Made by a program: the position numbers and the translations under genes. DNA of 64,000 bases from Paucibacter sp. B2R-40. Its GTDB lineage: Bacteria > Pseudomonadota > Gammaproteobacteria > Burkholderiales > Burkholderiaceae_C. The stretch covers positions 310,001 through 374,000 of the forward strand of contig NZ_JAJIRP010000005.1 of assembly GCF_025717555.1 (NCBI RefSeq). Reading direction: 5' to 3'. Below the pieces are notes generated by a model that had not been told where the DNA came from, did no database searches, and saw nothing but the letters and a program-made list of their open reading frames with translations. Shown here in pieces: positions 1 through 64,000 of this stretch; positions within the stretch are counted from its first letter, which is position 1; each line of letters starts with the position of its first letter.

Positions 1-890
1 AGGCCGGCCTGGACCTCCGCGATCAAGGCGCGAAACGAAGGGCGCCCGCCGTTGTCAGCCAAGAACTTCTGCGTTGCCCCCATCAGTAACGATGCCTGCA
101 ACTCTTTCGGAATGTTCAGGCCCTCAACATGGGCGGCCGCATGCTCTAAAAAGTTCGGGTTCAGGTATTGCTCGAAAGCGTCTGACATACCCTGATCAGC
201 GGCCAGCGCATCCCCACCCTGCGCTTGCACATCGGCGGCCACCTTGGCAACTTGGCGCAGCAAAAGACCGCACACCACCAAGGCTTGAGCCGCAGTCAGG
301 TCGGGATGCTTGATGACCATGATCAAGGCCTCACGCAGCAGTCGGGCGTGCCGGCGCACGAGATCGGGCTCGGCCGCCGCAACCGGGCCAACGCGGCGGT
401 TGAATGGCACCAAACTGAGGTTGGCAAAAGGCAGGGTGAAGCTATCCAACTCGACCGCATCGGCCGAGGCCAAAGCCAAGCGCGCAGCCTCTGGGCAACT
501 CAAACTGGCCGCCACGCCCGCCTGAACACCTTCCAAGGTGTAGATGCGAGGATATTCGCTACAGGTATTGGACAAGGCCTGCGCGCCCAAGCCTGAATGG
601 ATTTGGCAAAGCCTGGCTTCGTCCAAAAAAGGACAAGCTTGCTCGGTCTTCAGGGCAATCGAGGCGTAGCTGCCGCTTACCGACACCGAGCTGGAATTCT
701 TCTGCACATGCTGGCGCAGCAAACTCGCCAAGGGCTCGATCTTGATCGTCTGATACTTTTGATAGGTCGCCTTGTCGATGCTGACCTGCCAGCCCGTACA
801 GCAGTTCTCAACACAGGCGGAGCCCACACATTGAAACTGCTTCAAGTAGCGCGGAGCTTGAGCGACCGGACTGAATTTACCCATCTTCAT
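1..890 (-). CDS. fliB: Flagellin lysine-N-methylase FliB (3' end cut by window edge)
   Basis: FliB methylates lysine side chains of flagellin. The open frame reads without a stop from ATG at 890 to the window edge, about 296 residues; family members are about 400, so the C-terminal quarter lies outside. The N-terminus has the family cysteine cluster: Cys21, Cys26 and a Cys30-Cys31 pair in FQCVGSACVENCCTGW. This is the region linked to a 4Fe-4S cluster in studied FliB proteins. A second Cys-containing block follows (TEQACPFL, LCQIHSGLG, NTCSEYPR). A GAGG motif lies 3 nt before ATG 890 and 9 nt before a second in-frame ATG at 884, so the true start could be 884. It follows the glycosyltransferase gene on the same strand, and four flagellin genes lie 3.5 kb away. 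Identity is by recognition of family motifs, with no search run. Confidence 0.86.
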   Translation of the reverse strand, partial: MKMGKFSPVAQAPRYLKQFQCVGSACVENCCTGWQVSIDKATYQKYQTIKIEPLASLLRQHVQKNSSSVSVSGSYASIALKTEQACPFLDEARLCQIHSGLGAQALSNTCSEYPRIYTLEGVQAGVAASLSCPEAARLALASADAVELDSFTLPFANLSLVPFNRRVGPVAAAEPDLVRRHARLLREALIMVIKHPDLTAAQALVVCGLLLRQVAKVAADVQAQGGDALAADQGMSDAFEQYLNPNFLEHAAAHVEGLNIPKELQASLLMGATQKFLADNGGRPSFRALIAEVQAG

Positions 891-949
891 CAACCTCAAG
901 TCCAAAAATTGCTTGTGAGCGTAACGCCTTAAAGCGGCGGCACGCGAAC

Positions 950-1999
950 TCAGCCGGCAAAAGCACGGCGCAAATCTGCGGCTTCCTGAGCGCGCCCGGT
1001 GCCGTCCAGCACCAAGGCCAAGTTGTGGGCCGCCAAATAGCTGCCCCGCCCGGCCACGGCACCACTCAGATCGGGCCGCTCTCCCAACTCCAAACAACGC
1101 CGCCAGGCATCTTCGATCATCGGCAGCAAATGCGGCGCTTGCTCAGGCGTATCGGCGGCAAAGTCCAGCAGCAGATCGCCAAGCGCAAAGAAGAAGTCCG
1201 GCGACGCGGCGCAAATACCCAGCTGCGTCTGCGCGAACTGTATGGCGGCTTCATGTGCTTTGAGCTGCTTGAGCGCGAACAGACGCCGAGTCACGAGGTC
1301 AAACCACCAGCCCTGTTCGGGGTGAGGAAGTGCTGCCGCCTTCTCGAAGTACTGCTCGGCACGCGCATGTTCGTCATAGACAGCGCAGTCCTTGCCGAGT
1401 TGATACCAAAGATAGGCACGCTCAGGCTGGACCTGCAGCTCTTGCAGCAGCAGCCGCTGATTGCGGCCCCGCTTGGCCAGCAGACGATCAGGCAAATAGC
1501 CATCATGCCCAACGCTGATGTTCAAGGGCTGAATCGGCAGCGAATGATGCGGCTGCTCATGGACGCGCCCGGCATAGCGTATGTTGCCCGGCAAGACTCT
1601 CGACAGCCTCGACTGCGCGTGGCGCAATGCGCCATCCAGGAATTGATCCTGCAGAGCTATCGTGCCGACAAAGTTGGCCGGCGTTTGACGCAAAGCGGCC
1701 AAGGCTTCGCCGCCGGAGATCAACCATTCGTCGGCATCCAGCAGCACATGCCAATCGGCACCGGCAGCATCCAATGCCGCATTGCGTGCCGCCGCGAAGT
1801 CATCGCACCAGAGAAATTTTTCAAGCCGGGCGCCGCAGGCCACCGCCAGCGTCGGCGTCGCATCGACCGAGCCGGTGTCCAGCACCAGCATCTCGTCGAC
1901 CCAGGGCCGCGCCGAGTTCAGCAGCCTTTCAATGCAGGCGGCTTCGTCGCGCGCGATCACCACCAGGCAAGTTCGCATCGCCAAAGCAGGGCTGGCCAT
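950..1999 (-). CDS. Family 2 glycosyltransferase with C-terminal TPR-like region
   Basis: A 349-residue protein with an N-terminal GT-A fold of family GT2. The strand with VIARDEAACIERLL (about residues 13-26), LDTGSVDATPTLA (about 40-52) and the metal/nucleotide-sugar DxD-like motif LLDADEWL (about 86-93) are visible. The C-terminal half is helical with a TPR-like look (QLGKDCAVYDEHARAEQYFEKAA). Family members add sugars to proteins or glycans in the cytosol. Its place between flhC and fliB, 15 bp after flhC on the same strand, suggests flagellin or another flagellar substrate; that is inference. The start ATG has GAGG 5 nt upstream. An internal ATG (MRTC) 21 nt later is the alternative. Confidence 0.82.
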   Translation of the reverse strand: MASPALAMRTCLVVIARDEAACIERLLNSARPWVDEMLVLDTGSVDATPTLAVACGARLEKFLWCDDFAAARNAALDAAGADWHVLLDADEWLISGGEALAALRQTPANFVGTIALQDQFLDGALRHAQSRLSRVLPGNIRYAGRVHEQPHHSLPIQPLNISVGHDGYLPDRLLAKRGRNQRLLLQELQVQPERAYLWYQLGKDCAVYDEHARAEQYFEKAAALPHPEQGWWFDLVTRRLFALKQLKAHEAAIQFAQTQLGICAASPDFFFALGDLLLDFAADTPEQAPHLLPMIEDAWRRCLELGERPDLSGAVAGRGSYLAAHNLALVLDGTGRAQEAADLRRAFAG

Positions 2000-2014
2000 C
2001 TCAGCCTCGCTTGC

Positions 2015-2551
2015 TCAGTGCATCTGGATCGAGCCCTGCGAGCGGCCCTTGCCGGCGCGGGCCGGCGGTTTGCACATGCCGCAGACGTAGTGACGGGCAA
2101 TCTCGTGCGGATGGGTGACAAAGTGGCCACCGCATTCCGAGCATTTGGTCATCGTCAACATGCCGTTATCAATGAACTTCACCAGGCGCCATGCGCGCGT
2201 CACCGACAACATCGCCTCCAGGCCTTGCGCCTGTGTTTGCTCCTGATAGAGCTGATAAGCCTTGATGACGGCGTCGATCTCGTCCAGCTCCGACACTTTG
2301 TTCAGGTACTCATGCACGTTCAGGAACAGCGAGGCGTGGATATTGGGCTGCCAAGTCATGAACCAATCGGTCGAGAACGGCAGTTGACCCTTGGACGGGC
2401 TCTTGCCCGAGACTTCCTTGTACAAGCGCAGCAAGCGCTCGTACGACATATCGGTCTCCGACTCCAAGACCTGCAGGCGGGCGCCCAGATTGATCAAAGT
2501 AACGGCACGGTTGATCTGAACGGCTTCGGTGAGGATGCTTTTGGCGCGCAT
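2015..2551 (-). CDS. flhC: Flagellar transcriptional activator FlhC
   Basis: FlhC pairs with FlhD as FlhD4C2, the class I master activator of flagellar genes. The 178 residues include the family block LGARLQVLESET, the LPFSTDWFMTWQPNIHAS segment and the zinc-binding cysteines Cys137, Cys140, Cys157 and Cys160 (KCSEC and VCGMC). Length is close to the family norm of about 190. The gene starts 40 bp after flhD, so the two are cotranscribed. No Shine-Dalgarno is evident before the ATG; the start is chosen because its N-terminus matches other FlhC proteins. Downstream, the glycosyltransferase and fliB follow on the same strand. Confidence 0.95.
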   Translation of the reverse strand: MRAKSILTEAVQINRAVTLINLGARLQVLESETDMSYERLLRLYKEVSGKSPSKGQLPFSTDWFMTWQPNIHASLFLNVHEYLNKVSELDEIDAVIKAYQLYQEQTQAQGLEAMLSVTRAWRLVKFIDNGMLTMTKCSECGGHFVTHPHEIARHYVCGMCKPPARAGKGRSQGSIQMH

Positions 2552-2591
2552 GGTGGAGGCTCGGTTGTCTGGTGAAATGGGGCGATTGAAA

Positions 2592-2915
2592 TCAGGCGGC
2601 TTCTTGGTGGCGGCCGGCCATCAGGATGCTGGCATGCAAGCGTGAGACGCCGTCGTTGGCGGTGGTCTTGCTATGGCTGGTCAACAAGCCCCAGACCAGA
2701 TCGTCATCCATACGGAAGCGGCACAACAAGGTGTTGCCGGACGCGATCTTCATCAGCTGCGCCGGGCTCAGCGTGGCGATCAGCGTCGCCGTGTCATCCG
2801 ACACGCCCAGGCGATAGAGAGCCTGCTCGCGGTCGGCGCGAATCAGGTTCTGCGCCAACATCAGATAAGACAGATTGGCTTCACGAATTTCGGCGAGGAT
2901 TTGGTCTGCGTTCAT
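2592..2915 (-). CDS. flhD: Flagellar transcriptional regulator FlhD
   Basis: FlhD is the partner of FlhC in the flagellar master regulator. The 107-residue protein from MNADQILAEIREANLSYLML has the all-helical family pattern and ends in the variable tail. The ATG at 2915 is preferred over an upstream frame extension because CGGAG sits about 8 nt before it and family members begin at this point. It is the first gene of flhD-flhC-glycosyltransferase-fliB. The 208 bp upstream should carry the promoter, but no convincing -35/-10 pair could be fixed there. Confidence 0.93.
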   Translation of the reverse strand: MNADQILAEIREANLSYLMLAQNLIRADREQALYRLGVSDDTATLIATLSPAQLMKIASGNTLLCRFRMDDDLVWGLLTSHSKTTANDGVSRLHASILMAGRHQEAA

Positions 2916-3123
2916 CTTGGGACTCCGGTTTATTTGGCTACACAACTCGTAACAACTTGATACGGATTGTGAAGACACAAACAGGGTCGCAACATCAGCC
3001 TAAATCCAGCCCTTGAGTCTGGCTTCTTCCCAGAGCCTTGTCAGGAAAACTCCTACAGCCTTGCCTGCCAGCGTTCAAGCCGCCCCAGCGCCAAGCCTGT
3101 CAGCGCGGGGGAGCCAAGTGGCA

Positions 3124-3603
3124 TCAGCCCAAGAGTTTGTCCAGCCGCGCCAACTCGGTCTGCGCCACCGGATACAGATCCGGCGCCTCACTCATCAAGC
3201 TCAGCAAGGCCTCGCCTTGGAGAAGCTGGCGCAGCGTTTGCCTGGCCTGTAGCGCGTTGCCCTGGCCGCTTTGTGCAAAGGCCAGGGAATACAGACTTGC
3301 ACCATGCTGCGCGGAAATGGCCAGGGCCTGGCGGGCATAGCTCTCGGCATGTTTAAGCTCACCCGCACTCAACAGCAAAGCCGCCATATCGCTGAGCAGG
3401 TCATGTGCCATGGGCTCTTGCTCCAGTGCATCCATCAGCACCATCAAGCCTTGTCCGACCCGCCCGTGGGCAGCCTCGGCATAGGCCGCATTGCGAGCTT
3501 GCGCCAGCAGCCAAGCCGCTTCTTCGCTGATTTCCCGAGCTTCCGGCTTGAGCGCCATGGCCTGCTGGGGGGCTTTCGTCATCGCTTGCCTGATTGCATG
3601 CAT
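3124..3603 (-). CDS. Small TPR-repeat protein beside the flagellar regulators
   Basis: A 159-residue helical protein with at least two tetratricopeptide-like units (AAYAEAAHGRVGQGLMVLMDALEQEP and AGELKHAESYARQALAISAQHGASLYSLAFAQSGQGNALQARQ, given as segments only). No signal peptide or membrane segment is visible, so it is probably cytosolic. The ATG at 3603 is chosen because GGAG lies 7 nt upstream; the frame stays open further upstream without a better start. It sits on the same strand as flhDC, 208 bp before flhD. A role in secretion or assembly is possible from context only, and the function is unknown. Confidence 0.6.
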   Translation of the reverse strand: MHAIRQAMTKAPQQAMALKPEAREISEEAAWLLAQARNAAYAEAAHGRVGQGLMVLMDALEQEPMAHDLLSDMAALLLSAGELKHAESYARQALAISAQHGASLYSLAFAQSGQGNALQARQTLRQLLQGEALLSLMSEAPDLYPVAQTELARLDKLLG

Positions 3604-4153
3604 GTGATTCTCCGAGAGGTTAAGTCCAGTCATCGCCTGCGCCGTCTGGCTTGTCCATGCAACAGCTCCTTGAGAGCCGAAACACAAAAAGTAGGAAGAG
3701 CCGGGCAGTCCATTCAAGAAAAATTCGTTTGAACCAAGTCCATGCAGTCGCACGTTAGGGCCAAACAGCTTGCTGAATAAGAAGCGCGCCTGCGCGCACG
3801 TCTCGACGGCAATGGGAGGAACTTTAGGGCCGCCTGCCAGCTGCGTTCGGCAGAAAAGCGGCAGCTAGATGGCGTTTATCAAAACCTCTGTGGGAGTCAG
3901 CTGGCCGAAAACATCTCAAGGCTCGCAATACCGGATGCTCCTCCGGATTGCGCCCTGTTTCAGTAGCCCATTTACGCAAGATCCCAAGGACTCCGCAAAA
4001 CCCGCCAAGCCAAACCGCTCCAGCGTCGACCTGCCCGTTCCCAAGCTATTGGCAGCTTTGCGCCCCATCCAATCCAGGACGGCGGCCGCAAATCCAAGAA
4101 CAAGGCCAGATCCCCGGCGCTTATCAACCGATCAAGCCTCTTGACTTTAGTGC

Positions 4154-4180
4154 TCAAGTTCGCCTGTTGCTGGTCGATAC
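4154..4180 (+). promoter_or_regulatory. Sigma-28 (FliA) promoter of fliC1
   Basis: TCAAGTTC at 4154-4161, an 11-nt spacer and GTCGATAC at 4173-4180. The enterobacterial flagellin consensus is TAAAGTTT, 11 nt, GCCGATAA, so each half has two mismatches. The implied leader to the fliC1 ATG is about 210 nt. Near-identical boxes precede fliD and fliS in this window. Confidence 0.78.
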
Positions 4181-4396
4181 CAAGATACCGGTTTTGAAAC
4201 TGATGCGTGGCCCGGTAGGTCAGCCGCCAAGTCGAGTGCCTCTTCCAAGAGGCGCGACGCTGCATGGTCGGCCCAAGCCGGGCGAAGCGGGTCGAGGTCG
4301 CAAGACCAAAGGCCGGCATCTCGAAAATTCGCCTGAATATTTCGAATCACGTCGGCGCTTGGCCGGGAATCTTCGTAGCTGAAACAGGAGCACAAC

Positions 4397-5236
4397 ATGC
4401 CCGCAATCATCAATTCAAATGTCCCCTCGCTGAATGCGCAACGCAATGTTGCAACTTCACAGAACTCGCTGGCCATATCCATGCAGCGACTCTCGTCGGG
4501 TTTACGTGTCAACTCTGCAAAAGACGATGCCGCCGGCTTGTCGATCGCCGAACGCATGACCGCTCAAGTGCGCGGCATGAATGTGGCGGTTCGAAATGCC
4601 AATGACGGTATCTCTTTAGCGCAAACCGCTGAAGGCGCTTTGGGCAAGATCGGCGACTCGCTGCAGCGTATGCGTGAGCTGGGCGTGCAGGCTCGCAACG
4701 CGACCAACACCACCACTGACTTGGACTCGATCGGCAAGGAATTCGCCGAACTGGGTGCCGAAATTCAGCGGGTCGCATCCGGCACCACCTTCAACGGCAA
4801 AGCTGTCTTGGGTGGCGGCGCGGGCGCTCAACTGTTCCAAATTGGCGCCAACACCACGGCCAACGATGCGGTCACGGTCACAACCAAGAACATGGCCACC
4901 GACACCGACATCAAGGCCGTCACCGATGACAAGATCGACAATGCTTCTACAGCGGCGACATTGAAGACCACCATCGACCAGATCGACACAGCCATCAGCA
5001 CGGTCAGCTCCGAACGCGCGTCACTCGGTGCCTCGCAAAACCGCTTTGATGCGGTGATTTCCAACTTGATGGTGTCGGTGGAAAACCAAACCGCATCGCG
5101 CAGCCGGATTCTGGATACCGACTATGCGACGGAGACGGCCAATCTGAGCCGAGCGCAGATCCTGCAGCAAGCAGGCACGGCAATGATTGCGCAAGCCAAT
5201 CAGGCGCCGCAGCAAGTACTTTCTTTGCTTCGATGA
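4397..5236 (+). CDS. fliC: Flagellin FliC (copy 1)
   Basis: Structural protein of the flagellar filament, exported through the flagellar type III system. The 279 residues are short for flagellin and consist of conserved D0/D1 N-terminus ([40 protein letters not shown]) and C-terminus ([26 protein letters not shown]), with only a small central variable segment (about residues 140-190). AGGAG lies 7 nt before ATG. It differs from fliC2 at about ten residues, mostly in the centre and near the C-terminus. A handful of lysines (for example Lys42 and the GKIGD, IGKEF and NGKA sites) are possible targets of the nearby FliB methylase. Confidence 0.96.
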
Positions 5237-5333
5237 CCCCGGGCCAGCCTCGCTGGCCCCGAGTCCCAGCGCCGACGCCGGAGCGGATCGCCTCTCTCCC
5301 CCAGCACAAGCCCCCTGACACCGCCCCTTGACA

Positions 5334-5379
5334 CCGCCCGGAATGCCGCCCTTGAGCAGCATTCCGGGCGGCGTTGTTT
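5334..5379 (+). terminator. Hairpin terminator after fliC1
   Basis: CCGCCCGGAATGC (5334-5346) pairs with GCATTCCGGGCGG (5359-5371), followed by a short T-rich tract. A second GC hairpin directly after the stop (GGGCCAGC/GCTGGCCC, 5239-5257) lacks a T run and is also present after fliC2. Confidence 0.7.
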
Positions 5380-5695
5380 GAGCAAAGCCTTTGTGGGGCT
5401 CACGGCCTGTGCATGCCTCTGATGCGCTGCCATCGCGCTCACAGCCCACCCTGCACGGCATTCAAGGGTAAGCCTTCGGCCTCGGTAAGCTTTGCCCGCC
5501 TGGTGCGCCTCGCACCAGCTGAACAAGGCCCGGTCAACAAGGCCGACCGCCCCACCCCCGCGCCGCGCCAAAATCAGGGCCGGCACTGTCCATGCAATTG
5601 CGAGCTAGGCCAAGCAGCTTGGCCGATGCAATTGATCACCGTCGCCAACATCCCGGCCGCTTGAGACGACGCGTGAGGGTCGCTCACAGCCGCCA
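5380..5695 (+). other. Gene-less spacer between the two flagellin units
   Basis: No coding region is supported here. It holds an inverted repeat GGCCAAG-CAG-CTTGGCC (5608-5624) flanked on both sides by the 9-mer ATGCAATTG (5592-5600 and 5626-5634). No T run follows, so it is not a standard terminator. The rest shows nothing recognisable. Confidence 0.5.
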
Positions 5696-5993
5696 TTCGC
5701 CGGATAAGCCCGCACTAGTTGGCGCTTATCAAAAGCTCTGCTTGAGCCCTGCTGCCGAAAACAAATCAGGGCACGCAAGACCGGAAGCTCCTCCGCTCTG
5801 AGCCCTGTTTCAGCACTCCAAGACCTCTAGATTCCAAGGACCCCGCCAGAACCGCAAAGCCAAAAAGCTCCAGCGCCGACCTGCCCCTTCTGCAGCATTG
5901 CGCACCCTCCAAACCAGGACGGTGACCGCGAATCCAAGAACAAGGCCAGAACCCCGGCGCTTATCAACAGATCAAGCCACTTGACAAAAGCGC

Positions 5994-6021
5994 TTAAGTT
6001 CGTCTTTGCGCGCGCCGATAC
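5994..6021 (+). promoter_or_regulatory. Sigma-28 promoter of fliC2
   Basis: TTAAGTTC at 5994-6001, a 12-nt spacer and GCCGATAC at 6014-6021. The -10 half matches consensus at seven of eight positions. It occupies the same place as the fliC1 promoter, with one extra spacer base, about 220 nt before the start codon. Confidence 0.8.
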
Positions 6022-6239
6022 CAATTCAACGGGTCTGGAAACAGATGCGTGGTCCGGTAGGTAAGCCGCCAAGTTGAGGACTTCATCTGATGGAGCGCAG
6101 CGCAACAACGGTTTCCAAGCGCCGGGCGAGGCGGGTCAAGGTCGCAAGACCGAAGACCCGAATCTCGGAAATTCACCCGAATGACCGAATCACGTCGGCG
6201 CCAAGCCGGGAATCTTCGTAGCTGAAACAGGAGCACATC

Positions 6240-7079
6240 ATGCCCGCAATCATCAATTCAAATGTCCCCTCGCTGAATGCGCAACGCAACGTTGCAACTT
6301 CGCAAAACTCGCTGGCTGTATCCATGCAGCGCTTGTCCTCTGGACTGCGAGTCAACTCCGCAAAAGACGATGCCGCCGGCTTGTCGATCGCAGAACGCAT
6401 GACCGCACAAGTGCGCGGCATGAATGTGGCGGTTCGGAATGCCAACGACGGCATCTCTTTGGCGCAAACCGCTGAAGGCGCTTTGGGCAAAATCGGCGAC
6501 TCGCTGCAGCGCATGCGTGAGTTGGGTGTGCAGGCCCGTAACGCCACCAACACCACCACCGATTTGGACTCGATCGGCAAGGAATTCGCCGAGCTCGGCG
6601 CGGAAATCCAACGCGTTGCCTCCGGCACCACCTTCAACGGCAAAGCCATTCTGGGCGGCGGCTCTGGCGCTCAATTGTTTCAAATTGGCGCCAACACCAC
6701 GGCCAATGACTCGGTCACGGTCACAACCAAGAACATGGCCACCGACACCGACATCAAGGCCGTGACCGACGACAAGATCGACAACGCTTCGGACGCAACC
6801 AGCCTGAAGACGACAATTGACCAGATCGACACGGCCATCAGCACGGTCAGCTCCGAGCGCGCTGCATTGGGCGCATCACAGAACCGCTTTGATGCGGTGA
6901 TCTCCAACCTGATGGTGTCGGTTGAAAACCAGACTGCATCGCGCAGCCGGATTCTGGATACCGACTATGCAACGGAAACGGCCAATCTGAGTCGCTCGCA
7001 GATCCTGCAACAAGCCGGTACGGCGATGATTGCGCAAGCCAATCAGATGCCGCAGCAAGTCCTGTCATTGCTTCGATGA
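6240..7079 (+). CDS. fliC: Flagellin FliC (copy 2)
   Basis: 279-residue flagellin, nearly identical to copy 1 with about ten substitutions by eye (for example [11 protein letters not shown] in place of [11 protein letters not shown], and QMPQ in place of QAPQ near the end). Same domain layout, same AGGAG ribosome site and same leader end. Filament subunits with such small differences probably co-assemble, but that is inference. The retained own promoter and intact frame show that it is not a decaying copy. Confidence 0.96.
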
Positions 7080-7159
7080 CCCCGGGCCAGCCTCGCTGGC
7101 CCTGAGTACACCCGTCGGCGCAGGAACGGATAGCCTCACCCCTCCAGCACAAGCCCCTT

Positions 7160-7228
7160 AATGCCACCCATTCGGCAATTCATAATGCCTCAATCGAGCA
7201 GTACCACAGCCATGGGTGGCATTTTTTT
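7160..7228 (+). terminator. Long-loop hairpin terminator after fliC2
   Basis: AATGCCACCCAT (7160-7171) pairs perfectly with ATGGGTGGCATT (7212-7223), followed by a run of T. The 40-nt loop is unusually long for a Rho-independent terminator. It ends about 13 nt before the -35 of the fliC3 promoter. Confidence 0.65.
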
Positions 7229-7240
7229 GAAAGAAACTAT

Positions 7241-7268
7241 TTAAGTCAATCCAAGGTGTCTCCGATAA
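7241..7268 (+). promoter_or_regulatory. Sigma-28 promoter of fliC3
   Basis: TTAAGTCA at 7241-7248, a 12-nt spacer and TCCGATAA at 7261-7268. The start of the transcript (CAACGGGTC, then GTGGTCCGGT at 7303-7312) matches the fliC2 leader (GTGGTCCGGT at 6049-6058), so the two leaders are related. The leader to ATG 7486 is about 210 nt and holds no gene. Confidence 0.78.
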
Positions 7269-7485
7269 CAAATCAACGGGTCCGAGGAAGTGAATGGACT
7301 ACGTGGTCCGGTCAACCGGCCCTGTGAAGCAACAAGCGATTGGGGCCCACAGGACAGGAGCGGACGGTGCAAAGCAGCAGAGTTTTTCTGCGTGTTTTGC
7401 TGGCAAAGCTGCTTCCTCATGCAGCCTAGTTATCGAACCGTGAGCCCGGTTTTCCGGCAAGTCATAGACACCGAAAGGATTGAAA

Positions 7486-8331
7486 ATGCCCTCCATCATC
7501 AATACCAATATCGCTTCCCTGAACGCACAACGTAACGCGTCAGGCACACAGATTTCCCTGGCCACGTCGATGCAACGTTTGTCATCCGGCATGCGAGTCA
7601 ATTCGTCCAAGGACGATGCGGCTGGCCTGGCGATCGCAGAACGCATGCAATCGCAAATCCGCGGCATGAATGTGGCGGTGCGCAATGCCAATGACGGCAT
7701 CTCTTTGTCGCAAACCGCTGAAGGCGCATTGTCAAAGGTCGGCGACTCGCTGCAGCGCATGCGTGAACTGGGTGTGCAGGCCCGCAACGCCACCAACACC
7801 ACCACTGACTTGGACTCCATTGGCAAGGAGTTCACCGAACTGGGTGCTGAAATTCAGCGCGTCTTGGCAGGCACCACCTTCAACGGCAAAGCCATCTTGG
7901 GAGCCAATGCAGGTGCCCAGTTGTTCCAGATTGGCGCCAACACCACCGCCAATGATTCCGTCACGGTCACGACCGTCAACATGACGGGAGACGCAGACAT
8001 CACGGCGGTAACAAGCGACGTGATCGACAACACCAAGACGGCCACTGACTTGAAGACCACGATTGACAATATCGACGCGGCCATCAACACCGTCAGCTCC
8101 GAACGAGCCACCCTGGGTGCGGCTCAAAATCGCTTCGAGGCCGTCATCTCCAATTTGATGGTGTCGGTCGAGAACCAAAGTTCTGCGCGCAGCCGCATCA
8201 TGGATGCAGACTATGCATCCGAGACCGCGAACCTGAGTCGCGCCAATATCCTGCAGCAAGCCGGTACGGCCATGATTTCACAGGCCAATCAAATGCCGCA
8301 ACAAGTGTTGTCACTGCTGCGCGGCGGTTGA
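7486..8331 (+). CDS. fliC: Flagellin FliC (copy 3)
   Basis: 281-residue flagellin with the same short layout: NTNIASLNAQRNASGTQ at the N-terminus, SSGMRVNSSKDDAAGLAIAERM, a short variable centre (about residues 140-190) and RSRIMDADYASETANLSR near the C-terminus. The ATG at 7486 is chosen over an in-frame TTG 6 nt earlier because AAAGGA lies 6 nt before it. It is clearly more diverged from copies 1 and 2 than they are from each other, so it is an older paralogue. Confidence 0.96.
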   Translation: MPSIINTNIASLNAQRNASGTQISLATSMQRLSSGMRVNSSKDDAAGLAIAERMQSQIRGMNVAVRNANDGISLSQTAEGALSKVGDSLQRMRELGVQARNATNTTTDLDSIGKEFTELGAEIQRVLAGTTFNGKAILGANAGAQLFQIGANTTANDSVTVTTVNMTGDADITAVTSDVIDNTKTATDLKTTIDNIDAAINTVSSERATLGAAQNRFEAVISNLMVSVENQSSARSRIMDADYASETANLSRANILQQAGTAMISQANQMPQQVLSLLRGG

Positions 8332-8372
8332 TCCGCAAAACGCGCAGACTTGACCGAACAGCCCAAGTCCAC

Positions 8373-8412
8373 AACTCCCCTCCCAGACCATGCGTCGGGC
8401 GGGGAGTTTTTT
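8373..8412 (+). terminator. Rho-independent terminator after fliC3
   Basis: AACTCCCCTCCC (8373-8384) pairs with GGGCGGGGAGTT (8397-8408) with one mismatch, followed by a run of T to about 8412. A standard strong terminator. Confidence 0.88.
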
Positions 8413-8643
8413 TATGGGCGATGTTTCACCCCTTTTTCGGAGCTTTGAAACAGCCAAGCACTTAGAAAATTCGCTCATCGGGTCTGGATTTTTTGCAGAC
8501 CCGGCGTTCGGAACAAGCGGCGACCTTTTGAAGGCACTGCTTGAAATGGCCGGGCGGAGATGGCGACGGTAGAACCTTGGGTTCGCCGCCACCACAGGAC
8601 GCCGGCTTGACCGGAAGTTAGCGAATTTAGTAGGAGTGCTCAA
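8413..8643 (+). other. fliC4 upstream region without a clear sigma-28 promoter
   Basis: About 230 bp before fliC4. No match to the sigma-28 boxes seen before the other flagellins, and no sigma-54 GG-N10-GC element, could be placed. A TTGACC with TTAGTA at a 14-nt spacing lies close to the start codon but is too short for a good sigma-70 promoter. No gene is seen. Confidence 0.45.
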
Positions 8644-9489
8644 ATGCCCCAGACCATTAACACCAATATTGCCTCGCTCAATGCGCAGCGCAATCTCAAT
8701 ATGTCGCAGGGTTCGCTGGCCGTGTCCATGCAGCGTCTGTCGTCGGGTATGCGTGTGAACTCCGCCAAGGATGACGCGGCCGGTTTGGCGATTGCTGAGC
8801 GGATGAACGCCCAGGTGCGAGGCATGAATGTCGCGATCCGAAACGCCAACGACGGCATTTCGCTGGCGCAAACGGCTGAAGGCGCGCTGTCCAAAGTCGG
8901 CGACACGCTGCAACGTATGCGTGAGCTCTCGGTGCAGTCGCGCAACGCTACCAACACCACCACCGACCTTGACTCGATCGGCGCTGAATTCAGCGAGTTG
9001 GCTCAAGAAATAACGCGTGTTCTGGCCGGCACGACTTTCAACGGCAAAAAGATTCTCGGCGTCGATGCGACCTTGCCACAAGAGTTCCAGGTCGGGCCCA
9101 ACACCGGGGCAGAGGACACGATCGTCGTGGCCACCTCCGATCTCACGGCAGACGCGTCCATTCTCGCTGTGACGAGCTCCATCATCGGCAATGCATCGAC
9201 CACGGCCGACCTCAAGATCGTCATCGACAACCTGGATGTCGCGCTCAACACCGTCAGCAGTCAGCGCGCCACCTTGGGTGCATCGCAGAATCGCTTTGAA
9301 GCGGTGATCTCCAACCTGCAGGTGTCGGTGGAAAACCAAAGCGCGGCGCGCAGCCGCATCATGGATGCCGACTATGCGTCGGAAACCTCCAACCTAAGCC
9401 GCACCCAGATTCTTCAGCAGGCCGGCAACGCGATGGTGGCGCAGGCCAACCAGCTACCCCAGCAGGTCTTGAGCCTGCTCAAAGGATAA
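8644..9489 (+). CDS. fliC: Flagellin FliC (copy 4)
   Basis: 281-residue flagellin, the most diverged of the four: [41 protein letters not shown], a distinct centre (VDATLPQEFQVGPNTGAEDTI, in part) and the C-terminal RSRIMDADYASETSNLSR. AGGAG is 7 nt before the ATG. It has its own strong terminator. It lacks the promoter type of the other three, which suggests different control. Confidence 0.96.
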   Translation: MPQTINTNIASLNAQRNLNMSQGSLAVSMQRLSSGMRVNSAKDDAAGLAIAERMNAQVRGMNVAIRNANDGISLAQTAEGALSKVGDTLQRMRELSVQSRNATNTTTDLDSIGAEFSELAQEITRVLAGTTFNGKKILGVDATLPQEFQVGPNTGAEDTIVVATSDLTADASILAVTSSIIGNASTTADLKIVIDNLDVALNTVSSQRATLGASQNRFEAVISNLQVSVENQSAARSRIMDADYASETSNLSRTQILQQAGNAMVAQANQLPQQVLSLLKG

Positions 9490-9496
9490 AAGCAAG

Positions 9497-9524
9497 AAAA
9501 GCAGCCGACTTACAGGCTGCTTTT
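9497..9524 (+). terminator. Rho-independent terminator after fliC4
   Basis: AAAAGCAGCC (9497-9506), an 8-nt loop and GGCTGCTTTT (9515-9524): a perfect stem ending in T. It is immediately followed by the fliD promoter. Confidence 0.9.
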
Positions 9525-9527
9525 CGC

Positions 9528-9554
9528 TCAAGTTACGGATCCTATGGTCGATAG
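9528..9554 (+). promoter_or_regulatory. Sigma-28 promoter of fliD
   Basis: TCAAGTTA at 9528-9535, an 11-nt spacer and GTCGATAG at 9547-9554, almost the same as the fliC1 and fliS boxes. The fliD start codon is about 60 nt beyond the expected transcription start. Confidence 0.78.
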
Positions 9555-9621
9555 TGCTAAGGCATATCGGCCATTGGTGTTTTTGAGCGCCTGCGCCGTT
9601 GGCATTTTTTGGAGCATCATC

Positions 9622-11061
9622 ATGCCCAGCATCACTTCTGCCGGCATCGGCAGCGGCCTCGACATTGAGTCTTTGATCAGCAAGCTGGTCGCAGTTGAAC
9701 GAACCCCCATCAATCAACTGAAGACGCATACCGATGGTCTGAAGACACAGCTTTCCGCGTACGGCAAGATTCAAGGCTCGCTCGCCGCGATGCGGGATGC
9801 GGCAGCCAAGCTCACCAATCCGGATTCCTGGAGTGCCAGCTTGGGCAACTCTAGCGATGCAATGGCCGTCACCGTGACCCCAGGCCCTTCGGCACCGACC
9901 GGCAATGTGGCCGTGACGGTCAACCGCCTGGCCTCTGCTCAGTCCGTGTCGAGCAAGGTCATGGTGGCGAATCAGTCGGTGGGCCAAGGCAGCATGACAA
10001 TCGAGTTGGGCAAATGGAGCGAGGCCGTTGACCCCGATTTGCCGACCTTCGACCCCAAAGCAGGCAGCAGCGCCATCAGCATCGATTTCAGCAGTGGCAC
10101 GGACCAACTTGCACAGGCGCGCGACAAGATCAACGCGGCCAAAGCTGGCGTTGTAGCTTCCATCGTTACAGACAACAGCGGCCCGCGCCTGGTCATCAGG
10201 TCCAGTGAAACCGGTGCCAGCAATGGCTTTCGTATCAGCGTAGTTGACACCGATGGACAGAACGACAGCACAGGCCTATCAGCCTTGGCCTACGACCCCG
10301 GCACTGCCCAAGCACCGATGACGCGCAACCAATCGGCCGGCAACGCGGATGTCTTGCTCAATGGCCTCAGGGTCGACTCGGAGTCCAATACGCTGAAAGA
10401 CTCCATCGACGGCATGACGATCAACTTGCTCAAGGCCAGCACGACCGAAATAAACCTGTCAATCGGCCCAGACAAGGACGCCATCAAAAAGACCATCAAT
10501 GACTTCGCCACCGCCTACAACGCGGTCGCCACCTTGATGGCCGATCAGACCAAGTATGACACCGCCAACAAAAAGGGGGCAACGCTGCAGGGTGACTCCT
10601 CGATCGTTGGAATTCAGTTTGAAATGCGCGGACTGGCCGGTGGAACCAGCAATGTTGGCGGCAAATTCTCTCGGTTTTCCGAGATCGGTCTGGACCCCAG
10701 CACCGGCGGCGTTTTCAAAACTGACACCGGCAAACTCGACGCTGCGCTCGGCGATTTGGCCAGCCTTAAAACCCTCTTCATGGGTTCGGACAATAGCAAC
10801 TCCAGCAATGTCGGTTTGGCCAAGCAGTTGCAGGCTTTGGCCGATCAAGCCCTTGGTTTCAACGGCCGCATCACCAACCGGCAGAGTGGTCTGCAAAAGT
10901 CAATCGACAACGATGGCAAGAGCGCCGAGCGACTTGAAACGAAAGTCAGCCTCACCGAAGCCCGCTTGCGAGCCCGCTATACCGCCCTGGACGTTCAGAT
11001 GGGCAAGCTCAACGGTCTGTCGACCTATGTGACCCAGCAACTGAACAATATGGTCAAGTAA
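9622..11061 (+). CDS. fliD: Flagellar filament capping protein FliD
   Basis: FliD forms the cap at the filament tip that folds exported flagellin. 479 residues, usual for the family. The N-terminus ITSAGIGSGLDIESLISKLVAVER is typical, and the C-terminal helix region ends LDVQMGKLNGLSTYVTQQL (in part). The ATG at 9622 is chosen because GGAG lies 8 nt upstream and the family start motif follows directly; an upstream in-frame ATG at 9544 overlaps the promoter and is rejected. It has its own sigma-28 promoter and terminator. Confidence 0.95.
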   Translation: MPSITSAGIGSGLDIESLISKLVAVERTPINQLKTHTDGLKTQLSAYGKIQGSLAAMRDAAAKLTNPDSWSASLGNSSDAMAVTVTPGPSAPTGNVAVTVNRLASAQSVSSKVMVANQSVGQGSMTIELGKWSEAVDPDLPTFDPKAGSSAISIDFSSGTDQLAQARDKINAAKAGVVASIVTDNSGPRLVIRSSETGASNGFRISVVDTDGQNDSTGLSALAYDPGTAQAPMTRNQSAGNADVLLNGLRVDSESNTLKDSIDGMTINLLKASTTEINLSIGPDKDAIKKTINDFATAYNAVATLMADQTKYDTANKKGATLQGDSSIVGIQFEMRGLAGGTSNVGGKFSRFSEIGLDPSTGGVFKTDTGKLDAALGDLASLKTLFMGSDNSNSSNVGLAKQLQALADQALGFNGRITNRQSGLQKSIDNDGKSAERLETKVSLTEARLRARYTALDVQMGKLNGLSTYVTQQLNNMVK

Positions 11062-11109
11062 GCGAAAAGCCTGCCCTGCCGATAGTTGGGGTCGGGAGAG
11101 GCCAGACCG

Positions 11110-11138
11110 ATGGCGAACTCAAATGAGTTCGCCATTTT
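11110..11138 (+). terminator. Rho-independent terminator after fliD
   Basis: ATGGCGAACTC (11110-11120), loop AAAT and GAGTTCGCCAT (11125-11135) followed by T residues. A perfect 11-bp stem. Confidence 0.9.
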
Positions 11139-11225
11139 TCATGGCGCAGGCCGGAAATTTGTCACGAGCCCAGCGCGGAAATGCGCCTACACACAGCTAA
11201 AGGGTTTACGGCAGGCTCAGATCGC

Positions 11226-11252
11226 TCAAGTTGGGCGCCTCAGGGTCGAAAA
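11226..11252 (+). promoter_or_regulatory. Sigma-28 promoter of fliS-fliT
   Basis: TCAAGTTG at 11226-11233, an 11-nt spacer and GTCGAAAA at 11245-11252. The fliS ATG is only about 25-30 nt beyond the expected start of transcription, so unlike the flagellins this mRNA has a short leader. Confidence 0.72.
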
Positions 11253-11285
11253 CATAAACAACACGGCACATTCGGAAAGAATCAT

Positions 11286-11717
11286 ATGTACGGCAACGCC
11301 TCATCACCCTTTGCCTCGCGAACCCAGCGCGCTTCTATGTACCGCAAAGTGGGACTGGAGACCGATGTGCAAGGCGCCTCCCCTCACCGCTTGGTCGGCA
11401 TGCTGTTTGACGGTGTCTTTGACGCCATGAGTCAAGCCCGAGCGGGCATAGAGAACGGCAATACCGAACTCAAGAATCGTTCCTTGAGCCGCGCGGTGCG
11501 GATCTTGGACGAGGGCCTGAAGGCAAGTTTGAATATGCAAGCCGGCCCCTTGGCCAACGACCTGAATGACCTCTATGCTTATCTGTGCATGCGGCTGACC
11601 AAGGCCAATCTACACGGTGATATCAGTGCCATCGAGGAATGCCAACGCATCCTCACACCCGTGCGTGATGCCTGGACGGCCATCGCTCAAGCCCCTGAAG
11701 TATTGCGCGCAGCATGA
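11286..11717 (+). CDS. fliS: Flagellin export chaperone FliS
   Basis: FliS binds the C-terminus of flagellin in the cytosol and keeps it unfolded for export. The 143 residues show the family blocks YRKVGLETDVQGASPHRLVGMLFDG (in part) and DLNDLYAYLCMRLTKAN. The start at MYGNAS is chosen because GGAAAG precedes it and the usual N-terminal tail (MYG....Y) follows. The frame extends upstream through the promoter and is not used. Its stop overlaps the fliT start. Confidence 0.94.
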   Translation: MYGNASSPFASRTQRASMYRKVGLETDVQGASPHRLVGMLFDGVFDAMSQARAGIENGNTELKNRSLSRAVRILDEGLKASLNMQAGPLANDLNDLYAYLCMRLTKANLHGDISAIEECQRILTPVRDAWTAIAQAPEVLRAA

Positions 11718-12082
11718 AGCCGCGCAGCAGTTCTGACCTATCCATCAGCCCATCCACCCATCAGTCTCCGGCGGACCTCGCTATGAACACCCATCTCCTG
11801 AGCTATTACGAAGCCATTGAACAAGCCAGCGCCGACATGCTGTGCGCCGCCCGCACCGGCAACTGGGACGAAGTCGTCAAACTTGAGGGTGCTTGCGTAC
11901 TGCTGATCTCGCAACTCAAGCACGCCGCCTCTAGCGAGCAGTTGGCTCCCGATGAGAACAAGCTGAAGACGCGCATCATGCAGCGCATCTTGGTCAACGA
12001 TGCCGAAATCCGCCACTTGGCCGAGCCTTGGCTGGATGACCTGGATCAGGTGCTGACTGGCAAAAGCAAAACCTTGCACTGA
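11714..12082 (+). CDS. fliT: Flagellar export chaperone FliT
   Basis: FliT is the chaperone of the FliD cap protein and in enterobacteria also an anti-FlhDC factor. 122 residues from an ATG that overlaps the fliS stop as ATGA, pointing to translational coupling. The recognisable part begins at an internal Met (11783, MNTHLLSYYEAIE), giving 99 residues, and that internal start is a real alternative since the first 23 residues are low-complexity Ser/Pro. Helical throughout; the sequence is weakly conserved in this family, so position after fliS carries weight in the call. Confidence 0.75.
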   Translation: MKPRSSSDLSISPSTHQSPADLAMNTHLLSYYEAIEQASADMLCAARTGNWDEVVKLEGACVLLISQLKHAASSEQLAPDENKLKTRIMQRILVNDAEIRHLAEPWLDDLDQVLTGKSKTLH

Positions 12083-12169
12083 ATCCTACCGGCCGGCCGC
12101 TGCACTCAGCGAACGGCCGGTGCCACGTCCAGCGTCAGCACGATCACCCTGCCCCAGCGTCTTGCCCCT

Positions 12170-12937
12170 ATGCCCAGCAAAGCACAAGCAAACTCCGAGC
12201 CTGCACCGCGGTCGAATGAGCCCATTGAGCCCATTGAGCCGAGCGATTTTCGCGTGCGGGCAAGCAGTGAAGTTTTGAGTCTGCTGCGCACGCTGCAGAC
12301 TCAAAACACCCGCGTCAGTTTGAGTTCGCCCAACGGCGCCAGCCTGAGTTGCAGCATCAGTACGATTGACCCCGACCGAGGCGCACTGAATTTCGACCTG
12401 GCAACAGCCCAGGATCAACTCCAAGCCTTGCTGAGCGCGGACGAAATCACCGCCGTCGCCTACTTGGAACAGATCCGCTTGCAGTTCGAGCTGCTCGACC
12501 CGGTGCTGATCAATGCCAGCTTGCGCTGCCAGATCCCCAGCCTGATGTACCGGTTCCAACGCCGGCAGACCTTTCGGGTTCAGTCCAATCTGAGCACACC
12601 GCAGGTGCGCATGGTCCACCCTTTGCGGCCGGAACTGGCTTTGAATCTGAGGATCTTGGACTTGAGCCTGGGCGGCGTGGCCCTGCTCTTGCCGGCTGAG
12701 GTCGAACCGTTTCCCTTGGGCTGTGAGTTGGCGTCGGCGCAGGTCATCTTGGCCCGCGACATACGGTTCAAGACCGGCTTACGTCTGCAAAATGCCCGCC
12801 CCATCGACGACAAAGGCAACCTCCAACTCGGCTGGACGTTCACCCAGCTCGACGCCGAAGCGACGCTGTTTCTGCAGCGCTACATCGATCAGACGCAAAT
12901 CATGGGTCGCATATTGCGCAACAAGCAGGCCAAGTAG
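12170..12937 (+). CDS. ycgR: YcgR-type flagellar brake protein (PilZ domain)
   Basis: YcgR binds cyclic di-GMP and slows the flagellar motor. The 255-residue protein has an N-terminal YcgR domain (about residues 25-125) and a C-terminal PilZ domain. Both c-di-GMP signatures are present: the RxxxR motif at Arg132-Arg136 (RQTFR) and DxSxxG at Asp164-Gly169 (DLSLGG). The N-terminus has a small Pro-Ile-Glu repeat (EPIEPIEP). It follows fliT by 87 bp on the same strand, within the flagellar cluster, which supports a motor-brake role. Confidence 0.88.
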   Translation: MPSKAQANSEPAPRSNEPIEPIEPSDFRVRASSEVLSLLRTLQTQNTRVSLSSPNGASLSCSISTIDPDRGALNFDLATAQDQLQALLSADEITAVAYLEQIRLQFELLDPVLINASLRCQIPSLMYRFQRRQTFRVQSNLSTPQVRMVHPLRPELALNLRILDLSLGGVALLLPAEVEPFPLGCELASAQVILARDIRFKTGLRLQNARPIDDKGNLQLGWTFTQLDAEATLFLQRYIDQTQIMGRILRNKQAK

Positions 12938-12972
12938 ATCGTACCCAGCCAAGCCAAAGCTCCGGCCAAGGC

Positions 12973-13296
12973 TCAAACCTGCATATTCATGATTTCCGAA
13001 TAGGCTGAAACCAGGCGGTTGCGCACTTGCAAGGTGGCCTGGAAGCCGATTTGCGCTTTTTGCATCGCCACCATCGTTTCTTCAAGGCTGACGTTGGGAT
13101 TGTCGAGTTGCACCTCGCGCTGCAGCCGGGTCGCCTCATTCTGAGACGCACTGACACCCTTCATCGCCTGCGCCATCGCGTCGCCAAAGCTGGCGCCCTC
13201 CACTGCGCGGGTCTTGCCCAGCGGTTGACCATTGACTCCCAAACCGGCGCGCGCCGCTGCCTGGGCGAAATCAAACGGTTTGAGTTTCAGGTCCAT
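12973..13296 (-). CDS. fliE: Flagellar hook-basal body protein FliE
   Basis: FliE joins the MS ring to the proximal rod. 107 residues; the family C-terminal block SLEETMVAMQKAQIGFQATL and QVRNRLVSAYSEIMNMQV is clear. ATG 13296 is chosen over the GTG one codon upstream, with GGAG 5 nt before it. It is divergent from fliF across 200 bp that must hold both promoters; no consensus promoter was fixed there. Confidence 0.93.
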   Translation of the reverse strand: MDLKLKPFDFAQAAARAGLGVNGQPLGKTRAVEGASFGDAMAQAMKGVSASQNEATRLQREVQLDNPNVSLEETMVAMQKAQIGFQATLQVRNRLVSAYSEIMNMQV

Positions 13297-13496
13297 CACT
13301 TCTCCATCACCGCAGCATGGGGCTGCGATGGGATGAATCCTAAGCTGCCGACTCGCTTGATGAAGACAGGAACTGCGACCCCTTCCTCGGCCTGTTCGCC
13401 GCTTTCTTGAGGGGCCAAAACAGAATAATTCAAGGCATCGGAAGACCTTTGAAGCTTTCCGTGACTTAGCTCACAGCCAACCTGGCCTCCTCTCCC

Positions 13497-15191
13497 ATGG
13501 ACAACGCAATCAGCCCCGCCATCACCACCCTGCCGGTCGCAGTCAATAGCGCCAACGCGGGTTTTGGCAGCCGTCTGGCCGCCATGCCCGTGCGCAGCAA
13601 ATTCATGCTGGGCGGGGGCTTGGCCATCTTGGCCGGCACCGTCTTGGCCATCACCTTGTGGAGCAACCAAGGCGACTTCCGGCCGGTCTTCACCGGTTTG
13701 TCGGACAAGGACGGCGGCGCCGTCATCAATCAACTGACCACCTTGAACGTGCCTTATCGCCATGAAGCGGGCGGCACCATCTTGGTCCCTGCGGCTCAGG
13801 TCTACGACGTGCGCATGAAGCTGGCCTCGGCCGGCCTGCCCAAGGGCAGCACGGTCGGCTATGAGCTGATGGACAAAAGCTCGATCGGCCAAACCCAGTT
13901 CAACGAGCGGCTGAGCTTTCAGCGCGGCTTGGAGGGCGAGTTGACCCGCACCATTACCGCGCTGGCCGACGTCGCCGACGCCCGTATTCACCTCGCTATT
14001 CCGCAACAAAACGGTTTCTTCCGCGAGCAGCAAAAACCCAGCGCCTCGGTGATGCTGACGCTGCGCGGTGGCCGCTCGCTGGACCGCGCGCAAATCGCCG
14101 GCATCGTGCATCTGGTGTCCGCCAGCGTGCCTGAGCTGTCACCCAAGGCCGTCAGCGTGCTGGACCAAACCGGCGCCTTGCTGTCCAACACCAACAACGA
14201 CGGCCTCGGCGGCAGCGGGCTGGACAGCCAACAGCTGCAGTACAAGCAGCAGATCGAGGCCAACTTCAACAAGCGCATTTACGAGCTGTTGGAACCGGTG
14301 GTGGGCCGCGAGAATTTGCGCGCCACAGTCACGGCCGATGTCGACTTCTCGCAAGTGGAAAGCACCGCCGAGGAATTCAAGCCCAACCAAGGCCAGAACG
14401 CCAGCGCCTCGGTGCGCAGCTCGCAAACCAACGAATCCAGCAACAGCACACCGGCCCCGGCCACCGGCGTGCCTGGTGCCGCGACCAACCAGCCGCCGGT
14501 GCCCGCGACCGCGCCCATCAATGGCCAAGCTGCACCGCTGCAAGCCGCAGGCGGCAACCCCAACAGCAGCAGCCGTCGCGAAGCTGTCACCAATTTCGAA
14601 CTGGACAAAACCGTGCGCGTCACGCGCAACGCCACCGGTGCGGTGCGGCGCTTGAACGCGGCCGTCGTGATCAACCACCGCAGCAGCACCGATGCCAAGG
14701 GCAAAACTTCTTCGCAGCCGGTTTCACAAGAAGAATTGGACAAGCTGACCGGCTTGGTCAAGGAAACCATGGGCTTCAGCCAGGAGCGCGGCGACTCCTT
14801 GAAGATCATCAGCGCCCCCTTTATGGTGGACAAGCAAAACACCGTGGACCTGCCACTGTGGAAGCAGCCCTTCGTGCTGGACATGGTGCGTGCCGCTGCC
14901 CTGCCCTTGGCCTTGGTGGCGATCGCCATGATCGCCGTCTTCGGCATGGTGCGCCCAGCCATTCTTGCCGCGCGTCCGCTGCCACCCGTCGAGCCTGAGG
15001 CCAATTCGCAATTGAATGCCGTGGTCGATGACGAGAACGACTTGCCTGTGGTGCTCGGCCCTGGCGGTCTGCCCGCCCTCGCCGGCCCGCTGGTGAACGA
15101 GAAATTGGAGCGCGCGCGGCTCTTGGCACGCGAGAACCCGATCGCTGTCGCCAACATCATGCGCGGTTGGATCGCCGGCGAAGTCGCCTGA
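13497..15191 (+). CDS. fliF: Flagellar MS-ring protein FliF
   Basis: FliF builds the MS ring in the inner membrane, the base of the flagellum. 564 residues with a first membrane segment at about residues 35-54 (FMLGGGLAILAGTVLAITLW), YscJ-type ring-building domains, a Ser/Pro/Ala-rich periplasmic linker (about 305-365), a second membrane segment at about 465-485 and a cytosolic C-terminal tail that binds FliG. First gene of the fliF-K group; fliG starts 38 bp later. Confidence 0.97.
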   Translation: MDNAISPAITTLPVAVNSANAGFGSRLAAMPVRSKFMLGGGLAILAGTVLAITLWSNQGDFRPVFTGLSDKDGGAVINQLTTLNVPYRHEAGGTILVPAAQVYDVRMKLASAGLPKGSTVGYELMDKSSIGQTQFNERLSFQRGLEGELTRTITALADVADARIHLAIPQQNGFFREQQKPSASVMLTLRGGRSLDRAQIAGIVHLVSASVPELSPKAVSVLDQTGALLSNTNNDGLGGSGLDSQQLQYKQQIEANFNKRIYELLEPVVGRENLRATVTADVDFSQVESTAEEFKPNQGQNASASVRSSQTNESSNSTPAPATGVPGAATNQPPVPATAPINGQAAPLQAAGGNPNSSSRREAVTNFELDKTVRVTRNATGAVRRLNAAVVINHRSSTDAKGKTSSQPVSQEELDKLTGLVKETMGFSQERGDSLKIISAPFMVDKQNTVDLPLWKQPFVLDMVRAAALPLALVAIAMIAVFGMVRPAILAARPLPPVEPEANSQLNAVVDDENDLPVVLGPGGLPALAGPLVNEKLERARLLARENPIAVANIMRGWIAGEVA

Positions 15192-15229
15192 TCCCGGCCA
15201 CAACCCTGCTCATCTAGAGAACCGAAATC

Positions 15230-16225
15230 ATGGACGACAAAGGTGTTGAAGACGCTGCCATCTTGCTGATGTCCCTGGGCGAAGAAGAGGCGTCCGAGGT
15301 ATTCAAGCATCTGGCACCCAAGGAAGTACAAAAGCTCGGCGAAACCATCGCCAAGCTGAAGGTGGTCGGCCGCGACAAGGTCGAGCAGGTTTTGACACGC
15401 TTTGATGCGGTCGCGGAGACGCAAAGTACCCTGGTGTCGGACACCGACGAATATGTCCGCCAAGTGCTGCGCAAGGCACTCGGTGAAGACAAGGCTAACT
15501 TGTTGCTTGACCGCATCCTGCAAGGCAGCGACGTCTCCAGCATCGAAAGCCTGAAGTGGATGGACGCGGCCTCGGTGGCCGAGTTGCTGCGCAATGAACA
15601 CCCGCAGATCATTGCTGCCATCCTGGCGCATCTGGACTATGACCAGACCAGCTCGGTGCTGCGCGTCTTCACCGAGCGTCAGCGCAACGAAGTGCTGGTG
15701 CGTATCGCCACGCTGGACGGCATCCAGCCCATGGCTTTGAAGGACCTCAACGAGGTCATGAGCCAGGTCTTGGCCGGCGGCGAGCGCATGCGCAAGAGCA
15801 GCTTGGGTGGCGTGAAAACTGCGGCCGAAATCATCAATATGCTGGGCTCCAGCGTCGAGGCCTCGGTGCTGGACTACATCCGCGAAGCCGACGCCGACCT
15901 GGCCCAGAAGATCATGGACAACATGTTCACCTTCGACGATCTGGACAAGATCGACGACAAGGGCATACAGGCCGTGCTGAAGGAAGTTCAGTCCGAATCT
16001 TTGGTGGTGGCCTTGAAAGGTGCCAGCGCCGAGTTGCGCGAAAAGATTCTGCGCAATATGTCCACCCGCGCCGCCGAAACGCTGCGCGAGGACCTCGAGT
16101 CACGCGGGCCGGTACGGCTGTCCGAGGTCGAGGGCGAGCAGAAGGAAATGCTCAAGATCGTGCGCCGTCTGGTCGACGAAGGCACGATTGTGATGGCCGG
16201 CGGCGGCGACGATCAGTTCGTCTGA
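15230..16225 (+). CDS. fliG: Flagellar motor switch protein FliG
   Basis: FliG is the rotor protein of the C ring that takes torque from the stator. 331 residues, normal length. N-terminal FliF-binding domain (AAILLMSLGEEEASEVFKHL), middle domain with EHPQIIAAILAHL, and C-terminal torque domain with charged helix residues (ISTRAAETLREDLESRG region). ATG 15230 follows the fliF stop by 38 bp. Confidence 0.97.
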   Translation: MDDKGVEDAAILLMSLGEEEASEVFKHLAPKEVQKLGETIAKLKVVGRDKVEQVLTRFDAVAETQSTLVSDTDEYVRQVLRKALGEDKANLLLDRILQGSDVSSIESLKWMDAASVAELLRNEHPQIIAAILAHLDYDQTSSVLRVFTERQRNEVLVRIATLDGIQPMALKDLNEVMSQVLAGGERMRKSSLGGVKTAAEIINMLGSSVEASVLDYIREADADLAQKIMDNMFTFDDLDKIDDKGIQAVLKEVQSESLVVALKGASAELREKILRNMSTRAAETLREDLESRGPVRLSEVEGEQKEMLKIVRRLVDEGTIVMAGGGDDQFV

Positions 16226-16243
16226 CTCTAGGTGCAAAACATC

Positions 16244-17086
16244 ATGAGTCCACGTCCACCTCGTCAAGTGCCGCCTCCTACACGCGAGGAAGGTGCCCAG
16301 CGCACCAGCAGCTATAGCCGCTTCATCCCTCGTGAAGAGTTGCAGGGCTTTGCGGCTTGGAACCCGGACTCGCTGCAAGGGGCGTCGACCGCTCAGCGGC
16401 CGCCGATCAGCGCACCAGCGTCGGCAACTTCGGCCGCAGCCGCCGCGGCACAAGCAAAGCAAAGCGCTCCGGCTCCCGCGCCTGAGCCCGAGCCCAGCCT
16501 GCAAGAGCAACTCCACGCGGCGCGCCAAGCTGGCTATCAAGATGGCTACAGGGACGGCTTGTCGGCCTTGGATGCCTTCAAGCACAGCTTCGCGCAGCAA
16601 ATGACCGCCCAGATCGGTACCCTGGTGCGTAGCTTTGACGCTGACTTCCGCGCGCTGGAAGGCGAGATGGCGCAAGCGCTGGCCCGCAGCGCCGTCGAGT
16701 TGGCTCGTCAAGTCGTGCGCAGCGAAATCAAACAGCGGCCCGAGCATATTGCCAAGGTCGCACATGACGCGGTCGAGGCCCTGCAGTTGTCAGCCCGCCA
16801 TGTGAGGGTGCGCGTCAACCCGAGTGACTATCCCTTGGTGATTGAAGGTGCCGGCGAGGAAATGCGCGCACGTGAGGCCCAGGTGTTGCCTGACGCCGAT
16901 GTGCCGCGCGGCGGCTGCAAGGTCGACTCCGACATCAGCAGCGTTGACGCCAGCTTGGCCACCCGCTGGCAGCAAGCCGTCGCCTCCATGGGCCAAGCCT
17001 CGCTGTGGGAAGACCGCCGCAGCAATGCGGCCGAGGCCAGCGCTGCCGCAAGCGCAACGGTCCAGGGCAAGGACGACCAATCATGA
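16244..17086 (+). CDS. fliH: Flagellar export ATPase regulator FliH
   Basis: FliH binds the FliI ATPase and links it to the C ring. 280 residues. The first ~100 are Pro/Ala/Gln-rich; the middle has the family AxxxGxxxG-like stretch ([20 protein letters not shown]), and the C-terminal domain carries [16 protein letters not shown] and [12 protein letters not shown] 16244 is preferred to a GTG 12 nt earlier because AGGTG lies 9 nt upstream. The stop overlaps fliI by 4 bp (ATGA). Confidence 0.93.
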
Positions 17087-18549
17087 TGGATATCGGTGCC
17101 TCAGCAATGGAGCAAGAAGCTCGTGCCGACACGCGCCAGGGGCGCTGGCAGCAATACCTTGAGGACTTGCAAGCCTTTGCCAGTACTGCCGTGCCGCTGG
17201 AGTCGCAGGGCAAGCTGGTGCGGGTGGCCGGCTTGGTGCTGGAGGCCACCGGCGTCAAAGTGCCGGTCGGCTCGGTCTGTGAGATTCACATGCCCAGCTC
17301 TAACTCCAATCCTCAGCGTGGCCTGCGCCCGGTCAATGCCGAGGTAGTCGGCTTCTCGGGTGACCGGGCCTACCTGATGCCGACCGATGAAATTCAAGGA
17401 CTGTCAAGCGGCGCGATGGTGATCCCGCGCGCCCTGCCTTTGATGGCGCCGGTCTTGGGCAAGGCGATGCAGCGCTGGCGCCGCGACGAAGACCGCGGCC
17501 TGCACCTGCCCATGGGGGACGGCCTGCTGGGCCGCGTGGTCGACTCCCACGGCAACCCGCTCGACCGCCGTGGCCCGCTGCAAATGACGCATGCCGAGCC
17601 GATGGTGCGCCGCCCCATCAACGCGATGGACCGCGACCCGGTCCGCACGCCGCTGGACACCGGCGTGCGGGCCATCAACGCGATGCTGACGGTCGGCCGT
17701 GGTCAGCGCCTGGGCCTGTTCGCCGGCACCGGTGTCGGCAAATCTGTGCTCTTGGGCATGATGGCGCGCTACACCCAAGCCGATGTGATCGTGGTCGGGC
17801 TGATTGGTGAGCGCGGTCGCGAAGTCAAAGAATTCATCGAAGACATCCTCGGCGACGACGGCCTGCAGCGCTCTGTCGTCGTGGCTGCCCCGGCCGATGC
17901 ACCGCCGCTGGTGCGCATGCAAGGTGCGCATTACGCGACCGCGATTGCCGAGAATTTCCGCGACCGCGGCCAGCATGTCTTGCTGCTGATGGACTCGCTG
18001 ACTCGCTATGCGATGGCACAGCGCGAGATCGCGCTGGCGATCGGCGAACCCCCGGCCACCAAGGGCTATCCACCAAGCTGCTTTGCCAAACTGCCGCAAT
18101 TGGTAGAGCGCAGCGGCAACGGCCTGCCCGGCGAAGGCTCCATCACAGCTTTTTATACCGTGCTGAGCGAAGGCGATGACCAGCAAGATCCGATCGCCGA
18201 TGCGGCACGCGGCATCTTGGACGGCCACATCGTCTTGAGCCGTGAGTTGGCCGAAGCCGGCCATTACCCGGCGATTGATATCGAGCGCTCGATCAGCCGC
18301 GTGATGACCAATGTCGCCAAGCAGCCGCATATCGACGCGGCGCGGCGCTGCCGCCAACTGCTCGCCAAATACAACAAGGCGCGCGATCTGATTCAGTTGG
18401 GCGCTTACGCCCCGGGCCATGACGCCGAACTGGATTTGGCCGTGCGCCTGCATCCGGACATCAACCGCTTGCTGCAACAAGACATGCACAGCCCGGCTGT
18501 GCTGGAAGAAAGCCTCAAACAACTCTCAAGCGCCATCAAGGACGCTTGA
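17083..18549 (+). CDS. fliI: Flagellum-specific ATP synthase FliI
   Basis: FliI is the hexameric ATPase of the flagellar type III export apparatus. 488 residues from the ATG that overlaps fliH. Walker [16 protein letters not shown], Walker [12 protein letters not shown], the F1-like PAT motif region [20 protein letters not shown] and the catalytic-loop segment [14 protein letters not shown] are visible. The open frame continues upstream inside fliH, but the family N-terminus and the ATGA coupling favour this start. Confidence 0.97.
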
Positions 18550-18622
18550 AAGCTGCCGATACACCCAGAGTCAACGTCCCAAATCGCGTTGACTCACCAG
18601 ATGCCGAGACGGAGTACGCTGT

Positions 18623-19093
18623 ATGAACGCTAACAATTTACAGGTTCTGAGCATCCTGCTGGAACGCGCCGAGAGCGAGCGCGACGAAGGCCGCAAGCAA
18701 ATGCAAGAGGCCCAGGCGCGCGCCGCTCAAGCCCGCGCTCAACACGGCGACTTGGCGCAATACCGCAATGACTATCAGCAGCGCTGGGGCCAGCAGTTCG
18801 CCGACCGCGGCACGATGGATATCGTGGTTTGCTACCAAACCTTCGGCGGCCGGCTTGATCAGGCCATCACGAGCCAAACGCAGGTAGCGGACTATGCGGA
18901 CCAAAGGCTTGAGCATGCCCGGGCACGTTTGCAAGAGCTGGAAATGCGTGTGGCCTCGATCTCCAAGCTGATGGAGCGCCGCCGCCTGGAAATCATGCGC
19001 GCCGGCCAACGCCAAGAGCAAAAGGCCACCGATGAGCAAGCCGCCCGTGCCTCGCTCAGCGCCTTCAATCCCTTGATGCGCTTGTCGGCCTGA
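18623..19093 (+). CDS. fliJ: Flagellar export chaperone FliJ
   Basis: FliJ is the coiled-coil stalk protein of the FliI ring. 156 residues, almost entirely heptad-type helix rich in Gln, Arg, Glu and Ala (ERAESERDEGRKQMQEAQAR, in part). Length is normal. It is separated from fliI by 73 bp and followed by fliK after 35 bp. The weak sequence conservation of FliJ makes position between fliI and fliK part of the evidence. Confidence 0.92.
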   Translation: MNANNLQVLSILLERAESERDEGRKQMQEAQARAAQARAQHGDLAQYRNDYQQRWGQQFADRGTMDIVVCYQTFGGRLDQAITSQTQVADYADQRLEHARARLQELEMRVASISKLMERRRLEIMRAGQRQEQKATDEQAARASLSAFNPLMRLSA

Positions 19094-19128
19094 AGCGCGT
19101 TCGTCAACCCGCCCAGCCCAGTATCGCC

Positions 19129-20565
19129 ATGAGTTCGACCTCCTCCAATTCACTCATCAGCGCCAACTTCACGCAGGCAGCTCGCGCTGAAGGCAGCTTG
19201 TCCGGCCTGACGCGCAACAACAAGTCGGGCGCCGACGCCAGCGAGCGCTTCGCCCAATTGATGAAGAGCTACGGCGGCGCTCAGGCCACGCCCCCGAAGC
19301 CCGAAACTAGCCTGCCGGCTGCAGCAGCTGAGTCAGCAGCAAAGCCCAATGTCCCGCCTCCGGTTCACCAGCCTGCCCAAGACAAATCAGAGCAACAGCG
19401 CCAGGAAGAAAAGCTGACCCAAAAGAAGATCACGCTGAACAGCGAAGCCAAGCCGCGACCGCCAGTACCAGGCCAGGCTCAAAAGGGCAAGGCCAATATG
19501 GCGGTCAGCGGCGCCGCCGAGAATCGGCAAACCGCGTCGACCGGACCAAGCTCGACCGCGGCTTCGTCAGAGAGCACCGAGCAGGCCCAGCCCAACAAGT
19601 CGAAAAGCTGCGACTTGAGCGGCAACTCGGTGGCTGCAGACGCAACTGCTGCGGCGGCGGCCCAGCAAGCGTCAATTGGTGCGGCCCTGATCGATACAGC
19701 GAGCTCAGACGCAGTTGGCGCTGCCGCAGGCCTAAGCCAGGCGAGTCAAGGTGCGGAAGAAAAGAGCATTCAAAGTCAAGCGCTGCTGGCCGCGACCGAT
19801 TCCGACGCTATCAAGGATCAATCCGGGACTGCGCCAGGGGCAAAACCAATGGCCACAGGCCCCGCGCGCACGGCGCTTCACGCGCAACAGACCGCAGGCT
19901 CGGGGGCCCTGCAAGCCAAACAAGCCGGAGAGGGTCCAACAACCGAGATGGCTCCAGGCAGCTCCAGCAACTTCAGCCGCGAACTGCAGACTGCCCAGAC
20001 TAACTTGGTCAACGGCCAAGCCGAGCCAAGATCAGAAGGCTTTTCGCTCAGCGGACTGGTGACTGCAGCCGGCATCGCAGCGCCCGCCACGTTTGAGGCC
20101 CGCAGCGAAAGACCGAATGAAGCTCAACTCTCCTTCAGCCAGCCATTGACCGATCCTGGCTTCGCACCGGAGATGGCGGCAAGGCTCAGCGTGCTGGCGG
20201 CGGACGGCGTGCAAGAGGCCAGGCTGCATTTGAATCCGGCTGAAATGGGGCCGGTTTCGGTACAGATCATTGTTGAGGGGCAGCAGGCTCAAGTGTCTTT
20301 TCACGCCGAGCACGAGCAGACCCGCGCCGTGTTGGAGCAAAGCCTGCCGGACTTGGCCGCTGCATTGCGAGACTCCGGCCTGACTTTGAGCGGCGGCGGC
20401 GTGTTTCAACAGCCCGGTGATCAAAATCGACAGCCACAGCCAGGCGCCGAAGCAGCAACTGAACGCAGCTCAGGCTTTGGCAATAACCTCAGCCTTGGCG
20501 CCAGCAGCCCAGCCGCTGCGGCGCAGATCAGACCAGCCCGCGGCGTGGTGGATTTGTACGCCTGA
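19129..20565 (+). CDS. fliK: Flagellar hook-length control protein FliK
   Basis: FliK measures hook length and switches export specificity by contacting FlhB. 478 residues. The long N-terminal part (1-330) is low-complexity Ala/Gln/Ser/Pro, as is usual; the conserved C-terminal Flg_hook domain is at about 340-430, with the signature LHLNPAEMGPVSVQI and a helix QTRAVLEQSLPDLAAALRDSG. It closes the fliF-K group; a 153-bp gap follows before fliL. Confidence 0.93.
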   Translation: MSSTSSNSLISANFTQAARAEGSLSGLTRNNKSGADASERFAQLMKSYGGAQATPPKPETSLPAAAAESAAKPNVPPPVHQPAQDKSEQQRQEEKLTQKKITLNSEAKPRPPVPGQAQKGKANMAVSGAAENRQTASTGPSSTAASSESTEQAQPNKSKSCDLSGNSVAADATAAAAAQQASIGAALIDTASSDAVGAAAGLSQASQGAEEKSIQSQALLAATDSDAIKDQSGTAPGAKPMATGPARTALHAQQTAGSGALQAKQAGEGPTTEMAPGSSSNFSRELQTAQTNLVNGQAEPRSEGFSLSGLVTAAGIAAPATFEARSERPNEAQLSFSQPLTDPGFAPEMAARLSVLAADGVQEARLHLNPAEMGPVSVQIIVEGQQAQVSFHAEHEQTRAVLEQSLPDLAAALRDSGLTLSGGGVFQQPGDQNRQPQPGAEAATERSSGFGNNLSLGASSPAAAAQIRPARGVVDLYA

Positions 20566-20718
20566 TTTCAGCTTTGAATAGCCAAGCCCCTGCCCTGCTT
20601 TTCCCGGCTTGATCGGCGAGTGCTGAGTCAATAATGGAATCCAGATTGGCTCTTCAGGGTTGACGGCTGTGGCGCTGCGGCGTCGCGTCGACTCGGGCCG
20701 AAAAATACAGGAGTTCAA

Positions 20719-21321
20719 ATGTCAGCACCAGCACCCGCTGCCGCAGCCGAAGCCCCAAAAGGCGGCGGCAAAAAGAAACTCATCATCATCATTGCAGCTG
20801 TCCTGGTCTTGGTCTTGGGCGGCGGCGGCGCGGCGCTGATGCTGATGAAGAAAAAGGCCCCGGTCGATGGCGAAGAAGACGGCGCTGAAACTGCGCACGA
20901 GGCCGCCCCGGCCCACGCGCCACCAAAGCCAGGCACGCCGCCGGTGTTCGTACCTCTCGACCCGTTCACCGTCAATCTGTCCGACAAAGATGTCGACCGT
21001 TTTGCTCAAATCGGCATCACGCTGGAAGTCATGGACGCGCATACCGCCGACCAGATCAAGGCCTATCTGCCTGCGATCCGCAGCAATGTGCTGATGGTGC
21101 TGTCGCACAAAACCTCGGGCGAATTGCTGACTCGCGAGGGCAAAGAAAAGCTCGCCCGCGAAGTGCTGCGTGAATCAGTTCGCCCCATGGGTATCGAACT
21201 CGACGATGAGGACGAAGAAGAGCCTCCCGCTGATGCACCCAAGAAAAAGAAGAAGAAGAAAAAGGCGCATGTGGAGAGCCCGGTCACCAAAGTCTTGTTC
21301 TCGACCTTTATCGTCCAGTGA
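20719..21321 (+). CDS. fliL: Flagellar basal body-associated protein FliL
   Basis: FliL sits in the inner membrane around the stator. 200 residues: a Lys-rich short cytosolic N-terminus, one membrane segment (about residues 20-42, LIIIIAAVLVLVLGGGGAAL), a charged linker and the periplasmic FliL domain with FVPLDPFTVNLSDKDVDRF. Odd feature: an acidic run (DDEDEEE) followed by eight Lys in a row before the terminal VTKVLFSTFIVQ. The Lys run is coded by a 24-base purine stretch of AAG/AAA codons that could be slippage-prone. The 153 bp upstream may hold a promoter (TTGATC, then AATAAT). Confidence 0.94.
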   Translation: MSAPAPAAAAEAPKGGGKKKLIIIIAAVLVLVLGGGGAALMLMKKKAPVDGEEDGAETAHEAAPAHAPPKPGTPPVFVPLDPFTVNLSDKDVDRFAQIGITLEVMDAHTADQIKAYLPAIRSNVLMVLSHKTSGELLTREGKEKLAREVLRESVRPMGIELDDEDEEEPPADAPKKKKKKKKAHVESPVTKVLFSTFIVQ

Positions 21322-21349
21322 GCCCGCTGCCCCGGCCGGTTAAGTCAGC

Positions 21350-22354
21350 ATGAATCAGCAAATCCTCTCGCAAGACGAAGTCGACGCCCTGCTGCAAGGT
21401 ATCACCGGCGAAAGCCAGAAGCTTGATGCCGAAGAAGAACAGGTCGGCGGCATACGCGACTACAACCTGGCCAGCCAGGAACGGATCGTGCGTGGGCGCA
21501 TGCCCACGATGGAAATCATCAACGAGCGCTTCGCCCGCAATATCCGAGTCGGCTTGTTCAACTTCATCCGCAAAAGCCCAGAAGTCGCCATCGGTGGCAT
21601 CAAGGTGCAGAAATACAGCGCCTTTTTGCGTGAAATCGTCGTCCCTACCAATTTCAATATCGTCTCGGTCAAGCCGCTGCGCGGCTCAGGGCTCATCGTC
21701 TGCGATCCAACGCTGGTGTTCGCCGTGATTGACTCCCTGTTTGGCGGCATCGGCAAATTCCATGCGCGTATCGAAGGGCGGGATTTTTCTGCCACCGAAC
21801 AGCGCGTGATCTTGCGCTTGGTTGAGGTGATCACGGCTGAATATCACAAGGCCTGGAAGGGCATCTACCCGCTGGAGCTGGAGTTTCAGCGCTCGGAGAT
21901 GCAGCCGCAATTCGCCAATATCGCCACGCCCAGCGAGATCGTCGTATCGACCTCGTTCACGCTGGAGATCGGCGAGACCAGCGGCACGGTCTATTTTTGC
22001 ATTCCATATGCAACCCTGGAACCAATTCGCGATGTGCTGTATTCGACCACCGTCGGTGACTCAACCGAACCAGACCGGCGCTGGGTCAATTTGCTCAAAC
22101 ACCAGATTCAAGATGCCAAGGTCGAACTGGTGGCCGAACTCGGAACCGCACCGGCCACCGTCGAGCAACTGCTGGCCTTCAAACCGGGCGACTTCATCGA
22201 GTTGGATCTAGAAACCATGATCAAGGCCAAGATTGACGGCGTACCCGTCTATGACTGCCACTACGGCACATCCAATGGCAAGTACGCCATCAAAGTCGAA
22301 CAAATGCTGACCAGCCCCGACCAGGGTTGGCTGGGAGCCCGCAATGTCACCTGA
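21350..22354 (+). CDS. fliM: Flagellar motor switch protein FliM
   Basis: FliM forms the middle of the C ring and binds phospho-CheY. 334 residues, normal length. The extreme N-terminus LSQDEVDALLQGI is the CheY-binding motif; the middle CheC-like domain has GGIGKFHARIEGRDFS (GGxG motif); the C-terminal FliN-like domain covers about 250-330. fliN overlaps its 3' end by 11 bp. Confidence 0.97.
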   Translation: MNQQILSQDEVDALLQGITGESQKLDAEEEQVGGIRDYNLASQERIVRGRMPTMEIINERFARNIRVGLFNFIRKSPEVAIGGIKVQKYSAFLREIVVPTNFNIVSVKPLRGSGLIVCDPTLVFAVIDSLFGGIGKFHARIEGRDFSATEQRVILRLVEVITAEYHKAWKGIYPLELEFQRSEMQPQFANIATPSEIVVSTSFTLEIGETSGTVYFCIPYATLEPIRDVLYSTTVGDSTEPDRRWVNLLKHQIQDAKVELVAELGTAPATVEQLLAFKPGDFIELDLETMIKAKIDGVPVYDCHYGTSNGKYAIKVEQMLTSPDQGWLGARNVT

Positions 22355-22781
22355 TACCCCCTCCTCCGACGAACAAGACGCAATGGCGGCCGAATGGGCT
22401 GCTGCCTTGGCCGAAAGTCAACCAAGCTCGGTTGCCGAAGAAGTTCAAACCGTCTCAGAGCAGGTCGCCCCCGCCAGCTTCGCCAACTTCTCGCCCACGC
22501 CGAACAATATGCCGGGCGGCGACATCAATATGATTCTGGACATTCCCGTCCAGCTGACTGTCGAGTTAGGTCGCACACGCATTCCGATCAAGAACATCTT
22601 GCAACTGGCCCAGGGCTCGGTGGTGGAACTGGATGCTTTGGCGGGTGAACCGATGGATGTATTGGTCAACGGTTACCTGATCGCGCAGGGCGAAGTGGTG
22701 GTGGTGAATGACAAGTTTGGTATCCGACTCACCGACATCGTCACGCCTTCGGAGCGCATGCGCCGGCTCTCTAAGGGCTGA
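22344..22781 (+). CDS. fliN: Flagellar motor switch protein FliN
   Basis: FliN forms the base of the C ring and helps dock the export ATPase. 145 residues: a variable acidic N-terminal 60, then the SpoA-type domain with ILDIPVQLTVELGRTRIPIK, NILQLAQGSVVELD and the end NDKFGIRLTDIVTPSERM. The start lies inside the fliM 3' end, an arrangement that usually means coupled translation. Confidence 0.97.
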   Translation: MSPDTPSSDEQDAMAAEWAAALAESQPSSVAEEVQTVSEQVAPASFANFSPTPNNMPGGDINMILDIPVQLTVELGRTRIPIKNILQLAQGSVVELDALAGEPMDVLVNGYLIAQGEVVVVNDKFGIRLTDIVTPSERMRRLSKG

Positions 22782-22840
22782 CACCAAAACTCAGCGCAGC
22801 AAGACCTGACACCGGCTTCGGCTCGGGCGACAATCAAGCC

Positions 22841-23218
22841 ATGAACACGCCCCTTTTGCCTATTCTCTGGTTCCTGGCCATCCTGTGCCTGATTCCGCTG
22901 GTTCTGTGGTTGCTCAAGCGAACGCCTCTGGGAGCTTCAAACGCAAGCGGCGTGATGCGGGTGGTGGCGCAATTGTCGATCGCCCCCAATCAGAGACTGC
23001 TGACGGTGGAGGTGGGCCAAGGAGAGGAAAAGCGTTGGCTTGTGCTCGGAGTGACGGGTCAGCAGATCAGCACCTTGCATGTGATGCCTCCGCAGCCCGA
23101 AGCGCAGCTTTCCAAGGACGGCCCGGCCTTTGCACAAATGTTGAGCGCTCGCATGAGCGGCAAAAGCATCGACACCGCCTCGGTGCAAAGCCAAACCGGG
23201 GATCACCGTGCGAGCTGA
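22841..23218 (+). CDS. fliO: Flagellar biosynthesis protein FliO
   Basis: FliO assists assembly of the FliP ring of the export gate. 125 residues with one membrane segment near the N-terminus (about residues 6-27, PILWFLAILCLIPLVLWLLK) and a cytosolic FliO domain with LSIAPNQRLLTVEVG and WLVLGVTGQQISTLH. Sequence is weakly conserved in the family, but position between fliN and fliP is decisive. The 3' end overlaps fliP by 11 bp. Confidence 0.92.
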   Translation: MNTPLLPILWFLAILCLIPLVLWLLKRTPLGASNASGVMRVVAQLSIAPNQRLLTVEVGQGEEKRWLVLGVTGQQISTLHVMPPQPEAQLSKDGPAFAQMLSARMSGKSIDTASVQSQTGDHRAS

Positions 23219-24041
23219 ACCCAACACATCGGCCACTCTTGCCCATTCCTCGCCATTCAGGAACTTGCTCGCTCTGTTTTTTCGGCTCAAATCTTCGACC
23301 CGACTGGTGCTTGTCTTAGCGCTTGTTTCGGTGTTTTCTGCTGCCGCTGTAGCTCAAAATGCCCCACCCGCGAGCTTGCCTTTGCTGCTGGGGCAAGGCC
23401 CAGCAGGCAATAGTTTTTCCGTCCCGATTCAGACACTGCTGTTCTTCACGGCGCTGGGTTTTTTGCCCGCCGTGCTGCTGATGATGACGGGCTTCACACG
23501 CATCGTCATCGTGCTATCGCTGATGCGCCAAGCACTGGGCACACAGGCGGCGCCACCCAATCAAGTGATTGTGGGCTTGTCGCTCTTCCTGACCTTCTTT
23601 GTGATGAGTCCAACTTTGGACAAGGTCTATGCCGACGCCTGGATGCCTTATAGCAGTGGTCAGATCGCCTTCGAAGAAGCACTCAAACGCGCCGAGCCAC
23701 CCATGCGCAGCTTCATGCTCAAGCAGACCCGGCAGGCCGATGTCGCCTTGTTCTCTCGCCTGGCCAAGTTGGATGCAAGCATCAAGCCGGAAGATGTGCC
23801 CTTCAAGGTCTTGGTGCCCTCCTTTGTGACCAGCGAATTGAAGAGCGCTTTTCAGATCGCTTTCCTGATCTTTATCCCATTTCTGGTCATTGACATGATC
23901 GTCAGCAGCGTGTTGATGAGCTTGGGCATGATGATGCTGTCGCCGGTGCTGGTAGCACTGCCCTTCAAGCTGATGTTGTTTGTGTTGGCCGATGGTTGGA
24001 ACCTCTTGCTGGGTTCGCTGGCGGCAAGCTTTGTGACCTAA
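23208..24041 (+). CDS. fliP: Flagellar type III export gate protein FliP
   Basis: FliP is a core subunit of the membrane export gate. 277 residues from a GTG start inside fliO; a long N-terminal signal sequence (about residues 1-49, ending SAAAVAQ), then membrane segments with TGFTRIVIVLSLMRQALGTQ and the C-terminal block FLIFIPFLVIDMIVSSVLMS. The GTG is accepted because no ATG is available before the signal sequence. Confidence 0.95.
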   Translation: MRAEPNTSATLAHSSPFRNLLALFFRLKSSTRLVLVLALVSVFSAAAVAQNAPPASLPLLLGQGPAGNSFSVPIQTLLFFTALGFLPAVLLMMTGFTRIVIVLSLMRQALGTQAAPPNQVIVGLSLFLTFFVMSPTLDKVYADAWMPYSSGQIAFEEALKRAEPPMRSFMLKQTRQADVALFSRLAKLDASIKPEDVPFKVLVPSFVTSELKSAFQIAFLIFIPFLVIDMIVSSVLMSLGMMMLSPVLVALPFKLMLFVLADGWNLLLGSLAASFVT

Positions 24042-24052
24042 GGATTTATCGC

Positions 24053-24322
24053 ATGGACGCACAACAAGTCTTCACCTTCGGCCAACAAGGCCTCTATATC
24101 CTGATGCTAGTAGCAGCTCCGACATTGATCACCGTGCTGGTGGTCGGCGTGTTGGTCAGTGTGTTTCAGGCCGCCACCCAGATCAATGAGGCCACCTTGA
24201 GTTTTGTACCCAAGGTGATCGCGGCAGTCCTCGTACTGTCCATCACCGGCCCATGGATGGTGAGCACCTTGGTCGACTACATTCGCCGCACCTTGATGGC
24301 CATCCCGCAAGTCGTCGGCTAG
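24053..24322 (+). CDS. fliQ: Flagellar type III export gate protein FliQ
   Basis: Small export gate subunit, 89 residues with two membrane hairpin segments (about 16-38 and 52-76) and the family motifs VSVFQAATQINEATLSF and PKVIAAVLVL. ATG 24053 has AAGGA about 8 nt upstream and lies 11 bp after fliP. An upstream in-frame ATG inside fliP is rejected. Confidence 0.96.
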   Translation: MDAQQVFTFGQQGLYILMLVAAPTLITVLVVGVLVSVFQAATQINEATLSFVPKVIAAVLVLSITGPWMVSTLVDYIRRTLMAIPQVVG

Positions 24323-24327
24323 TGATG

Positions 24328-24390
24328 GTGCCCCCACGCTCGCTTCATTCACTGCCCCCCAAGGGGGCACTCGCCCACTTGGGGCGGACC
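24328..24390 (+). repeat. Palindromic intergenic repeat between fliQ and fliR
   Basis: GTGCCCCCACGCTCGCTTC, then TGCCCCC (24353-24359) facing GGGGGCA (24363-24369), followed by a second small dyad CGCCC/GGGCG. This type of C-run/G-run element is scattered between genes in many Burkholderiales (recalled, not searched). It is the only copy seen in the window and it interrupts the otherwise compact fliQ-fliR junction. Confidence 0.55.
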
Positions 24391-24401
24391 GGCGCGGGCT
24401 C

Positions 24402-25166
24402 ATGATTACAGTCACCGAAGCGCAGCTGCTGAGCTGGCTCAATCCGCTGCTGTGGCCGTTTATTCGCATGCTGGCCTTGTTCGCCGGCATGCCCGTCTTC
24501 AGCCAGCGAAATGTGCCCATGCGCGTGCGCGTGGGTCTGGCGCTATTCATTTCGATGGCCGCTCAAGCCAGCCTGCCGGCCATGCCCTTGGCTCCCCTGG
24601 ATTCATTGCCCATGCTCTTGCTGTTGCTCGCACAACAGTTATTGATCGGGCTGTCGATGGGGTTCGCCGTGCGTCTGGTGTTCGCTTCTTTGGAGTTTGC
24701 AGGAGAGTTGATCGGCCTGCAAATGGGCTTGAATTTTGCCGGTTTTTTTGACCCTGCCACCGGCAGCCAAGGCACAGCAACGGCCAGGTTCTTTGGCAGC
24801 ATGGTGGCTTTTCTTTTCATTGCCATCAATGGCCATTTGCTGCTGATCAATGCCTTGATTCAGAGCTTCCACGTCTTCCCCGTTGGCGATGAACCCTTCC
24901 ATTTTCTACGTGTCGCCAAGCCTCAAAGCTGGGGGGCAGAGATATTCAAAATGGGCCTATGGATTGCCTTGCCGCTGATCACCATGCTGATGTTCGTCAA
25001 CTTGGTCATGGGCGTGATCTCACGCGTGGCGTCGCAAATCAATGTGTTCTCGGTGGGCTTCCCGCTCACCATCAGTATCGGCTTGGTCGGCATGGTTGCG
25101 ACGCTGCCGCTGATGCAAACTCCGTTCATGGTGGTGTTGGAGCGCATGCTGGCCGCCTTCACATAA
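24402..25166 (+). CDS. fliR: Flagellar type III export gate protein FliR
   Basis: FliR completes the FliPQR export gate. 254 residues with about six membrane segments, including LSWLNPLLWPFIRMLALFAG at the start and the conserved block EFAGELIGLQMGLNFAGFFDP. ATG 24402 starts 79 bp after fliQ, and no strong ribosome site is visible because the palindromic repeat fills the gap. It is the last flagellar gene of the window. Confidence 0.95.
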   Translation: MITVTEAQLLSWLNPLLWPFIRMLALFAGMPVFSQRNVPMRVRVGLALFISMAAQASLPAMPLAPLDSLPMLLLLLAQQLLIGLSMGFAVRLVFASLEFAGELIGLQMGLNFAGFFDPATGSQGTATARFFGSMVAFLFIAINGHLLLINALIQSFHVFPVGDEPFHFLRVAKPQSWGAEIFKMGLWIALPLITMLMFVNLVMGVISRVASQINVFSVGFPLTISIGLVGMVATLPLMQTPFMVVLERMLAAFT

Positions 25167-25190
25167 AGCGCCGCCAAGTAAATTTGCCTT

Positions 25191-25277
25191 TGGTGCCCAG
25201 GACGGGACTTGAACCCGTACGACGATTAAGTCGGCGGATTTTAAGTCCGCTGCGTCTACCAATTCCACCACCCGGGC
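25191..25277 (-). tRNA. tRNA-Leu (UAA anticodon)
   Basis: 87 nt including encoded CCA. Acceptor GCCCGGG pairs with CCTGGGC (with one mismatch or wobble), a long variable arm is present as in class II tRNAs, the anticodon loop is centred on TAA, and the T loop GGGTTCAAGTCCC is standard. Last tRNA of the minus-strand cluster. Confidence 0.95.
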
Positions 25278-25337
25278 GGCACATCATCGCGAGAGCATTA
25301 TCTATCGCTCGCAGCGCCAACTCATCAGCGCACAAAC

Positions 25338-25365
25338 AAGAAAGGGAAGCCGATCGGCTTCCCTT
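25338..25365 (-). terminator. Hairpin after the third tRNA-Gly
   Basis: AAGGGAAGCC (25342-25351), loop GATC, GGCTTCCCTT (25356-25365), with a T-rich tract on the minus strand. It lies 9 nt downstream of a tRNA-Gly. A closely similar hairpin follows the first tRNA-Gly at 26057-26086. Confidence 0.65.
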
Positions 25366-25374
25366 CTATAAATT

Positions 25375-25450
25375 TGGAGCGGGAAAAGAGGCTCGAACTC
25401 TCGACCTCGACCTTGGCAAGGTCGCGCTCTACCAACTGAGCTATTCCCGC
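25375..25450 (-). tRNA. tRNA-Gly (GCC anticodon), third in cluster
   Basis: 76 nt with encoded CCA: acceptor GCGGGAA/TTCCCGC, D arm TAGCTCAGTTGGTAGAGC, anticodon GCC, T loop GAGTTCGAGCCTC. The mature sequence is identical by eye to the other two tRNA-Gly genes here. Confidence 0.97.
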
Positions 25451-25507
25451 ATCGCTTTGGCATTGAATATTCATTCAAACCAAGCTTGGCAAAGGTAACT
25501 GACATAT

Positions 25508-25583
25508 TGGAGCGGGAAAAGAGGCTCGAACTCTCGACCTCGACCTTGGCAAGGTCGCGCTCTACCAACTGAGCTATTCCCGC
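25508..25583 (-). tRNA. tRNA-Gly (GCC anticodon), second in cluster
   Basis: 76 nt, the same sequence as its neighbours at 25375-25450 and 26092-26167. It is separated from the third copy by 57 nt without the hairpin that follows the other two copies. Confidence 0.97.
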
Positions 25584-25946
25584 ATATGTCTTTCAATACC
25601 AACGATCTGCTTTCAATGGATTCTACAAACTTCTACAGCATCCAAGCAAACCATCAATATTTGCTTCAACGACCATAATCCCTGTTACCAAGAACCAGAC
25701 GCATCCGCATACCTTTTCTTCGCCGCTTTAACCTTTGCAGGTTAAATCAACTGATCGCTTCTTAGCCGGTGCCACCCGGCGTTACGATCTGCCTTTCAGC
25801 GAAGAGCGCTATTCTATACTGAAATTATTCTCACATGCAAGATGTTTCGAATATTTTTCACTACATCAAAGAACGCATATTCAACAAACCAGCCCCAAAC
25901 GATCTAATCGTGCCAGTGTTCACCGGCCAAATCAAACCAACTAAGC
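25584..25946 (-). other. AT-rich gene-less spacer inside the tRNA cluster
   Basis: 363 bp between tRNA-Cys and the second tRNA-Gly, clearly richer in A+T than the neighbouring genes. No convincing ORF. It contains a promoter-like element (25813-25840) and a short dyad TTTAACC-TGCAA-AGGTTAAA read on the minus strand (25727-25746). It could be a long leader or an unannotated small RNA; nothing else is recognisable. Confidence 0.5.
25813..25840 (-). promoter_or_regulatory. Putative promoter of the distal tRNA-Gly/Gly/Leu genes
   Basis: On the minus strand TTGCAT (25835-25840), a 16-nt spacer and TATAGA (25813-25818). The same layout, with the same TATAGAAT extended -10, occurs upstream of the first tRNA-Gly (26251-26278). 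It lies about 230 nt before the next tRNA gene. Confidence 0.45.
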
Positions 25947-26020
25947 TGGAGGCGCGACCCAGAGTCGAACTGGGCTAACCGGATTTGCAATCCGGGGCAT
26001 AACCGATTTGCTATCGCGCC
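25947..26020 (-). tRNA. tRNA-Cys (GCA anticodon)
   Basis: 74 nt with encoded CCA: acceptor GGCGCGA/TCGCGCC, anticodon stem CGGAT/ATCCG around GCA, T loop CAGTTCGACTCTG. Located between two tRNA-Gly genes on the same strand. Confidence 0.96.
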
Positions 26021-26056
26021 GTATTCCGCCCGCCAACGCCCAAATCGCAGCATTGA

Positions 26057-26086
26057 CGGAAAAGGGAAGCCCGGGGGCTTCCCTTT
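26057..26086 (-). terminator. Hairpin after the first tRNA-Gly
   Basis: AAAGGGAAGCCC (26061-26072) faces GGGCTTCCCTTT (26075-26086), followed on the minus strand by TTCC. The stem sequence is shared with the hairpin at 25342-25365, which suggests that hairpin and tRNA-Gly were duplicated together. Confidence 0.6.
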
Positions 26087-26091
26087 CAATT

Positions 26092-26167
26092 TGGAGCGGG
26101 AAAAGAGGCTCGAACTCTCGACCTCGACCTTGGCAAGGTCGCGCTCTACCAACTGAGCTATTCCCGC
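26092..26167 (-). tRNA. tRNA-Gly (GCC anticodon), first in cluster
   Basis: 76 nt, identical by eye to the two other copies. First gene of the minus-strand tRNA cluster, about 80 nt downstream of a putative promoter. Confidence 0.97.
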
Positions 26168-26250
26168 ATATTTCGCTGCTCGGCTCGCAAGGTCCAAAAC
26201 CGAAGTTTTGTGCATTGCGCAATACATGCCGTTTGCGCCGAAAGTCAAAT

Positions 26251-26278
26251 TCTATACCAAATTTCGGATGCTTTGCAA
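26251..26278 (-). promoter_or_regulatory. Putative promoter of the tRNA cluster
   Basis: On the minus strand TTGCAA (26273-26278), a 16-nt spacer and TATAGA (26251-26256). It lies between the lon stop and the first tRNA-Gly. Confidence 0.5.
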
Positions 26279-26324
26279 GCCCTGCGCCCGCACATTTGAT
26301 TCACAAAGCATCCGAACAACTCGG

Positions 26325-28733
26325 TCAATGTGTGGCCGGCTGTGCAGCGGGAACAGGTTCTGTCTTGGCCGCCAGCACCGGATCCTCATCCGGCAAAGGC
26401 ACCGGCATCGACTCCAAAGCCACCTCCAGCACTCGGTCGATCCAACGGACAGGCACGATCTCAAGTTGATTCTTGACGTTCTCGGGGATGTCTTGCAAGT
26501 CTTTGACGTTGTCCTCGGGGATCATCACCGTCTTGATGCCGCCACGATGCGCCGCCAACAGCTTCTCTTTCAAGCCACCAATCGCCGTGACTTCGCCACG
26601 CAAGGTAATTTCACCGGTCATCGCCACATCGGCACGCACTGGAATACCGGTCAGCGCAGACACAAATGCAGTTGTCATCGCAGCGCCAGCGCTCGGGCCG
26701 TCCTTGGGCGTCGCGCCGTCGGGCACGTGAACGTGCACGTCGCGCTTCTCGAACAACTCGTCCTTGATGCCCAGCATGCGCGCGCGTGAGCGCACCACCG
26801 TGCGAGCCGCCTCGACCGACTCCTTCATCACATCGCCGAGCGAGCCGGTGCGGATGATATTGCCCTTGCCTGGCATGGCGGTCGCCTCAATGGTCAGCAG
26901 ATCGCCGCCCACTTCGGTCCATGCCAAGCCAACCACTTGACCGACCTGATTCTTCTTCTCGGCTCGGCCAAAGTCGTACTTGCGCACACCCAGGAAGTCA
27001 TTGAGATTGTCTTCGTTGACAACGGCCTTGCCTTCAAAGGTTTTCAAAGCAATGCCTTTGACGACCTTACGGCAAATCTTCGAGATCTCGCGCTCAAGTG
27101 AGCGCACGCCGGCTTCACGGGTGTAGTAACGGATGATGCCGCGAATCGCCGACTCGAGGACTTCCATCTCCTCTTCCTTGACGCCATTGTTCTTGCACTG
27201 CTTGGGCAAGAGATAGCGCTGGGCGATATTGACCTTCTCGTCCTCGGTGTAGCCCGACAGGCGAATCACTTCCATCCGGTCCAGCAGCGCCGGCGGGATA
27301 TTCATCGAGTTCGATGTGGCGATGAACATCACATCGGACAGGTCGAAATCAACCTCGACATAGTGGTCGCCGAAGGTGTGGTTTTGCTCCGGATCCAGCA
27401 CCTCCAACAAGGCCGAAGAAGGGTCGCCTCGGAAGTCCATGCCGAGTTTGTCGATCTCATCCAGCAAGAACAGTGGATTGCGCGTCCCCACTTTGGACAA
27501 ACTCTGCAACACCTTGCCCGGCATCGACCCGATATAGGTGCGGCGATGGCCACGAATCTCGGCCTCGTCGCGCACGCCACCCAAGGCCATGCGCACGAAC
27601 TTGCGCCCTGTGGCACGCGCCACCGACTGACCCAGCGAGGTCTTGCCCACGCCAGGAGGGCCAACCAGGCACAGAATCGGCGCCTTGACCTTGTCCACGC
27701 GTTGCTGCACCGCGAGGTACTCGACGATACGGTCCTTGACCTTGTCCAGGCCATAGTGATCTTCGTTCAAGACATCGACGGCATTGGCCAGATCAAACTT
27801 GATCTTGGTCTTTTTGCTCCAAGGCAGATTGACCAAGGTCTCAATATAGTTGCGCACCACGGTCGCTTCGGCCGACATCGGCGACATCAGCTTGAGCTTC
27901 TTCAGCTCCCCGTCGGCCTTCTTCTTGGCCTCCTTGGGCATGCGCGCGGCTTGGATCTTCTTATCCAACTCCTCGAGGTCCGCGCCCTCCTCGCCGTCGC
28001 CCAATTCCTTCTGAATGGCCTTGACCTGTTCGTTCAGGTAGTACTCGCGCTGACTCTTCTCCATCTGCCGTTTGACACGGCCACGGATGCGCTTTTCCAC
28101 TTGCAAGATGTCGACTTCATGCTCGAGCAGGTCGAGCAAGGTTTCCAGACGCTTGCCAATCTCGGACAAATTGAGCACCGATTGCTTGGCATCGAGCTTC
28201 AATGGCAGGTGCGCAGCAATGGTGTCGGCCAGGCGACCGGCATCATCGATGCCGGCAATCGAGGTCAAAATTTCAGGCGGGATCTTTTTGTTCAGCTTGA
28301 CGTACTGGTCAAACTGCTGAGTCACCGCGCGACGCAGCGCCTCAACTTCGGGCTTGGCATCGGCCTCGGGAGGGATCGGCATTACCTCGGCGATGAAATG
28401 CTCTTCACCGTCGGTGATGCTGTGCGTATTGGCGCGCTGCAAGCCTTCAACCAAGACCTTGACGGTGCCGTCGGGCAGCTTGAGCATCTGCAAAATGCTC
28501 GAAACGCAACCCACCTCGAACATATCGTCCGACTTGGGCTCGTCCTTGCCGGCGGCTTTTTGCGCCACCAGCATGATCTGACGGCCGGCTTCCATCGCGG
28601 CTTCCAGCGCCTTGATGGACTTGGGGCGACCCACAAACAGCGGGATCACCATATGCGGGAATACGACCACATCACGCAGCGGCAGCAGCGGCAAGGTGAT
28701 GATTTCTGCAGGCAAAACAGGATGACCGGACAT
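26325..28733 (-). CDS. lon: ATP-dependent protease Lon
   Basis: Lon degrades misfolded and regulatory proteins in the cytosol. 802 residues, the usual length for LonA. N-terminal substrate domain (LPLLPLRDVVVFPHMVIPLFVGR start), AAA+ module with Walker A GPPGVGKTSLGQS and Walker B LFLLDEIDK, and C-terminal protease domain with the catalytic Ser at about 681 in KDGPSAGAAM and Lys at about 724 in IGGLKEK. Last gene of tig-clpP-clpX-lon; 110 bp separate it from clpX. The C-terminal tail is Pro/Ala-rich. Confidence 0.98.
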   Translation of the reverse strand: MSGHPVLPAEIITLPLLPLRDVVVFPHMVIPLFVGRPKSIKALEAAMEAGRQIMLVAQKAAGKDEPKSDDMFEVGCVSSILQMLKLPDGTVKVLVEGLQRANTHSITDGEEHFIAEVMPIPPEADAKPEVEALRRAVTQQFDQYVKLNKKIPPEILTSIAGIDDAGRLADTIAAHLPLKLDAKQSVLNLSEIGKRLETLLDLLEHEVDILQVEKRIRGRVKRQMEKSQREYYLNEQVKAIQKELGDGEEGADLEELDKKIQAARMPKEAKKKADGELKKLKLMSPMSAEATVVRNYIETLVNLPWSKKTKIKFDLANAVDVLNEDHYGLDKVKDRIVEYLAVQQRVDKVKAPILCLVGPPGVGKTSLGQSVARATGRKFVRMALGGVRDEAEIRGHRRTYIGSMPGKVLQSLSKVGTRNPLFLLDEIDKLGMDFRGDPSSALLEVLDPEQNHTFGDHYVEVDFDLSDVMFIATSNSMNIPPALLDRMEVIRLSGYTEDEKVNIAQRYLLPKQCKNNGVKEEEMEVLESAIRGIIRYYTREAGVRSLEREISKICRKVVKGIALKTFEGKAVVNEDNLNDFLGVRKYDFGRAEKKNQVGQVVGLAWTEVGGDLLTIEATAMPGKGNIIRTGSLGDVMKESVEAARTVVRSRARMLGIKDELFEKRDVHVHVPDGATPKDGPSAGAAMTTAFVSALTGIPVRADVAMTGEITLRGEVTAIGGLKEKLLAAHRGGIKTVMIPEDNVKDLQDIPENVKNQLEIVPVRWIDRVLEVALESMPVPLPDEDPVLAAKTEPVPAAQPATH

Positions 28734-28843
28734 GAAAACCTCTCTTTCTCAGACCTAAATGCGGCCTGAGGGGGTAAATGCAAGACGCCGCAATGATTCA
28801 ATCAGCCGGGCTATTCCAACCCAGTCCGGCCCATTAAAACAAA

Positions 28844-30112
28844 TCAGGCGCTAGCCTTGGCCTGCTCGCGATACACCAGCAGGGGCTTGGCGTTGTCATC
28901 AATGTTGTGCTCATCAAGTACAACCTTGGCCACGCCCTCGAGAGCGGGCAATTCAAACATCGTGTCGATCAAGGACGACTCCATGATCGAGCGCAGTCCG
29001 CGCGCGCCGATCTTGCGCGCCAAGGCCTTGCGGGCAATCGCTAGCAAGGCCGAGGGGCGAACTTCCAATTCCACACCGTCCATCGCGAACAACTGCTGAT
29101 ACTGTTTGAGCAAAGCGTTCTTGGGCTCGGTGAGAATCTGTACCAGCGCGTCTTCGGTCAATTCGCCCAGCGTCGCCACGACCGGCAAGCGGCCGACCAA
29201 CTCGGGAATGATGCCGAACTTGATCAAGTCATCCGGCTCGACTTCGCGGAAAATCTCCGAGACACGGCGCTCGGACTTGGTCTTCACCGACGCTCCGAAG
29301 CCAATGCCGGATTTTTCCGAACGGTTCTGGATGACTTTTTCCAGTCCATCAAAGGCACCACCACAGATGAACAAGATATTGGTCGTGTCGATCTGCAAGA
29401 AGTCCTGATTCGGATGCTTGCGGCCGCCCTGCGGCGGCACCGATGCCATCGTGCCTTCGACCAGCTTCAGCAGCGCCTGTTGCACGCCCTCACCCGACAC
29501 ATCGCGGGTGATCGAAGGGTTATCAGCTTTGCGAGAAATCTTGTCGATCTCGTCGATATAGACAATACCGCGCTGAGCCCGCTCAACATCGTAGTTACAG
29601 TTCTGCAGCAACTTCTGGATGATGTTTTCGACGTCCTCACCCACATAGCCGGCTTCGGTCAAGGTGGTGGCGTCGGCGATCACAAACGGCACATTCAACA
29701 AACGAGCTAAGGTCTGCGCTAACAGCGTTTTGCCGGAGCCCGTCGGGCCAATCAGCAAAATATTGCTTTTCGACAGTTCCACCGAATCTTTGGTGCCGGC
29801 CATATGGCGCAGACGCTTGTAGTGGTTATAGACCGCCACAGCCAAGGTGCGCTTTGCCACGTCTTGGCCAATCACATACTGATCGAGACTGGCTTTGATT
29901 TCGCTGGGCACCGGCAAGTCGGACTTGCTGGCACGCCCCTGAGGGGTATCCGCGGGCACTTCATCGCGCACGATGTCATTGCAGAGCTCAATGCACTCAT
30001 CGCAAATGAAGACGGACGGGCCAGCAATAAGCTTCTTGACCTCATGCTGGCTTTTGCCGCAGAAGGAGCAATACAAAACTTTTTCGCTGGAATTGCCTTT
30101 TTTCTCGGCCAT
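28844..30112 (-). CDS. clpX: ClpXP protease ATP-binding subunit ClpX
   Basis: AAA+ unfoldase that feeds ClpP. 422 residues: N-terminal zinc-binding domain with Cys15, Cys18, Cys37 and Cys40 (CSFCGK and CDEC), Walker [16 protein letters not shown], Walker [10 protein letters not shown], and the pore/sensor regions ([16 protein letters not shown]). It follows clpP by 146 bp that contain a strong hairpin, so it may have its own promoter in addition to read-through. Confidence 0.98.
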
Positions 30113-30168
30113 GGATCTGCTTGTCGGTTCAGGCGTTAATGCCTACTGGGATGATAGTTCAAACGCAC

Positions 30169-30198
30169 AAGGGGCCCTTCGGTGAATAAGGGCCCCGT
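30169..30198 (-). terminator. Hairpin between clpP and clpX
   Basis: AAGGGGCCCTT at 30169-30179 and AAGGGCCCC at 30188-30196 give a GC-rich stem when read on the minus strand, followed by TTGTGCG. The T run is weak, so it may attenuate rather than stop clpX expression. Confidence 0.5.
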
Positions 30199-30258
30199 TC
30201 CGCGCCCTGTTGGGCTTGGCCGCCTTGAGCTATGACGCTCGGCAGACAAAGCCAGCGC

Positions 30259-30867
30259 TTAAGCCCGCTTTTCGTGGACCTGGTCAATCAGGCCGTAAGC
30301 CTGTGCTTCAGCGGCGGACATGTAGTAATCGCGCTCGGTGTCGACCTGGATCTTCTCAATGCTCTGGCCGCAACGCTCGGCCAGGATGCGGTTCAGTTGC
30401 TCGCGCGTCTTGAGAATCTCACGGGCATGAATCTCAATGTCGGTGGCCTGGCCCTGGGTGCCGCCGAGCGGCTGATGAATCATGATCTTGGCGTTCGGCA
30501 GTGCAAAGCGCTTGCCCTTGGCGCCAGCGGCCAACAAAAAGGCACCCATACTGGCGGCCATGCCCATGCAAAGCGTAGACACCTGCGGCTTGATGAATTG
30601 CATGGTGTCAAAAATCGACATGCCGGCCGACACGCTGCCGCCGGGAGAGTTGATGTAGAAGTGAATGTCCTTGTCCGGATTTTCACTCTCCAAGAACAGC
30701 ATTTGCGCGACGACCAAATTCGCCACCGCGTCATTGACGGGCCCGACCAAAAAGATGATGCGCTCGCGCAGCAGACGGCTGTAAATGTCATAGGCGCGCT
30801 CACCGCGGCCCGACTGCTCGATGACGATGGGCACCATGCCCAGATTGTTGATTTCCAGCGCGCTCAT
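30259..30867 (-). CDS. clpP: ATP-dependent Clp protease proteolytic subunit ClpP
   Basis: Serine protease that forms the 14-mer barrel. 202 residues with the catalytic triad visible: Ser106 ([10 protein letters not shown]), His131 (MIHQPLGG) and Asp180 (DTERD), with the spacing expected from E. coli ClpP. A short N-terminal propeptide region precedes [20 protein letters not shown]. 215 bp downstream of tig. Confidence 0.98.
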
Positions 30868-31027
30868 GAAGAATCCTCTGAATAAATTCGCTAACCCGCC
30901 AAAAGAGCGGCACCAGCATCGTCCCGCTTGCAGACCTATTCTGCAAACCTATCGCCGCAACGATTCCTCGCCACAAGCTATATGTATGGGGGCTGATTAT
31001 GGCGTGTCAAGCCCGTGACACTTAAAT

Positions 31028-31061
31028 AGAAAAGGCGCCGACCTTGCGGCACGGCGCCCTT
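31028..31061 (-). terminator. Terminator after tig
   Basis: GGCGCCG (31034-31040) and CGGCGCC (31052-31058) with flanking A/T pairs; minus-strand read-out ends in TTTTCTATTT. Standard Rho-independent form, 20 bp after the tig stop. Confidence 0.78.
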
Positions 31062-31082
31062 GACTCACAGCGTTGCTGTAGA

Positions 31083-32396
31083 TCAGCCGGCTGTCGCCAT
31101 CAGCTCATCGAACGGCAAGGCCTTTTCGCTCACCTTGGCCTGGGCCAAGACGAAGTCGGTGACGTTGTTTTCAACCACAACAGCCTCGACTTCAGCCAAA
31201 CGGGCGCGGTCGCTCAAATACCAGCGCACCACTTCGGCGGGCTTCTCATAGCTCTGTGCCAGCTCTTCGATATGCGCTTGCAGTTGCTCAGGCTTGGCTT
31301 GCAGATTGTTGGCGCGAACCAACTCTGCAACCACCAGGCCCAAACGCACACGGCGCTCGGCTTGTGGCTTGAAGATTTCAGCCGGAATCGGCGCCTTGTC
31401 GGCATCTTTCACGCCACGCTTCTTCAGATCTTCACGGGCAGCCGCAATCATGCGCTCGGACTCACCGTCCACCAAGGCAGTCGGTACATCCAACTCAGCG
31501 TTAGCCACCAGAGCGTCCATCACGGCGCCCTTGTTGCGAGCCAAGACGCGGAACTTGACTTCGCGCTCGAGGTTCTTCTTGATGTCGGCGCGCAATGCCT
31601 CGATGCTGGCATCAGGGATACCCAGCGACTTGGCGAATGCCTCGTTAACTTCTGGCAGATGCTGAGCTTCGATCTTCTTCAGCGTGACTAGGAAATCGGC
31701 TTCCTTGCCGGCCACGTCCTTGCCGTGGTAATCCTCAGGGAACGCCAAGGGGAAAGTCTTGGAGTCACCGGCCTTCATGCCGCGCACAGCCTTCTCGAAA
31801 GCCTCAAGCATCTGGCCTTCGCCGATGATGAACTGGAAACCATCGGCTTTGCCGCCCTGGAAGGGCTCGCCGTCCAACTTGCCTTCGAAATCGATCGTCA
31901 CGCGGTCGTCATCGGCGGCCACTTCGGTGGCGGCACGCTGGGCGAAACTGCGGCGCTGCTTGCGCAGAATCTCGACGGTCTTGTCGATCGCAACATCGGT
32001 CACATCGCTGGCGACGCGCTCGACATCGGCGGCCGACAAATCACCAATCTTGACTTCAGGATAGACCTCGAAGGTCGCATCAAAAGCCATTTGGCCTTCA
32101 GGCGATTCGTCCTTCTGTGCGATCTTCGGAGCACCGGCGACGCGCAATTTTGCTTCGTTGGCGGCGCTGGAGAAGGCCTCGCCCAACTTGTCATTCATGA
32201 CGTCGTACTGGACGGAGTAGGCGTAACGCTGAGCAACAACACTCATAGGCACTTTGCCCGGACGGAAGCCATCGGCCTTGACGGTGCGGGCCAATTTCTT
32301 GAGACGTGTCTCGACTTCGCTGTTGATGTCAGCGGCCGCCAGCGTGAGCGTGATGCGGCGTTCGAGCTTTTCTAGGGTTTCGACGGTGACAGCCAT
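31083..32396 (-). CDS. tig: Trigger factor (ribosome-associated chaperone)
   Basis: Trigger factor meets nascent chains at the ribosome exit and has prolyl isomerase activity. 437 residues: N-terminal ribosome-binding domain with the signature region GFRPGKVPMSVVAQRYG-like (GFRPGKVPMSVVAQRY), central FKBP-type PPIase (RVTIDFEGKLDGEPFQGGKAD, in part, and FPEDYHGKDVAGKEADF) and long helical C-terminal domain. The start codon is 23 bp after a tRNA-Leu gene on the same strand, so the two are probably cotranscribed. Confidence 0.97.
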   Translation of the reverse strand: MAVTVETLEKLERRITLTLAAADINSEVETRLKKLARTVKADGFRPGKVPMSVVAQRYAYSVQYDVMNDKLGEAFSSAANEAKLRVAGAPKIAQKDESPEGQMAFDATFEVYPEVKIGDLSAADVERVASDVTDVAIDKTVEILRKQRRSFAQRAATEVAADDDRVTIDFEGKLDGEPFQGGKADGFQFIIGEGQMLEAFEKAVRGMKAGDSKTFPLAFPEDYHGKDVAGKEADFLVTLKKIEAQHLPEVNEAFAKSLGIPDASIEALRADIKKNLEREVKFRVLARNKGAVMDALVANAELDVPTALVDGESERMIAAAREDLKKRGVKDADKAPIPAEIFKPQAERRVRLGLVVAELVRANNLQAKPEQLQAHIEELAQSYEKPAEVVRWYLSDRARLAEVEAVVVENNVTDFVLAQAKVSEKALPFDELMATAG

Positions 32397-32419
32397 TTTT
32401 GACTCAATACAAAGTTATC

Positions 32420-32506
32420 TGGTGCGCGGGGCCGGACTCGAACCGGCACGCCGGTGAAGGCGTCAGGACCTAAACCTGGTGCGTCTACCAATTTCGCCAC
32501 CCGCGC
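32420..32506 (-). tRNA. tRNA-Leu (UAG anticodon) upstream of tig
   Basis: 87 nt with encoded CCA: acceptor GCGCGGG/CCCGCGC, long variable arm, anticodon TAG, T loop CGGTTCGAGTCCG. It sits immediately before tig on the same strand, an arrangement common in betaproteobacteria. Its promoter should lie in 32507-32600, but none was fixed. Confidence 0.95.
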
Positions 32507-32684
32507 TAAGTGGATCAGGCTTGTTTGATTGGATTCAAAAGAACCCGCCTCATTCAAGCCCGTGGTAATTCGGAGAACCGTGGATTGTAGCCACTTGCAA
32601 GTCCGAAATTTGGAAGAAGGGGAAAACCCCTGCTCCCGTGCAATTCAAGCCCGTGCATTCTAAATGCAGCGGACGCCCGCCCCA

Positions 32685-35600
32685 TCAGAAGCGGGATTGA
32701 GACTCCGGCCGCTTGACACGAAACCAAGCCGCATACATCGCGGGCAAGGCCAGCAAAGTCAAGGCCGTGGCGACGATCAAGCCCCCCATGATGGCCACCG
32801 CCATTGGACCCCAGAACACGCTGCGAGACAGCGGGATCATCGCCAGCACGGCGGCAGCGGCCGTCAACACAATCGGCCGGAAGCGGCGCACTGCGGACTC
32901 GACAATGGCCGACCATGCCGGCACTCCCCGCGCCCGGTCTTGCTCGATCTGATCGATCAGGATGACTGAATTGCGCATGATCATGCCCATCAAAGCGACC
33001 ACACCCAGCAAGGCCACAAAGCCAAACGGCTTATTCATCAGCATCAAGGCAGCGGCGACGCCGGCAATGCCCAGCGGCCCGGTCAGGAACACCAGCATGG
33101 CACGCGAGAAACTCTGCAACTGCAGCATCAGCAAGGTGAAGGTGATGAACAGCATCATCGGCAAGCCGGCCGCAATCGAGCCCTGCCCCTTGCTGCTTTC
33201 CTCCACCGCGCCCGCCACCGAAATCGAATAGCCGGCCGGCATCTTGGCCTGCAACTCCTGCAACTTGGGCCAAACTTGCGCCGTCACGGTCGCGCCTTGC
33301 AGGCCTTCGGCCACATCACCCTGCACGGTCACCGCATAGGCCCGGCCTTCGCGCCACATCACACCCGGCTCCCAGTCGAAAGTGACCTTGGCCACCTGCG
33401 TCAATGGCACCGAACGGCCGCTCGAAGTGTTGACATAGGCGCTGCCGATGTCGGTAATGGCGTTGCGCTCGTCCAGTGGTTGGCGCAACACGATGTCGAT
33501 CAACTTGTCGGCCTCGCGGTACTGCCCGATGGTGCTGCCCGACAGCAAGGTGCGCGAAGCCTGCGCCAAACTCTGGCTGCTGACACCCAAGGCCCGCGCC
33601 TTGTCTTGATCAACTTCGAGTTTGAGCACCTTGATCGGCTCATTCCAGTTGTCATTGACGCCGCGCATATTTGGGTTGGCGCTCAGGATCGCCTTGGCTT
33701 GATCGGCCCAAAGCCTGACGACTTCGGGCTTCTCGCCCGCGACACGAAACTGCACCGGATAAGGCACCGGCGGGCCATTGGGCAAGAGCTTGATGCGAGC
33801 CCTGACCTCCGGGAATTCTGCCGCCATCAAGGCCGGCAGGCGCCTTCTCAAAGCTTCGCGCTCGGTCAGATTTTTCGGCAATACGATCGCTTGGCTGACG
33901 CTGGGCTGCTGAAACACCACATCCAGGGGCAAGTAAAAACGTGGCACACCGCTGCCGATCCAGGTGCTGACAGAAGCGACGCCGGACTCGGCCATCATGC
34001 GCGCCTCAAAGCGCTTGGCCACTTCCGCACTTTGTTGAATCGTTGAGCCCTCCGGCAACCACAGATCGACCAGAATTTCAGGCCGGCTCGAGTCAGGGAA
34101 GAACTGCTGCTGCACGCGCCCCATCCCGACCAGCCCCAAGGCAAAGACCAGCAAGGTCATGGCGATCGTCTTCCAGCGGTTCTCCACACACCAGCGCACC
34201 AGACTTCGAAAGCGGTTGTAAAACGGCGTATCGAACAATTCATGCGCCTCGCCGTCATTGGATGCGTGGGTGCGCAGCAAAAGCGAGCCCAGATAGGGCA
34301 CAAAATACACCGACACCACCCAGGAAATCATCAGCGCTGCAGCCGTCACCGCAAAGATCGCAAAGGTGTATTCGCCGGTCGCCGACTTGGCCATACCGAT
34401 AGGCAAAAATCCCACCGCCGTGATCAAAGTACCCGTCAACATCGGCATTGCCGTTGCGTCATAGGCGAAGGTAGCCGCGTGCATCTTGTCGTAGCCCTCC
34501 TCCAGCTTGCGCACCATCATCTCGACCGCAATGATGGCGTCATCGACCAACAGCCCCAAGGCGATGATCAAGGAGCCGAGCGAAATCTTGTGCAGGCCGA
34601 CGCCCCAATAGAACATCGTCACAAACGTAATCGCCAGCACCAGCGGAATGGTGATGCCCACCACCAAGCCGGGCCAGATATCCAGGCGCAGCGGCCGGGT
34701 GTGCAGCCCCAAGGCGATAAAACTGACCAGGAGCACGATCACGATCGCCTCGATCAAGACATGCACAAACTCGTTCACCGAGCGCGTCACCGCCTGCGGC
34801 TGGTCTTGAATCTGTGCCAAGTCGATGCCGGCCGGCAAATCGCGGCGAATCATCTCGGCGGCCTTCTGCAGCGACTTGCCCATCGCAACAATGTCGCCCC
34901 CTTTGGTCATCGACACACCCAAGGCAATCACGTCTTTGCCTTGATGGCGGACCATGATGGCGGGCGGGTCGACATAGTCGCGTTGAATCTCGGCGATATC
35001 CGATAAACGCAAAGAACTCGCCACGCCGGTGACAGGATTGACGGCGCGGATTGGGAAGTCCTTCAAGGCTTGCACCGAATTGAACTGCCCCTGCACGCGC
35101 ACCTGCAAATTGCCGCTGCCAGCATTCATCACGCCGGCACCCTCAACTGCGTTTTGGGCCCCGAGTTGATTGATGACCTGGCCAAAGTCCAAGCCAAGGT
35201 TGGCTAGGCGCTTTTGCGAAATTTCAATGAAGAGCTTCTCGGCCTGAGCGCCAAAAACTTCCACCTTGGCGACATCTGGCAATTTAAGTAGCACAGAGCG
35301 CGCGCGCTCGGCGTGTTCTCGCAGTTCTTCACGACTGAAACCATCGGCCGATAGCGCAAAAATCGAACCGTATACATCCCCGAATTGATCATTGAAGACA
35401 GGCCCGATGACGCCCTGCGGCAAGGTGTTGCGCATATCGCCGACGCGCTTGCGGACCTGATACCAGACGTCGCTGACTTCCTTGCCCGGCGTGCTGTCCT
35501 TGAGCTGAAAAATAGTCAGCGACTCGCCAGGTTTGGTGTAGCTGCGGATCTTGTCGGAGTGAGGCACCTCCTGCAGCGTTTTCTCGATCTTGTCGGTGAC

Positions 35601-35840
35601 TTGTTCGGCCATTTGCTGCGCAGTAGCACCCGGCCAAAAGGCTTGCACCACCATCAAGCGGAAAGTGAACGGCGGGTCCTCATCTTGGCCGAGCTGAAAA
35701 TAGGCGGCGAAGCCCATCAACATCAACACCACCATCAAGTAACGGGTCAGCGCCGGGTGCTCCAGCGCCCAGCGAGAAATATTGAATCGACTGCCGACTT
35801 GGCGGTCGGGCGACTGCGAGGGCTTGCTGTTGAGGCTCAT
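32685..35840 (-). CDS. RND-family efflux permease
   Basis: Inner-membrane proton-driven efflux pump of the AcrB/HAE type. 1,051 residues with the family plan: a first membrane segment at about 32-50, a large periplasmic loop, six membrane segments (about 345-560), a second periplasmic loop and a last bundle to the C-terminus. The proton-relay Asp pair is in GLLVDDAIIAVEMM. The N-terminal loop (QEVPHSDKIRSYTKPGES, LPQGVIGPVFNDQFGDVYG) resembles the TriC-like subgroup; that assignment is by eye. The adaptor gene lies 15 bp upstream on the same strand. No outer-membrane factor gene is in the window. Confidence 0.93.
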   Translation of the reverse strand: MSLNSKPSQSPDRQVGSRFNISRWALEHPALTRYLMVVLMLMGFAAYFQLGQDEDPPFTFRLMVVQAFWPGATAQQMAEQVTDKIEKTLQEVPHSDKIRSYTKPGESLTIFQLKDSTPGKEVSDVWYQVRKRVGDMRNTLPQGVIGPVFNDQFGDVYGSIFALSADGFSREELREHAERARSVLLKLPDVAKVEVFGAQAEKLFIEISQKRLANLGLDFGQVINQLGAQNAVEGAGVMNAGSGNLQVRVQGQFNSVQALKDFPIRAVNPVTGVASSLRLSDIAEIQRDYVDPPAIMVRHQGKDVIALGVSMTKGGDIVAMGKSLQKAAEMIRRDLPAGIDLAQIQDQPQAVTRSVNEFVHVLIEAIVIVLLVSFIALGLHTRPLRLDIWPGLVVGITIPLVLAITFVTMFYWGVGLHKISLGSLIIALGLLVDDAIIAVEMMVRKLEEGYDKMHAATFAYDATAMPMLTGTLITAVGFLPIGMAKSATGEYTFAIFAVTAAALMISWVVSVYFVPYLGSLLLRTHASNDGEAHELFDTPFYNRFRSLVRWCVENRWKTIAMTLLVFALGLVGMGRVQQQFFPDSSRPEILVDLWLPEGSTIQQSAEVAKRFEARMMAESGVASVSTWIGSGVPRFYLPLDVVFQQPSVSQAIVLPKNLTEREALRRRLPALMAAEFPEVRARIKLLPNGPPVPYPVQFRVAGEKPEVVRLWADQAKAILSANPNMRGVNDNWNEPIKVLKLEVDQDKARALGVSSQSLAQASRTLLSGSTIGQYREADKLIDIVLRQPLDERNAITDIGSAYVNTSSGRSVPLTQVAKVTFDWEPGVMWREGRAYAVTVQGDVAEGLQGATVTAQVWPKLQELQAKMPAGYSISVAGAVEESSKGQGSIAAGLPMMLFITFTLLMLQLQSFSRAMLVFLTGPLGIAGVAAALMLMNKPFGFVALLGVVALMGMIMRNSVILIDQIEQDRARGVPAWSAIVESAVRRFRPIVLTAAAAVLAMIPLSRSVFWGPMAVAIMGGLIVATALTLLALPAMYAAWFRVKRPESQSRF

Positions 35841-35855
35841 GGTGCGGCTCCAAGC

Positions 35856-37001
35856 TCAGCGCGAGGCGGCGGAAGCGGCCGCAGGGGCGGCTATCGCGGC
35901 CGCATTGGCTTGGTACCGCTGCACTTTTTGACCCGCCTTCAGCACATGCACGCCCGCCACCACCACCTCTTGCCCAGGGCTCAGGCCCGCAGCAATCACC
36001 ACCTCATTGCCATCTGCGCCGGCAATCTGAATCGGCTGCGCCTTCAGCGTCATCTGTGCGGGATCGAGCACCCAGACCGAGGACTGTCCCTGCTGCTGCA
36101 ACACGGCCGCCAGCGGCAGTTTGATGACTTGGGTTTGGCGCGGCGCCTCGAGCCTGACCGTGGCGGTTTGGCCAAGTTTGGCATCCAGGCCGGCCACTTC
36201 GGCCTTGGCCAAAAAGGTTCGCGTGACAGGATCGGCCGAGGCCGCGACCTCGCGCAATTTAGCCGGCAAGCCGACTGGCCCTCCCGCGCCACCCCACAAT
36301 TTGACGCTCAGGCCGCCGGGCTTGGCCGCATGCGCCTGCAAGCGGCCCAGTTGATCTTCGGGCACCGAAAACACCACATCGCGCGGCCCATCGTTGGCAA
36401 TGCGCACGATGGGCATGCCGGCCGCAACCACCATGCCCGGCTCAGCCTCCACCGCCGTGACCACGCCGGCTACATCGGACTGCAGCTGCGCATAGGTGGA
36501 CTGATTGCTTTGCGAGCTGGCTTGTGCACGGCTCTGCTCAAGCGCCGCCTGCGAGGCCTTGAAGGCCGTGTCGCGCCGCTCGAGCTCGGCCGCACTGATG
36601 AAGCCTTGGTCGCGCAATTCAATAAAGCGTTTGAAATCCGACCCCAGTTGGTCACGATTGGCACGAGCGGCCAATACGCCGGCCTTGGCGGCCTCTTGCG
36701 CCAGCATCAAGTCCTGCGGGTCCAATTGCGCCAAGACCTGCCCGGGCCGCACTGCGTCACCCAAGTTGACCTTGCGGGCCAGAATCTTGCCGCCCACACG
36801 GAAGGACAGGCGCGACTCGGTGCGGGCCTTGATTTCACCCGCGTATTCATGGCTCTGCCCTGCAGAATCGGCACTCAAAACCAGCGTGCGCACCGAACGA
36901 ACCGGCTCCGGTGGCGCCTCTTGCCTTCCGCAGCCGGACAAAACGCTCAGCGAGGCGAACAAGGGCAAAAGAAGCGCGGTTCGAATAAGGCTTTGAGGCA
37001 T
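35856..37001 (-). CDS. RND efflux periplasmic adaptor (membrane fusion lipoprotein)
   Basis: 381-residue adaptor that bridges the RND permease and an outer-membrane channel. Lipoprotein signal: MPQSLIRTALLLPLFASLSVLSGC with lipobox LSGC and Cys24 (given in part as segments LLPLFASLSVLSGC). The HlyD-like lipoyl half motifs LSFRVGGKILARKVNLGDAVRPGQVLAQLD (two parts) and VAGVVTAVEAEPGMVV are clear, with a coiled-coil hairpin between them. First gene of the pump operon; a palindromic operator lies 86 bp upstream. Confidence 0.93.
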   Translation of the reverse strand: MPQSLIRTALLLPLFASLSVLSGCGRQEAPPEPVRSVRTLVLSADSAGQSHEYAGEIKARTESRLSFRVGGKILARKVNLGDAVRPGQVLAQLDPQDLMLAQEAAKAGVLAARANRDQLGSDFKRFIELRDQGFISAAELERRDTAFKASQAALEQSRAQASSQSNQSTYAQLQSDVAGVVTAVEAEPGMVVAAGMPIVRIANDGPRDVVFSVPEDQLGRLQAHAAKPGGLSVKLWGGAGGPVGLPAKLREVAASADPVTRTFLAKAEVAGLDAKLGQTATVRLEAPRQTQVIKLPLAAVLQQQGQSSVWVLDPAQMTLKAQPIQIAGADGNEVVIAAGLSPGQEVVVAGVHVLKAGQKVQRYQANAAAIAAPAAASAASR

Positions 37002-37086
37002 GAGAAATCCTGAAAATTCAATTCCAATGACGGTGCACTGACAGTAGTCCGGGGCCTGCTCACGCCATCAAGCGCTGCATTCGCAA

Positions 37087-37110
37087 ATTACTGACCGATT
37101 GGTCAGTAAT
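37087..37110 (-). promoter_or_regulatory. TetR-type palindromic operator before the efflux operon
   Basis: ATTACTGACC (37087-37096), GATT, GGTCAGTAAT (37101-37110): two perfect 10-bp arms around a 4-nt centre. Form and position match operators of TetR/AcrR-family repressors of RND pumps. No TetR gene is present in the window, so the regulator must be encoded elsewhere. The site could also affect hpnC on the other strand. Confidence 0.75.
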
Positions 37111-37146
37111 GTATTCAAGCCCTCGCGGGCTGTCAAACCCGCAGCC

Positions 37147-37211
37147 TTTTGCCAAACCATTTAGCCAAACCATTTAGCCAAGCCTTGTCGCCAAGGCATT
37201 TCGCCAAACCT
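37147..37211 (+). repeat. Five tandem 13-bp repeats upstream of hpnC
   Basis: Five head-to-tail units of 13 bp with the pattern TTT(T/A/C)GCCAA(A/G)(C/G)C(A/T): TTTTGCCAAACCA, TTTAGCCAAACCA, TTTAGCCAAGCCT, TGTCGCCAAGGCA and TTTCGCCAAACCT. The core GCCAA is invariant. The array ends 50 bp before the hpnC start. The 13-bp period is not a multiple of three and the stretch is not coding. Confidence 0.85.
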
Positions 37212-37261
37212 TTTGGTCGACTTGGTCCGGCGCCGCCGGCAAAGGGCTGACAATCCCGCCC

Positions 37262-38134
37262 GTGAGCATAGAACACTACGAAAACTTTCCCGTCGCCTCT
37301 TGGCTTTGCCCCCGACACTTGCGGCCGGCCGTTGCCGCCGTCTACCACTTTGCACGCACCGCGGACGATTTGGCCGACGAGGGTGAGGCCAGTACCGCTC
37401 AGCGCCAAACCGATTTGCAGCATTACCGGGCCGACTTAATGGCAGTCGCAGGCGGTCAAGCCCCGTCAGACCGCTGGGCCGCAGCTGTTTTCACACCGCT
37501 GCGCGCTGTCTTGGATCAATATCGACTCCCGGTTCCGTTGCTGAATGACCTGATCTGCGCTTTTGAACAGGATCTGCACAAAAAGGAATACCGGGACCGC
37601 ACGGAACTGCTCGACTATTGCAGCCGCTCTGCCAACCCGGTCGGCCGCTTGCTGCTGCATTTGTACGGCGTGAACCAGCCGCTCGCCTTGCGCCGCTCCG
37701 ATGCCATTTGCAGCAGCCTGCAGCTGATCAATTTCTGGCAAGACTTCAGCCGCGACGGCCCCCTCGGCCGCGTCTACGCGCCGCAAAGTGATCTGGCCTC
37801 GCTCGGCCTCAACAGCAGCGACCTACTGAGCTGCCGAGACAGCCGAGCCGCCCGCGCCTTGGTCAAAGACCTGTGTGACTGGGCCGAACATTTGATGCGG
37901 GAGGGAGCGCCGCTGGTGTTCCAGATACCGGGTCGCGCAGGCTGGGAATTGCGCCTGGTGGTACAAGGCGGCCTGCGAATTCTTGCGAAAATCGGCGCCA
38001 TGGACTACGCAAGCCTGTTACACCGCCCAGCGCTTGGCCGCTTGGACGCACCCGCACTGCTGTGGGGGGCGCTGCGTATGCAAAGAAATGAATCTGAAAC
38101 AACCATGAATGGCCAGCGAGAGGAGAGTTTGTGA
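37262..38134 (+). CDS. hpnC: Squalene synthesis protein HpnC (hydroxysqualene synthase type)
   Basis: HpnC converts presqualene diphosphate to hydroxysqualene in the three-enzyme bacterial squalene route. 290 residues of the trans-isoprenyl diphosphate synthase fold, beginning MSIEHYENFPVASWL as HpnC proteins do. First Asp-rich motif DDLADE (about 35-40) and second LINFWQDFSRD (about 158-168) are present. The start is GTG, with no good ribosome site; it is chosen from the family N-terminus. The 3' end overlaps hpnD as GTGA. Confidence 0.92.
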   Translation: MSIEHYENFPVASWLCPRHLRPAVAAVYHFARTADDLADEGEASTAQRQTDLQHYRADLMAVAGGQAPSDRWAAAVFTPLRAVLDQYRLPVPLLNDLICAFEQDLHKKEYRDRTELLDYCSRSANPVGRLLLHLYGVNQPLALRRSDAICSSLQLINFWQDFSRDGPLGRVYAPQSDLASLGLNSSDLLSCRDSRAARALVKDLCDWAEHLMREGAPLVFQIPGRAGWELRLVVQGGLRILAKIGAMDYASLLHRPALGRLDAPALLWGALRMQRNESETTMNGQREESL

Positions 38135-38979
38135 GTCCCGAGCAGTATGTGCAGGACAAGGCAGCCAAGAGCGGATCGAGCTTTTACTACGCCTTCCTCT
38201 TCCTGCCGGCGCCGCGTCGCGCCGCCATCACCGCTTTCTACGCCTTCTGTCGCGAAGTCGATGACGTGGTGGACGAAATCAGCGACCCCAGCGTCGCGGC
38301 GGTCAAGCTGGCCTGGTGGCGCAAAGAAGCCAGCAGCGCCTTCGCCGGCCAGCCTCAGCACCCGGTCATGCTGGCTTTGATGCCGCATTGCGCGACCTAC
38401 GACATCCGCCTCGAACATCTCACGGCCGTGATCGACGGCTGCCAGATGGACCTGGAGCAAACCCGCTTCCTCGACTATCCCGGCCTGCAGCGCTACTGCC
38501 ATTTGGTCGCCGGCGTGGTCGGCGAGGTGGCCTCGGGCATCTTTGGTCGCACGCATGCCGACAGCATCAAATACGCCCACACCTTGGGGCAGGCGATGCA
38601 GCTGACCAACATCATCCGCGACGTCGGCGACGATGCCCGGCGTGGCCGCATCTACCTGCCGATCTCGGAGTTGCAGCAGTTCGACGTCAAGGCGCATGAA
38701 GTCCTGCTGCGCAAAAGTCCTTGGGGTTATAGCGAGCGCTTCACCGCTTTGATGAAGTTCCAGGCCGAGCGCGCGCACCGGCTCTACGACGAGGCCTTTG
38801 CCCTGCTGCCTGAGGCTGACCGCCGCGCGCAAAAACCCGGCCTGATGATGGCCAATATCTACCGCGCCCTGCTGCGCGAAATCGAGGCCGAGAACTTCCG
38901 TGTGCTGGAGCAACGCATTGCACTGACCCCGCTGAGAAAGCTCTGGATCGCGATGCGCACCAATTGGGCCGGGCATTGA
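38131..38979 (+). CDS. hpnD: Presqualene diphosphate synthase HpnD
   Basis: Joins two farnesyl diphosphates head to head to presqualene diphosphate. 282 residues; both Asp-rich motifs are visible (FCREVDDVVDEI and LTNIIRDVGDDARRGRIYLP). GTG start overlapping the hpnC stop by 4 bp; AGGAGAG precedes it by about 5 nt. Middle gene of hpnCDE. Confidence 0.94.
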   Translation: MSPEQYVQDKAAKSGSSFYYAFLFLPAPRRAAITAFYAFCREVDDVVDEISDPSVAAVKLAWWRKEASSAFAGQPQHPVMLALMPHCATYDIRLEHLTAVIDGCQMDLEQTRFLDYPGLQRYCHLVAGVVGEVASGIFGRTHADSIKYAHTLGQAMQLTNIIRDVGDDARRGRIYLPISELQQFDVKAHEVLLRKSPWGYSERFTALMKFQAERAHRLYDEAFALLPEADRRAQKPGLMMANIYRALLREIEAENFRVLEQRIALTPLRKLWIAMRTNWAGH

Positions 38980-40262
38980 ACCTCAGCGCGCCTAAGGGTG
39001 TCGCGGTCATAGGCGGCGGCTGGGCTGGGCTCGCCGCCGCGGTCAAGGCCAGTCAGCTGGGTTACCAAATTACCTTGTTTGAAATGGCCCCGCATTTGGG
39101 CGGGCGAGCCCGCAGCTTGGCGCCAACCGACACGGGTCCGCGCTTGGACAACGGCCAGCACATCCTGATTGGCGCCTACCAAGCAAGCTTGAGCTTGCTG
39201 GAAACGGTCGGCGTCGAGCTTTCGCAGAGTTTTCTGCGCATGCCGCTGCGTCTGCGCTACCCCCATCATGAGGGCCTTCACTTGCCGCCGGGGCCGCCGC
39301 TGCTGAGCTTTGTGCGCGGCATCCTTGCCTACCGCGCCTGGCCTTTGGCGGCGCGCTTGAGTTTGCTGCTGACCGCTACCGGCTGGCTGCTGCGGCGCTT
39401 TGACTGCGCATCAACACTCAGCGTGAGCACTTTGACTGCCGGTCTGCCGGCCATCGTGCGCCAGGAACTGATCGAGCCGCTGTGCGTGGCCGCGCTGAAC
39501 ACGCCGGCAGATCAAGCCAGCGCCAAGGTCTTTCTGCGCGTGCTGTGCGACGCCCTGTTCAGCGGCCGGGGCAGCGCTGATTTGCTGCTGCCAAAACTGC
39601 CCCTGAGCGCCTTGCTGGCCGAGCCGGCGGCCGTTTGGCTGAGCGCTCGCGGCGTTGATATCCGTTTGAACACAAGAGTCCAGGTGCTGGCCCAATGCTC
39701 AGGAGGCTGGTGCGTCGACGGCCAAGCGTTTGAGCAAGTCCTTCTCGCCTGCAGCTCGGCCCAAGCGGCGAGTCTGTGCGCCGAGATCGCGCCGGCTTGG
39801 GCCCTTCAAGCCGGCTCACTGCACTATCAACCGATCGTGACCGTCTATGTGAACAGTCCCGGATCTCGATTGCCCGCAGCCATGGTGGCCTTGCAGGAGG
39901 GCGATGGATCACCGGCTCAGTTCGCCTTCGATCTGGGGCAACTCGGCCATGCGCCGGGCTTGTTTGCCTTCGTTGTCAGCGGCGCGGCAAGTTGGGTTGA
40001 ACGAGGTTTGGCCGCCACCGGCGAGGCCGCGCTACGGCAAGCCTTGGCCGAATTCTCTTGGAACACGCCACCCCAAGTCCACCGCGTGCTGGCCGAGAAG
40101 CGCGCCACCTTTGCCTGTACGCCGGGCCTGCAGCGCCCGCCCGCAAGCATCAAGCCGGAGCTATGGGCAGCAGGGGACTATGTCGACGGGCCTTATCCGG
40201 CCACCCTGGAGGGGGCGGTGAGGTCGGGTTTTCGCGCCGCCAACAATCTCGGCCCCGTCTAA
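38976..40262 (+). CDS. hpnE: Hydroxysqualene dehydroxylase HpnE
   Basis: FAD-dependent enzyme that reduces hydroxysqualene to squalene. About 428 residues with the N-terminal dinucleotide motif VAVIGGGWAGLAAAVKA and GGRARS, and the C-terminal FAD-binding WAAGDYVDGPYPATLEGAVRSG (in part). The best start is TTG at 38976, overlapping the hpnD stop as TTGA; another TTG lies 12 nt upstream and no ATG fits. It converges with the next gene, overlapping 4 bp at the stops. No squalene-hopene cyclase is in the window. Confidence 0.9.
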   Translation: MNLSAPKGVAVIGGGWAGLAAAVKASQLGYQITLFEMAPHLGGRARSLAPTDTGPRLDNGQHILIGAYQASLSLLETVGVELSQSFLRMPLRLRYPHHEGLHLPPGPPLLSFVRGILAYRAWPLAARLSLLLTATGWLLRRFDCASTLSVSTLTAGLPAIVRQELIEPLCVAALNTPADQASAKVFLRVLCDALFSGRGSADLLLPKLPLSALLAEPAAVWLSARGVDIRLNTRVQVLAQCSGGWCVDGQAFEQVLLACSSAQAASLCAEIAPAWALQAGSLHYQPIVTVYVNSPGSRLPAAMVALQEGDGSPAQFAFDLGQLGHAPGLFAFVVSGAASWVERGLAATGEAALRQALAEFSWNTPPQVHRVLAEKRATFACTPGLQRPPASIKPELWAAGDYVDGPYPATLEGAVRSGFRAANNLGPV

Positions 40263-41425
40263 CGCGGTCCAAATTTGGGTGAAAACGGCGCCGCCAGCGG
40301 TTCCCCCACAAACAAGCCCTGGCCTGGCCAAGCGACGCTGTGCCAATAGGCCTCCAGCGCTGTCACGCCTTGCAGATAGAAGAGCAGCAGCAATTGCGGA
40401 TGTGGGAACTTCTGCCGGTGGTTGCAGGGCTCACTGACCGTGCCATAACTGGCCGTGGCCCCTGACTGCAGCCAATCCAACACACTCATCTGGCCGCTCG
40501 GCGACACAGCGTCCAATTGCCCGCCAAACGAGGTCAGATGATCGGCCAAGGCGCCGGGCAGCCAGTCCACAGACGCCAGCCCTTCAACCCGCACCAGGCC
40601 GGTCATATAGATCAGAGTGCGCTGCAGCGCAGGCAGCGCTTGGCTGGATTCGCGCCGCACATCAACACCCCATGGCTTTAGAAACGTCGCTGGCGGAAAC
40701 AGCGTCGCCCGCACATTTCGAGCCGCATCGGGCGTGCTGACAAAGTAAGCATTGCTGTTTGCGAATGAAGGCAGGCTTTGATCGGCCTCGATTCCGCGCG
40801 CTATCAAGGCCTGCGCGGCCTCGACACTGCGCGAGGCCAACATCATGGCGGGCCTGAGCCCCAAGTCGGTGTAGGGCCGCGCGCCGGTGTACGTGAAGTA
40901 GGGGCTGAGTTTGCTCGGCCCGCAACTGTTCTGGCAAAGCTCAGGCTGAAAGCCCAGGCCCAAAGCACCGGTGATGGAATTACATTCGACCGCGTAAGGC
41001 AGATTCCAGGCCAGGGCCAGGGCCTGCACTTGCGGACCTAGCTTTTCTTGCACCTGCACCTGCAAGGCCGCAAATTCAGCCGCGCTCAGGCTCGCTTTGA
41101 CCGGCAAGACCACGCGAGCAATATTGGCCTCAGGAATGCCGCGCTGGCTCGCGTAAGACTCGCCGACGGCGACCGAATAGGGATCGGCCGTATTGATCAG
41201 CAGGCCAAGGTCGGCCGCCGTCAGTCGCCCCGCCAGGCGCGGCACTCGCAACCAGGTCGGCGCTGCCGGCGCAGAAGCTACCGGCTGTGACGCATGCGCC
41301 GCAGCAGCAGCCGTGGCCGCCTCCTCCGCCTTGGCAGGCATGACCAGCAGCGCGGCAATCGCCCAAGCTGTTGCGGCGCGGAAACCATTTCGACCGATGA
41401 ATCTAATTTTCGCAATGCAAAACAA
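40259..41425 (-). CDS. TIGR03790 family secreted protein of unknown function
   Basis: About 388 residues. The pattern GLLINTADPYSVAVGESYASQRGIPEANI (start VLINxxDP.S...YY...R.IP..N) and later NLPYAVECNSITGALGL match the TIGR03790 family, whose role is unknown. A signal peptide is visible (GFRAATAWAIAALLVMPAKA-EEA), so it is exported. The likely start is TTG at 41425, with GGAG 6 nt upstream; an ATG at 41530 is open but would overlap the divergent IclR gene. An Ala-rich linker follows the signal peptide. Confidence 0.75.
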   Translation of the reverse strand: MFCIAKIRFIGRNGFRAATAWAIAALLVMPAKAEEAATAAAAAHASQPVASAPAAPTWLRVPRLAGRLTAADLGLLINTADPYSVAVGESYASQRGIPEANIARVVLPVKASLSAAEFAALQVQVQEKLGPQVQALALAWNLPYAVECNSITGALGLGFQPELCQNSCGPSKLSPYFTYTGARPYTDLGLRPAMMLASRSVEAAQALIARGIEADQSLPSFANSNAYFVSTPDAARNVRATLFPPATFLKPWGVDVRRESSQALPALQRTLIYMTGLVRVEGLASVDWLPGALADHLTSFGGQLDAVSPSGQMSVLDWLQSGATASYGTVSEPCNHRQKFPHPQLLLLFYLQGVTALEAYWHSVAWPGQGLFVGEPLAAPFSPKFGPR

Positions 41426-41449
41426 AAAAATCTCCAGCACAATCAAGGC

Positions 41450-42217
41450 ATGAAAAACAAAGAGGATCAAACGCCGGCGATTCAGGTCTTGGAGCGCATG
41501 TTTTCGCTGCTGGATGTGCTGGCCAGCCATCAGGATCCGGTCTCACTGAAGGAAATCAGCGCCAGCACAGGCCTGCACCCGTCGACCGCGCACCGTATTC
41601 TGAACGACTTGACCCTGGGTCGCTTCGTGGACCGCCCCGAGGCGGGCAGCTACCGCCTGGGCATGCGCATGCTGGAGTTGGGCAATCTGGTCAAAGCACG
41701 CCTGGATGTGCGTGACGCCGCCCTCGGGCCGATGCGCGACCTGCACAAATTCACGCTGCAGCCAGTCAATTTGTCGGTGCGCCAGGGTGATGAGATTGTC
41801 TACATCGAACGCACCTACAGCGAGCGCTCTGGCATGCAGGTCGTGCGTGCGGTGGGTGGACGCGCGCCCTTGCACCTGACCTCGGTCGGCAAGCTTTTCC
41901 TGGCCAGCGATGAATCGCAGCGGGTGCGCGCTTACGCCACCCGTACCGGTCTGGCCGGTCACACCCGCAATAGCCTGACCGACATCACAGCGCTTGAGCG
42001 TGAACTGGCGCTGATACGCCAACGCGGGGTGTCGCGTGACGACGAAGAGTTGGAATTGGGCGTGCGCTGCATGGCGGCTGGTATCTATGACGATCAGGCC
42101 AAGCTGATCGCTGGGCTGTCGATTTCGGCACCGGCCGACCGACTGGAGGAGTCTTGGCTGCAGCGGCTCAAGGACACAGTCGCACAGATCTCGCAAGCGC
42201 TGGGCTACCGAGGCTGA
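41450..42217 (+). CDS. IclR family transcriptional regulator
   Basis: 255 residues: N-terminal winged helix (QVLERMFSLLDVLASHQDP, VSLKEISASTGLHPSTAHRILNDL, in parts) and a C-terminal effector domain (LHLTSVGKLFLA, GVSRDDEELELGVRCMAAGIYD). IclR proteins control catabolic or transport genes in response to small molecules. Divergent from the TIGR03790 gene with only 24 bp between the start codons, so it may regulate that gene or itself. The frame stays open upstream, but MKNKEDQTPAIQV is the natural start. Confidence 0.92.
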   Translation: MKNKEDQTPAIQVLERMFSLLDVLASHQDPVSLKEISASTGLHPSTAHRILNDLTLGRFVDRPEAGSYRLGMRMLELGNLVKARLDVRDAALGPMRDLHKFTLQPVNLSVRQGDEIVYIERTYSERSGMQVVRAVGGRAPLHLTSVGKLFLASDESQRVRAYATRTGLAGHTRNSLTDITALERELALIRQRGVSRDDEELELGVRCMAAGIYDDQAKLIAGLSISAPADRLEESWLQRLKDTVAQISQALGYRG

Positions 42218-42237
42218 AGCGCTGAAGTCACTCGCAT

Positions 42238-42266
42238 AAAAAAAGCGCTCGATGAGCGCTTTTTTG
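42238..42266 (+). terminator. Bidirectional terminator between iclR-type gene and pbpG
   Basis: A run, AGCGCTC, GAT, GAGCGCT, T run: a symmetrical hairpin usable by both convergent genes. Confidence 0.88.
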
Positions 42267-42292
42267 TTGGGAGTCGCAAACTTGGCGCTTGC

Positions 42293-43312
42293 TCAGAGCA
42301 CAGCCTTCAAGGGCGGAGTCAAAGCAGCCGGGTTGCTGAGCACCCATTTACGCACTCGCTCGGCATCACCAATCCGCGAATATTTGCCGGTCGAATCGAG
42401 CAAGACCATGATCACTTTGCGGCCCGCCATGCGCGCCTGCATCACCAAGCAGCGACCAGCCTCATTGATGAAGCCGGTCTTTTGCAAACCAATATCCCAA
42501 GACTTGCTGCTGAGCAAGCCATTCGTGCTGTGAAACTGCACCTGGCGCCTGCCCAGCGCGACCTGGTGTTCACGGGACGTGGACAACTCCCGCAGCAAGG
42601 GCACCTCATGCGCAACCTTGACCAAGGCCGCCAAATCATTGGCGCTGGACTGGTTGCGGCTCGATAAACCGGTCGGCTCGACGTAATGGGTATCGCGCAT
42701 GCCCAAGGCTTGTGCTTTTTGATTCATCGCGGCCACAAAGACCTCCAAGCCGCCCGGGTAGTGGCGACCCAGGGCATTGGCGGCGCGGTTTTCCGACGAC
42801 ATCAAGGCCAGATGCATCATCTCGCCGCGTGTCAGCGTCGTGCCCACCACCAAGCGTGAGCGCGTGCCCTTCTCGGTATCGATATCCTCGTCACTGATGG
42901 TCAACTTCTCGTCCAAGGACTGGCCGGCCTCCACGACCACCAGTGCCGTCATCAGCTTGGTGATCGACGCGATAGGCAAAACGGCCTGCGAATTCTTGGA
43001 AAACAAGACTTCATTGGTGTCCTGGTCCATCACCAAGGCCACGCTGGACTTCAAATCCAAGGGATCGGCCGCAGCGTGCAGGCCGTAGAGCTGCCCAAAG
43101 GTTGGCTTGGCCGCCACCTCCACGACCGAAGCCACGGCTTTACGTGGGATGCGCGAGGCCGGTTTGACCTTGCGAACTTCCTTTGCCACTTGCTTTTGCG
43201 CAGATTTTTTTACGGGCTTGCTTGTTGTAGCCGCAGTCGCAGCCGCAGCCTCTTGCACCGGCAAGGCCAAGCAAGTGACGGCGAACGCGGCCAAAACCGT
43301 CCGCAAAGTCAT
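42293..43312 (-). CDS. pbpG: D-alanyl-D-alanine endopeptidase (PBP7 type)
   Basis: Periplasmic low-molecular-weight penicillin-binding protein that cuts peptide cross-links in murein. 339 residues from ATG 43312 with a signal peptide (MTLRTVLAAFAVTCLALP..EA). The three active-site motifs are present: SITK at about 116, SEN at about 173 and KTG at about 277. A Lys/Ala-rich linker (KPVKKSAQKQVAKEVRKV) follows the signal peptide. A TTG 30 nt upstream is an alternative start. Confidence 0.92.
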   Translation of the reverse strand: MTLRTVLAAFAVTCLALPVQEAAAATAATTSKPVKKSAQKQVAKEVRKVKPASRIPRKAVASVVEVAAKPTFGQLYGLHAAADPLDLKSSVALVMDQDTNEVLFSKNSQAVLPIASITKLMTALVVVEAGQSLDEKLTISDEDIDTEKGTRSRLVVGTTLTRGEMMHLALMSSENRAANALGRHYPGGLEVFVAAMNQKAQALGMRDTHYVEPTGLSSRNQSSANDLAALVKVAHEVPLLRELSTSREHQVALGRRQVQFHSTNGLLSSKSWDIGLQKTGFINEAGRCLVMQARMAGRKVIMVLLDSTGKYSRIGDAERVRKWVLSNPAALTPPLKAVL

Positions 43313-43469
43313 GCCTGTCAAACATTTGGAAAAATTCTTCAATCCGCGCCCCAGCTACTGTTGTGCAGTTTAGATGAAAGGAAAAATACTAGCAAGATCA
43401 AATGCTTACAAGCGGCTCTTCAAGCTCCGCTTTGCGTTAAAAAATGGCGGATTGGGCGTCAGACAATGC

Positions 43470-45011
43470 TCAACCCTGTGCTGCCACCCGCTCGATCTTG
43501 CTGTGCAATTTATTCAAGGCACTCAAGTAAGCCTTGGCCGAGGCCACAACGATATCGGGGTCTGCCCCAACGCCGTTGACGACGCGCCCGCCAAATTGCA
43601 GCCGCACCGTCACCTCGCCCTGCGATTCTGTGCTGCCGCTGGTGATGGCATTGACCGAATAGAGCAACATCTCGGCGCCACTTTGCGCGGCCAACTCGAT
43701 GGCTCTTAGAACTGCATCGACGGGACCGTTGCCATCGCTCTCCATCCGGTGCTCGACCGCACCGGCCGCGAACACCACGCTGGCATGCGGCCGCTCACCC
43801 ATCTCCGAGTGCTGCGCCAAGGCGATCAGGCGGTAATGCTCATTCTCGGCAGTGACAGATTCGTCCATCACCAAGGCGATGATGTCCTCGTCAAAGATCT
43901 CGTTCTTGCGATCGGCCAAATCCTTGAAACGCACAAAGGCTGCGTTCACTTCGGCTTCGGACTCAAGCGCAATGCCCAACTCCTGCAGCCGCTGCTTGAA
44001 GGCGTTACGTCCACTGAGTTTGCCCAGCACGATTTTGTTGGCGCTCCAGCCCACATCTTCGGCGCGCATGATCTCGTAGGTGTCGCGCGCCTTGAGCACG
44101 CCGTCCTGATGAATGCCCGAGGCATGGGCAAACGCATTGGCGCCGACCACCGCCTTGTTCGGCTGCACCACAAAACCGGTGGTCTGCGAGACCAAGCGGG
44201 AGGCCGACAGAATCTGCGTCGCATCGATGTTGACGTCAAGCCCGAAGTAATCGCGCCGCGTCTTGACCGCCATCACCACTTCTTCCAGCGAGCAATTGCC
44301 GGCCCGCTCGCCCAGGCCATTGATCGTGCACTCGATCTGGCGCGCGCCGCCGATTTGCACGCCGGCCAGCGAGTTGGCGACCGCCATGCCCAGGTCGTTA
44401 TGGCAATGCACGGACCAGATCGCCTGATCTGAATTTGGCACGCGCTCACGCAAGGTCTTGATGAAGTTGCCGTACAACTCGGGGATCGCATAGCCGACCG
44501 TGTCGGGGATATTGATGGTGCGAGCCCCCTCCTTGATCACCGCCTCGACCACGCGGGCCAAAAAGTCCGGGTCGGAGCGGTAGCCGTCTTCGGGCGAGAA
44601 CTCGATGTCGCCGCTCAAGTTACGCGCAAAGCGGACGGCTTGAATCGCTTGCTCCAACACCTGCTCGCGCGTCATGCGCAGTTTTTTCTCCATATGCAAC
44701 TCGCTGGTGGCAATGAAGGTGTGAATGCGCGAGCGCGCCGCGCCCTTGAGCGCCTCGGCGGCACGGGCGATGTCGCGGTCATTGGCACGTGCCAGCGAAC
44801 AAATCGTGCTTTCGCGCACCGCATCGGCAATCGCCTTGACCGCCTCGAAGTCACCGTTGCTGGAGGCCGCAAAACCGGCCTCGATCACATCCACTCGCAG
44901 GCGCTCCAACTGGCGCGCAATGCGCAGCTTTTCGTCCTTGGTCATCGAGGCGCCGGGGCTTTGCTCGCCGTCACGCAAGGTGGTGTCAAAGATGATCAAT
45001 TGGTCGGCCAC
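43470..45011 (-). CDS. leuA: 2-isopropylmalate synthase LeuA
   Basis: First committed step of leucine synthesis: acetyl-CoA plus 2-oxoisovalerate. 513 residues: catalytic barrel with [19 protein letters not shown] and the metal HCHNDLGMA motif, plus the C-terminal leucine-binding regulatory domain (about 390-513). The start is GTG with GGAG 7 nt upstream, chosen because the family N-terminus begins there. A leucine attenuator precedes it (45036-45156). It follows pssA on the same strand. Confidence 0.97.
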
Positions 45012-45035
45012 GGTGAACTCCAGAAGAAAAGGATT

Positions 45036-45070
45036 GAAAAAAAGCCCGCGAAGCGTTTGCTTGGCGGGCT
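45036..45070 (-). terminator. Attenuator terminator upstream of leuA
   Basis: On the minus strand AGCCCGC and AAGC pair with GCTT and GCGGGCT (45043-45070) with one mismatch, followed by seven T. It lies between the leader peptide stop and the leuA start, 25 bp from the GTG. A terminator here can only serve to control leuA itself. Confidence 0.88.
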
Positions 45071-45095
45071 GTGATGCAGAAAGCTATTGACGTGA

Positions 45096-45141
45096 GCGAT
45101 CAGCGAACCCGGAAGGTTCCTAGTAGTAGCAGGCTGATCGC
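45096..45141 (-). promoter_or_regulatory. Leader-peptide hairpin of the leuA attenuator
   Basis: GCGATCAGC (leader codons 6-8, 45133-45141) pairs perfectly with GCTGATCGC at the leader stop (45096-45104). The four Leu codons lie just after the 5' arm, so a ribosome waiting for Leu-tRNA would cover that arm. CGGGTT (45106-45111) inside the loop can pair with AGCCCG of the terminator stem as an antiterminator (one G-U pair). This is inference from pairing. Confidence 0.72.
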
Positions 45142-45156
45142 GGTCGCAAAGTTCAT
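45100..45156 (-). CDS. leuL: leuA leader peptide (leucine-rich, 18 residues)
   Basis: A short reading frame upstream of leuA encodes MNFATAISLLLLGTFRVR. Codons 9-12 are CTG CTA CTA CTA, all leucine. CTA is a rarely used leucine codon in GC-rich genomes of this kind. A TATATT -10-like box lies just upstream (about 45164-45169) and the frame ends 30 bp before the terminator. It matches the classic ribosome-mediated attenuation layout. Too short for standard gene finders. Function is inferred from codon content and structure. Confidence 0.82.
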   Translation of the reverse strand: MNFATAISLLLLGTFRVR

Positions 45157-45179
45157 AAGGTTCAATATAGCACGCCAAT

Positions 45180-46028
45180 TCAGCGGTGCAGGCCCTGTTC
45201 ATCGGGATCATGGGTCGAGGTCGCGATCATGCTGACCGGCCGGCCCTTGGCCTTGCGCCAAAAGTAAATCACATAACCCGACAGACCATAGGCGCAGAAG
45301 ATCGCAAACAGGCCCAGCGGCGGGTTCTGGCTGATCAGCACAATGGCCAGGGCGATCGCGACCAGCACCACAAAAGGCACGGTGCGGCGAGCGCCGACGA
45401 CCTTGAAGCTGTAGAACGGCGCATTGGTCACCATCGACAGGCCGGCAAACAAGGTCATGCCAAAGGCGGTCCACACCACCCAAGGCAAATTCGTCACCCG
45501 TTGAAATCCGTAATCATCAAAGGCCCAGATCATGCCGATCACAATGGCCGCGGCCGCCGGACTGGGCAGCCCCTGGAAAAAGCGCTTGTCGACCACGCCG
45601 ATATTGACGTTGAAACGCGCCAGCCGCAGCGCCGCCCCGGCGATATAAACAAAGCTTGGAATCCAGCCCAGCTTGCCCATGTCCTTGAAGGCCCAGATAT
45701 AGACGATCAGCGCCGGCGCGGCGCCAAAGCTGACCATGTCCGAGAGGCTGTCCATCTGCTCGCCGAAAGCACTTTGCGCATTCGTCATGCGTGCCACGCG
45801 GCCGTCCAAGCTGTCGAGCACGGCGGAGCAGAAGATCGCAATGCACGCGACTTCGAAGCGGCCATTCATCGCCATCACGATGGCATAAAAGCCCGAGAAC
45901 AGCGCTGCCAGCGTGATGGCATTAGGCAAGACATAAATGCCCTTGCGGCGCGGGCGCGGTACGTCGTGCGCACCCTCGTCATCATCGTCGGACATATCGG
46001 CCTGGGTCTTTTTCTTGAGATCGGTCAT
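45180..46028 (-). CDS. pssA: CDP-diacylglycerol-serine O-phosphatidyltransferase
   Basis: Makes phosphatidylserine for phosphatidylethanolamine. 282 residues, integral membrane, type II PssA. The CDP-alcohol phosphotransferase motif is complete: DGRVAR, then G, D and D in FGEQMDSLSDMVSFG. About seven to eight membrane segments. An acidic N-terminal stretch (MSDDDDEGAHD) precedes the first. Lies between ilvC and leuA, a placement usual in betaproteobacteria. Confidence 0.95.
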   Translation of the reverse strand: MTDLKKKTQADMSDDDDEGAHDVPRPRRKGIYVLPNAITLAALFSGFYAIVMAMNGRFEVACIAIFCSAVLDSLDGRVARMTNAQSAFGEQMDSLSDMVSFGAAPALIVYIWAFKDMGKLGWIPSFVYIAGAALRLARFNVNIGVVDKRFFQGLPSPAAAAIVIGMIWAFDDYGFQRVTNLPWVVWTAFGMTLFAGLSMVTNAPFYSFKVVGARRTVPFVVLVAIALAIVLISQNPPLGLFAIFCAYGLSGYVIYFWRKAKGRPVSMIATSTHDPDEQGLHR

Positions 46029-46058
46029 GGGGCGAAAGGATACAGCACACAGGCAACG

Positions 46059-46091
46059 AAAAAAGCCGCGCGGCCGTCAGGCAACGCGGCT
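46059..46091 (-). terminator. Terminator after ilvC
   Basis: AGCCGCG (46064-46070) and CGCGGCT (46085-46091) form the stem; the minus strand then reads TTTTTTCG. It separates the ilv genes from pssA. Confidence 0.85.
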
Positions 46092-46111
46092 TTCATTGTT
46101 CCGTGGTCCTA

Positions 46112-47667
<1,556 letters not shown>

Positions 47668-47823
47668 TTTTTCTCGTCCTTCGCGCTCTTCAAACCGGCA
47701 GCGGTAACTGACGGTTCTTGGCCACGCTATTCGATTTAAGGGAGTGGGTACTACTTCTTGCTGACTTCACAAGGCCACTGACCGCGCGCGGTAACGCAAC
47801 GGCCCCGGCCCTGCTCGGTCAAC

Positions 47824-49614
47824 TCAAAGGTCTTCGGACCCCAGGCGCATTTCCGAGATGCCCTTGCCCGTCTGAACCATGGGCCAGACGTTCTCGGTCG
47901 GATCGGTGCGGATGTCCAGAAAGACCGTGCGGTCCTTCAGGCGGATCGCTTCGCGCAGCGCGCCTTCGACATCGCCGGGCTGCTCGACCACCAGGCCGAT
48001 GTGGCCATAGGCCTCGGCCAGCTTGACGAAGTCGGGCAGCGCTTCCATATAGCTGTGCGAGTAGCGCTTGCCGTAGTCCAGCTCCTGCCACTGCCGCACC
48101 ATGCCGAGATAGCGGTTGTTCAGCGACAAGATCTTCACCGGCGTCTCGTACTGCTTGCAGGTCGAGAGCTCCTGGATATTCATCTGGATCGAGCCGTCAC
48201 CGGTGATGCAAAACACATCTGCCTTGGGTCGCGCCATCTTGATGCCCATGGCGTAGGGCAAGCCCACGCCCATGGTGCCCAGGCCGCCGGAGTTGATCCA
48301 GCGGCGCGGCTGCTCAAAGCGGTAGAACTGCGCCGCCCACATCTGGTGCTGGCCGACGTCCGAGGTGATGTAAGCGTCGCTGTCCTTGGTCAACTTCCAC
48401 AGGGTTTCGACCACCATCTGCGGCTTGATCACATCGCTTGAGGTCTTGTAGACCAGACACTCGCGGCGGCGCCATTCATTGATCTGGCTCCACCAAGCGT
48501 TGATGGACGCAGCATCCGGTTTAGCCTGCGCTTCCTTGATCTGAAAAATCAATTCCTGCAGCACGTCTTTCACATCACCGACGATGGGGATATCGACCCG
48601 CACCCGCTTGGAGATCGACGAAGGGTCGATGTCCACATGGATGATCTTGCGTTCGACCTGAGCGAAATGCTTGGGGTTGCCGATCACGCGGTCATCAAAG
48701 CGCGCGCCCACGGCCAGCAGCACATCGCAGTGCTGCATGGTCATATTCGCCTCGTAAGTGCCGTGCATGCCCAGCATACCGAGGAACTTGGGGTCGCTGG
48801 CGGCAATCGCGCCCAGGCCCATCAAGGTGTTGGTGCAGGGATAGCCGAGCAAATTGGTCAGCTCGCGCAACTCGGCCGAGGCCTCGCCCAGAATGACGCC
48901 GCCGCCCGAATAGATGTAGGGCCGCTTGGCCTGCAAAAGCAGTTGCACCGCCTTGCGGATCTGGCCGGTGTGACCCTTGCGCGCCGGGTTGTAGGAGCGC
49001 ATTTCCACATGCTTGGGGTACTCGAACGTGCTGCCCAGCTTGGCCATCGAGACATCCTTGGGAATGTCCACCACCACCGGGCCGGGGCGACCGGTACGGG
49101 CGATGTGAAAGGCCTTTTTCATCGTCATTGCCAGATCGCGCACATCCTTGACCAGGAAGTTGTGCTTGACGATGGGGCGGGTGATGCCGACGGTGTCGCA
49201 TTCCTGGAAGGCATCGAGCCCGATCGCCGGCGTAGGCACCTGGCCGGTCACGATCACCATCGGGATCGAGTCCATATAGGCGGTGGCGATGCCGGTGACG
49301 GCATTGGTGACGCCGGGGCCGGAGGTAACGAGCGCGACGCCTACATCACCGGTGGCGCGGGCATAGCCGTCAGCGGCATGCACGGCGGCCTGCTCGTGAC
49401 GCACCAGCACATGCTGAATGGTCTCTTGTTTGTACAGTGCGTCGTAGATGTACAGCACCGCGCCACCTGGGTAGCCCCAAAGGAATTGAACACCTTCGGC
49501 CTGCAGGCAGCGAACCAGGATCTCGGAGCCATTCAGCTCGGAGGAAGAATTTTGTGTTTGGGAATTTAGCGGTGCCGAACCGGCACGCTTGACATCCGCG
49601 CTTGACATATCCAT
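47824..49614 (-). CDS. ilvI: Acetolactate synthase large (catalytic) subunit
   Basis: ThDP- and FAD-dependent condensation of pyruvate (or with 2-oxobutyrate). 596 residues: N-terminal pyrimidine-binding domain with GYPGGAVLYIYDALY and EQAAVHAADGYARA, a central FAD-binding domain, and the C-terminal ThDP motif GDGSIQMNIQELSTCKQY...NN. An N-terminal extension of about 28 residues, Ser/Gln-rich, precedes the enzyme proper. AAAGG 6 nt before ATG. Divergent from the sigma-factor gene. Whether to call it ilvB or ilvI is convention. Confidence 0.96.
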   Translation of the reverse strand: MDMSSADVKRAGSAPLNSQTQNSSSELNGSEILVRCLQAEGVQFLWGYPGGAVLYIYDALYKQETIQHVLVRHEQAAVHAADGYARATGDVGVALVTSGPGVTNAVTGIATAYMDSIPMVIVTGQVPTPAIGLDAFQECDTVGITRPIVKHNFLVKDVRDLAMTMKKAFHIARTGRPGPVVVDIPKDVSMAKLGSTFEYPKHVEMRSYNPARKGHTGQIRKAVQLLLQAKRPYIYSGGGVILGEASAELRELTNLLGYPCTNTLMGLGAIAASDPKFLGMLGMHGTYEANMTMQHCDVLLAVGARFDDRVIGNPKHFAQVERKIIHVDIDPSSISKRVRVDIPIVGDVKDVLQELIFQIKEAQAKPDAASINAWWSQINEWRRRECLVYKTSSDVIKPQMVVETLWKLTKDSDAYITSDVGQHQMWAAQFYRFEQPRRWINSGGLGTMGVGLPYAMGIKMARPKADVFCITGDGSIQMNIQELSTCKQYETPVKILSLNNRYLGMVRQWQELDYGKRYSHSYMEALPDFVKLAEAYGHIGLVVEQPGDVEGALREAIRLKDRTVFLDIRTDPTENVWPMVQTGKGISEMRLGSEDL

Positions 49615-49793
49615 TTAGAACCTTTGTGAATTTCTCTAACGAAAAACCATTGGTGTTCCTACTCGTGCCCTCGTGAGGCGGACTCGGAACCTGCGCGATC
49701 AAAAAGGTGGTGCCCCGGTCGGGCTGCCAGCTGAAGACCAGAATTTTCTTTGTGCGAAGCAGCATTATGCACTGGACTTGAGGCCAAGCCGAC

Positions 49794-50438
49794 ATGGCAA
49801 ATAGAGAACGCTCTCGCAATGCGATACTTCGCGCTGTTTTGCCAGCATCGGGTTCAGTCCCTCTCCTCTCCTTGGCCACCGACAAAGAACTCAATGATTT
49901 CCTGCGTGCCGTCGACCGGCGCGCCTTCAAGCGCACCGCTTATATGGTGCGTGACGATGACGCGGCCCTGGACATCGTGCAAGACGCCATGATCAAGCTG
50001 GCGGAAAAATACTTCGACCGTCCGGCGGCCGAATTGCCACTGTTGTTTCAGCGCATCTTGTCGAACGCGACGATGGATTACTTCCGTCGCAAGAAGACTC
50101 GCAATGCGGTCATGCAAAATATGTCGGACTTTGAGTCCAGCGATCCGGATGGCGATTTCAACCTGCTGGAGGTGCTTGAAGCGCAAGAAGGCACACTGGG
50201 CGCATTAAGTGCTGCCGATGAGGTTTCCAGGGGCCAAATCTTGCAAGCCATCGACGCCGAAGTGGCTGAATTGCCCGCACGTCAACGGGAAGCCTTCCTG
50301 CTGCGTTACTGGGAGGAAATGGATGTCGCTGAAACCGCGATCGTCATGGGTTGCTCGGAAGGCAGCGTGAAAACGCACTGCTCCCGCGCCACGCATGCAT
50401 TGGCAAAATCGCTGAAGGCCAAGGGGATTACTTTATGA
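49794..50438 (+). CDS. RNA polymerase sigma factor, sigma-70/ECF type (RpoE-like)
   Basis: 214 residues. Region 2 (about 45-105: DDDAALDIVQDAMIKLAEKY, RILSNATMDYFRRKK) and region 4 (about 150-205: LPARQREAFLLRYWEEMDVAETAIVMGCSEGSVKTHCSRA, in parts) are present; no region 3. Such factors direct polymerase to stress or envelope genes. The next gene overlaps by ATGA and encodes a single-pass membrane protein, so it may be controlled by it; that is inference. Confidence 0.9.
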   Translation: MANRERSRNAILRAVLPASGSVPLLSLATDKELNDFLRAVDRRAFKRTAYMVRDDDAALDIVQDAMIKLAEKYFDRPAAELPLLFQRILSNATMDYFRRKKTRNAVMQNMSDFESSDPDGDFNLLEVLEAQEGTLGALSAADEVSRGQILQAIDAEVAELPARQREAFLLRYWEEMDVAETAIVMGCSEGSVKTHCSRATHALAKSLKAKGITL

Positions 50439-50893
50439 ACAAGTCGCAATTCGGAATGGATCATGCATCCAATGAGGACGCGCGCGTCGCCCGCTTTGGC
50501 CTGCGCGTCGCTGCCGGCCTGAACGAGCAGGCGCAGACCTTGCCCGCCAACGTTGCTGAGCGCCTCAGTTTTGCACGCGAGCAAGCGCTGATGAAGGCGC
50601 GCAATGCCCGTGTGGCCCAGGCGCAAGCCGCGCCGGCCTCGGTCTTCGTGCGCTCCGGCTCGGCCTTGAGCCTTGGCCGGGGTGGCGACTCGCCGCGCTG
50701 GTTGAAACTGACATCCTTGCTGCCCTTGATCTTGCTGGTGCTGGGCTTGGCTGTCATTCAGCACAGCCAGTGGTATGAGCAAATTTTGGCTGCGGCAGAG
50801 ATTGACACAGGCCTGTTGTCGGACAAATTACCGCCAGCGGCTTACGGTGATCCGGGCTTCAAGGAATATTTGAGCGATGAGCAAACGGAGTAA
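50435..50893 (+). CDS. DUF3619 family membrane protein, possible anti-sigma partner
   Basis: 152 residues: a cytosolic N-terminal helical region (ARFGLRVAAGLNEQAQTLP), one membrane segment at about 93-113 (LTSLLPLILLVLGLAVIQ), and a short periplasmic tail. The start overlaps the sigma-factor stop as ATGA. DUF3619 is recognised by its pattern and constant position after this sigma factor in betaproteobacteria. An anti-sigma role fits topology and coupling but is not shown. Confidence 0.75.
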   Translation: MNKSQFGMDHASNEDARVARFGLRVAAGLNEQAQTLPANVAERLSFAREQALMKARNARVAQAQAAPASVFVRSGSALSLGRGGDSPRWLKLTSLLPLILLVLGLAVIQHSQWYEQILAAAEIDTGLLSDKLPPAAYGDPGFKEYLSDEQTE

Positions 50894-50902
50894 TCTGAGC
50901 CC

Positions 50903-51772
50903 ATGAAGAGACTCGCGCGCGACTCCATTTCAACCTGCCGCCAGCGTCAGTTCGCTCGCTTGTCTGTTGCGGCAATAGCCTTGTTTGCCCTTCAAGCAGT
51001 CACTGCCCAAGGCCAGGCGCCGGCAGTGCTTGAAAGCACAGCTTTGGCGGCTTCCGGCCCCACTTTGGCAGCCTCGGCCGCAGCTGAGCCCCTGCAGCGC
51101 ATCAGCCCAAACAAAATCGCCGCACCGAATGCACTCTTGCCTGCCCCTGGCTGGGCCAAGCTGAACGGTGCACAAAAAATCGCGCTACAACCTTTGGAGC
51201 ATGACTGGGACGGACTTGACACTGCCCGCAAAAGCCAATGGCTGGAAGTTGCAACGCGTTTTTCTGCCCTCCCTGCAGAAGAACAGTGGCGCTTGCAAGA
51301 GCGCATGCGTGAATGGGCAAGACTGAGCCCGGCCGAGCGTCAGCAAGCAAGAATTGGCTTCCAAGGCGCCAAGAAAATAGGCGCTGACGAACGTCAAGCC
51401 AAATGGCAAGCCTATCAAGCACTGCCCGCAGAACAACGCCAGCAGTTGGCCGACAAGGCGGCGAAAAAATTAGAAACACAGTCTGCCAAGATGACTGGCA
51501 TCACCCCTTCGGGCCTCAGCACTCAAAGCAACAACGCGCCACAAGCGAAGTCCAACCGAGTACCCGCAGCAGTTCCGGACCTGGCGCCCAAGGCCGTTGC
51601 GGCCTCCTTGCTGCAAGCCAAACCAGGCGCGACCACCGTGTTGATTACTCAAGACAAGCTCATTCCCGCGCACCAGCAGGCCGGCAACACCAAGGTACTG
51701 GCCAACCCTGATCTGGTCGACAGCAAAACCTTGCTGCCCAAACGCCAAGCGAGCGGCGCTTCAGCGCCATGA
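50903..51772 (+). CDS. DUF3106 family secreted protein
   Basis: 289 residues with a signal peptide (about 1-36, VAAIALFALQAVTAQGQ). The DUF3106 region (about 75-200) has repeated short Trp/Leu motifs: W..L...QK..L.PL...W, RFSALPAEEQWRLQERMREWARLSPAERQQAR (in part) and YQALPAEQRQQL. The C-terminal third is low-complexity. Starts 9 bp after the previous gene and overlaps the next by ATGA. Function unknown; probably periplasmic. Confidence 0.8.
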   Translation: MKRLARDSISTCRQRQFARLSVAAIALFALQAVTAQGQAPAVLESTALAASGPTLAASAAAEPLQRISPNKIAAPNALLPAPGWAKLNGAQKIALQPLEHDWDGLDTARKSQWLEVATRFSALPAEEQWRLQERMREWARLSPAERQQARIGFQGAKKIGADERQAKWQAYQALPAEQRQQLADKAAKKLETQSAKMTGITPSGLSTQSNNAPQAKSNRVPAAVPDLAPKAVAASLLQAKPGATTVLITQDKLIPAHQQAGNTKVLANPDLVDSKTLLPKRQASGASAP

Positions 51773-52272
51773 CTGACGCCAGCCTAGAGCGGCCAAGCCT
51801 GAAGCGGCGCATGGCGGCGTTTGTCTATGAAGGCGTGGTCCTGTTCGGTGTGGTCTTCGCCACCGCCTTCTTGTTCGGCACCTTGACCCAGCAGCGACAC
51901 GCCATGCAGGGACAACATGCGCTGCAAGCCGTTTTATTTGTCGTGTTGGGTGTCTATTTTTGCTGGTTTTGGACCCGTGGCGGCCAAACCGTGGCGATGA
52001 AGGCTTGGCATATTCGCCTCGTTGACCTGCAAGGCCGTCCCTTGAGCCGCCTGCGGGCGCTGATGCGTTACTGTTTGAGCTGGCTTTGGTTTGCGCCTGC
52101 CCTGCTGAGCGTCTGGATGATAGGCGTGCGCAGCACAGGCGCCATCTTCAGCACCCTGCTGGCGGGAGTCGCCGCCTACGCCTTGCTGAGTCGCCTGCAC
52201 CCAAGTGGGCAATTCCTGCACGACGTGATTTGTGGCACGCAATTGATCACCCAAAAACCCCTCAAGCGATGA
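51769..52272 (+). CDS. RDD family membrane protein
   Basis: 167 residues with four membrane segments (about 18-40, 50-65, 95-117, 120-140). RDD-domain features: KRRMAAFVYEGVVLFG at the start and the later GGQTVAMKAWHIRLVDLQGRPLS (in part). The first Asp of the RDD signature is replaced by Glu (YEGV). Overlaps the upstream gene by ATGA and dgkA by ATGA. Function unknown. Confidence 0.82.
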   Translation: MTDASLERPSLKRRMAAFVYEGVVLFGVVFATAFLFGTLTQQRHAMQGQHALQAVLFVVLGVYFCWFWTRGGQTVAMKAWHIRLVDLQGRPLSRLRALMRYCLSWLWFAPALLSVWMIGVRSTGAIFSTLLAGVAAYALLSRLHPSGQFLHDVICGTQLITQKPLKR

Positions 52273-52649
52273 GCAACCCCTACAAAGGCAAGACCGGTCT
52301 GGCCCGCATACTGCACGCGACTGGCTACTCCTTGGCCGGGCTGCGCGCAGCCTATACCGGCGAAAGCGCCTTCCGGCAAGAAGTCTGGCTGCTGGTGATC
52401 GCCACGCCCGCAGCCTTCTGGCTCGGCCAGGGCTGGGTACAAACCGCGCTCTTGCTGGGTTCGCTGATGCTGGTTTTGATTGTCGAGTTGCTGAATTCAG
52501 GCATCGAAGCAGCGATCGACCGGGTCTCGTTCGAACTGCACGACCTCTCCAAACGGGCCAAAGACTTGGCCAGCGCGGCAGTGCTGCTATCGCTATTGCT
52601 CAGCGCCGGGATTTGGGGCGCGGCGCTGTGGCAACGCTTCTGCAGTTGA
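52269..52649 (+). CDS. dgkA: Diacylglycerol kinase
   Basis: Small trimeric inner-membrane kinase that recycles diacylglycerol from lipid and glycan transfer reactions. 126 residues, three membrane helices, catalytic signature VELLNSGIEAAIDRVSFELHDLSKRAKDLASAA (two parts: ELLNSGIEAAIDR and KRAKDLASAAV). ATG overlaps the RDD stop. The upstream in-frame extension inside the RDD gene is not used. Confidence 0.96.
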   Translation: MSNPYKGKTGLARILHATGYSLAGLRAAYTGESAFRQEVWLLVIATPAAFWLGQGWVQTALLLGSLMLVLIVELLNSGIEAAIDRVSFELHDLSKRAKDLASAAVLLSLLLSAGIWGAALWQRFCS

Positions 52650-52655
52650 AACGAC

Positions 52656-53030
<375 letters not shown>

Positions 53031-54728
53031 TTAAGCACGGAACTTCGACGTAATCGGATAGCGCCAGTCGCGCCCGAAAGCGCGGTGCGTGATGCGTATG
53101 CCGATCGGCGCTTGGCGGCGCTTGTATTCATTGATTTTGATCAGCCGAGTGACTCGCTCGACATCGGCCACCTCGAATCCGCCCGCCACAATCTCGGCCA
53201 GCGACTGATCGTCTTCCATATAGCGGGCCAAGATGGCATCCAAGACTTCGTAGGGCGGCAGGCTGTCTTGATCCTTCTGGTCGGGTCGCAGCTCGGCCGA
53301 CGGTGGACGGGTGATGATGCGCTCAGGGATGATAGGCGCCGTCGTCAACACCGTGCCGTCTGGGCGCAGCGTAGGCTGTTCGTTACGCCAACGCGCCAGC
53401 CTGAACACCAATGTTTTGGCGACATCCTTGATCACCGCAAAACCGCCCGCCATATCGCCGTACAGCGTGCAGTAGCCGGTCGCCATCTCGCTCTTATTGC
53501 CGGTGGTCAGCACGATGGACCCGAACTTGTTTGACAAGGCCATCAGCAAAGTGCCGCGAATACGGGCCTGGATGTTCTCTTCGGTCGCATCCAGCGGCAA
53601 ATCCTTGAACTCGTCCGCCAGGCTGGCATTGAAGGCGTCGAACATCGGCGAGATCGACTTCTCGTCATAACGCACGCCGAGCCGCTCGGCCATATCACGC
53701 GCATCGATCCAGGAGATATCGGCCGTGTAGGGCGACGGCATCATCACGGTGCGGACCTTGTCGGCGCCCAGCGCATCGACCGCGACCGCCAAGACCAAGG
53801 CTGAATCGATACCGCCCGACAGGCCCAGCAACACACCGGGAAAACCGTTCTTGCCCACATAGTCGCGCACGCCAGTGACCAGGGCGGCCCAGACCTGCGC
53901 CTCCAAACTTGGCAAAGGCAGAACTTGCCCCTTGGCCTCGCCCGCCGCGTCGATCTCCAGCAGCGTCAACGTTTCCTCAAAAAATGGCGCCCGCGCGGCT
54001 AACTCGCCATTCGCATTGAGTGCAAAGGACGCGCCGTCAAACACCACCTCGTCTTGCCCACCGACCAGATGGGCGTAAAGCAGCGGCAGCCCCACATCGC
54101 GCGCCCGCTCGGCCATACGCTGCTCGCGCTCCTCAGCTTTGCCGACATGGAAAGGCGAGGCGTTCAGCACGCACAGCACCTGCGCGCCAGCCGCCTTGGC
54201 CGCCCGCGCCGGTTCGTCAAACCAAGCGTCTTCGCAGATATTCAAACCAAAGCGCAGGCCGCCGACCTCGAACACGCCCGCAGGCTCGCCGGCATCGCGC
54301 CCTGAGACAAAGTAGCGTCGCTCGTCAAAGACCTGATAGTTGGGCAACTCCCGCTTGCAGTAGGTCAGCAAGACTTGACCCCCTTGCAACACCGAAGCCG
54401 CATTGAAGCGCGCCGGCACGGATCGGCTCTTGGACCTAAGATCGCGCTGACCAGATTGTTGAAACGGATGACCGACCACCACGGTCAATCCTTCGCAGTT
54501 GGCCAAGTCCGTGGCAATGCTCTGTAAAGCTGCGTCGCAAGCCTGCATAAAGGCATGGCGCAAGAGCAGGTCTTCGGGCGGGTAGCCGCACAGACTCAGC
54601 TCGGGCGTCAGCAGCAGTTTGGCGCCAGCCGCATGGGCGCGCCGCCCATATTCGACGATCTTTTTTGCATTGCCTTCAAGATCACCCACGGTGACATTTA
54701 TTTGCGCGAGCGCGACGATCACAGACAT
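53031..54728 (-). CDS. nadE: Glutamine-dependent NAD+ synthetase
   Basis: Last step of NAD synthesis, amidating deamido-NAD with glutamine. 565 residues: N-terminal nitrilase-type glutaminase (Glu in TPELSLCGYPPEDLL, Lys in CKRELPNYQVFDERRYF, Cys in LNICEDAWF) and C-terminal synthetase with the PP-loop LGLSGGIDSALVLAV. ATG 54728 is taken over a GTG 9 nt upstream. It is divergent from the acyltransferase gene with only 22 bp between starts. Confidence 0.96.
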   Translation of the reverse strand: MSVIVALAQINVTVGDLEGNAKKIVEYGRRAHAAGAKLLLTPELSLCGYPPEDLLLRHAFMQACDAALQSIATDLANCEGLTVVVGHPFQQSGQRDLRSKSRSVPARFNAASVLQGGQVLLTYCKRELPNYQVFDERRYFVSGRDAGEPAGVFEVGGLRFGLNICEDAWFDEPARAAKAAGAQVLCVLNASPFHVGKAEEREQRMAERARDVGLPLLYAHLVGGQDEVVFDGASFALNANGELAARAPFFEETLTLLEIDAAGEAKGQVLPLPSLEAQVWAALVTGVRDYVGKNGFPGVLLGLSGGIDSALVLAVAVDALGADKVRTVMMPSPYTADISWIDARDMAERLGVRYDEKSISPMFDAFNASLADEFKDLPLDATEENIQARIRGTLLMALSNKFGSIVLTTGNKSEMATGYCTLYGDMAGGFAVIKDVAKTLVFRLARWRNEQPTLRPDGTVLTTAPIIPERIITRPPSAELRPDQKDQDSLPPYEVLDAILARYMEDDQSLAEIVAGGFEVADVERVTRLIKINEYKRRQAPIGIRITHRAFGRDWRYPITSKFRA

Positions 54729-54750
54729 GGATTTCACCGATGGAATACAG

Positions 54751-55923
54751 ATGGAAATAGCAGCAGCCGATTATGTCATCCGCGTATTTGAAGACCCTCG
54801 TCAACTCGCTCGGGCCGATTGGAATGCGCTCTTGGCCGCACAGTCACAGCCGACGCCCTTTATGCGGCACGAGTACCTGTGCGCTTTGCATGAGTCCGGC
54901 AGCGCCACCGCCACGACCGGCTGGCAGCCTCAGTTCATCAGCCTGTGGCTGCAAGACCAATTGCTTGCGGCCTGCCCCGCCTACCTAAAGAGCCATTCCT
55001 ACGGCGAATATGTGTTCGACTGGGCCTGGGCCGATGCCTACCAAAGGCATGGCCTCAAGTACTACCCCAAACTGCTGGTGGCCGTGCCCTTCACACCAGT
55101 CCCTGGCAGCCGTTTGTTGGCGGTCAATGCCGAGGCCCGCACGCTCTTGATGCGAGGCCTGCAAGCCCTGGCAGGCCAGCAGGGCTTGAGCTCGGCCCAC
55201 CTCTTGTTCGGCGACTCGGCAGACTTTGATGCCGCCCAAGAACAGGGCTGGATGCAGCGCCATGGCGTGCAGTTTCACTGGCAAAACTGCTCGCCTGAGC
55301 CCTATGCCTCCTTCGAAGAGTTCCTCGCCTCGATGCAGCGCGAAAAGCGCAAAAAGATCCAACAAGAGCAACGTCGGGTGCGCGAAGCCGAAATTCATTT
55401 CGAGGTCCGCCAAGGTGCACAGATCGGTGAAGCCGACTGGGATTTTTTCTATCACTGCTACCAGCTGACCTACCGGGCCCACCGCAGCACGCCTTATCTG
55501 ACGCGGGAATTTTTTCGCTTGATGAGCCAAGACATGGCAGAGAACTGGTTGCTCTTCACCGCCAAACGCGGAGCAGAGGCCATCGCCAGCTCACTGGTCG
55601 CGCTGGACCCCGAGAGAGGTCACGCCTATGGCCGCTACTGGGGCGCGGTCGAGACCGTGTCATGCCTGCATTTCGATGCCTGCTATTACCAGCCGCTGGC
55701 CTGGTGCATCGCCAATGGCTACCGGCGCTTCGAAGGGGGCGCGCAGGGCGAACACAAGATGGCACGCGGCCTGCTTCCCGTCAGCACCCATTCCAGTCAC
55801 TGGTTGGCACACCCGGACTTCAGCAATGCGGTGGCCAACTTTCTGGCGCAGGAGGGTCAGGCCATGCGCGGCTACGTCAACGAATTGGAAGATCACCAAC
55901 CCTTCAAATCAAGCGCGCAATAA
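54751..55923 (+). CDS. FemAB-like GNAT-fold acyltransferase (DUF482 family)
   Basis: About 390 residues. The pattern NALLAAQSQPTPFMRHEYLCALHESGSA, KSHSYGEYVFDWAWADAY and MQREKRKKIQQEQRRV (parts) matches the PF04339/COG3146 family of predicted acyltransferases related to FemAB and GNAT folds. The C-terminal block has YGRYWGA, LHFDACYYQPLAWCIANG and EGGAQGEHKMARGL. The real substrate is unknown. ATG 54751 has TGGA 6 nt upstream; an ATG at 54727 overlapping the nadE start is less likely. Confidence 0.85.
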   Translation: MEIAAADYVIRVFEDPRQLARADWNALLAAQSQPTPFMRHEYLCALHESGSATATTGWQPQFISLWLQDQLLAACPAYLKSHSYGEYVFDWAWADAYQRHGLKYYPKLLVAVPFTPVPGSRLLAVNAEARTLLMRGLQALAGQQGLSSAHLLFGDSADFDAAQEQGWMQRHGVQFHWQNCSPEPYASFEEFLASMQREKRKKIQQEQRRVREAEIHFEVRQGAQIGEADWDFFYHCYQLTYRAHRSTPYLTREFFRLMSQDMAENWLLFTAKRGAEAIASSLVALDPERGHAYGRYWGAVETVSCLHFDACYYQPLAWCIANGYRRFEGGAQGEHKMARGLLPVSTHSSHWLAHPDFSNAVANFLAQEGQAMRGYVNELEDHQPFKSSAQ

Positions 55924-55951
55924 AAAAGCGCCCGGCTTTCGCAGGGCGCCT
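55921..55951 (-). terminator. Terminator after ppa
   Basis: GCGCCC and GGGCGC arms (55928-55950), with TTTTTT on the minus-strand side. It overlaps the stop codon of the convergent acyltransferase gene, so it serves the minus strand mainly. Confidence 0.82.
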
Positions 55952-55975
55952 GTTGGCGTCAAAAACCAAGCAAGA

Positions 55976-56515
55976 TCAGCCTTGCTTGGCCTTGTTGTAA
56001 GCCTCGATGCCGGAGACGATTTCGGCCTTGGCGGCTTCCGGGCCTTCCCAGCCTTGCACCTTGACCCACTTGTTCGGCTCCAGATCTTTGTAATGCTCAA
56101 AGAAATGCTGGATTGCGTTGAGGCGCATCTTGTTGACGTCCTCGGGCTTTTGCCAATGCTCGTACATGGGCAAAATCTTGTCGATGGGCACGGCCAGCAG
56201 CTTGGCGTCGCCGCCGGCTTCATCTTCCATCTTCAAGACGCCGACTGCGCGGCAGGTGATCACCACGCCGGGGGTCAGCGGGTAAGGCGTTACGACCAGC
56301 ACATCCACCGGGTCACCGTCGTCCGACAGCGTTTGCGGGATGTAGCCGTAGTTGCAGGGGTAGTGCATCGCGGTTGTCATGAAACGGTCGACAAACATCG
56401 CGCCGGTTTCCTTGTCAACCTCGTACTTGATCGGGTCCGCATTCATCGGGATTTCGATGATGACGTTGAACTGTTCGGGCGCTTTGGCGCCGGGGGTGAC
56501 GTTATGCAGGCTCAT
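55976..56515 (-). CDS. ppa: Inorganic pyrophosphatase (soluble)
   Basis: Cytosolic family I enzyme that splits pyrophosphate. 179 residues, normal for bacteria. Key metal-site motif [10 protein letters not shown], the N-terminal [22 protein letters not shown] (in part) and Tyr/Lys contacts [12 protein letters not shown] are present. ATG 56515 is chosen from the family start; the frame is open further upstream across the palindromes but this is not used. Divergent from hppA. Confidence 0.97.
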
Positions 56516-56604
56516 GATTATCCGTAAGTCGACAGGGGGAAACCCGCATTCTAAGGGCAGGCCTTGCCGCCAGCTGACGGCAGCGGCATCGATCGCCTCC
56601 CATC

Positions 56605-56643
56605 GTTTACCCGCAAACCTTGGGTAAACACCCAAGGTTTGCG
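56605..56643 (+). promoter_or_regulatory. Nested, mutually exclusive palindromes between ppa and hppA
   Basis: Dyad A: GTTTACCC (56605-56612) with GGGTAAAC (56622-56629). Dyad B: CGCAAACCTTGGGT (56612-56625), loop AAAC, ACCCAAGGTTTGCG (56630-56643), a perfect 14-bp arm. A and B share bases, so as RNA only one can form; as DNA they are overlapping operator-like sites. No T run on either side, so not a terminator. Lies about 90 bp from ppa and 120 bp from hppA starts. Confidence 0.7.
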
Positions 56644-56762
56644 CCCTCTCCTTCTCGTAGCATCAATTTGGGCGACCTGACCCTCATGTTCCACTCACGT
56701 TCAGAGGTGCCGGGCCTAAGTTTTTCCTCCAACTGCAGATAGAAACGTTAGGAGACATCTAC

Positions 56763-58913
56763 ATGTCGACGAGTTTGGCGCTGTATTTCGCTTTGGCCTG
56801 CGGCCTAGCGGCTGTGTTGTACGGCTTCATACAAAGAAGCTGGATCTTGAGTCAAGACGCGGGCAACGCTCGCATGCAGGAGATTGCCTCCGCCATTCAA
56901 CAAGGAGCTGCCGCTTATTTGGCCCGTCAGTACAAGACGATTGCGGCGGTCGGCATCGTGTTGGCGATCCTGATCGCGGTCTTTCTGGACAGCATGTCGG
57001 CGATCGGCTTCGTGCTCGGCGCGGTGCTCTCGGGTGCCTGCGGCTTCATCGGCATGAATGTGTCGGTGCGGGCCAATGTGCGCACCGCACAGGCCGCGAC
57101 CAAGGGCATTGGCCCTGCGCTGGACGTTGCCTTCAAGGGCGGCGCCATCACCGGCATGCTGGTGGTGGGCTTGGGGCTCTTGGGTGTGAGCCTGTTCTTC
57201 TGGTTTTTGAGTGGCGGCGAAAAAATTGATGCCGCCACACTCAAGCCGCTGCTGGGCTTCGCTTTCGGCTCGTCGCTGATCTCGATCTTCGCCCGTCTGG
57301 GCGGCGGCATCTTCACCAAGGGCGCTGACGTCGGCGCCGATCTGGTCGGCAAGGTGGAAGCCGGCATCCCCGAGGATGACCCGCGCAACCCGGCCGTGAT
57401 TGCCGACAACGTCGGAGACAACGTCGGTGACTGCGCCGGCATGGCCGCCGATCTGTTCGAGACCTACGCCGTGACGCTGATCGCCACCATGGCGCTGGGC
57501 GCGTTGGTGGTGACTTCAGCACCGATGGCCGCCATCCTCTATCCGCTGATGCTGGGTGGCGTATCCATCATCGCGTCCATCATCGGCTGCTACTTCGTCA
57601 AGGCCTCGCCGGGCATGAAGAACGTGATGCCGGCGCTCTACAAGGGCCTGGCCGTGGCCGGCGTGCTGTCACTGATCGCCTTCTACTTTGTCACCCACGC
57701 GGTGATGCCGGATGATGCGTTAGGTGCAGGCACCCGCATGCGCCTGTTCGGCGCGTGCGCCGTCGGTCTGGTTTTGACTGCCGCGCTGGTCTGGGTCACC
57801 GAGTTCTACACCGGCACGCAATATGCGCCGGTCAAGCACATCGCTCAGGCCTCGACCACCGGTCACGGCACCAACATCATCGCCGGCCTCGGCGTGTCTA
57901 TGCGTTCGACCGCCTGGCCGGTGTTGTTCGTCTGCCTGGCGATCTTGGCGTCCTACCAACTCGGCGGTTTGTACGGCATCGCTACCGCAGCCACCTCGAT
58001 GCTGAGCATGGCCGGCATCGTGGTTGCCCTGGACGCCTATGGCCCGATCACCGACAACGCCGGCGGCATCGCCGAAATGGCCGAGCTGCCCGCCAGCGTG
58101 CGCGATGTGACCGACCCGCTGGACGCCGTCGGCAACACCACCAAGGCGGTCACCAAGGGCTATGCGATTGGTTCGGCCGGTCTGGCGGCGTTGGTCTTGT
58201 TTGCCGACTACACCCACTCGCTCGAAGCTCGCGGCATGCATGTGTCGTTTGACCTGAGTGATCCGAAAGTGATCGTTGGCCTCTTCATCGGTGGCCTGAT
58301 CCCCTACCTGTTTGGTGCGATGGCAATGGAAGCCGTTGGCCGCGCAGCCGGCTCCGTCGTGGTGGAAGTGCGCCGCCAGTTCGCCGACGGCCTGATCATG
58401 GCCGGCAAGCGCAAGCCTGACTACAGCGCTGCCGTCGATATGCTGACGAGCGCCGCGATCAAGGAAATGATCATCCCTTCGCTGCTGCCGGTGATCGTGC
58501 CGGTGGTGGTGGGCCTCTTGCTCGGCCCAGCAGCCTTGGGTGGCTTGCTGATGGGCACCATCGTCACCGGTCTGTTCGTAGCGATTTCGATGTGTACCGG
58601 CGGCGGCGCCTGGGATAACGCCAAGAAGTACATCGAAGACGGCCATCACGGCGGCAAGGGCAGCGAAGCCCACAAGGCCGCCGTGACCGGCGACACCGTC
58701 GGCGACCCCTACAAGGACACAGCCGGCCCGGCCGTCAACCCGCTGATCAAGATCATCAATATCGTGGCGCTCTTGATCGTGCCCTTGCTGCCGATGCAAC
58801 TCACGCCGGCCACGGCGTCCACAGCGCTACACGCCGTAGAGCCCACACCTGTGGTGGAGACCGTGGCAACGCCTGCTGCATCCGAACCATTGAAGGCGGC
58901 ATCACAGCCTTGA
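56763..58913 (+). CDS. hppA: Membrane-bound proton-translocating pyrophosphatase
   Basis: Uses pyrophosphate hydrolysis to pump protons across the inner membrane. 716 residues, about 16 membrane segments. The catalytic loop [35 protein letters not shown] (parts) and the second acidic motif [15 protein letters not shown] are present. Lys at position 461 in GNTTKA is the known marker of the K+-independent subfamily. The last 30 residues are an Ala/Pro/Val-rich tail. AGGAG 8 nt before ATG. Confidence 0.97.
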
Positions 58914-58943
58914 GCTTGGTCGCTGAAGACAAAGCCTGGAGAT

Positions 58944-58970
58944 AAAACAGCCCGCATGCGGGCTGTTTTC
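58944..58970 (+). terminator. Terminator after hppA
   Basis: AAAACAGCCCGC, AT, GCGGGCTGTTTT: palindromic stem with T run, 30 bp after the hppA stop. Confidence 0.88.
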
Positions 58971-59033
58971 GCTTTGACTGTGACTGCATGCGGGCCACAA
59001 TAGCGGCCAGGCAACGGGGGAATTCAAACTGCC

Positions 59034-59888
59034 ATGACGAACACAGCGATCTCACGGCACGGCCTGGAGCGGCGGCGGTCGCAGTTGAGCGATCTGCGTC
59101 GCTATTTGGCGACTCAGGAGCATGAATTCGAAACTCTGCGCTCACAGGTGCAAGGCTTTGTGCTTCGCTACGTGGATACCTTGGGCGAGCTCTATCTGGA
59201 GCTGGACGCGCTGGAGTCACAGCTGCACAGTGCGACCAGTGGCTTGGCCGAGGCGCTGCGCAGCAGCGGCGTCGATGCCCGCTCACCATTGGCTCCCCAG
59301 GCCACTTCGCTGCCGGTCTTGCCGCAATTGCCACCCGCTGCTGCATTGCCGCCCGAGCCACTGAGTGGCTTGGTCGAGATGGCGCCGCCCACGCTGAAAA
59401 CACTCTACCGTCGCGCCGCAATGCGCTTGCATCCCGACTTTGCCGCCAACGAGGCGGACCGGCGCGCCCGCGAGCAAAGCATGATGCTGGTGAACGAAGC
59501 CTATGCAGCGTCCAACCGCAATCAGCTGGAAATGCTGCTGCTGGCGGCTGGTGAAGATCCGGTGCGCGTCAGCGGCGGCAATGCTGACGCGCTGCGCAAT
59601 TGGTTGAGTCGCTGCGAGCAAATGGTGCAGGGGCGCTTGCGCGTGGTGCAAGCCCATCTGGCTTTGCTGACCGTGCACCCGATGCACCGGCTTTGGCTGG
59701 CGATCGCACAGGCCGAGCTCAAAGGCCTGGACCCCTTGAGCGTGATGGCCAATCGCCTGCGTAGCCAGATCAGCGAGCGCCGCCAGGAGCTCTATATCGG
59801 CCAGCGTCTGCAGCCGCAATCGAGCTTGGCGCAGGCCTTCTTGCACAGGCGCATCGAGCGCATGGGTGCGGCTGCAAGCGCCAGCTAA
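59034..59888 (+). CDS. J-domain-like protein, possible co-chaperone
   Basis: 284 residues. An N-terminal coiled coil (about 10-70), a Pro-rich linker (about 80-115), and a J-domain-like segment (about 120-170) with LKTLYRRAAMRLHPDFAANEADRRAREQSMMLVNEAYA (parts), including the HPD tripeptide that contacts DnaK. The C-terminal 100 residues are helical. No Gly/Phe or zinc region, so not DnaJ itself. Partner and role are unknown. It converges with the lipid transport operon, 6 bp between stops. Confidence 0.72.
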   Translation: MTNTAISRHGLERRRSQLSDLRRYLATQEHEFETLRSQVQGFVLRYVDTLGELYLELDALESQLHSATSGLAEALRSSGVDARSPLAPQATSLPVLPQLPPAAALPPEPLSGLVEMAPPTLKTLYRRAAMRLHPDFAANEADRRAREQSMMLVNEAYAASNRNQLEMLLLAAGEDPVRVSGGNADALRNWLSRCEQMVQGRLRVVQAHLALLTVHPMHRLWLAIAQAELKGLDPLSVMANRLRSQISERRQELYIGQRLQPQSSLAQAFLHRRIERMGAAASAS

Positions 59889-59894
59889 GTCGGT

Positions 59895-60482
59895 CTATGG
59901 CTTAGCGGTGGCGGTGAGCGCGGCCCAAGCCAATATCTGCGTCAATACCTCGTCGCTGGCCTCGCTGAAGGCCCGTACTGCACCCGCAGCGTCGCCACTG
60001 CGGCTGGGTTTTACCGCCTCGAAAGTCTGCGTGATGCCAGCGCCCTCACCCAAACGCGCCCGCAAGCTAACTCGGACTTCAGACTGCGTGGGCGAGCTGA
60101 AGCGCTGCTCAAACTCCACCAGCTCCAGGCGCAGCACGACAGGCTTGCTGCCGGCGCCCCTCGGTGCCAGCGCCAACTTTTGCCGCAGCCGCTCACTCAA
60201 GAGCGCGGCCGGCGGCGCTGTCCAGCGGCTGTCACGGTAGAACTGGGGCTGAAACTCATTTTGGTACGCCAAGCGATAGGCAATGCCTGAGCCAGCCAAC
60301 CAAGGCGGCGCGCTCATTTCGCTCAATTGCAAGTCTGGCACCGGCGCTACAGCCTGGCTGGACATCGGACCTAAATCGAACAGAGAAGGTGCCGTGCCCT
60401 TGTTGCCACTCAAGGCACAGGCGCTCAAGACAAAGGCCGCGGCGCTCGCCAGCAGCAGGACTTTCACGGATTCACGCCTCAT
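59895..60482 (-). CDS. ABC-type transport auxiliary lipoprotein (PqiC-like)
   Basis: 195 residues with a lipoprotein signal (VLLLASAAAFVLSAC, Cys22). The body matches the ABC_trans_aux family: YDLG-like SLFDLGPM, LAGSGIAYRLAYQNEFQPQFYRDSRWTAPPAALL (parts). Such lipoproteins sit in the outer membrane and work with MCE-domain transporters. Last gene of the operon; its ATG directly abuts the stop of the MlaD-like gene. Confidence 0.85.
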   Translation of the reverse strand: MRRESVKVLLLASAAAFVLSACALSGNKGTAPSLFDLGPMSSQAVAPVPDLQLSEMSAPPWLAGSGIAYRLAYQNEFQPQFYRDSRWTAPPAALLSERLRQKLALAPRGAGSKPVVLRLELVEFEQRFSSPTQSEVRVSLRARLGEGAGITQTFEAVKPSRSGDAAGAVRAFSEASDEVLTQILAWAALTATAKP

Positions 60483-61451
60483 TTAGTTTGCCTTTCTGGC
60501 CCTGTCATCAAATCCTGCTTCACCCGGCCCGGCCGGCGCCGGCTGCGGCCCGAACAGGAAACTCTGCGGCTGCTCGCCGATTTGGCTGGCCGTGCGCTCG
60601 ATCGCCCGCCCGCTCTGACTCCAGACGTCGACCAGCGACTGACTGCGCGGCCCTCTATTCGTGCCGACCAGGGCCATATCGAGACGCTGGGCCGTCAGCT
60701 GCACTTGCGCGGAGGCTTGGCCGATACGATCAAGTAATTCGGCACGCTGGCGCAGCTCCTGCGCCAGCAGTGTCGATTCCGCGACCAGGCCGTCGACCCG
60801 CTGTAGCGTGGTGCTGCCACCCGCCATCATTTGCTTTGTCTGAGCAAGCAAAGGCGGCAGCGCCGCAGCGGTCGGCGCCAAGGCCTTGCTCAAGGCCGCG
60901 ACTTGGCTTGCCGCTTCTCCAAACTGACCCAAGCTGCGGCTGAAGGCCTGCTGATTGGCGTCGCCCAGCAAGGTGTTGACCCGCACTGCCGCCTCGCTGA
61001 CCCGCGCCAACAACTGCGGCCCGGCGCTGCTGAGCTGATCCAGCATCGAGGCTTGCAACTCGATGGGCGCGCCGCCCGCTGCCAATGGCGGCGAAGCCTG
61101 TGCTCCTTCGGGCTCGGAGAGATCGATATAGCTCAAGCCCGTGATGCCTTGATAGCCGAGCCTGGCCACCGTGGCCTGCGTCAAGGGGGCGCTCTTGGCC
61201 ACCCGAATACCGATCAAAATCCGCTGACTGTCGCTCTTGTCAAAGCCGATCGATTCGACCTTGCCCACCAAGACGCCGCGCAGCTTTACCGGCGCCTTCA
61301 GGTTCAGCCCCGACACGCCGCTGCGCGCCACGATGGTGAAATCATTCTTCTCGCCTTGATCACCCTGAAACCAGGCTGCCACCAAGGCCAGCACGCCGCC
61401 TAAAAAGAGGATAAAGATGCCGGTGGCCAGGGCATGTGCGCGGTTTTCCAT
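60483..61451 (-). CDS. MlaD-like MCE-domain substrate-binding protein
   Basis: 322 residues: an N-terminal membrane anchor (about 7-27, LATGIFILFLGGVLALVAAW), the MCE domain (about 35-115: VARSGVSGLNLKAPVKLRGVLVGKV in part, LGYQGITGLSYIDLSEP), then a long helical part with coiled-coil character. Longer than E. coli MlaD (183), like the Mce-type relatives. ATG 61451 is preferred; an in-frame GTG at 61463 is an alternative. Confidence 0.88.
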   Translation of the reverse strand: MENRAHALATGIFILFLGGVLALVAAWFQGDQGEKNDFTIVARSGVSGLNLKAPVKLRGVLVGKVESIGFDKSDSQRILIGIRVAKSAPLTQATVARLGYQGITGLSYIDLSEPEGAQASPPLAAGGAPIELQASMLDQLSSAGPQLLARVSEAAVRVNTLLGDANQQAFSRSLGQFGEAASQVAALSKALAPTAAALPPLLAQTKQMMAGGSTTLQRVDGLVAESTLLAQELRQRAELLDRIGQASAQVQLTAQRLDMALVGTNRGPRSQSLVDVWSQSGRAIERTASQIGEQPQSFLFGPQPAPAGPGEAGFDDRARKAN

Positions 61452-61468
61452 ATGCTTGAACACTCCAT

Positions 61469-62320
61469 CTATTTTGAGTCGGCTGCTGCCGGTGCTGCCA
61501 TGGACCCTTGACGCAAGCTGCTGCGGTAACTTTGAATGTAGTCGTCATTGCATTGCGATGCATGACCAAGAAAGAACTCCTGAATAAAGGGCTGCGGCTG
61601 CTTGGCGACCTCGCTCAAGGGCCCGATGCCGACCAGACGCCGATCGGCCAGCACCGCCACCCGGTCCGCCAGCGCGAACAAGGTATCCACATCATGCGTG
61701 ACCATCACCACGGTGAGGCTCATTTCGCTGCGCAAATCCTCGATCAGACGAACGAAACGCTTGCTGCTGGCGGGATCCAAGCCGGCGGTAGGCTCATCCA
61801 GGAACAGCAGGACCGGATCGAGAATCAAGGCCCGCGCCAAAGCGACGCGCTTGATCATGCCGCCGGACAATTCGGCCGGCTTTTTCAAGGCGTCGGCCGG
61901 ACTCAAGCCCACCTGGCTCAATTTGAGCAGCACCAATTCGGACATCAAGCGTTTGGGGATGTCCTTCAATTCACGCAGTGGCAAGGCAATATTGTCAAAC
62001 ACGGTCAGCGCTGAAAACAGCGCGCCCTGCTGGAACAGTACACCCCAGCGATTGCGCACTTGCGCCAAATCGGCGGCCTCGCAATTGCCCAGCTGATGGC
62101 CAAAGATGCTGACCGTGCCGGCAGCAGGACGCTGCAGCCCCAGCATCAAACGCAGCAAGGTGGTCTTGCCACTGCCCGAACCACCAATGATGGCCAGCAC
62201 CTCGCCGGACATGACGTCCAGACTCAAGCCGCGATGAATCACCGCACGCCCCAAGACCGTCGTGACGGCGTCTATTTCGATCACCGGGATGCGTCGCTCG
62301 GCAGTTTGCAGCGTCGCCAT
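61469..62320 (-). CDS. MlaF-like ABC transporter ATPase
   Basis: 283 residues, complete ABC ATPase: Walker A IIGGSGSGKTTLLRL, signature LSGGMIKRVALARAL, Walker B LLFLDEPTAGLDP and the H-loop His in VMVTHDVDT. The insertion LGNCEAADLAQVRNRWGVLFQQGALFSALTV (parts) is typical of MlaF/Mkl proteins. The ATG follows the permease stop immediately. The C-terminal tail (about 255-283) is longer than in MlaF. Confidence 0.93.
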   Translation of the reverse strand: MATLQTAERRIPVIEIDAVTTVLGRAVIHRGLSLDVMSGEVLAIIGGSGSGKTTLLRLMLGLQRPAAGTVSIFGHQLGNCEAADLAQVRNRWGVLFQQGALFSALTVFDNIALPLRELKDIPKRLMSELVLLKLSQVGLSPADALKKPAELSGGMIKRVALARALILDPVLLFLDEPTAGLDPASSKRFVRLIEDLRSEMSLTVVMVTHDVDTLFALADRVAVLADRRLVGIGPLSEVAKQPQPFIQEFFLGHASQCNDDYIQSYRSSLRQGSMAAPAAADSK

Positions 62321-63487
62321 CTAAATACCCACGCTCTGGAAAATGATCGCAAAAGCCGCGTCGGCAATGATGACGACGGTGATGGAACTGACGACCGAAC
62401 TGGTCGTGCCCACGGCCAAGCTCTCACTATTGGGTTTGATTCGTAGGCCGAAATAGCAGGCCACGAACGCAATCAGCATGCCGAACACATGGGCCTTGCC
62501 CAGGCCCAACCATAAATTGGCTTCGGGCACCGCCGCCGGTATGCCATGCAAAAACTGCACATAGTCCAGCCCCAGCGTCGCGCGGGCAGCCACCATGCCG
62601 CCGGCCAAGACCATGCAGCTGGTCCATAGAGCCACCAAAGGCATCGCCAGCCCGAGCGCAAAAATCTTCGGCAAGACCAGGCGTATCGTGTGTGAGATCC
62701 CCATCACCGACAGCGCATCGAGTTCCTGAGTTACCCGCATAACGCCGAGTTGCGCCGTCATCGCCGAGCCACTGCGCCCCGCCACCAGAATCGCCGCCAG
62801 CAAAGGGCCCAGCTCGCGCCAGACGCTCAAGCCGAGGATGTTGATGACGTAGATGTCGGCACCAAACAGGCGCAGTTGGCGCGAGGTCAGGTAAGACAGC
62901 GTGACCCCGACCAGAAAGCCGACCAGCGCGGTGATGCCCATGGCCTGCGCTCCGGTGCGGTAGATATTGACCGAGATATCCCGCCATGCGATCAGGCCGG
63001 GAGACTTCAGCAAATGCCAGCAGTCAATCGCCAACTGTCCCAGCAGGCGTGTGGCGGCCACCAGATGCTCGATCATCAAGAACAGATCGCCGCCAAAAGC
63101 GGTCACGCCGGCAGGCATGCGGCCACGCCGCGCCGTCGGTAGCTTGGGAACATTCAGCTTCGCAAACATCGCTTGATGCTCGGGCAGCCATACGACCTCG
63201 CCCGCCATGCGCTGACCCCAGGCATCCCACAGCATCATCGCGCCGGCATTGTCCAGGCGTTGCAAGGAGCAAAGATCCCAGGCCACACCTTGGCGCCAAA
63301 GTTCGGCCGCCTGCGCGCTCAGCGCCTCGAAATGCCCACGCAAGGGCAGCAAACTCCAGTCTCCTTCCAGGCGCGCAACACCTGGACCAGCGGGGTCGCC
63401 TTCATTCGGTCGATGCACGATACGCGGCAGCACCGCCGTACCGTCTTGCTCTGCTGGTTCGCCCACCGCCATCGTGCCTGTACTCAT
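62321..63487 (-). CDS. MlaE-like permease with N-terminal STAS-like domain
   Basis: 388 residues. The C-terminal 260 are the MlaE permease domain (GAQAMGITALVGFLVGVTL, VWRELGPLLAAILVAGRSGSAMTAQLG in parts, and the terminal VVIIADAAFAIIF). The first ~125 residues are STAS-like (LEGDWSLLPLRG, WDLCSLQRLDNAGAMMLWDAWG in part), so the MlaB function seems fused to the permease. First gene of the four-gene operon. Confidence 0.9.
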   Translation of the reverse strand: MSTGTMAVGEPAEQDGTAVLPRIVHRPNEGDPAGPGVARLEGDWSLLPLRGHFEALSAQAAELWRQGVAWDLCSLQRLDNAGAMMLWDAWGQRMAGEVVWLPEHQAMFAKLNVPKLPTARRGRMPAGVTAFGGDLFLMIEHLVAATRLLGQLAIDCWHLLKSPGLIAWRDISVNIYRTGAQAMGITALVGFLVGVTLSYLTSRQLRLFGADIYVINILGLSVWRELGPLLAAILVAGRSGSAMTAQLGVMRVTQELDALSVMGISHTIRLVLPKIFALGLAMPLVALWTSCMVLAGGMVAARATLGLDYVQFLHGIPAAVPEANLWLGLGKAHVFGMLIAFVACYFGLRIKPNSESLAVGTTSSVVSSITVVIIADAAFAIIFQSVGI

Positions 63488-64000
63488 TGTGTGTGGTGAT
63501 GCATCAGCATCGTGCGCTTGCGAGCAGCCATTCCGCTCGAACTCGCGCGCGATGGTCGAGGTCGAGGTAGACGTAAAGGCTCCATGGCTCTAGCCTCGGC
63601 CCAATGGCGCAAGTCCTGCGTTTTCAATACCCTCAGCGGCATGCGGTCTTCCATGCTCAAGCTTGAATACTGCGTTTCCATGCTCGCTGTGCCCGTCGTC
63701 ATTGATCTTGTTGCACATCAGTTTAGAGCCCGCGCGGCCTTCTAACGCCGAGGATTTTTCGCAGGCAGTCATTGAGCAGGCTTTCGATACGGGCCAGGGC
63801 TTGAGGCCTCAGCTTGCAGCCATTGATCTGCGTCAACAACATTAAGCGTTCGTTCTGAGGTGAATCACAGTATCGATACTTCGTATCCGCTTGGCCACTT
63901 CGCCGAGTCCGATGTAGTGCTGGACTTAAGCGACAGCGAGCGCAGGCCAGCGGACCGCGACATAAGCCAAGCTGTGCGCCGCTCAAGCTGGGCCATTGCC
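63488..64000 (+). other. Right-end region without a supported gene
   Basis: 513 bp at the window edge. No reading frame shows a recognisable family. A 72-codon minus-strand frame (63484-63702) ends in an ATGA overlap with the permease start, but its codons (AGG, AGA, TTA, CTA, CGA) do not fit the neighbouring genes and no ribosome site precedes it. It may be upstream sequence or a decayed gene. Confidence 0.4.

Follow-up and report, generated by a model that had tools for sequence, protein, structure and literature searches.

What is the function of the short interval between pssA and leuA in a Roseateles-like betaproteobacterium? The window analysed here is a 64,000-nt stretch of the 5.6-Mb genome of this organism, whose closest named relative among those listed is a Roseateles MAG with a 99% identical LeuA. 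In it, leuA (2-isopropylmalate synthase; 43470–45011, minus strand, GTG start; NCBIfam NF002087.0, E = 6.2e-267) follows pssA (45180–46028, minus strand; NCBIfam TIGR00473), with ilvB, ilvN and ilvC (identities likewise from NCBIfam) further upstream. The initial annotation described a leucine attenuator in the intervening DNA and gave no strand; all the parts that it named were located on the minus strand, and the leader region gives a single match in its own genome. Judged from its sequence, the ORF before leuA is very probably a switch that responds to the supply of leucine, and we consider likely the more specific reading that it belongs to a leucine-responsive transcription attenuator of leuA, the regulated gene, whose leader peptide would be translated from a leaderless transcript.

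Read 5' to 3' on the minus strand, the interval runs from TGC-TATATT through 7 nt to ATG AAC TTT GCG ACC GCG ATC AGC CTG CTA CTA CTA GGA ACC TTC CGG GTT CGC TGA, after which come 29 nt, the hairpin AGCCCGCC-AAGC-AAAC-GCTT-CGCGGGC, a T7 tract, 25 bp and the leuA GTG. The predicted 18-residue leader, MNFATAISLLLLGTFRVR*, is present (45100–45156 including the stop codon, minus strand, ATG at 45156), and codons 9–12 (45121–45132, minus strand) are indeed four consecutive leucine codons, CTG CTA CTA CTA, three of them CTA. The repeated codons of this short ORF thus specify the very amino acid that the downstream gene helps to make. CTA accounts for 3 of the 151 leucine codons in the ilvB, ilvN, ilvC, pssA and leuA genes of the window and for 284 of 573 in the 129 family leaders that have terminators; in the enterobacterial leu leader the control codons are likewise known to be rare. 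Among relatives the peptide varies, apart from the leucine run and the codons involved in RNA pairing. By eye, no comparable leader was seen before ilvB in the window.

The 131-nt stretch containing these elements folds with −43.7 kcal/mol (z = −4.27), a value equalled by none of 200 shuffles. Region 1, GCGATCAGC (codons 6–8; 45133–45141, minus strand), forms the 5' arm of a protector hairpin and is perfectly complementary to the 3' arm GCTGATCGC (45096–45104, minus strand) across the stop codon, in agreement with the annotated pairing of codons 6–8 with the stop region. Between the ORF and leuA lies the expected intrinsic terminator, a hairpin AGCCCGCCAAGCAAACGCTTCGCGGGC (45044–45070, minus strand) of −17.1 kcal/mol when folded alone, followed by a T7 tract (45037–45043, minus strand), with 25 bp between its end and the leuA GTG at 45011; the Shine–Dalgarno sequence of leuA, CTGGAG, is at 45018–45023 (minus strand). 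Simple scans of the window listed neither this terminator nor a σ70 promoter nor a good −35 element at the leader, and an internal mismatch in the stem is probably why the terminator was missed.

A possible antiterminator had also been suggested. The candidate arm is region 2, CGGGTT (codons 16–17; 45106–45111, minus strand), which is complementary to AGCCCG in the 5' arm of the terminator. To follow the moving ribosome, the window RNA downstream of the ribosome edge, taken as 11 nt past the A-site codon, was folded with the 3' arm of the terminator not yet made. With any of codons 8–11 in the A-site, CGGGTT pairs with AGCCCG (−13.9 kcal/mol). Codon 12 gives a different and weaker pairing (−10.7 versus −13.9 kcal/mol) that still touches the 5' arm of the terminator; at codon 13 this arm is unpaired upstream, and with the ribosome at the stop codon weak local pairs only are formed (−4.1). 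In the full-length window RNA the terminator is preferred at all ribosome positions tested, with pair probabilities of 0.98–1.0 in the core of its 5' arm. Since the terminator wins once its 3' arm exists, the antiterminator could act only kinetically.

Whether these parts form a unit can be judged from relatives, with the family defined by the grouping of the genome search tool. The upstream regions compared were those of 80 named loci, 94 family genomes (the best 94 of 148 with a matching leuA; one was ended by a contig end, leaving 93 usable) and 58 loci of a wider sampling. Excluded were 37 of 248 loci in which a second leuA gene ran off the stretch, with 15 replaced by longer ones (one of these, L127, is itself cut), together with loci lacking any candidate (L029 and L203) and duplicates, giving 145 family regions and 56 outside regions. 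A strict leader was required to begin with ATG (or with GTG plus a strong −10), to have 12–45 codons, at least three leucines if it starts with ATG, an LL pair and a −10-like hexamer 5–10 nt before the start; near cases were picked by eye among those failing the strict definition. Within the usable family genomes among the best 94 of 148, a leader ORF was found in 89 of 93 (81 strict, eight near) and none in the other four. The 59 named loci with a usable stretch comprise 52 strict, two near and four with neither (one of them cut short), the remaining one being L029, whose 141-nt stretch holds no candidate. After dereplication, a leucine-rich ORF with a −10-like hexamer is present in 128 of 145 family regions. 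Candidates were ranked on features of the strict definition itself, which is why the shuffled control matters: the same caller accepted 5 of 1450 dinucleotide shuffles.

These counts bear on the simplest alternative, in which the hairpin, lying as it does directly after pssA, is the terminator of the pssA operon only and the ORF is a chance frame. We regard this explanation, already disfavoured, as scarcely credible: a leucine-rich ORF in 89 of 93 genomes (best 94 of 148) set against 5 of 1450 shuffles argues against a chance frame, as do the enrichment of CTA and a GGG codon that is fixed in all 60 leaders of one peptide class (the HGR type, described below). The absence of leucine codons from homologous leaders, which had been named as grounds for abandoning the attenuator, was likewise not what the 89 of 93 usable genomes (best 94 of 148) showed.

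That attenuation by leucine is the best reading follows also from the position of the element, which remains ahead of the first leu gene. Where a second leuA-type gene separates pssA from leuA, as it does in 35 genomes, the leader precedes this extra gene in 35 of 35 (30 strict and five near, among the best 94 of 148). This second gene is the longer of the two and lies between leader and leuA in 35 of the 93 usable family genomes (loci L112–L185; best 94 of 148), an arrangement in which two isopropylmalate-synthase-like genes would share one attenuator.

The initial annotation proposed a covariation analysis of homologous leaders; its outcome divides the structure in two, with a terminator that covaries and an antiterminator that does not. 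A terminator was recognized in 129 of 137 family leaders and not in the other eight. Leaders were aligned by the end of the peptide into A1 (44 rows, the class of the window) and A2 (43 rows, the HGR class). A1 holds 44 of the 46 kept leaders of its class, L159 having been left out and L047 moved to A2 (42 + 1 = 43), and 22 of the 129 leaders belong to neither class. Terminator cells are paired in 96.5% (A1) and 97.4% (A2) of cases, and two-sided changes occur at three pairs in each alignment, involving three cells in A1 and 24 in A2. For A1, 8 of 500 shuffles reach the number of two-sided cells and 7 of 500 the covariation score; for A2, none of 500 reaches either, while 25 of 500 reach the number of pairs and 381 of 500 the number of pair types. 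Antiterminator cells are paired in 84.5% (A1) and 99.6% (A2; ACGGGC/GCCCGT), with no two-sided change in A1 or A2, so that covariation neither supports nor opposes this helix. With RNAalifold, the terminator was the sole prediction for a mixed family set and for the PRVR/PRAR class; the region 2 stretches of these two yielded no structure, whereas that of the HGR class yielded the antiterminator.

Region 2 nevertheless looks conserved as RNA. In the HGR-type leaders the glycine codon is GGG in 60 of 60, within a block NAC GGG C in which the first residue is H, N, D or Y; since these leaders were chosen by residue pattern, the selection itself accounts in part for the middle A of NAC, though not for GGG. 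With the ribosome placed at the leucine run, the 5' arm of the terminator is sequestered with a probability above 0.5 in 127 of 129 family leaders, and with the ribosome at the stop codon this is also the case in 37 of 129 (0.81 in the nearest relative, L002). Values above 0.9 are reached by 116 of 129 real segments versus 62% of shuffled ones, a score that hardly separates the two and is therefore not used as proof. The gain from antiterminator pairing is −8.2 versus −5.7 kcal/mol for shuffles, and it is matched by at most one of 20 shuffles in only 42 of the 129 leaders. When the arms of each of 128 leaders were paired with those of other leaders, each of the three helices paired better within its own leader (0 of 2000 permutations in every case); the antiterminator gains little from it (−12.15 versus −11.59 kcal/mol), a difference for which common descent can account. 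The antiterminator is thus predicted by folding in the window and kept in relatives but does not covary, and both it and any response to leucine stay at the level of inference.

Two points go beyond the initial annotation: the distribution of the element over the family, and a leader that looks leaderless. An extended −10 element, TGC-TATATT, lies at 45164–45172 (minus strand), at a position conserved in the family and with 7 nt between its last base and the ATG, a distance that would place +1 on the AUG, and the ORF has no Shine–Dalgarno sequence. Across 128 family leaders the spacer between hexamer and ATG is 6 nt in 51, 7 in 61, 8 in 10 and 9–10 in six, and TG precedes the hexamer in 127. 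Because the selection required a −10 at 5–10 nt and favoured TG, the informative part is the sharp peak together with the bases that were not selected. Among these, C occurs at −1 in 80% of family leaders and in 76% of 30 leaders from outside the family, which also show TTG around −36 to −34; the window leader has T, not C, at −1. The mean Shine–Dalgarno energy is −1.5 for the leader versus −6.2 for leuA, and a value of −4 or better is reached at one of 128 leaders and, after shuffling, by 15 of 128 leader upstream sequences, as against 57 of 64 starts of leuA. The transcript is accordingly predicted to begin at the leader ATG or within 1–2 nt of it.

Transcription might instead enter by readthrough from the ilvC–pssA side or start further upstream, in which case the attenuator would not be leaderless and the leader would be reached by reinitiation after the pssA stop. 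Readthrough from ilvBNC–pssA is plausible, and in the window 23 nt separate the end of the pssA stop codon from the leader ATG. In the printed segments of relatives, however, the ATG lies anywhere from 30 to 108 nt from the estimated end of pssA, while the −10 spacer holds at 6–8 nt in 122 of 128, and the frequent C at −1 outside the family also speaks against such an origin, which we consider unlikely.

A start joined to an apparently leaderless ORF does not seem confined to leucine. The 5.6-Mb genome has two matches to the pattern TGNTAYATTN{5,8}ATG (a reversed-pattern control has one): at the leuA leader and at a phenylalanine-rich leader of the same leaderless layout, MPFQKFYSFFWFSNRTGGREANA (L260:1516–1587; G000:C50, about 200180; outside the window), which is followed by a terminator and a gene that appears DAHP-synthase-like from a reading of its protein. 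Since the gene ahead of this leader is another one and the layout is nonetheless unchanged, reinitiation after pssA is further disfavoured. An additional own-genome pattern requiring poly-T close behind the ATG gave no match, its gap being too short even for the leuA terminator. The Phe leader is present in strict form in 27 of 30 family loci and in none of 1500 mononucleotide shuffles. For trpE, 23 of 25 fetched loci were examined (L320–L342, outside the window, with L338 from the own genome; L343 and L344 are partial), and a GAW-x-WR Trp leader was found in 21 of them. As raw counts, 18 of these 21 have a TACACT-type −10 scoring at least 5 at 6–10 nt before the ATG and no Shine–Dalgarno sequence (mean energy 0.17). 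The layout thus appears common to three amino-acid leaders, Leu, Phe and Trp.

Outside the family, 30 of the 56 dereplicated loci satisfy the strict definition. One of those counted, L242, is false, being a piece of pssA by reading. In the 39 outside loci read by eye, 29 of them strict and 10 hand-picked and partly doubtful, the leucine run is often near the end of the peptide and mostly uses CTG (149 of 271 leucine codons; CTA 22), and in several the run takes the form CTGCC-stop-GGCAG. No intrinsic terminator was recognized upstream of leuA for 27 of the 30 strict leaders (L196–L248), nor was there any obvious T-tract or intrinsic terminator in the roughly 80 nt printed behind the Trp leaders. 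These outside leaders look as if they have a different read-out, possibly Rho-dependent or translational. Both observations favour the wider view that the conserved promoter and ORF are there for control by Rho or at the level of translation, with the intrinsic terminator secondary, but the terminator present in 129 of 137 leaders of the window's own family, and covarying there, makes such control very unlikely as the main mechanism at this locus. For the family as a whole we lean towards a scheme in which the leaderless start, an extended −10 joined to the AUG, is standard for the Leu, Phe and Trp attenuators, with sensing through leaderless initiation, and in which the leuA version is old, occurring in other families without the intrinsic terminator.

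Leucine attenuation at the window locus is supported by the cognate gene, the run of rare CTA codons, the covarying terminator and the leucine-rich leaders of 89 of 93 genomes (best 94 of 148), leading us to propose the following sequence of events. RNA polymerase would start at the extended −10 behind pssA, giving an mRNA whose 5' end, to judge from sequence conservation, is at or 1–2 nt from the leader AUG, and a ribosome would load on this 5' AUG without a Shine–Dalgarno sequence. With charged tRNA-Leu plentiful, it is predicted to reach the stop codon and cover region 2, allowing the terminator to form. When leucine is short, it would stall at the CUG/CUA run, and region 2, CGGGUU, would pair with AGCCCG in the 5' arm of the terminator; transcription would then go on into leuA. 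If the leader is not translated, codons 6–8 should pair with the stop region, so that the terminator forms by default. If terminated, a transcript with the AUG at its 5' end would make a small leaderless mRNA comparable to rnTrpL as described in PMC7298713, and the released transcript or peptide might also act in trans in the manner of rnTrpL/peTrpL of Sinorhizobium meliloti. We give this extension little probability, as the peptide varies in relatives beyond the leucine run and the RNA-pairing codons.

Both leader-peptide attenuation and leaderless leaders are known elsewhere, and the element is of a known kind. The leu attenuator of Escherichia coli has the same protector and antiterminator logic as proposed here, and its leuL has a 5' UTR. 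Like the window, E. coli has a run of four leucine codons with CTA (CTA CTA CTA CTA in leuL; Rfam RF00512) and a terminator hairpin with a T-tract before leuA; leuL has 28 codons and an upstream GGAG, whereas the window leader has 18 codons and no Shine–Dalgarno sequence. In Streptomyces lividans, leaderless leader peptides are reported before leuA, leuS, trpE and others, including LeuL1 (leuA) and LeuL2 (leuS), which are leaderless transcripts encoding peptides of 12–15 residues with a leucine run; these differ in belonging to Actinobacteria and, in the sections of the article that treat it, LeuL1 is without a typical intrinsic terminator (PMC8079986). An actinobacterial LEU element at leuA is described, in the relevant part of PMC1262725, as a proposed pseudoknot in which the run of leucine codons pairs with the leuA Shine–Dalgarno sequence. 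The trpL/rnTrpL attenuator RNA of S. meliloti likewise starts with the ATG of its leader ORF, but concerns tryptophan in an alphaproteobacterium and has reported functions in trans (excerpts of PMC7298713). Leader peptides of Corynebacterium glutamicum, from another phylum, are described for leuA, trpE and aroF, with four consecutive leucine codons before leuA (excerpts of PMC4046766 and PMC3890552) and, comparable to the Phe leader above, a Phe-Tyr-Phe leader before aroF (DAHP synthase; PMC4046766, in the same portion). Campylobacter jejuni LeuL is given in part of PMC3847290 as a 28-residue leader with rare leucine codons before leuABCD.

No Rfam family matches the leuA leader at gathering score, and the RF00512 (Leu_leader) covariance model gave no match in the window or in 15 relatives, with 145.8 bits for the E. 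coli control. A hit to RF02424 (a Burkholderia sRNA) on the opposite strand of the window, at 19.9 bits against a gathering score of 70, was treated as chance; a search of 60 genomes of the order returned eight RF02424 matches in seven genomes, none above the cut-off, and in one of the seven, G184, leuA is on another contig. The main text of PMC3521395 mentions neither Cand287 nor leuA, and that of PMC2965389 neither leucine nor leuA. In the literature searched, which covered few subscription journals, no description was found either of the leuA leader element or of its leaderless form across this betaproteobacterial family.

The analysis adds the leaderless layout, found with Leu, Phe and Trp leaders alike, along with a concrete candidate leucine switch for Roseateles-type and related bacteria in an ORF that routine gene calling would pass over for its size. 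Should the leaderless start prove real, attenuation in this lineage would depend on leaderless initiation; conditions favouring leaderless translation could then shift leucine, phenylalanine and tryptophan synthesis together, and the link between initiation mode and attenuation would be directly testable in betaproteobacteria.

The same 64-kb window contains tRNA-Leu genes with the anticodons TAG and TAA. The latter belongs to a tRNA cluster at 25191–26167 in the order Leu(TAA), Gly, Gly, Cys, Gly, the three tRNA-Gly(GCC) genes of which have equal Rfam scores.
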